From: a virus
IMG/VR virus record: IMGVR_UViG_3300017963_000855
Location: 1 to 20,262 of that record
Strand: one strand, 5' to 3'
Length of the DNA: 20,262 bases
The first letter of the stretch is position 1; every line of letters begins with the position of its first letter. Shown here one piece after another: positions 1-20,262 of the stretch. The notes beneath the pieces were generated by a model that saw only the letters and a list, made by a program, of their open reading frames with translations, had not been told where the DNA came from and ran no database searches. Both the position numbers and the translations under genes were made by a program.

Positions 1-987
1 CCCGAAAAGGCCCGATGGCTATGGGAGCAGGAGTATCGAAAGCAGTGGTCAGAATACTACGGTATCCAACCTAAACAAAAGCCCAAACCCGTTATGTTTG
101 TTGACATCTGCAAAAGCTTTGTCAACTTTGAGCGAGATATTAAGCACGTCAAGGATTGGGATACGCAGCGAAACAGGCTCAGAAAAATCTACGAGCTGTG
201 GGGCGATTTAAGGCTCGATCAGATAAAAAGGGACCATCTCATAAGGCTTGACGCCCATCTGCGCTCACAGGAGCGGTCAGGGGCCACAATCAACCATTAC
301 ATGACGCTGTTAAAAAGCCTGTTCAACTTTGCCATCAGGGAAAAGCTCTATACCGGGGATAACCCCATAAATGAGATTAAGCCCTATACGACGGACAGGA
401 AGCGCCGGGAATATACGGCTGACGAGATAAAGCGAATCCTGGAGGCTGCCGATACCATTGAAGCCTCTGCCGACCCCCGTGCTCAAATCCCTAATAAGAT
501 AAAAGGTGTAATTCTGCTGCTTCTCTATACGGCCATGAGACTTGGTGAGGCTATCAACTTGAAATGGGAGAACGTGAAAGGGGATAAAATCACCCTTTAC
601 AGCACAGAGACGAAACAAAAGAGGGAAAAGGTCATTCCCATAACCAAAGGCATCCAGGCCGTCCTTGACCGCTTCGAGGCAGAGCGGATAAACGAATATG
701 TGGTGCCCCTGGTGCTATCTGAGAAAGGCAGAAAAGACGTGTATACGCGGGATGTTATCAATGCGATACGAGAGAAATCCGGCATATCTGACTTTGATTT
801 CCATACCCTACGCCACACGGCTATAACGATCCTAGTATCCCGGACATTGGGCAAAGGCGTGGGCCTCAAGGATATCATGCTAATTACTGGACACAGTAGG
901 ATGGAAACTATTCTGGGGTATATACACAGCGATTTCAACAGGATGAAAAAAGCCTTGAAAATACTGGAGGGACAGGTTAAAATCTGA
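1..987 (+). CDS. int: Tyrosine recombinase (phage integrase), 5' end outside window
   Basis: Site-specific recombinase that would integrate and excise the phage DNA. The frame is open from base 1, so the gene starts upstream; the ATG at 94 is probably internal, because the 31 codons before it read as a basic, aromatic-rich stretch like an N-terminal DNA-binding arm. Counting from that ATG, a SAM-like core-binding domain spans about residues 1-100 and the catalytic domain about 105-290. All catalytic residues are visible: R149 in TAMRLGEAINLKW, a Lys in the beta-hairpin near 174-179, H237 and R240 in HTLRHTA, H267 in TGHS and Y276 in LGYIHSD. The enzyme therefore looks intact. It is the only + strand gene and converges on the methyltransferase gene. 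The family assignment is firm; the attachment site and the true start are not shown by the gene itself. Confidence 0.95.
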   Translation, partial: PEKARWLWEQEYRKQWSEYYGIQPKQKPKPVMFVDICKSFVNFERDIKHVKDWDTQRNRLRKIYELWGDLRLDQIKRDHLIRLDAHLRSQERSGATINHYMTLLKSLFNFAIREKLYTGDNPINEIKPYTTDRKRREYTADEIKRILEAADTIEASADPRAQIPNKIKGVILLLLYTAMRLGEAINLKWENVKGDKITLYSTETKQKREKVIPITKGIQAVLDRFEAERINEYVVPLVLSEKGRKDVYTRDVINAIREKSGISDFDFHTLRHTAITILVSRTLGKGVGLKDIMLITGHSRMETILGYIHSDFNRMKKALKILEGQVKI

Positions 988-1227
988 GCCTATAATAACC
1001 TGTAAAATGTTGCGAAAACGCGAATATGTGTCAAGGTTATAGAGGCTGAAAAATTCAGGTATTGAAAATAAACAAGTTGTAGCGATACTCCGGTGGGGCT
1101 GTAGTCCACCTAAAGCGTGAATTGTCTCACCCCTGATATACCCCAAAATGCTTATTATATAAGGGCTTGCATGCTTTCATGCAATTCATATGGTGCCATA
1201 TTCTGCATGTGCTATGTCAATCTTGTG
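988..1227. other. Intergenic region between int and the methyltransferase; candidate attachment region
   Basis: No gene is visible in these 240 bases. They hold a 7-bp inverted repeat ATAACCT/AGGTTAT (995-1001 and 1034-1040), a GGTGG/CCACC inverted repeat (1092-1096 and 1106-1110), three inverted repeats at 1151-1201, and TGTGTCAAGGT at 1027-1037, which recurs at 1224-1234. Repeated short direct sites around an inverted-repeat core, next to int, are what is known of phage attachment regions with arm-type and core-type integrase sites. That this region is attP or attL/attR is inference. No tRNA fragment, the commonest attachment target, is recognisable here. Confidence 0.4.
1151..1201. repeat. 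Three consecutive short inverted repeats
   Basis: Three perfect inverted repeats follow one another: CTTAT-TAT-ATAAG (1151-1163), TTGCATG-CTTT-CATGCAA (1167-1184) and ATATGG-TG-CCATAT (1188-1201). The middle one could fold as a 7-bp stem with a 4-base loop. None is followed by a T run on either strand, so they do not look like intrinsic terminators. Integrase core sites or operator sites fit better, but this is inference. Confidence 0.55.
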
Positions 1228-1231
1228 TCAA
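1216..1231. repeat. 16-bp direct repeat, copy 1 (at the 3' end of the methyltransferase gene)
   Basis: GTCAATCTTGTGTCAA, identical to 2471-2486. It covers the methyltransferase stop codon (1228-1230). Read on the - strand it contains TTGACA twice, 11 bp apart. The TGTGTCAA part also occurs at 1027-1034. Confidence 0.85.
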
Positions 1232-2439
1232 GGTGAAGGCTGTTGAAATTCTAGCGTCTTTTGAGCCAATCGTTTCTCTGCCAGCTTTATATATTCTGGA
1301 TTAATCTCTATTCCAATATATCTTCGTCCCATTTCCTTCGCCACATATAAAGCCGTCCCACTACCGCAAAACGGGTCTAATACTATCCCGCCTTCAGGGC
1401 AGCCAGCCTTAATTGGCTTATCACATAGCTTTTCAGGGAACACGGCGAAATGAGCCTCGGGAAACGGCTGTGTAGGTATCTCAAATACATCACCTGGATT
1501 TTTGCCGAGTTCAGGGTTTCCATACTGTTCCCTACCATCGTGCAATCCGCCTGTTGTTTTATTGCCATTTTCTTTCAGCTGATATGTAGAATGATGCTTA
1601 GTTTCTGAATTGTATGTCCTTTCTGGATAATTAAATGGCTCCCTCACCGCATCCAGATCAAAGTAATAAGTAAATCCATGCCACAGAGATACTTTTTTAT
1701 CTTCCTTCCACTCCCAGTCTATTCCTTCCTCTCCCTTCGTTCCCAAGGGTTCGGTTTTTGTCCACTCTTTTGTTTCCTTGTGTTGCCAAAGGAGAGTTCT
1801 ATTATTTTTACTAAACATAAACAGATACTCCCATTTATTACTAAATCTATCCTTAACCGAGCTGGGCATGCCGTTAGGCTTGAACCAGACGCATTTATTC
1901 CTCAGTATCCAGCCATCCTGAATCAATGACCAGGCCAGCCTTTCGGGGATCATGCAGAGGCATTTTTGGGGAAGGGGCAATTTTCTCTCCCGTCCCCGCA
2001 TTGTTTTTAATCCATCTTTGTTTCCCAGGTTCTCACTTTCCCAACTCGGATTACCCGAATAAGTATCCCCCATATTCAGCCATAGCGTACCCTCATCCTT
2101 CAGCGCTCTTTTAACTTCACTAAAGACCGCCGTCATATGCTCAATATACAGCTCCGGCGTAGGCTCTAAACCGAGCTGACCTTTCCAGGCACCGCATTTG
2201 AGGCAAATATTACCAAGAGAAGGATGCAAGCATTCTTCAAAAACTGCTTTTGGATCACGTAATCGTTGGCTAGACTTCCCGCAACTGTTCCACTCATGCT
2301 CACAATCCACATCCCCGCCGAATACCTGCTCAACCCCATAATCCCGCAACCCCCAATATGGAGGACTGGTGAGGCACATGTCAATAGAATTGGGGTCAAA
2401 AGTACGAAGGATATTGAGGCAATCCCCCTGATAAATCAT
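1228..2439 (-). CDS. Orphan DNA methyltransferase, N4-cytosine/N6-adenine type
   Basis: Predicted to transfer a methyl group from S-adenosylmethionine to the exocyclic amino group of cytosine or adenine in phage or host DNA. The catalytic motif LTSPPYW is near the N-terminus (SPPY at residues 25-28) and the SAM-binding motif DPFCGSGT is near the C-terminus, the order of the beta group of N4/N6 methyltransferases. An insert has clustered Cys/His (C46, H48, C53, C70, and CLKC at 79-82) that could bind zinc. I chose the ATG at 2439 because MIYQGDCL fits the family's usual opening; an in-frame TTG at 2448 is the alternative. Neither has a visible Shine-Dalgarno site. No restriction enzyme gene is nearby, so it is probably a solitary enzyme that protects phage DNA or marks it. 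It lies between two 16-bp direct repeats. Target base and site cannot be told from the sequence. Confidence 0.9.
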   Translation of the reverse strand: MIYQGDCLNILRTFDPNSIDMCLTSPPYWGLRDYGVEQVFGGDVDCEHEWNSCGKSSQRLRDPKAVFEECLHPSLGNICLKCGAWKGQLGLEPTPELYIEHMTAVFSEVKRALKDEGTLWLNMGDTYSGNPSWESENLGNKDGLKTMRGRERKLPLPQKCLCMIPERLAWSLIQDGWILRNKCVWFKPNGMPSSVKDRFSNKWEYLFMFSKNNRTLLWQHKETKEWTKTEPLGTKGEEGIDWEWKEDKKVSLWHGFTYYFDLDAVREPFNYPERTYNSETKHHSTYQLKENGNKTTGGLHDGREQYGNPELGKNPGDVFEIPTQPFPEAHFAVFPEKLCDKPIKAGCPEGGIVLDPFCGSGTALYVAKEMGRRYIGIEINPEYIKLAEKRLAQKTLEFQQPSP

Positions 2440-2446
2440 TGAATCC

Positions 2447-2475
2447 AATTTACCACAGATGGGTTTTTAAGTCAA
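2447..2475 (-). promoter_or_regulatory. Candidate promoter of the methyltransferase gene
   Basis: On the - strand, TTGACT (2475-2470, 5 of 6 consensus -35) is followed after 17 bp by TAAATT (2452-2447, 4 of 6 consensus -10). Transcription would start near 2440, almost at the ATG at 2439, which would make the mRNA nearly leaderless. That agrees with the lack of a ribosome site. The -35 lies inside repeat copy 2. Confidence 0.45.
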
Positions 2476-2486
2476 TCTTGTGTCAA
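2471..2486. repeat. 16-bp direct repeat, copy 2 (upstream of the methyltransferase gene)
   Basis: GTCAATCTTGTGTCAA, an exact match to 1216-1231 at 1255 bp distance. The two copies bracket the methyltransferase gene. This copy supplies the putative -35 box on the - strand. Confidence 0.85.
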
Positions 2487-2489
2487 ACA

Positions 2490-2522
2490 ATTTACTCAAT
2501 GCCGAGTTTATATTTACTCAAT
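2490..2522. repeat. 11-bp direct repeat with 22-bp period
   Basis: ATTTACTCAAT occurs at 2490-2500 and 2512-2522, exactly two DNA helix turns apart. It lies just upstream of the methyltransferase promoter and overlaps the last codons of the neighbouring gene. On the - strand each copy begins ATTGAG, close to the TTGAC units of the 16-bp repeat, so a protein could bind along one face of the helix. A binding role is inference. Confidence 0.6.
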
Positions 2523-3573
2523 TCCCATACATCCGAAGCAACCATTTTGGCAGCCTGCGGTTTTTCTGCTTATTGAACACGCGGTTAATCATTGAAAAAA
2601 CTTCCAGATCGCGTTTAATATCTATTTCCCAGGGCAATGTCCCGACATTGGCTATGGATAGGGGCAAGTCCTCGTAGTGATGTAGGTGTCTCTGACCGTC
2701 TCTGCACAATTCTTTTGCCTTCCTTATAATCGCCTTAACCATGCCGATTGAGGGGCACTTGCCAAACGTGCCGTCTGTGGATATGGCAAACCAGCGACCA
2801 TGTACAACCTTCCTTGCCCTCTCTGTCATCCATGCCGTGCTTACGGCCCCATGAAATTGCCTAACAGTATCGCCCTTTTTGAATTCCGTTTGCCAACCCT
2901 CCTCAGAGCTCACGTAGGCCGCGATCGCATGTCCGGCTATATCATCAGCCGAATAGAGGATCTTCTGTCTATATCCAAGCCTCCGAAGCTCGGCAGCCAG
3001 GGGATAGGCGACACAGCGGCCGAACTCATGACGGTCCGCATGGGCAACCGTAGCCTCGTTCCAGAGGCCGAGCCAATTGGGATGTAGCTTTTTCTCTATC
3101 GTCCCGAACCATGCGGGATAAGTATTTCTGATGCCGATAATCTCTATGATTTTCTCTGCCAGTTTATTGCGGAAATATTGAGCCAGGATACTAGGGTCAT
3201 AAATCCCCTTAATGCCATTGCAGTTATTATACCAGGGATGGATGGCCCTGTGTTCCGCTTTCTTCGTCCCGCAATGGTCAAATAAATCCACATACAGGGC
3301 AATTCGGAAGTCGTTGCAGATACGATTCAGCCGGGCAAGCTGGATAAAGAACCGCTCGTTAAACTGCCTGAGGTCGAATACGCCATTCTCATCTTTCTCA
3401 TACGGTTGACTAGATGGGTCTTGCGGACCCCAGACATTGAATAAGAATATACGCAGATATTTGACACGCCTGTAATATAGCTTGCGACAGAATTGGGCGA
3501 TGTTGGCGTCAGACCAATCGTGCATCCGGCCTACAAAATCTAGGACTGCGCAGGCCAGGGATATTCGTTTCAT
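2518..3573 (-). CDS. Glycoside-hydrolase-like TIM-barrel protein at the end of the tail operon
   Basis: 351 residues with the order of motifs seen in clan A glycoside hydrolases such as GH5. LRIFLFNVWG (about 40-49) fits a second barrel strand with its conserved Arg, IALYVDLFDH (91-100) a third strand, and WLGLWNEA (167-174) the fourth strand, which ends in the Asn-Glu pair where E173 would be the acid/base. A nucleophile Glu on strand seven cannot be assigned confidently; the Glu in HHYEDLP near the C-terminus is one candidate. No signal peptide or membrane segment is seen. Its ATG overlaps the hub stop codon by one base (TAATG at 3571-3575), so it is translated together with the tail tip protein. 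A tail-associated depolymerase or a lysis-stage hydrolase is likely, and the substrate is unknown. A catalytically dead homologue is possible. Confidence 0.5.
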   Translation of the reverse strand: MKRISLACAVLDFVGRMHDWSDANIAQFCRKLYYRRVKYLRIFLFNVWGPQDPSSQPYEKDENGVFDLRQFNERFFIQLARLNRICNDFRIALYVDLFDHCGTKKAEHRAIHPWYNNCNGIKGIYDPSILAQYFRNKLAEKIIEIIGIRNTYPAWFGTIEKKLHPNWLGLWNEATVAHADRHEFGRCVAYPLAAELRRLGYRQKILYSADDIAGHAIAAYVSSEEGWQTEFKKGDTVRQFHGAVSTAWMTERARKVVHGRWFAISTDGTFGKCPSIGMVKAIIRKAKELCRDGQRHLHHYEDLPLSIANVGTLPWEIDIKRDLEVFSMINRVFNKQKNRRLPKWLLRMYGN

Positions 3574-6500
3574 TATTCCGGTCCTATCGTCCAGGCAAAA
3601 TTGGCCGTGTCTTTTATGGCCGTCACCGTTACCTTGCCCGTGTTCAAATCCTTGCTGAGCCGGAGCGCTCTGAAAACCTCGTCATCATAGACTGTTACCG
3701 GATTTCCGTTGCTGTCATTCGGGGCATAAGTGAGATAGAATTTATCACAGGGGTTGAGAAGCAAGGCGCTTGCGGGAAGGATGAAATTCTCTAAAACTTC
3801 GGGCGGGTCTTTCAGCATGCCGAGATAATTTTCGAGTAGGTCTCTAAGCTGGAATTCGTTGCAGAGAATCGTTTCATAATCCAGCACGTCTTTTTTATTA
3901 TGATCCCATTCGGTTTCGTTGGCTGATTCTCCGTGTTCCCACCTATAATATCCGCCATAAGGATAATATCCAGCCTTGCCCGTTACCGTTTTATAGCATT
4001 GGTCGGTATCCTCTTCCGGTTTCGGATGCTCTATGAAATCTTCGGCATAATAATGGGGGGCGTCATCCAGGACGGCGTTTTTATAAACGGGAAAGCTTAT
4101 CAATCCGTCAAGTCGCGGGACGGTCTGAAATACGGCTGACCTCTTCCATCTGATAAGTTCGTCTATAGATTCCACCTCATCAAATAGCCATACCCCGCAT
4201 TCCAGGACGCGATACTCGTTTAGCTCAAGCAGAGATGCTATATCTATCCTGTATTTAGACACCCCGTTTAATTCGACATAAAGGAAATAGAGGAAATGGC
4301 CCACAAGACAGGCATAGGTCCAGTTTTCAAAGTCGATCTTCAGGCCTAGGGCGTTACAGGTAATTACATCTCCCGTTGCCAGCGTCGCCAAAACCGTGAA
4401 CTCCCCGTTTGTCAGGTCGGTCGTATAATGCGTAGTTTCGGTCAAGAGGGTTTTCACGCCGGCAGAGGTCGTTTTATATACTTCGGTTATGGCTTCTATT
4501 CCATATGTGACGCCGTTAAATGTGGTCTGGCTGACCTTGAATTTCTTAGTCAGCGTATTTATCTGCGGGGGCTTTATATCCCTGACCCTGCCAAGGAGTA
4601 TCGGTATCGGCCTGTTTTTCCACTCATCCTCACAATAGGGATATGTGGCATCGTCAAATCTATCTATCGGGACTTTCTTGAGCAATACCCGTTCATCCTC
4701 TACGTTCAATTCAATGGTATTTCCAAACCTGGGCCTACTGATAAGCCCCGTGAAAAACCGGATCAGGGTTTCATACGTATCCGTGATCTTACCGAGCCAC
4801 AACCGCGCCTCTTTCCCGTGCCAGAGATACCCCTGCGGGCGACGCCTTGACCAGTACCAGCCATCCACATTATTTATCGCCACATTGCCGTACTGGATTT
4901 GCTCATCGGGCATATGGTAGTCACCTACGGATTGATTGACGACGGGAAGGCCGCCGAGAGGAAGCCATGCCTTGCAATCGACCTCTCTCCTGTACCGCCA
5001 GACCTCGATATTATCGACATATGCCGACGCGCTGGTGAGATCGTCGTTTTTGACATAGAGACAATAGAGGCTGTAGTCCTCATGGGCTATGAAATCAATC
5101 TCGAAACCCGCCCATACCTGGGAGTTGGCTATGCTGATATAAGTTGATGCAGCCTGCCATTCGCCGCTACTGTTGAGGTAGACGTTTCCGCCCGAGTCTT
5201 TCAGCATGATTTTGATGGTTTTTCCCGATGCCGATTCTATGTGTTTCAGCTTGATTCTGGCTTTTCTCCTGGGCCTGAGTAATATATCTTCCCTGTGGAT
5301 CTGACAGGTGTTGTTTCCGCCGTCTCCCGTGAATTTTGCGGAATAAGCGGAATGATTGTCATAGGTTTCATCCGAGTCGCCCTCAACGTCTGACGATCCC
5401 GCCCGGGTAACGGTCCAATGCTCGAAATTCCAGGGCTTGAGGCCGAATATCTGGAACGATTGATCTCCGCTCTGGGCTTCCCATGCCAACAGGTTGTCGA
5501 TGAAATAGGTCTGCCCGTCGTCGTAACCGTCATCTTTCGTCCATCGGATACAGTTCGCCCCGATGGCATAATCCCCGTAGAGGACCAGATAATAAGTCGT
5601 TGCCGCAGAGAGGTTCGGCTGCGTGCCACTAAAGTCGAATTGTACCCATGTATATGCCGTAGAGAGCGATCCCGCGCTGAGACTATCCGTAGCCTGGCCC
5701 ACGATATTCGCGGAGGCATTCTTTACCGCCGACGTGCCGACCGTTGAGCTATGAATCTCTACCCAGATATTCCCCGAAGGCGTACCGTTCCGGGCAAGGG
5801 CGAGCTTTACGTGAGTAAGGTTCCCGGCATCGGACAGCTCGAAGCTCTGGGCCATCAGTGTCCTACCCGTGACATTCCTCAACTGCCAGTAGTCGCCAGA
5901 GCTTAACCGCCCATGACTCTCATCAATCACCATCGGCTCGGACCTGAATTCAAGTCCGCCGTTCGCCATTTTCAGGATGTCATCATAAGGCTCAAGCTGT
6001 TTCGGCCTGTTCGAGACATATTCCCACCAGAAGGCGACAAGGTTATATTTGGTCCCTCCCCCTAGCGGAGTTGCCGGATCGTCTGAGCCGGACGTGTGGA
6101 CATAAAGGGTTTTATTCAGGTCGTCATAGAAAAAAGAGGACGAGGCCGCATGGCAAGCCGACTCGGAAAACACCTCATCGTATTCTTCCCCGTTTTCCTC
6201 GACCTTGAATATCTCGCCTTCATTGGGCAGGCTGATATGCCAGGCATCCGTCACCCCGGACCCGCCCTGCGTCCATGTCTCATCCTGCAATTTCCGGGCG
6301 AACTCATGCTCGAAAACGACGAGCTTTTCCCAATCGTCAAGACGCTGGTATTCCTCAATTCTGGATTCGGGGACCGAAATAGGAAGCGCAACCTCTACGA
6401 CGACATATTCGTATGCTCCGATATCAACACCGCTCCCCTGCGGGACGGCATTGCCGGCATAATCCCGCGACAGGCCGACATTTGCCCCGGCGTCGATACA

Positions 6501-8660
6501 GGGAGAATCCGACCGCAGGGTGAAATCCCTATTTGCCGGGTCAGCAAATTTCGGGTCGGTAGCATAAAGGTCGTCTGCCGAGCCGTTATAGGTCGTCCCT
6601 ACGGCTGACTTGGAGACTGCGGCGTCGTTTATCAGGCAGTTGTACCCCCCGGTACAGAGGACATAATCTTCTAGGCGGATATCTGCGACCCCGCCGTCAC
6701 AGATATTATTTTTTATCGTGACATTGAGGACATTGCCGCTTATTCCGTCATTTATCCAGATGCCGTAGCGAGAGCAGTTGTAGCAGACGTTATTATAAAT
6801 TTCGTTATTATCGTTATTCCCGCCAGCCGTCTTTTGCCCGACATAAATCCCCTTCGTGCAATCATGGATGATATTGTAATAAATTTCACTTGACCGGGCC
6901 TCCCGGGTTCCTATCCCTAGTCCGGCGTTCCAGTATCCTTCCCCGAGTGGGGCAGAGATATTATAAACATGGTTATACCTGACGATGTGGCCCGTTGAGT
7001 CGGTCGTACCCATGTATATGCCGGCCGTATCGGATATGACAGAGCCTTCCCAAATCGTGTGAATGACATTTGCCTCAACGGTGACATTTTTCGAGTGAGA
7101 GAGGCCAACCCCCCGGTTCCCAAAATTGGTTATCGTATTATTCGATACGATGGTCCCGTCATAATCGGGCATGACGGCGGTTCCCCCAAACGCTATACCG
7201 TGACATTCGCTCGGGGTATTCCCGCCCATGATACAGTAAGAGATATTATTTCCATCTATGAGGTGAGTCGCGGTATCCGAGGCGGTCCTTTGGAAATATA
7301 TGCCGAACCAGACATATGAAATCGTGCAGTTTTGGATGGTGAAGTTGTCGCCGTTATAGCCATATACCCCGGCCCCCGACCACTCGCCGGAAGCATGGGC
7401 CGAATATGTCTCGCCGGTGAACTTCATCGTACAGGCATTGAGGATAACGGTATCGCTGGCCGTGCCGAGATAGAATGCCGATCGCGACGTGTAGCGGCAA
7501 TCAATATTGGAGAATTTGAGATAATCCTTAGAATTAGTGTTGACGATATTGACAAGCTGGCAGAGTTCTATACTTCCGTTATAGTAGGCTGCCGGGTTAT
7601 ATTCCGAGTACATGTAGAGGCGGGAATTGGTCGAATCCCACCAGACCTCCCCCTGTTCGGACAAATCGCCCTTATTTAAAACCCTTGTCGTATATTCGGA
7701 TTCATTATCCAGTACGCATTGCCTGACCTGTGTTCCGTTTGAGGCATACCATAACAGGCCCCCGGCCTCAGACGTGCCGACCTTCAGATTGTCCTCATGG
7801 AATGTGGCAACGACGTCTGCGGGGGAATAATTATTTCCGAGCTTTACGGAAGATACCGTCAGCGTATCGGTATCCATATCCGTCTTTTCCCAAATTAGCT
7901 CGTTGTCAATATAGACGCGTGCTATTCCGTCATCCCCCCCGATATCGGCCCCCGCGTCGGTGTCCTGCCTCCAGTAGATTAATATGTTATACAATTGTCC
8001 CGTTGTTAGAGTTTTGGCCGTAGTTACGGCGGTTCCGGCCCCGCCCGCGTCTGTCCAGTAATGAATCCGCCACTTCAGAGTCCCAGCATCGTTTACAACC
8101 CCGACATGAAGGCGTCCGTTAAAACCGCCGCCCTGCATATACTTCCCGGCAGCGAAGGTATCGAAGGAATTATAATAGCGCCGCCATGACATATAATATT
8201 CGGTTCTGGTCGTTATGTCATTCGTTTCTGCGATATAATCCTGGCTATCAACTGACGTATCGACCGAGACCTCAAGACGCTGGTTCTGATTGACTACGCC
8301 CCCGACGACGTTATCCCAGCCGGACAGGTCGTTGTCATTGAAATCATCCGACCATTCATCGGGATTCGCCTCCCCGCCCCCCTCTGCGGTCCAATCGCTT
8401 GTGTCGTTTTTCTCAACAGAGCCGAGCCATTTCGGGTCGTCACCCGAGCCGTATTTCCCGAACTCTATTAGCTGGCCGCTTGCGCCATTAGACGGTACGA
8501 CAAGCTGTTCGCGCCAGACTTCCCCGGCCTTGAATAATATCCTATCCCCAGCCGTGAACGAATAACCGTTTACCTTAGATATGGTCTGCCAGGGAGCACC
8601 GGGAGACGTGCCGGCGTTACCATCGGCACCAAGGGTTTGATCAACGTAATAGGTTGTCAT
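3573..8660 (-). CDS. Tail hub protein with N-terminal beta-helix (depolymerase-like) domain, 1695 aa
   Basis: A very large tail tip protein that reads as two proteins in one chain. Residues 1-752 resemble secreted right-handed parallel beta-helix proteins: the opening YYVDQTLGADGNAGTSPGAP, asparagine-rich coils such as NCTISYVWFGIYF and NNTITNFGNRGVGLS between about 360 and 720, and the closing SPCIDAGANVG...VDIGAYEY. A concanavalin/LamG-like jelly roll, beginning DDFNDNDLSGWD, is inserted at about 105-295. From about 753 on it resembles phage tail hub proteins: FEHEFARKLQDETW, two more jelly-roll or carbohydrate-binding-like segments (about 930-1080 and 1085-1235), and a hub core after about 1250 with FFTGLISRPRFGN and VWLFDEVESIDELIRWKR. 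The gene follows the small coiled-coil gene by an ATGA overlap (8657-8660). Probable roles are closing the tail tip and binding or cutting a surface glycan. Catalytic residues of the helix domain are not identifiable. Confidence 0.75.
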   Translation of the reverse strand: MTTYYVDQTLGADGNAGTSPGAPWQTISKVNGYSFTAGDRILFKAGEVWREQLVVPSNGASGQLIEFGKYGSGDDPKWLGSVEKNDTSDWTAEGGGEANPDEWSDDFNDNDLSGWDNVVGGVVNQNQRLEVSVDTSVDSQDYIAETNDITTRTEYYMSWRRYYNSFDTFAAGKYMQGGGFNGRLHVGVVNDAGTLKWRIHYWTDAGGAGTAVTTAKTLTTGQLYNILIYWRQDTDAGADIGGDDGIARVYIDNELIWEKTDMDTDTLTVSSVKLGNNYSPADVVATFHEDNLKVGTSEAGGLLWYASNGTQVRQCVLDNESEYTTRVLNKGDLSEQGEVWWDSTNSRLYMYSEYNPAAYYNGSIELCQLVNIVNTNSKDYLKFSNIDCRYTSRSAFYLGTASDTVILNACTMKFTGETYSAHASGEWSGAGVYGYNGDNFTIQNCTISYVWFGIYFQRTASDTATHLIDGNNISYCIMGGNTPSECHGIAFGGTAVMPDYDGTIVSNNTITNFGNRGVGLSHSKNVTVEANVIHTIWEGSVISDTAGIYMGTTDSTGHIVRYNHVYNISAPLGEGYWNAGLGIGTREARSSEIYYNIIHDCTKGIYVGQKTAGGNNDNNEIYNNVCYNCSRYGIWINDGISGNVLNVTIKNNICDGGVADIRLEDYVLCTGGYNCLINDAAVSKSAVGTTYNGSADDLYATDPKFADPANRDFTLRSDSPCIDAGANVGLSRDYAGNAVPQGSGVDIGAYEYVVVEVALPISVPESRIEEYQRLDDWEKLVVFEHEFARKLQDETWTQGGSGVTDAWHISLPNEGEIFKVEENGEEYDEVFSESACHAASSSFFYDDLNKTLYVHTSGSDDPATPLGGGTKYNLVAFWWEYVSNRPKQLEPYDDILKMANGGLEFRSEPMVIDESHGRLSSGDYWQLRNVTGRTLMAQSFELSDAGNLTHVKLALARNGTPSGNIWVEIHSSTVGTSAVKNASANIVGQATDSLSAGSLSTAYTWVQFDFSGTQPNLSAATTYYLVLYGDYAIGANCIRWTKDDGYDDGQTYFIDNLLAWEAQSGDQSFQIFGLKPWNFEHWTVTRAGSSDVEGDSDETYDNHSAYSAKFTGDGGNNTCQIHREDILLRPRRKARIKLKHIESASGKTIKIMLKDSGGNVYLNSSGEWQAASTYISIANSQVWAGFEIDFIAHEDYSLYCLYVKNDDLTSASAYVDNIEVWRYRREVDCKAWLPLGGLPVVNQSVGDYHMPDEQIQYGNVAINNVDGWYWSRRRPQGYLWHGKEARLWLGKITDTYETLIRFFTGLISRPRFGNTIELNVEDERVLLKKVPIDRFDDATYPYCEDEWKNRPIPILLGRVRDIKPPQINTLTKKFKVSQTTFNGVTYGIEAITEVYKTTSAGVKTLLTETTHYTTDLTNGEFTVLATLATGDVITCNALGLKIDFENWTYACLVGHFLYFLYVELNGVSKYRIDIASLLELNEYRVLECGVWLFDEVESIDELIRWKRSAVFQTVPRLDGLISFPVYKNAVLDDAPHYYAEDFIEHPKPEEDTDQCYKTVTGKAGYYPYGGYYRWEHGESANETEWDHNKKDVLDYETILCNEFQLRDLLENYLGMLKDPPEVLENFILPASALLLNPCDKFYLTYAPNDSNGNPVTVYDDEVFRALRLSKDLNTGKVTVTAIKDTANFAWTIGPE

Positions 8661-8956
8661 TTATTGGCCTTTGCCCTCAATTCCTCAAGCTTCGCGTTTG
8701 CCTCGTCTCTCGTGAAATATCCCTTATCAATCAAAATTTCTTTGTGGATTATCGTCTCCGTGAGTGCCGCGTCTATCCTGACGATCCTTTCGGCCAATGC
8801 CCCGTCAACGGCCTTATCCACGTCTTTCTGCATATCCTTCTTCATGTCATTTATCTGGGTCTGCATATTCTCCAAAAGCTCTATGATCTGATACCGCCAG
8901 GATTTCTTCTGTGGCGTCGCTATGATTTTGTTTCGCCTATATGCGTTGTTTGCCAT
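8657..8956 (-). CDS. Small coiled-coil phage protein between distal tail protein and hub
   Basis: 99 residues, charged and helical. The stretch from about residue 20 to 55 (LLENMQTQINDMKKDMQKDV and on) has heptad spacing typical of a coiled coil. The C-terminal part, ILIDKGYFTRDEANAKLEEL, looks like a small helical hairpin seen in short phage proteins encoded near tail tip genes. There is no signal peptide or membrane segment. It starts 4 bases after the distal tail gene and overlaps the hub gene by ATGA, so it belongs to tip assembly by context. It may be a tip-assembly accessory or a minor tail component; I do not recognise a specific family. Confidence 0.75.
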   Translation of the reverse strand: MANNAYRRNKIIATPQKKSWRYQIIELLENMQTQINDMKKDMQKDVDKAVDGALAERIVRIDAALTETIIHKEILIDKGYFTRDEANAKLEELRAKANK

Positions 8957-8960
8957 CTTC

Positions 8961-10067
8961 TTATCTCATTTCCCTGAATTCCACAGATAGCGTCCAGAGG
9001 GGGATAGAGCGGAGCACCGGGATCCAATGCCATCTATTTATAGCGACGTATCTTGTGGTGGTTAGCGGGAGGTCGGGATCTTCGCAGATGAAAAGGGATT
9101 TTGAATAGCCAACCTCTGCGAATACGGCATCATAAATCGCCTTCTGCGCGGCCCCCCTTACGGAAAACACATAGGAGAGTACGTCATAATGGTCTAACTG
9201 TATGCTCGATTCCTGGCCGTTTTCCGAAGCCTGGACGATGCTAGGGTCAACGGGATCGATGTCGCCGTCTGCGGTAAAGCTGATATTGGGCTGAAACTGG
9301 CCGCCCGCAAATGCAAATCCAGTTGATGCATAAAGATCAGGATTATTGACGTCTTTTATTCTGATACCTATATAGCGATATTGTTTAGGTGTATCCCATT
9401 GGAGGACAAGAATTTTATTTTGAATGGTAAAGGCAATGGCTTCTGCGATTGTCGTCCATCCGTCAGATGAAAATATCGCCTCTACTGTTGCTGTAGATTG
9501 AAAATTGAAACCAACTAATATCATGGCGTAAATATCTTGAACGGCCAAAAGGTCTTCAAGTAGCCTTTCTTCCGAATGAATTCTGATATTGTCAGCCGTG
9601 TAATTGGCCGCCCCCGTATCGTCTGCCGCGTCACTAAAGCCTATGGTCCCCGCAATCGACCGCGCTTTATTCGCCCCCGTATTCCATAGAAGCTCGAAAT
9701 TTCCCGCGTCGTCCGTGATCTTGAATTTATTGGAGGCATCCAGATATTCGACCGTAAAGGTATCGGCTGAAGGAGTGGCATCCATCTGGGTTTCGATATG
9801 GGCCGCAATTTCATCGGCGTTATATTCTCCGGGAGTCAGGGAGGCCGCCCTGGTAGTACCGCCATTATCCTTGAAGTCCAGGCGGTCATTTACCCCGGAT
9901 TCAATCCTGAAATTCCCCCATCCCGAGCCTGCCCCATGCTGAGAATGCCAGCGCTTATTAAAATCCCGGTGCTGACAATTCTCTACGGGGAAATTCTCAT
10001 GCTCGGAGGTAGCCGTTACCGTGTACTGCCGCCACAGGTTGTTATAGAAAAACTTGAATCTATCCAT
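8961..10067 (-). CDS. Distal tail-like protein
   Basis: 368 residues directly after the tape measure gene, the place where siphoviruses encode the distal tail or baseplate ring protein. The N-terminus (FKFFYNNLWRQYTVTATSEH, then FPVENCQHRDFNKRW) and the C-terminus (IPLWTLSVEFREMR) are typical of tail proteins that form a ring at the tube end. Between them, about residues 52-165, sits what looks like an inserted module (LTPGEYNADEIAAHIETQM, FKITDDAGNFELLWNTG, TIGFSDAADDTGAANYT) that recurs in many unrelated phage structural proteins. The segment after about 170 reads as a beta-sandwich. One base separates its start from the tape measure stop. The structural role is well supported by context; the exact ring position is inference. 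Confidence 0.7.
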   Translation of the reverse strand: MDRFKFFYNNLWRQYTVTATSEHENFPVENCQHRDFNKRWHSQHGAGSGWGNFRIESGVNDRLDFKDNGGTTRAASLTPGEYNADEIAAHIETQMDATPSADTFTVEYLDASNKFKITDDAGNFELLWNTGANKARSIAGTIGFSDAADDTGAANYTADNIRIHSEERLLEDLLAVQDIYAMILVGFNFQSTATVEAIFSSDGWTTIAEAIAFTIQNKILVLQWDTPKQYRYIGIRIKDVNNPDLYASTGFAFAGGQFQPNISFTADGDIDPVDPSIVQASENGQESSIQLDHYDVLSYVFSVRGAAQKAIYDAVFAEVGYSKSLFICEDPDLPLTTTRYVAINRWHWIPVLRSIPLWTLSVEFREMR

Positions 10068-10068
10068 A

Positions 10069-12993
10069 TCACGACCCCACTACGGCCCGGCTATGTACCT
10101 TGAAATGACCGTATTTTCCCTGTCTTACTGAATTCCTGGCCACTATATCGAAAAGTGTTTGCTCATTGACCTTTACGATTATAGGTGTCGGCTGCATCTG
10201 GATATTGAAGGATGCCGGGCTGACCGATACCCGTTCTCGCGGATGATACCTGACTAGCCCGCCCTGGCTGCCGGAATAGAAGTCAAGGCCGGTCTGGCCG
10301 GAGGGAATGCCCCCAATTGCCTTTTCGAGGCGCCTACCTAAACCCTGAATGGCATTTACTAGCCTTGTACCCTGTTTGCCTATGCGTTCATGGACTTTTT
10401 CAAGCAATCCCGGCACTTTGGCTATCGGCTGTTCCTCAATTTTAATGCCAGCCTTTTTAGCCAAGTCCGCAATCCAGGCGGGGAGTTTTAGACCAAATTG
10501 CTGAGCTGCCTGGAGGAATGGCGCAATTATCGGGGCAAGCATCATAATCTGTTCTTTAGAAATGCTATCAAGATCGCCAATGGCCTTTCTGAGGTTTCCG
10601 GTTACGCCCAAGATTTCCCTAACAAATCCCTGGGCTCCTGCGGTTAAATCTTTGAATAGACTCTGGGTCATCCATCCCGACTTGACAAAAGCATTAAATA
10701 CATCCAGAAGCCCGCTTATACCCTCGAATAACTTGGGCCGCTTTTGCATCTTCTCTATCATGTCGAGCATGGGCTGTATGGCCTGGGGAGCAGACTTGCC
10801 GAGTTCAAGGAATTTATCCTTGAGCATGGTTAGCGGCTCTTTCAATGCCGTCAACGCCTCAAACAACGTATAGCCCTGGCGAATCATCATGCCGATACTG
10901 GCCCTGGCAATCCTTCCTAGCCGCATGAGTGCCCTGGGGTTATTCTGAAAAGCAATCATGGCCTTGAGGGCATCGGGAAAATTCCGCAAATCAACTTCGG
11001 TTTCGCCTGGTTTTTCCTTGAATCGCGTCCCGCTTCCCGGTTCCCTTTCAAGCGGCGGGAGGAGGGCCAACTGGGCTTTTTTCAAGGTCGCTATCACCTC
11101 TTCGCCCCGGGCTTTCAAGTCGTTGAGCTTTTTCATAACGACATCAATTTCTTTACTACTACCACTTATGGCATCGGATAAAGCCTGAAACGCCTTAACC
11201 CCCACATACCCGGCGGCAAAAAATATGACGGTTTTTAGGGATATCAGGGAATTAATAATTTTCTGTATTATGTTTCTTGTTCCCTCCTCCATTTTTTTGA
11301 TTTCTTTTATCCAGTTGACAACAACCATTGCGGCGGCATCTGTGGCAATTTGAGCTAGAGAATGAAATAATTGTTTCAAGGCATTTGAGAAATTTCTGAA
11401 TTCCATAACGATATTTGATAACCCACGAATCCAGGCCGCCTCGATTTGCTGGTTCATATTTTGCCAAATATCTTGAATAGTAAGAATTCCGTCAGTTATT
11501 TTTTCAAATAGCGGGAAGCGTGGACCGCCTTTAGCCATGAATAACAGGTTGAGCCCCACCTGGAGGGCATTGTAAAAGCCGACAAATGCCGTAGTTGCAT
11601 CCGTCTCCAGGACTTCGGCAAACTTGCGGAAATTCTCCCTGGCAACCTCTAGTTCGCGGTTCACTTTGCCCGTAAAATCCCTTACCCGAATCAAATAGGT
11701 CGGGACTACCTTTAAGAGTTTATTGAATTCCCTTCCCGCAGGAAGAATGCCCTCTTCTAATTCTGTGCGAACATCTCTTAAATCTGGCGTGAATTCAGAT
11801 GTTTTCTTGGCAAGCCCACCCAATGACGAACCGGCTTTTTGAAGTTCTTTTTCAAGCTTCTCGAACACCTCAACAATGTCAGCCATCGTTTCTAGTGATT
11901 TGTCAGACTGTTCGTAATATTCGCGGCCTATCCAAATCAGGTCTTTCATCGTATTGAAAACAGCTTCGTTTACCCCTTTAAGCAGACCGAATTTCGTAGC
12001 CAGCAAATCGGTAACTATGGCAAGATTAGTCAGGTATTTAATCAATATCCGCGTAGTTTCTTCCCCGACCTTGAACGCCGCAAATTTCAGGGCGTTAAAA
12101 GCAAGCATTACTCCTTCAATCGCCTGGACGATGAGCTTGAAAAATCCCAATATCGACCTGGTAATTCCCTCTACATGTTTTGAAATTGACTCCCGGATGG
12201 AAACCATGAAATTTGTCAGCTTGCCCGTAATTTCCGTTAGAATTGGCAATGCCTTTATTGCTATGGTTTGAGTTAATCCCTTAAAACTGGATTGCAGTCT
12301 CAAAAGATTATCATTGAATTCCTCTGCTGCCCTTGCCGCCTCATCGGAGAACACAATGCCCAGGCGTTCTGCCTCCTCTCTGTTTCGCCTCAAGCCTTCG
12401 GCGCCCTGGTTGAGCATGGGGATCATCTCGAGTCCGCTTCGTCCGAACAGGTCTTGGGCCAGGGCGGCCTTTACGGTTCCATCTTCCATCTGCGCAAACT
12501 TATCGGCAACCTCAAGCAGCATGCCGTTAAGGTCTTTCATTTTGCCGCCCGAATCCTTGACGGATATCCCGAGCGCAGAAAACGCCCTAACAGACTCCAT
12601 TAGGCCGCGCTCTGAATCAACCATATTGGCCGATAATCTGCGAACGCCAGTTGCAAAGCCCTGGAGGCTGGTTCCGCTCAATTTTGCGGCATGGCTATAG
12701 CCGGATAACGCCTCTGCCGATATACCGACCTTGCGGGATAGTTTGGCTATTTCATCCCCGGTTTTTGCCGTACTCTTTGCCATCAGCAGGAATGTTCCGC
12801 CTACTCCTGCGCCTACCTTCAAAAGCGTTCTCGATAACCCCATGAAGGCAGACCCTATCTGGCCTACCGTGCCTCTTAATTTTTGTTTGTCCTTATCTAC
12901 GGCGCGGATAGACTGATTCCATCCGCTTTTATCAAGCAGAAGTTTTCCTACAATTGATCCGGCTACAAAACCGCCACCGAAGCTGCCATTCAT
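10069..12993 (-). CDS. Tail tape measure protein
   Basis: 974 residues. It sets tail length and is ejected into the host during infection. Family marks are visible: a glycine-rich start, the helical N-terminal region with SRKVGISAEALSGYSHAAK and TSLQGFATGVRRLSANM, DLFGRSGLEMIPMLNQGAEG at about 190-210, and long amphipathic helices beyond. Hydrophobic segments that could enter a membrane lie in the N-terminal and central parts (GAGVGGTFLLMA; LISLKTVIFFAAGYVGVKAF). Using the general rule of about 1.5 angstrom per residue, the tail would be near 145 nm. The start codon overlaps the stop of the frameshifted chaperone (ATGA at 12990-12993). No lysozyme-like or peptidase domain is evident. Confidence 0.93.
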   Translation of the reverse strand: MNGSFGGGFVAGSIVGKLLLDKSGWNQSIRAVDKDKQKLRGTVGQIGSAFMGLSRTLLKVGAGVGGTFLLMAKSTAKTGDEIAKLSRKVGISAEALSGYSHAAKLSGTSLQGFATGVRRLSANMVDSERGLMESVRAFSALGISVKDSGGKMKDLNGMLLEVADKFAQMEDGTVKAALAQDLFGRSGLEMIPMLNQGAEGLRRNREEAERLGIVFSDEAARAAEEFNDNLLRLQSSFKGLTQTIAIKALPILTEITGKLTNFMVSIRESISKHVEGITRSILGFFKLIVQAIEGVMLAFNALKFAAFKVGEETTRILIKYLTNLAIVTDLLATKFGLLKGVNEAVFNTMKDLIWIGREYYEQSDKSLETMADIVEVFEKLEKELQKAGSSLGGLAKKTSEFTPDLRDVRTELEEGILPAGREFNKLLKVVPTYLIRVRDFTGKVNRELEVARENFRKFAEVLETDATTAFVGFYNALQVGLNLLFMAKGGPRFPLFEKITDGILTIQDIWQNMNQQIEAAWIRGLSNIVMEFRNFSNALKQLFHSLAQIATDAAAMVVVNWIKEIKKMEEGTRNIIQKIINSLISLKTVIFFAAGYVGVKAFQALSDAISGSSKEIDVVMKKLNDLKARGEEVIATLKKAQLALLPPLEREPGSGTRFKEKPGETEVDLRNFPDALKAMIAFQNNPRALMRLGRIARASIGMMIRQGYTLFEALTALKEPLTMLKDKFLELGKSAPQAIQPMLDMIEKMQKRPKLFEGISGLLDVFNAFVKSGWMTQSLFKDLTAGAQGFVREILGVTGNLRKAIGDLDSISKEQIMMLAPIIAPFLQAAQQFGLKLPAWIADLAKKAGIKIEEQPIAKVPGLLEKVHERIGKQGTRLVNAIQGLGRRLEKAIGGIPSGQTGLDFYSGSQGGLVRYHPRERVSVSPASFNIQMQPTPIIVKVNEQTLFDIVARNSVRQGKYGHFKVHSRAVVGS

Positions 12994-13609
12994 TTTTTCA
13001 CCCGCCTTTTCTTTCTGGCCTTGTGATCACCCCGGGCAACCATTTCTTTGTATAGCCTTTCTTTTTCTTCAATCTCCGTATCGTGTTCCAACTCGAAAAT
13101 TTCCAATTGCAGACTATTCATGTTTTGCTGGATGTCTTTTTGCTTCATATTCGGCAAAAGCGTTGCCTTATAGAGTTCTAGCCTTCTTGCTAGCGCTTTT
13201 AAGCGCGCTTCTTTTAGCCAGAATTCCTGGTCTCTTACATCGAGCGTTAAAAGCTCTCGAAATCGAAATAAACCTGGAAACTCACTAGCAATTATTGCGA
13301 ATCTTTGTCCCCAGGTTTTGATTCGTTTTTTTCTTCTTGTCCTATTTTGGAAGCATTCTCCATAATGAATGCCGTAATTTTGTTGACAAGAGAAATATCA
13401 AGCTCGGAAACAACGGCCATGCATTCGTCACCAAGAAGCAATTCCAACAACTTATAGCCAGCCTCAACGCTTCCGGTTTCGATTTCTTTTTGGAGCTGCT
13501 CTATCTCCTGGAAGATGTTCCGCGTCAATCGTTTTGATTCGTAGACCTTCCCGTCAATTTCGATTTCAATGGGCCTAAACAGACTCGTATCAATCTTTAG
13601 CCTGGGCAT
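12990..13609 (-). CDS. Tail assembly chaperone G-T fusion made by -1 frameshift
   Basis: Translation of G residues 1-95, followed by a slip of one base back at 13325-13331, opens a second frame of 111 codons that runs from 13325 to the TGA at 12990-12992 without interruption. The predicted product is 206 residues. The extension begins RIKTWGQRFAIIASEFPGLF and continues as charged helices (ARLKALARRLELY; NSLQLEIFELEHD) to a very basic end, KARKKRRVKK. In lambda and most long-tailed phages, G and G-T made at a fixed ratio coat the tape measure and recruit tube subunits. Without the shift, about 300 bases here would be non-coding, which this compact operon has nowhere else in its tail module. 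The TGA overlaps the tape measure ATG. The frameshift is inferred from sequence only. Confidence 0.85.
13292..13609 (-). CDS. Tail assembly chaperone G (unshifted product)
   Basis: 105 residues between the tail tube and tape measure genes, the fixed position of the G chaperone. It has a beta-rich start (FRPIEIEIDGKVYESKRL) followed by helices (NIFQEIEQLQKEIE; YKLLELLLGDECMAV; LVNKITAFIMENA) and a hydrophilic end that contains the slippery site. This helical phage-chaperone shape and length are usual for the family, although primary sequence is poorly conserved. The start at 13609 is 11 bases after the tail tube stop, with GGGAG just upstream. Confidence 0.82.
   Translation of the reverse strand: MPRLKIDTSLFRPIEIEIDGKVYESKRLTRNIFQEIEQLQKEIETGSVEAGYKLLELLLGDECMAVVSELDISLVNKITAFIMENASKIGQEEKNESKPGDKDSQ
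13298..13331 (-). promoter_or_regulatory. -1 ribosomal frameshift signal (A AAA AAC)
   Basis: On the - strand the heptamer A AAA AAC (13331-13325) is in the correct phase for a -1 slip (GAA|AAA|AAC in the G frame). A 6-bp inverted repeat CGAATC/GATTCG (13325-13320 and 13303-13298, loop of 16) starts at the slip site and might act as a stimulator. It is closer to the site than usual and weak, so only the heptamer is well supported. Confidence 0.82.
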
Positions 13610-13620
13610 GTCTCCCTACC

Positions 13621-14178
13621 TTAGATACCGAATTCAGATGAGCCAGACGGCATGCCGAGTGTCCCGAATTCGCCCTCGTATCCCGACTCCTGAGAAACGA
13701 ATACCTTGAACTTGATGGGAAAAACGCGCTGGGTATCGGGAGTGTAGGACAAATCGAATGCCGGGATGGGATAGCACTTATAAAGCTCTATCCATTCAGC
13801 CGGATCGTCAGAAACCTCATTTCCGCACAGGGGTTTGATCACGAGAGCCTTTGCCAGGTCATACATAGAGCAGCCGATCTGGTTGAGGAGCTTGATATAG
13901 CTGTGATCGCCGGATGAGACAACCCCGCCAGCCAGCAAGACTTCATTCAACTGAGTCAGCGTTGAGCGGGTCATCATAACTTCAAGCTCCATCGTGGAAC
14001 CGCCAAAGGCGGCATCAACCGCAGCATCCCCGGCCTGGTCTTCCTTAATGTCGTGAACAGTGGTGTCCATCCGCAGGGTGACCCCGCCGAGAGTCGGGCC
14101 GAGATTCAGCGCTCCGCTTTCACCGTAACCCCAAACAACCTCACACGGACCTAAATCACCAATGGGTAGATTAGGCAT
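13621..14178 (-). CDS. Major tail (tube) protein
   Basis: 185 residues, probably the subunit that stacks in rings to form the tail tube. The assignment rests on position, directly before the G/G-T chaperones and tape measure, and on a beta-rich sequence with tube-like features: an N-terminal CEVVWGYGESGALNLGPTLG, then VTLRMDTTVHDIKEDQAG, and strands such as STMELEVMMTRSTLTQLNEV and FPIKFKVFVSQE. Length is normal for siphovirus tube subunits. It is the only gene in the tail module preceded by a true intergenic gap. Its Shine-Dalgarno site is very strong (AGGAGG at 14190-14185, 6 bases before the ATG), as expected for a protein needed in hundreds of copies, but that site can be hidden in an RNA stem. 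No sheath gene follows, which supports a non-contractile tail. Confidence 0.8.
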   Translation of the reverse strand: MPNLPIGDLGPCEVVWGYGESGALNLGPTLGGVTLRMDTTVHDIKEDQAGDAAVDAAFGGSTMELEVMMTRSTLTQLNEVLLAGGVVSSGDHSYIKLLNQIGCSMYDLAKALVIKPLCGNEVSDDPAEWIELYKCYPIPAFDLSYTPDTQRVFPIKFKVFVSQESGYEGEFGTLGMPSGSSEFGI

Positions 14179-14262
14179 TTAGAACCTCCTAAAAAATGTG
14201 TTGTTTAGGAGGGTAGGGTGGGCTACAATAAAAACGGCCTTCGGAGACCTTTGGAGCGTCAC
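14179..14262 (-). CDS. Possible 27-codon leader ORF before the tail tube gene
   Basis: A GTG at 14262 lies 4 bases after AGGAGG (14272-14267); the preceding GTG at 14265 is an alternative. The frame stays open for 27 codons and stops at TAA (14181-14179), directly against the tail tube ATG at 14178. It starts MTLQRSPKAVFIVAHPTLL and ends FFRRF. Ribosomes on it would pass through both the terminator-like hairpin and the anti-Shine-Dalgarno element. This may be a regulatory leader peptide, the remnant of a gene, or chance; no family is recognisable. Confidence 0.3.
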   Translation of the reverse strand: MTLQRSPKAVFIVAHPTLLNNTFFRRF

Positions 14263-14275
14263 CACACCTCCTAAA
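14185..14275 (-). promoter_or_regulatory. Candidate two-state RNA switch controlling the tail tube ribosome site
   Basis: Read on the - strand there are three matching elements: TTTAGGAGG (14275-14267), CCTCCTAAA (14212-14204) and TTTAGGAGG (14193-14185). The third contains the tail tube Shine-Dalgarno. The middle element is the exact 9-base complement of both flanks, so pairing it with the third (loop of 10) hides the ribosome site, while pairing it with the first (loop of 54) frees it. The inverted repeats are seen directly; that they work as a switch is inference. Confidence 0.55.
14230..14249 (-). terminator. Terminator-like hairpin upstream of the tail tube gene
   Basis: On the - strand GGTCT-CCGA-AGGCC (14249-14236) can form a 5-bp stem with one G-U pair, followed by GTTTTT (14235-14230). 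The stem is short, so termination would be partial. It sits inside the loop of the alternative pairing described for 14185-14275. Confidence 0.4.
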
Positions 14276-14289
14276 TCTGAGGGCTTTAA

Positions 14290-14312
14290 GGGAGGGGATT
14301 ACGGCCCCTCCC
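14290..14312 (-). other. Strong G/C hairpin after the tail terminator gene
   Basis: GGGAGGGG (14290-14297) and CCCCTCCC (14305-14312) form a perfect 8-bp stem with a 7-base loop. On the - strand it is followed by TTAAAG, not a T run. It may protect the end of the upstream message or act as a processing or pausing site, separating the low-copy neck genes from the high-copy tube gene. Confidence 0.6.
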
Positions 14313-14326
14313 GTTACCCTATATAG

Positions 14327-14737
14327 CTAACCTGTACAGGTTGCTTCCTCCACGCGAAAAACAAAATTACAGGTGAACAGATGTCGCCTGTTGTCATCCC
14401 TGCCTAAATAGGCGGGTAAACCTATCGCCTCAACGGTCATGGCTAGATAGTCCGGCCCTGACTCCAAATTGGGCATATTCCAGCCTGACGTGCCGTGTAA
14501 GGCATTAAATACCGCCCAGGCATCATCCCTAGCCTGAAAATATGTTTCGGCCCTAGAAAGCGCCTGGATATTGAAAAACGCGAAATCGGGAGAATAAAAG
14601 TCCGTAGACCCCCCCGCAGACTCGGAAATAAGCACACATCGCTTAGGCTTATCCTGCTCCCAATGTCCCGCCTGGAGACGGGTGCCGATGGTAAAGCCTG
14701 TTAAATTGCTGATGAGCGTCACAATTTCCCTAAACAT
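14327..14737 (-). CDS. Tail terminator / minor capsid-type protein
   Basis: 136 residues immediately upstream of the tail tube gene, the usual place of the protein that caps the finished tail and joins it to the head. It begins with FREIVTLISNLTGFTIGTRL, then has a beta core (KRCVLISESAGG, FFNIQALSRAETYFQARDDA) and ends LFTCNFVFRVEEATCTG. The pattern of helix, strands and a helix with AETYFQARDDAWAVFNAL fits phage tail terminators of the lambda U / minor capsid 3 type. It overlaps the upstream gene by one base (TAATG). The stop codon lies inside a 14-bp palindrome, AACCTGTACAGGTT (14329-14342). Confidence 0.72.
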   Translation of the reverse strand: MFREIVTLISNLTGFTIGTRLQAGHWEQDKPKRCVLISESAGGSTDFYSPDFAFFNIQALSRAETYFQARDDAWAVFNALHGTSGWNMPNLESGPDYLAMTVEAIGLPAYLGRDDNRRHLFTCNFVFRVEEATCTG

Positions 14738-15141
14738 TATCTATGCCTCAATGCAAGCTCTATGGATTTCGCTACAATTTTCATATACTTATCTTTAAAT
14801 CTGGTCATTTTTGATTCAAGATATTTCCGCCCTGATCCCGGGGTTGTCCAGGCTATCTTAGAATCTTCTTCGGGGGTAAGCTCATGCCATCTTGCGGCAT
14901 ATTCAATATTGAATCCTGCCTCAACAGACACTTCACCCTTTTTTATTTCGGCTTTATTCGTCCTGGCTGATGCCCTCAACGTCCCCTCATCAAATGGGGC
15001 GATAGGCTCAATCCTTATAGCATCCCGCAAAAGCTCATTTCCGGCTTTGAATAATCCCTTGCCCGCCTCTTCTTTTGAGGCTTTTTCAACAATCTTGGCG
15101 AATCCCTTCTCAAAATCAGAGAAATCAACCGTCATGCTCAT
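14737..15141 (-). CDS. HK97 gp10-like neck/tail completion protein
   Basis: 134 residues with the layout of the HK97 gp10 family: an N-terminal helix (FEKGFAKIVEKASKEEAGKG), a second helix (LFKAGNELLRDAIRIEPIAP), the marker F-D-E-G-T-L-R-A-S (about 50-58), a strand pair ending YAARWHE, and a C-terminal helix (SKMTRFKDKYMKIVAKSIEL). These proteins sit at the neck or help complete the tail, and are found between the head-closure and tail-terminator genes, exactly as here. It overlaps the upstream gene by ATGA (15138-15141) and the downstream one by one base. Confidence 0.82.
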   Translation of the reverse strand: MSMTVDFSDFEKGFAKIVEKASKEEAGKGLFKAGNELLRDAIRIEPIAPFDEGTLRASARTNKAEIKKGEVSVEAGFNIEYAARWHELTPEEDSKIAWTTPGSGRKYLESKMTRFKDKYMKIVAKSIELALRHR

Positions 15142-15467
15142 GCGAGTGCTACCTCATAATGCGGATGACTAAAATCCTTTGGCGCCCTTATTTCGATTAT
15201 CGCCCTGTCAAAAGCCTCTCCCCCAATCTGTATTCTGTCCTCATGGCATAATGCCCGATCCAGATAGGCCGCTTTGTCTATCTTTTTCGGCAGCATTACC
15301 GTAACCCCAGATGTAACCTCCTCGCCTTGTTGATTCCTGACAAGTCGCGTTTTCCATTCGATATATCCCTTGACATCTATAAAAGATGCCGATAGAGGTT
15401 CGTTCCATTCATCATTCCCGTTCCATTTAATGATTGTCAACGAGTCAACCATATATGCGTTTATCAT
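15138..15467 (-). CDS. Head closure / head-tail joining protein
   Basis: 109 residues, mostly beta-strand (LTIIKWNGNDEWNEP, FIDVKGYIEWKTRLV, VTVMLPKKID, RIQIGGEAFDRAIIEIRAPK). Size, fold pattern and position between the minor capsid and gp10-like genes fit the stopper protein that plugs the head after DNA packaging (SPP1 gp16-like). The phrase GYIEWKTRLVRNQQGEEVTS, with its mention of a strand and turn around modified primer-like residues, is typical of this family. Start and stop both overlap neighbours by ATGA, so its translation is coupled in both directions. Confidence 0.68.
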   Translation of the reverse strand: MINAYMVDSLTIIKWNGNDEWNEPLSASFIDVKGYIEWKTRLVRNQQGEEVTSGVTVMLPKKIDKAAYLDRALCHEDRIQIGGEAFDRAIIEIRAPKDFSHPHYEVALA

Positions 15468-16309
15468 TGATATTGACTCCTGATTGAGACGGCCTCTTCA
15501 CTCGTGGGTAACAAGCTGTGTTTGCAACTCGGATGATAGGGGGGCGTTTCTCCTAGCGGGGGATATTTGGGGTGAGTCCCGGATACGGAATAAATATTTC
15601 CCTCATATTGCTCACATTCATCACAATCACAGCCGTGATCAGACACCTCGACTAAATCATTCTCATATTGCCGACATAAGTCGAGAGTGGCATCCGTCTG
15701 GGCCTTCCTGATTTCTGTCCTGGCTACCATCTTGGCGTACTTTGACATTTTCCAGTTCCGCCCATTTATCTCGATAAATTCATCGGCCTCCAAAAGCGCT
15801 CTTAGAAATTCCACAAGTTGTCTCTGTAATGCCCCCCTTGATTTTTCTTCCAGCATGGCCTTGAGTGCAATCTCGTCAAGCTCGGCTGCCGCTTCGGCAT
15901 ACCTGAACTCCTGGACCTGTGCCGTTCGTGCCTTGTGGGCCGTCACAAGCGCAATTCCGAGGTATTTATCAACCGTGCCGACTATGGAATTATTCGCCCT
16001 GACCATTGTTTCCAGCGCCTTCATCCTGGCGCTATAGCCGGGATCGGTTATCTGCGGCCGCACAGGCTTTTTGCCGAGTATTTCGAGGGCTACCCTTGCT
16101 TTCCTTGCCCCTATTTCACCCGCTTCTTTCATGGCCGTATTGACCCACTCCTCGGCAGCCAGGTTGAGTCCGGCAATCGTTAACTGCACCCTTCGCCTTA
16201 TCATATCGGCTTCATCCGCATTGAATTTATCCAGGTCGAAAGAAAACAGCAATTCCCGTAGATCCCGCCCCGCCTCGCGATATAACCGCTCTAAATCGCC
16301 TTCTTTCAT
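15464..16309 (-). CDS. Minor capsid / head morphogenesis protein
   Basis: 281 residues. The N-terminal two thirds are long helices; the C-terminal part has the marker ARTEIRKAQTDATLDLCRQY, then SDHGCDCDECEQYEGNIYSV and PPYHPSCKHSLLP. This Arg-Thr-Glu helix followed by a cysteine/histidine cluster (C-x-C-x-x-C and H-P-S-C-x-H) is characteristic of phage minor capsid protein 2 and Mu F-like head morphogenesis proteins, which are carried in the head at the portal. The cluster probably binds a metal ion. It overlaps the adaptor gene upstream by one base (TAATG at 16307-16311). In many phages this gene follows the portal gene; here it comes after fibre and adaptor genes. Confidence 0.82.
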   Translation of the reverse strand: MKEGDLERLYREAGRDLRELLFSFDLDKFNADEADMIRRRVQLTIAGLNLAAEEWVNTAMKEAGEIGARKARVALEILGKKPVRPQITDPGYSARMKALETMVRANNSIVGTVDKYLGIALVTAHKARTAQVQEFRYAEAAAELDEIALKAMLEEKSRGALQRQLVEFLRALLEADEFIEINGRNWKMSKYAKMVARTEIRKAQTDATLDLCRQYENDLVEVSDHGCDCDECEQYEGNIYSVSGTHPKYPPLGETPPYHPSCKHSLLPTSEEAVSIRSQYQ

Positions 16310-16779
16310 TAAAAATCATGCACTTTTGTCTCTACGGATTCCTCCTCATCCCTGGCTACATTGACGGCGCCGAATGGCTTGGCCGTTGCCCAGGGCTCAA
16401 GAATCGCTATTACAAACGGGGGTACGGGCAGGCTCATTAGATAACTCTCGGAGTACGTCTCCTTGACGACGCCTGCCGCGATTACCCCCTGTGCCTGTAG
16501 CCCCTTCCGTCTGTCTTCATCAGCCAAATGGACGGCCAGATAATATGCCATTTCCGCATTGGCCTTTTGAAGCTCTGTGAGCTGGGCAGCCGAAGCCTCG
16601 ACATAGGTGGGCAGTGTCCATCTCGGGTCATAATAGAGGCGGTTATAAGCCTGAATCAGCACCTTTGTCTCAAGCGTTCCGACACTCGAAAACAGGTCAT
16701 CCCATGCCTCGGTCCCCAGCCGTTCCGTGTCAAAATATGTCCTGGCCTGTGATAGGCTCGTAAACCACCCTGTTGGCAT
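16309..16779 (-). CDS. Head-tail adaptor (connector) protein
   Basis: 156 residues, largely helical, with TSLSQARTYFDTERLGTEAW near the start and KVLIQAYNRLYYDPRW at about 39-54. An opening of this kind, in which a short segment is followed by helices that count through an ordered array, is common in phage adaptor proteins that dock under the portal; the wording resembles a family sometimes labelled DnaT-like. Its position before the minor capsid and stopper genes supports the call. It has GGGAGG 5 bases before the ATG at 16779, within the end of the fibre gene. The exact family is not certain. Confidence 0.65.
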   Translation of the reverse strand: MPTGWFTSLSQARTYFDTERLGTEAWDDLFSSVGTLETKVLIQAYNRLYYDPRWTLPTYVEASAAQLTELQKANAEMAYYLAVHLADEDRRKGLQAQGVIAAGVVKETYSESYLMSLPVPPFVIAILEPWATAKPFGAVNVARDEEESVETKVHDF

Positions 16780-16780
16780 A

Positions 16781-18226
16781 TTAACCTCCCATTCTTAATT
16801 TGCCGGGTCGTTTTTTCATGCCCGGACCCGAATGACTTAATTTTGTTATTTTTCTTGGCCCCCGACGCTTTGATGCCCAGAATTCGGAATCGATATATTC
16901 CTTGATCGTTGACAGCAAAACATTGTCGGAGTAAAGAGCGTGTAAAACATCACTGACGGTTAATATGTGTGCCTGGTTTAACGCCGGGGAATCAGATGCT
17001 AATTGATGATTAGCCTCATTAACAGTCAATAAATGAAGCTGTGATAAAACCACGCTATCAACAGAATGACTGTGTCCCGCCTCTTGAACTATAAGAGTAA
17101 CCCCGCCCCCGCCATAAACCAAGACGATATTATCTACAGAATGAGAATGAGAAATGTCATTGACTGATAAGACGTGAACCTGCGATAAATTCAGTGAGTC
17201 GACTTGATGGGCATGGGAAATCTCGCTGATTATCAGGTTATGAAGCTGGGTCAATATGGGTTCATCAAGAGAGTGATTGTGCTGAATATCAGAAACCACA
17301 AGGACATGGGCCTGAGTCAAATTTATCGAATCGACCTGATGAGAATGGGCAGCCTCGCTTACCACTAAATAAACCGACACATCAAGAACAGGCTCATCGG
17401 CAGAATGATTATGTAGGCATTCACTGATAACAAGATTGTGAAGCTGTGTTAAATTTGGGCTATCGGCAGTATGGGCGTGATTTATTTCAGAGATTATAAG
17501 ATTATGAAGTTGCGTTAATAAGGGGGAATCTACAGCATGCGCATGGTCAATAGCGGCCACAACCAAATTATGAAGCTGGGATAAGGTCGGCTCATCAACT
17601 GATTGTGCATGAGAACATTCAGAAACCGATAGCGTTATATGTTCTATCAAATTCGGCTCATCCGCAGAATGGGCATGAGATATCTCTGCAACCGAAAGAT
17701 TGTGAAGTTGTGTTAACAACGGAGAATCAACAGATTGCGCGTGAGAACACTCGGAAACAGTAAGGGTAACCGCCCCAGCATCGGGGGTCTCAAATCTTAT
17801 CCATGAAACATAAACATAAGCATTTCCCGCGCCTGAGGCCGCAACGCGAACGCTCAGGTTATCATAGCTTACAATGTTTCCCGCTTCACCCTCTGAAAGA
17901 TTTATCGTATATTCGGCAAATGAACTCGTGACCGATATTCCTGTATTTGAGGCCCTAAGACTTGCCCCCTCGTATAGATATATGTCTATGGTCGAGCCCT
18001 TATTATTATCACTTGCCCTTACCCTAACCACATGTCCCGTATGATCTCCGGGATCGGAAATTGTATTGCCGAGAGTTACCTCAAAAGTATCTGCTGTCGG
18101 ATTTTTCCCCGATGTGATATAATCCCCATCAGAATAAGGCTCTTCATCAATGTACCCATAGAGTGGAGTGCTGGTCCAACTTCCGGTTGAAATATCAGGG
18201 CTTACAGGATAGGCGTATTGTGTCAT
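16781..18226 (-). CDS. Repeat-built fibre-like structural protein with HxH motifs
   Basis: 481 residues in three parts. Residues 1-154 form a beta-sandwich-like domain (TADTFEVTLGN, GHVVRVRASDNNKGSTIDIY, FAEYTINLSE, AYVYVSWIRFE) like capping or glycan-binding domains of phage structural proteins. Residues 155-443 are thirteen tandem 22-residue repeats. The last 38 residues are strongly basic (SKRRGPRKITKL and KKRPGKLRMGG). Each repeat runs L-x-V, an acidic residue, His-x-His, Asp, then L-x-Q-x-H. Nine of thirteen keep a perfect HxH, the motif by which the trimeric T4 tail fibre tip binds iron. A fibrous trimer on the head or neck is likely. Its gene lies between head-decoration-like and adaptor genes, away from the tail tip, so a head or neck fibre is more likely than a tail fibre. 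The start at 18226 has only a weak ribosome site. Confidence 0.75.
   Translation of the reverse strand: MTQYAYPVSPDISTGSWTSTPLYGYIDEEPYSDGDYITSGKNPTADTFEVTLGNTISDPGDHTGHVVRVRASDNNKGSTIDIYLYEGASLRASNTGISVTSSFAEYTINLSEGEAGNIVSYDNLSVRVAASGAGNAYVYVSWIRFETPDAGAVTLTVSECSHAQSVDSPLLTQLHNLSVAEISHAHSADEPNLIEHITLSVSECSHAQSVDEPTLSQLHNLVVAAIDHAHAVDSPLLTQLHNLIISEINHAHTADSPNLTQLHNLVISECLHNHSADEPVLDVSVYLVVSEAAHSHQVDSINLTQAHVLVVSDIQHNHSLDEPILTQLHNLIISEISHAHQVDSLNLSQVHVLSVNDISHSHSVDNIVLVYGGGGVTLIVQEAGHSHSVDSVVLSQLHLLTVNEANHQLASDSPALNQAHILTVSDVLHALYSDNVLLSTIKEYIDSEFWASKRRGPRKITKLSHSGPGMKKRPGKLRMGG
16898..17764 (-). repeat. Thirteen tandem 66-bp (22-codon) coding repeats
   Basis: The protein period is exactly 22 residues, apart from a 3-residue GGGG-containing insertion in repeat 10. 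At DNA level the units have diverged, but pieces such as TTATGAAGCTG recur every 66 bases. The His at unit position 8 is present in all 13 units; the second His of HxH (position 10) is replaced by Gln in units 1 and 3 and by Leu in units 12 and 13. Confidence 0.92.
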
Positions 18227-18256
18227 GCGACTTGATTCATCTCCATGAATTTATGA

Positions 18257-18649
18257 TCAGGTCGGGGTGCCGATTTCAATATCCCAAGTCGGAATTGTGA
18301 CTGTATTCCCAGAGGTCACGGCCTGAAGTGTACAGGTAGTAACATAAAGCAATTTGGAATTGAGCGAATCGGCAAGGGCGATATGTTGGGCATCTCCCGA
18401 AACATCAACAGAAATAGACGCCTCCTCATCGACGGCGGTTTTTCTGCTATACCCCCCCCCATCTCCTGCGGCTGGCCCCGTAAAGGTTGGTGTGCTAGAT
18501 ATTGCAAGCTTATATCCACCCCCGCCCTTATTTGTGGTAGCCTCGGCATAAGATGTGGGTTCTGTTTCACAGACAGAGATACGATCACAATTGTCCTCAA
18601 TATATTGCAGGGCCGCATCCAACACGTCACTGTGACATCTTTTTGCCAT
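18257..18649 (-). CDS. Small conserved phage structural protein
   Basis: 130 residues. The opening CHSDVLDAALQYIEDNCDRI, the central GYSRKTAVDEEASISVDVSG and the closing LLYVTTCTLQAVTSGNTVTI plus PTWDIEIGTPT match a protein type common in phage structural clusters, often annotated as a decoration or hypothetical structural protein. It is mostly beta-strand, has no signal peptide, and probably lies on the virion. AAGGAG is 7 bases before its ATG, inside the small gene upstream, with which it overlaps by 23 bases. Its sequence contains a run of nine G (18452-18460 as C on the + strand) coding for Gly64-Gly66, a possible slippage site. Confidence 0.68.
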   Translation of the reverse strand: MAKRCHSDVLDAALQYIEDNCDRISVCETEPTSYAEATTNKGGGGYKLAISSTPTFTGPAAGDGGGYSRKTAVDEEASISVDVSGDAQHIALADSLNSKLLYVTTCTLQAVTSGNTVTIPTWDIEIGTPT

Positions 18650-18794
18650 CTTTTTTCTCCTTCAATTTTGTTTCAATATGCTTGAAAAAATCATCGATGT
18701 TTATGATCCCCTTTTGAACATCTAGGATCACGTCGTTGACTGGTCGCCGCATTGATTTTTCAAGCAACCTTCGTTTTTTTTCTGCCAGATTCAT
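18627..18794 (-). CDS. 55-residue charged protein, unknown function
   Basis: A short ORF starting at ATG 18794 with GGAGG 5 bases upstream, a very good ribosome site. It begins MNLAEKKRRLLEKSMRRP, continues VNDVILDVQKGIINIDDFF, and ends in a lysine-rich tail that stops at TGA 18627-18629. It follows the methyltransferase stop by 11 bases and overlaps the next gene by 23 bases, whose ribosome site it encodes. Together they fill what would otherwise be a 150-base gap. It is predicted to be helical, without a membrane segment. No family is recognised; a small scaffold or assembly helper is possible. Confidence 0.68.
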   Translation of the reverse strand: MNLAEKKRRLLEKSMRRPVNDVILDVQKGIINIDDFFKHIETKLKEKKDGKKMSQ

Positions 18795-18805
18795 CGTTGC
18801 CTCCG

Positions 18806-19357
18806 TTAATTAATGGTTTCATTCGTGTCGATTGTTATATAGAAAAACCGACCCTCTTTTTTTATCGTGTAATTAAGCCCCTTAAAAAGCCGGGTCAGCG
18901 TTTCTTTCGTATAGCATCTTAAATGCCCCTTTGAGGCTACTGGCCTTGATGGGGTCGTGAGGACTGCCCTGCTTTTAGCCAGCCTCAAAAGCTCTTTCAC
19001 AAATGCCTCGTCATTCTTAATGTGTTCTATGACTTCTGAGCAAACCACAGAATCGAATTGCCTGCCCCCGGTTGTCTCGATCATGTTATAATCGGGGCTA
19101 TAATAAAAATCATGTTCCGGGAAAATCTCCCTGGCCTCACATATCGCCTCTTCCCCAAAATCCATGCCAGCCCATAATCCGCCCTTATACAGCGATAAAT
19201 AATGTGTTGAATGCCCATAAGCGCAACCCACGTCTATGAATGTTTTCCCCTTGACACATGATGCAATTTTCCTGAATCGTTGCTGGTGAACGGTTGCCGT
19301 AAGGCGGTTCCATGTTTTGTGTTCTTTCCACATTTTCAGATATTCAACCGCCGTCAT
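18806..19357 (-). CDS. Class I SAM-dependent methyltransferase
   Basis: 183 residues with a complete Rossmann methyltransferase core: FIDVGCAYGHSTHYL (SAM-binding motif I), the acidic end of strand two in WAGMDFGEEAI, and FDSVVCSEVIEHI (motif IV region). The ending VLTTPSRPVASKGHLRCYTK is like UbiG-type and glycan-related methyltransferases. Numbers in the family are met without an extra target-recognition domain, so it is not a DNA methyltransferase; a sugar, small molecule or protein substrate is more likely. I chose the ATG at 19357 because it overlaps the previous stop as ATGA, like other junctions here, and has GAGAG upstream. An ATG at 19372 would add five residues. Confidence 0.8.
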   Translation of the reverse strand: MTAVEYLKMWKEHKTWNRLTATVHQQRFRKIASCVKGKTFIDVGCAYGHSTHYLSLYKGGLWAGMDFGEEAICEAREIFPEHDFYYSPDYNMIETTGGRQFDSVVCSEVIEHIKNDEAFVKELLRLAKSRAVLTTPSRPVASKGHLRCYTKETLTRLFKGLNYTIKKEGRFFYITIDTNETIN

Positions 19358-20262
19358 TTTGATCTCTCGCATACCCAGAGTTGTCGCCGTTTCTCGCGAA
19401 TAAAACGCTTATGGGGTAAAAACTTCGCCCTGTGCAACTGGCCCTGAAGCCATGTCGTCGTGGGCAGGGTTTGCTTGCCTATCGTCTCCAGCCTGGCCCA
19501 ATTACTGCCCATAACCCTCAGTTCCAATATCAGCGTATCGTTGCAGATGTCACAAAGCCCCTTCAGGATTGCTGCGTATTGATCCTTTGGAAAATAATGT
19601 AAAAGCCCCATTATCATAACAACGTCAAAGTTCTGTTTCTCACTACTCTCGGGCCTCCACGTCTGGCGCTTGAATTGGACGGCATTATCTATATTTAGGC
19701 CAGCCTTGACCCTCTCGGCTACCATCAGGACATCACCCCGAATATCGACACCCAAAACCCTTTTAGCCCCCCTGCGCCATGCCTCAATACAGGAATAGCC
19801 GACATGACAGCCTACGTCCAGAAAGCTCTTATCATAAAAGTTGACCATATCGCTGAAGTAGGGCCACTTGTCATTCGCGCTTGCCTCAAGCCATCTTCGG
19901 TCTAACTTATGGCCTGTAGGAATCTCATCCATAGCGCCATGAAAAACTTTCAGAATATCCATGCCCTTGATAACCCGATACCGCTTATAGCAAATATCGC
20001 CAATCTGGACGCTCACGGCATCAAGCCCCTTATTCTCTGCCACGATAAGCCTGTGTGCTCCATCCTCGAGTCGCCGGCATTTAAGGCAGTAATAGAGGGG
20101 GCCGAATTTCCTCATGTCGAAATTAGCCGTCAGCTTCGCTACATTATCCTTCCAAAACCGGCTATTCTGGTGCCTGCGCCTATAATCCATAGCGTCTTTG
20201 TCGTTGTCGAAATAGCGGACGGGAACACCCGAGACGATAGACCCCGCCTCGTATTCCCAGAG
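19354..20262 (-). CDS. SAM methyltransferase with ParB-like N-terminal segment, 5' end outside window
   Basis: 302 visible residues; the frame has no stop up to the window edge, so the gene begins outside it, and the ATG at 20190 is probably internal. Counting from that ATG, residues 41-64 read LEDGAHRLIVAENKGLDAVS followed by VQIG, which fits the ParB/sulfiredoxin-type motif D-G-x-H-R-x. The methyltransferase core follows: FLDVGCHVGYSCIEA (123-137, motif I), VLGVDI (146-151) and NFDVVMIMGLLHYF (187-200). The C-terminus is basic. It precedes the second methyltransferase with a 4-base overlap, so the two probably act in one pathway, for example modifying a glycan or a small molecule during infection. 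Substrate and the role of the ParB-like part are unknown. Confidence 0.72.
   Translation of the reverse strand, partial: LWEYEAGSIVSGVPVRYFDNDKDAMDYRRRHQNSRFWKDNVAKLTANFDMRKFGPLYYCLKCRRLEDGAHRLIVAENKGLDAVSVQIGDICYKRYRVIKGMDILKVFHGAMDEIPTGHKLDRRWLEASANDKWPYFSDMVNFYDKSFLDVGCHVGYSCIEAWRRGAKRVLGVDIRGDVLMVAERVKAGLNIDNAVQFKRQTWRPESSEKQNFDVVMIMGLLHYFPKDQYAAILKGLCDICNDTLILELRVMGSNWARLETIGKQTLPTTTWLQGQLHRAKFLPHKRFIREKRRQLWVCERSK

Follow-up and report, generated by a model that had tools for sequence, protein, structure and literature searches.

In a stretch of viral DNA of 20,262 nt from an IMG/VR record (the window), the probable tail tube gene is preceded by a block in which a Shine–Dalgarno (SD) sequence, a short open reading frame (ORF), an anti-SD sequence and a second SD, that of the tail tube gene itself, follow one another. 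Judged by its sequence, this block appears to be a real, conserved RNA element, and since its anatomy is retained in four divergent lineages, it has the look of a genuine translation switch. The reading that we prefer, with a probability of roughly 0.52, is a cis-acting switch of translational coupling through a leader ORF: a bicistronic leader equipped with an erm-like anti-SD toggle.

The block lies between two tail genes, all on the minus strand. The downstream gene (13621..14178) encodes 185 amino acids; its predicted model (mean pLDDT 74) matched phage tail tube and major tail proteins in Foldseek (E 4e-6 to 1e-3), and the gene order is terminator, tube, chaperone, tape measure. Predicted fold and gene order together identify it as the tail tube gene. 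The upstream gene (14327..14737) is the tail terminator (Pfam PF12691, E 6e-10). Past a 105-aa ORF and before the tape measure gene, a gap (12994-13291, minus strand) contains another open stretch, which may be an extension of the tail-assembly chaperone reached through frameshifting or a separate small gene. Elsewhere on this strand, positions 16781-18226 encode a 481-aa protein with about a dozen SECSHAQSVDSPLLTQLHNL-type repeats, and an apparent gap at 18650-18805, between a methyltransferase gene and a 130-aa ORF, contains a small ORF of ~44 codons with its own SD.

Three elements form the core of the block, and re-reading the minus strand confirmed each as a perfect 9-mer: element 1 (TTTAGGAGG, 14275-14267), element 2 (CCTCCTAAA, 14212-14204) and element 3 (again TTTAGGAGG, 14193-14185). 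Element 2, the anti-SD, can pair with either of the others. Element 3 (hereafter SD3) had been recognized in the original prediction as the SD of the tail tube gene, and 6 nt (TTCTAA) indeed separate it from the ATG at 14178. What had been overlooked is that element 1 is itself an SD (SD1), the putative ribosome site of a leader ORF, as suggested by its sequence and by a GTG (14262) 4 nt further on that begins 27 codons (14179..14262, minus strand; VTLQRSPKAVFIVAHPTLLNNTFFRRF, then a stop; an alternative GTG lies at 14265). The TAA of this leader (14181-14179) directly abuts the tail tube ATG, so SD3 is embedded in the leader's end; the leader also contains element 2. On the other side of SD1, past the tail-terminator stop, lies hairpin A (14279..14320, minus strand), in which GGGAGGGG (14312-14305) pairs with CCCCTCCC (14297-14290), with a 5-bp outer stem in addition.

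The same anatomy of hairpin, SD1, GTG ORF, anti-SD and SD recurs among relatives. About 50 loci were obtained by scanning viral contigs with tail-tube and tail-terminator sequences as queries, and the block is present in about four lineages with five distinct sequences: the window and L002, L014, L015-L017, L022 and L042. In all five, a GTG stands 4-6 nt past SD1, and the frame that it sets stays open until 0-11 nt before the tail tube ATG; the other two frames are interrupted by stops in 5/5, leaving the GTG frame as the only one open throughout. Four of the five leaders are exactly 24 codons long despite internal indels and end with a TAG inside SD3. In the window the frame ends in another way; relative to L014 and L015, one T in a T-run differs, and the window frame continues to the TAA. 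Because an open frame of this length arises in shuffled sequences with a chance of 0.20-0.48 per sequence, the argument depends on the joint recurrence of start, length and stop position. The encoded peptides (VGLRRRILKAFFILAHLSPENQIF in L022, VRWLGRNRKAVLIVAIWPPKTNIF in L042, VTLQSFPKSIFYCSPPHPPKSINF in L014 and VTLQWLPKSIFYCSSPHPPKSTNF in L015, each followed by a stop) are weakly conserved: a motif KA[VF][FL]I[VL]A is present in the window, L022 and L042, the frame is shifted inside L014 and L015, and no stall peptide is common to all five leaders.

The core idea of the original prediction, that elements 1 and 3 compete for element 2 in mutually exclusive stems, holds up in that each pairing is seen again across four divergent lineages and the two are nearly isoenergetic: in constrained ensembles the two folds differ by at most 2.8 kcal/mol (within 3). 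Pairing of elements 1 and 2 (1:2) forms if this hairpin is folded alone and pairing of elements 2 and 3 (2:3) in longer contexts, with 2:3 dominating when the window fold includes the downstream start. Compared with shuffles, the 1:2 hairpin region has greater stability in each of the five distinct sequences (z -3.0 to -4.1). The 2:3 match is by itself modestly rare, appearing in 2-14% of lenient, G-U-allowing shuffles per sequence, and its strength lies in recurrence at the homologous place in four lineages. Among 81 sites with AGGAGG and a start in the window and the tail-tube loci, complements of at least 8 nt within 100 nt upstream were confined to these blocks: four sites on the sense strand, with four more counts that are those places read from the opposite strand.

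Compensatory changes, which had been proposed as a check on the stems, were found on one side of the toggle. The arms of the long 1:2 hairpin (14217..14263, minus strand; GGTG 14263-14260 with CACC 14220-14217, and GCT 14257-14255 with AGC 14224-14222) are counted as part of the element because of compensatory changes in L022 and L042: GGUG/CACC in the window becomes GUGG/CCAC in L022 and AAUG/CAUU in L042. In L022, the core of SD1 pairs through G-U, and G-U pairs in this hairpin would fit a sense RNA. The 2:3 stem, by contrast, has no two-sided covariation, one of its sides being a constrained SD; it nevertheless has 9/9 pairs in all five sequences (45/45 cells), in two of them through one-sided changes, and pairing drops to 36-67% when the strands are slid. 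Part of this agreement could arise because SD1 and SD3 each resemble the consensus. In every lineage, element 2 fits SD3 at least as well as SD1: it pairs over 9 bp with SD3 against 7 with SD1 in L014 and L015, and in L042 it pairs unbroken with SD3 and with one mismatch with SD1 (pairs in L042 were also counted by hand, because MAFFT misaligned its 5′ part).

The distribution of the block is patchy. Most relatives lack it: it was not found in the rest of the about 50 loci, and in the tail-tube tree L022 and L042 are nested within block-free clades. The nearest relative of the window, its sister L013 (tail tube 93% identical), lacks precisely the segment that runs from one TTTAGGAGG copy to the next. 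There hairpin A survives without the rest of the block (L013:2431-2483; window counterpart 14279-14320); with its purine-rich 5′ arm, this hairpin folds with different letters in all block-bearing loci and L013 and is absent in most block-free relatives. We infer from the sequences a secondary loss in L013 through recombination between the direct repeats; the wider patchiness could reflect either loss or transfer. The original prediction had named relatives that keep the tail tube gene and lose the complementarity as evidence against a switch. Such relatives exist in so far as the entire block is absent in L013 and in most others, which makes the block dispensable for tail-tube expression in general, whereas wherever the block is present the complementarity is kept.

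A covariance model built from L014 and L015 alone (R1) recovers the block at the same place in the window (8e-15), L022 (2e-6) and L042 (0.009). Its ranking places the window, L002, L022 and L042 next, then the partial copy in L013, and anything lower is weak and no better than chance; in the loci searched, R1 detected the block at no other site. A loose match to the core pattern in L011 lies near a terminase-like ORF instead of a tail tube gene, has no R1 match at E <= 1 and is attributed to chance. The tail-terminator scan of viral contigs added no further block, the tail-tube protein scan of genome contigs found no relative, pattern-scan matches in genome contigs were unrelated hairpins only, and isolate phages gave no protein or DNA match. 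Antisense HNH_3/NUMOD3 (homing-endonuclease-like) genes occupy the gap between tail terminator and tail tube in two other relatives (L023:1900-2448 and L047:1873-2418, both minus strand), marking this gap as an insertion hot spot.

These distributional data bear on the main rival, which we consider rather unlikely: that the block is either a structured spacer or insulator with a passive role, or an intergenic cassette that is transferable and was inserted at the tail tube ribosome site. The TTTAGGAGG copies would then be direct repeats at its ends, and the SD3 pairing a by-product of a palindrome with an SD-like arm. The patchy presence, with L022 and L042 inside block-free clades, the clean loss between repeats in L013 and the entry of HNH genes into the same gap all suit such an element. 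A spacer or cassette does not account for the match of element 2 to SD3 being as good as or better than that to SD1 in every lineage, nor for the maintained leader frame with its stop at SD3; the G-U pairs indicate RNA, and the loci searched hold no copy elsewhere.

Quite unlikely, in our estimate, is a two-state RNA that works without leader translation, its stems flipped by a ligand, temperature or a protein, or with SD1 serving as a standby or decoy site and the ORF incidental. Such an RNA would be consistent with two conserved, near-isoenergetic stems, with an open frame expected by chance at 0.2-0.5 per sequence and with the weak conservation of the leader peptide, yet it leaves the GTG spacing and the placement of frame relative to stop, kept in all lineages, without a role. 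Alignment A4 shows no obvious conserved unpaired core fit as a ligand pocket. Nor does Rfam point to a ligand riboswitch: no family matched the block at the gathering score, and weak matches fell far below the cut-offs.

A transcription attenuator, in which an apical hairpin and U-run (14230..14249, minus strand; GGTCTCCGAAGGCC then GTTTTTATT, 14249-14236) would terminate before the tail tube gene under one fold, is very improbable: the terminator-like hairpin noted in the original prediction does exist, and L014, L015 and L022 also have U-runs, but such matches are no commoner than chance (1 found against 1.4 expected from shuffles), L042 lacks the U-run and does not conserve the hairpin, no U-run follows 2:3, and the hairpin is compatible with both folds, which therefore do not control it.

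The preferred reading, coupling through the leader, was examined by laying a rough ribosome footprint on the RNA and computing the folds. With a ribosome at SD1 and up to about codon 12, SD3 is predicted to be mostly closed. From about codon 13, element 2 is covered and SD3 starts to open, only partially (0.1-0.5 accessible), after which it lies directly beneath the terminating ribosome. When SD3 is occupied, SD1 is closed. The model thus supports coupling via the leader, with the two SDs predicted to close reciprocally.

In the proposed switch, SD1 would start a leader of 24-27 codons whose coding sequence holds element 2 and runs into SD3. Element 2 on SD1 would leave SD3 free, and element 2 on SD3 would leave SD1 free. 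A ribosome loading on SD1 would release element 2, which would close SD3; in the later part of the leader, the ribosome would strip element 2 from SD3 and terminate on SD3 or the ATG, and the tail tube start would be reached by reinitiation or by fresh 30S loading. A ribosome on SD3 would free element 2 to close SD1. Tail-tube initiation would be coupled to leader translation; hairpin A would separate it from the low-copy tail-terminator gene, some 150 nt upstream, to which it would not be coupled. An unlikely further reading is a self-alternating ribosome gate, in which the single anti-SD shuttles between the two SDs and meters tail-tube initiations by passages through the 24-codon leader. 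If true, the phage would have a translational device dedicated to metering its most abundant tail protein, and this cassette would spread or be lost via the SD direct repeats.

From a single message, phages need many tail-tube subunits and few copies of the proteins encoded next to them. A leader-ORF switch conserved at the tail-tube junction would show how translation alone can set this ratio, and the window and L013 form a natural presence/absence pair in which this is directly testable. The literature searched, which covers the field incompletely, yielded no described switch before a phage tail tube gene.

The original prediction placed the block in the geometry of riboswitches and attenuators. 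That kinship holds in part: element 1 is the SD of an ORF that terminates at SD3 or the ATG after crossing element 2, which makes a translating ribosome the natural operator and translational attenuators and bicistronic coupling the nearest kin, not ligand riboswitches. Short distances between stop and start favour coupling in synthetic couplers (PMC11602170), and here 0 to 11 nt lie between the end of the stop and the ATG, in or near the reported efficient range. Of the models set out in a review of coupling, RNA unfolding and reinitiation (PMC12548453), either could apply here. In its anatomy the block also fits the definition of a bicistronic design, in which a short first cistron carries the second SD within its 3′ end (PMC5995908): SD1 is followed by a short first cistron, SD3 lies within it (with the stop inside SD3 in the four sequences other than the window) and the stop stands beside the second start (TAA and ATG in the window). 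The leader is longer here, 24-27 codons against the usual under 20. We know of no standard bicistronic leader in which an anti-SD toggles between two SDs. The switch would be a natural counterpart of biotechnology's synthetic bicistronic designs, with an anti-SD toggle added.

Attenuators of the erm type (ermB/ermC; PMC9178857) resemble the block in having alternative stems and a leader peptide that is served by a ribosome site of its own, ahead of a stem that hides the second SD. They differ in that the anti-SD here lies inside the leader ORF, that its alternative partner is the leader's own SD and that no drug is involved; the downstream gene is a phage structural gene. For E. coli atpHA, an intercistronic conformational switch has reportedly been described, to go by the title of Rex et al. 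1994, a paper cited in PMC12548453. As far as that title conveys, the likeness is an intergenic mRNA fold that controls access of initiating ribosomes to a downstream start; the coupling cistron there would be a full gene, in contrast to the dedicated short leader and duplicated SD here. What the block adds to these known systems is a single anti-SD that alternates between the SD of a leader and the SD of the gene that follows it.
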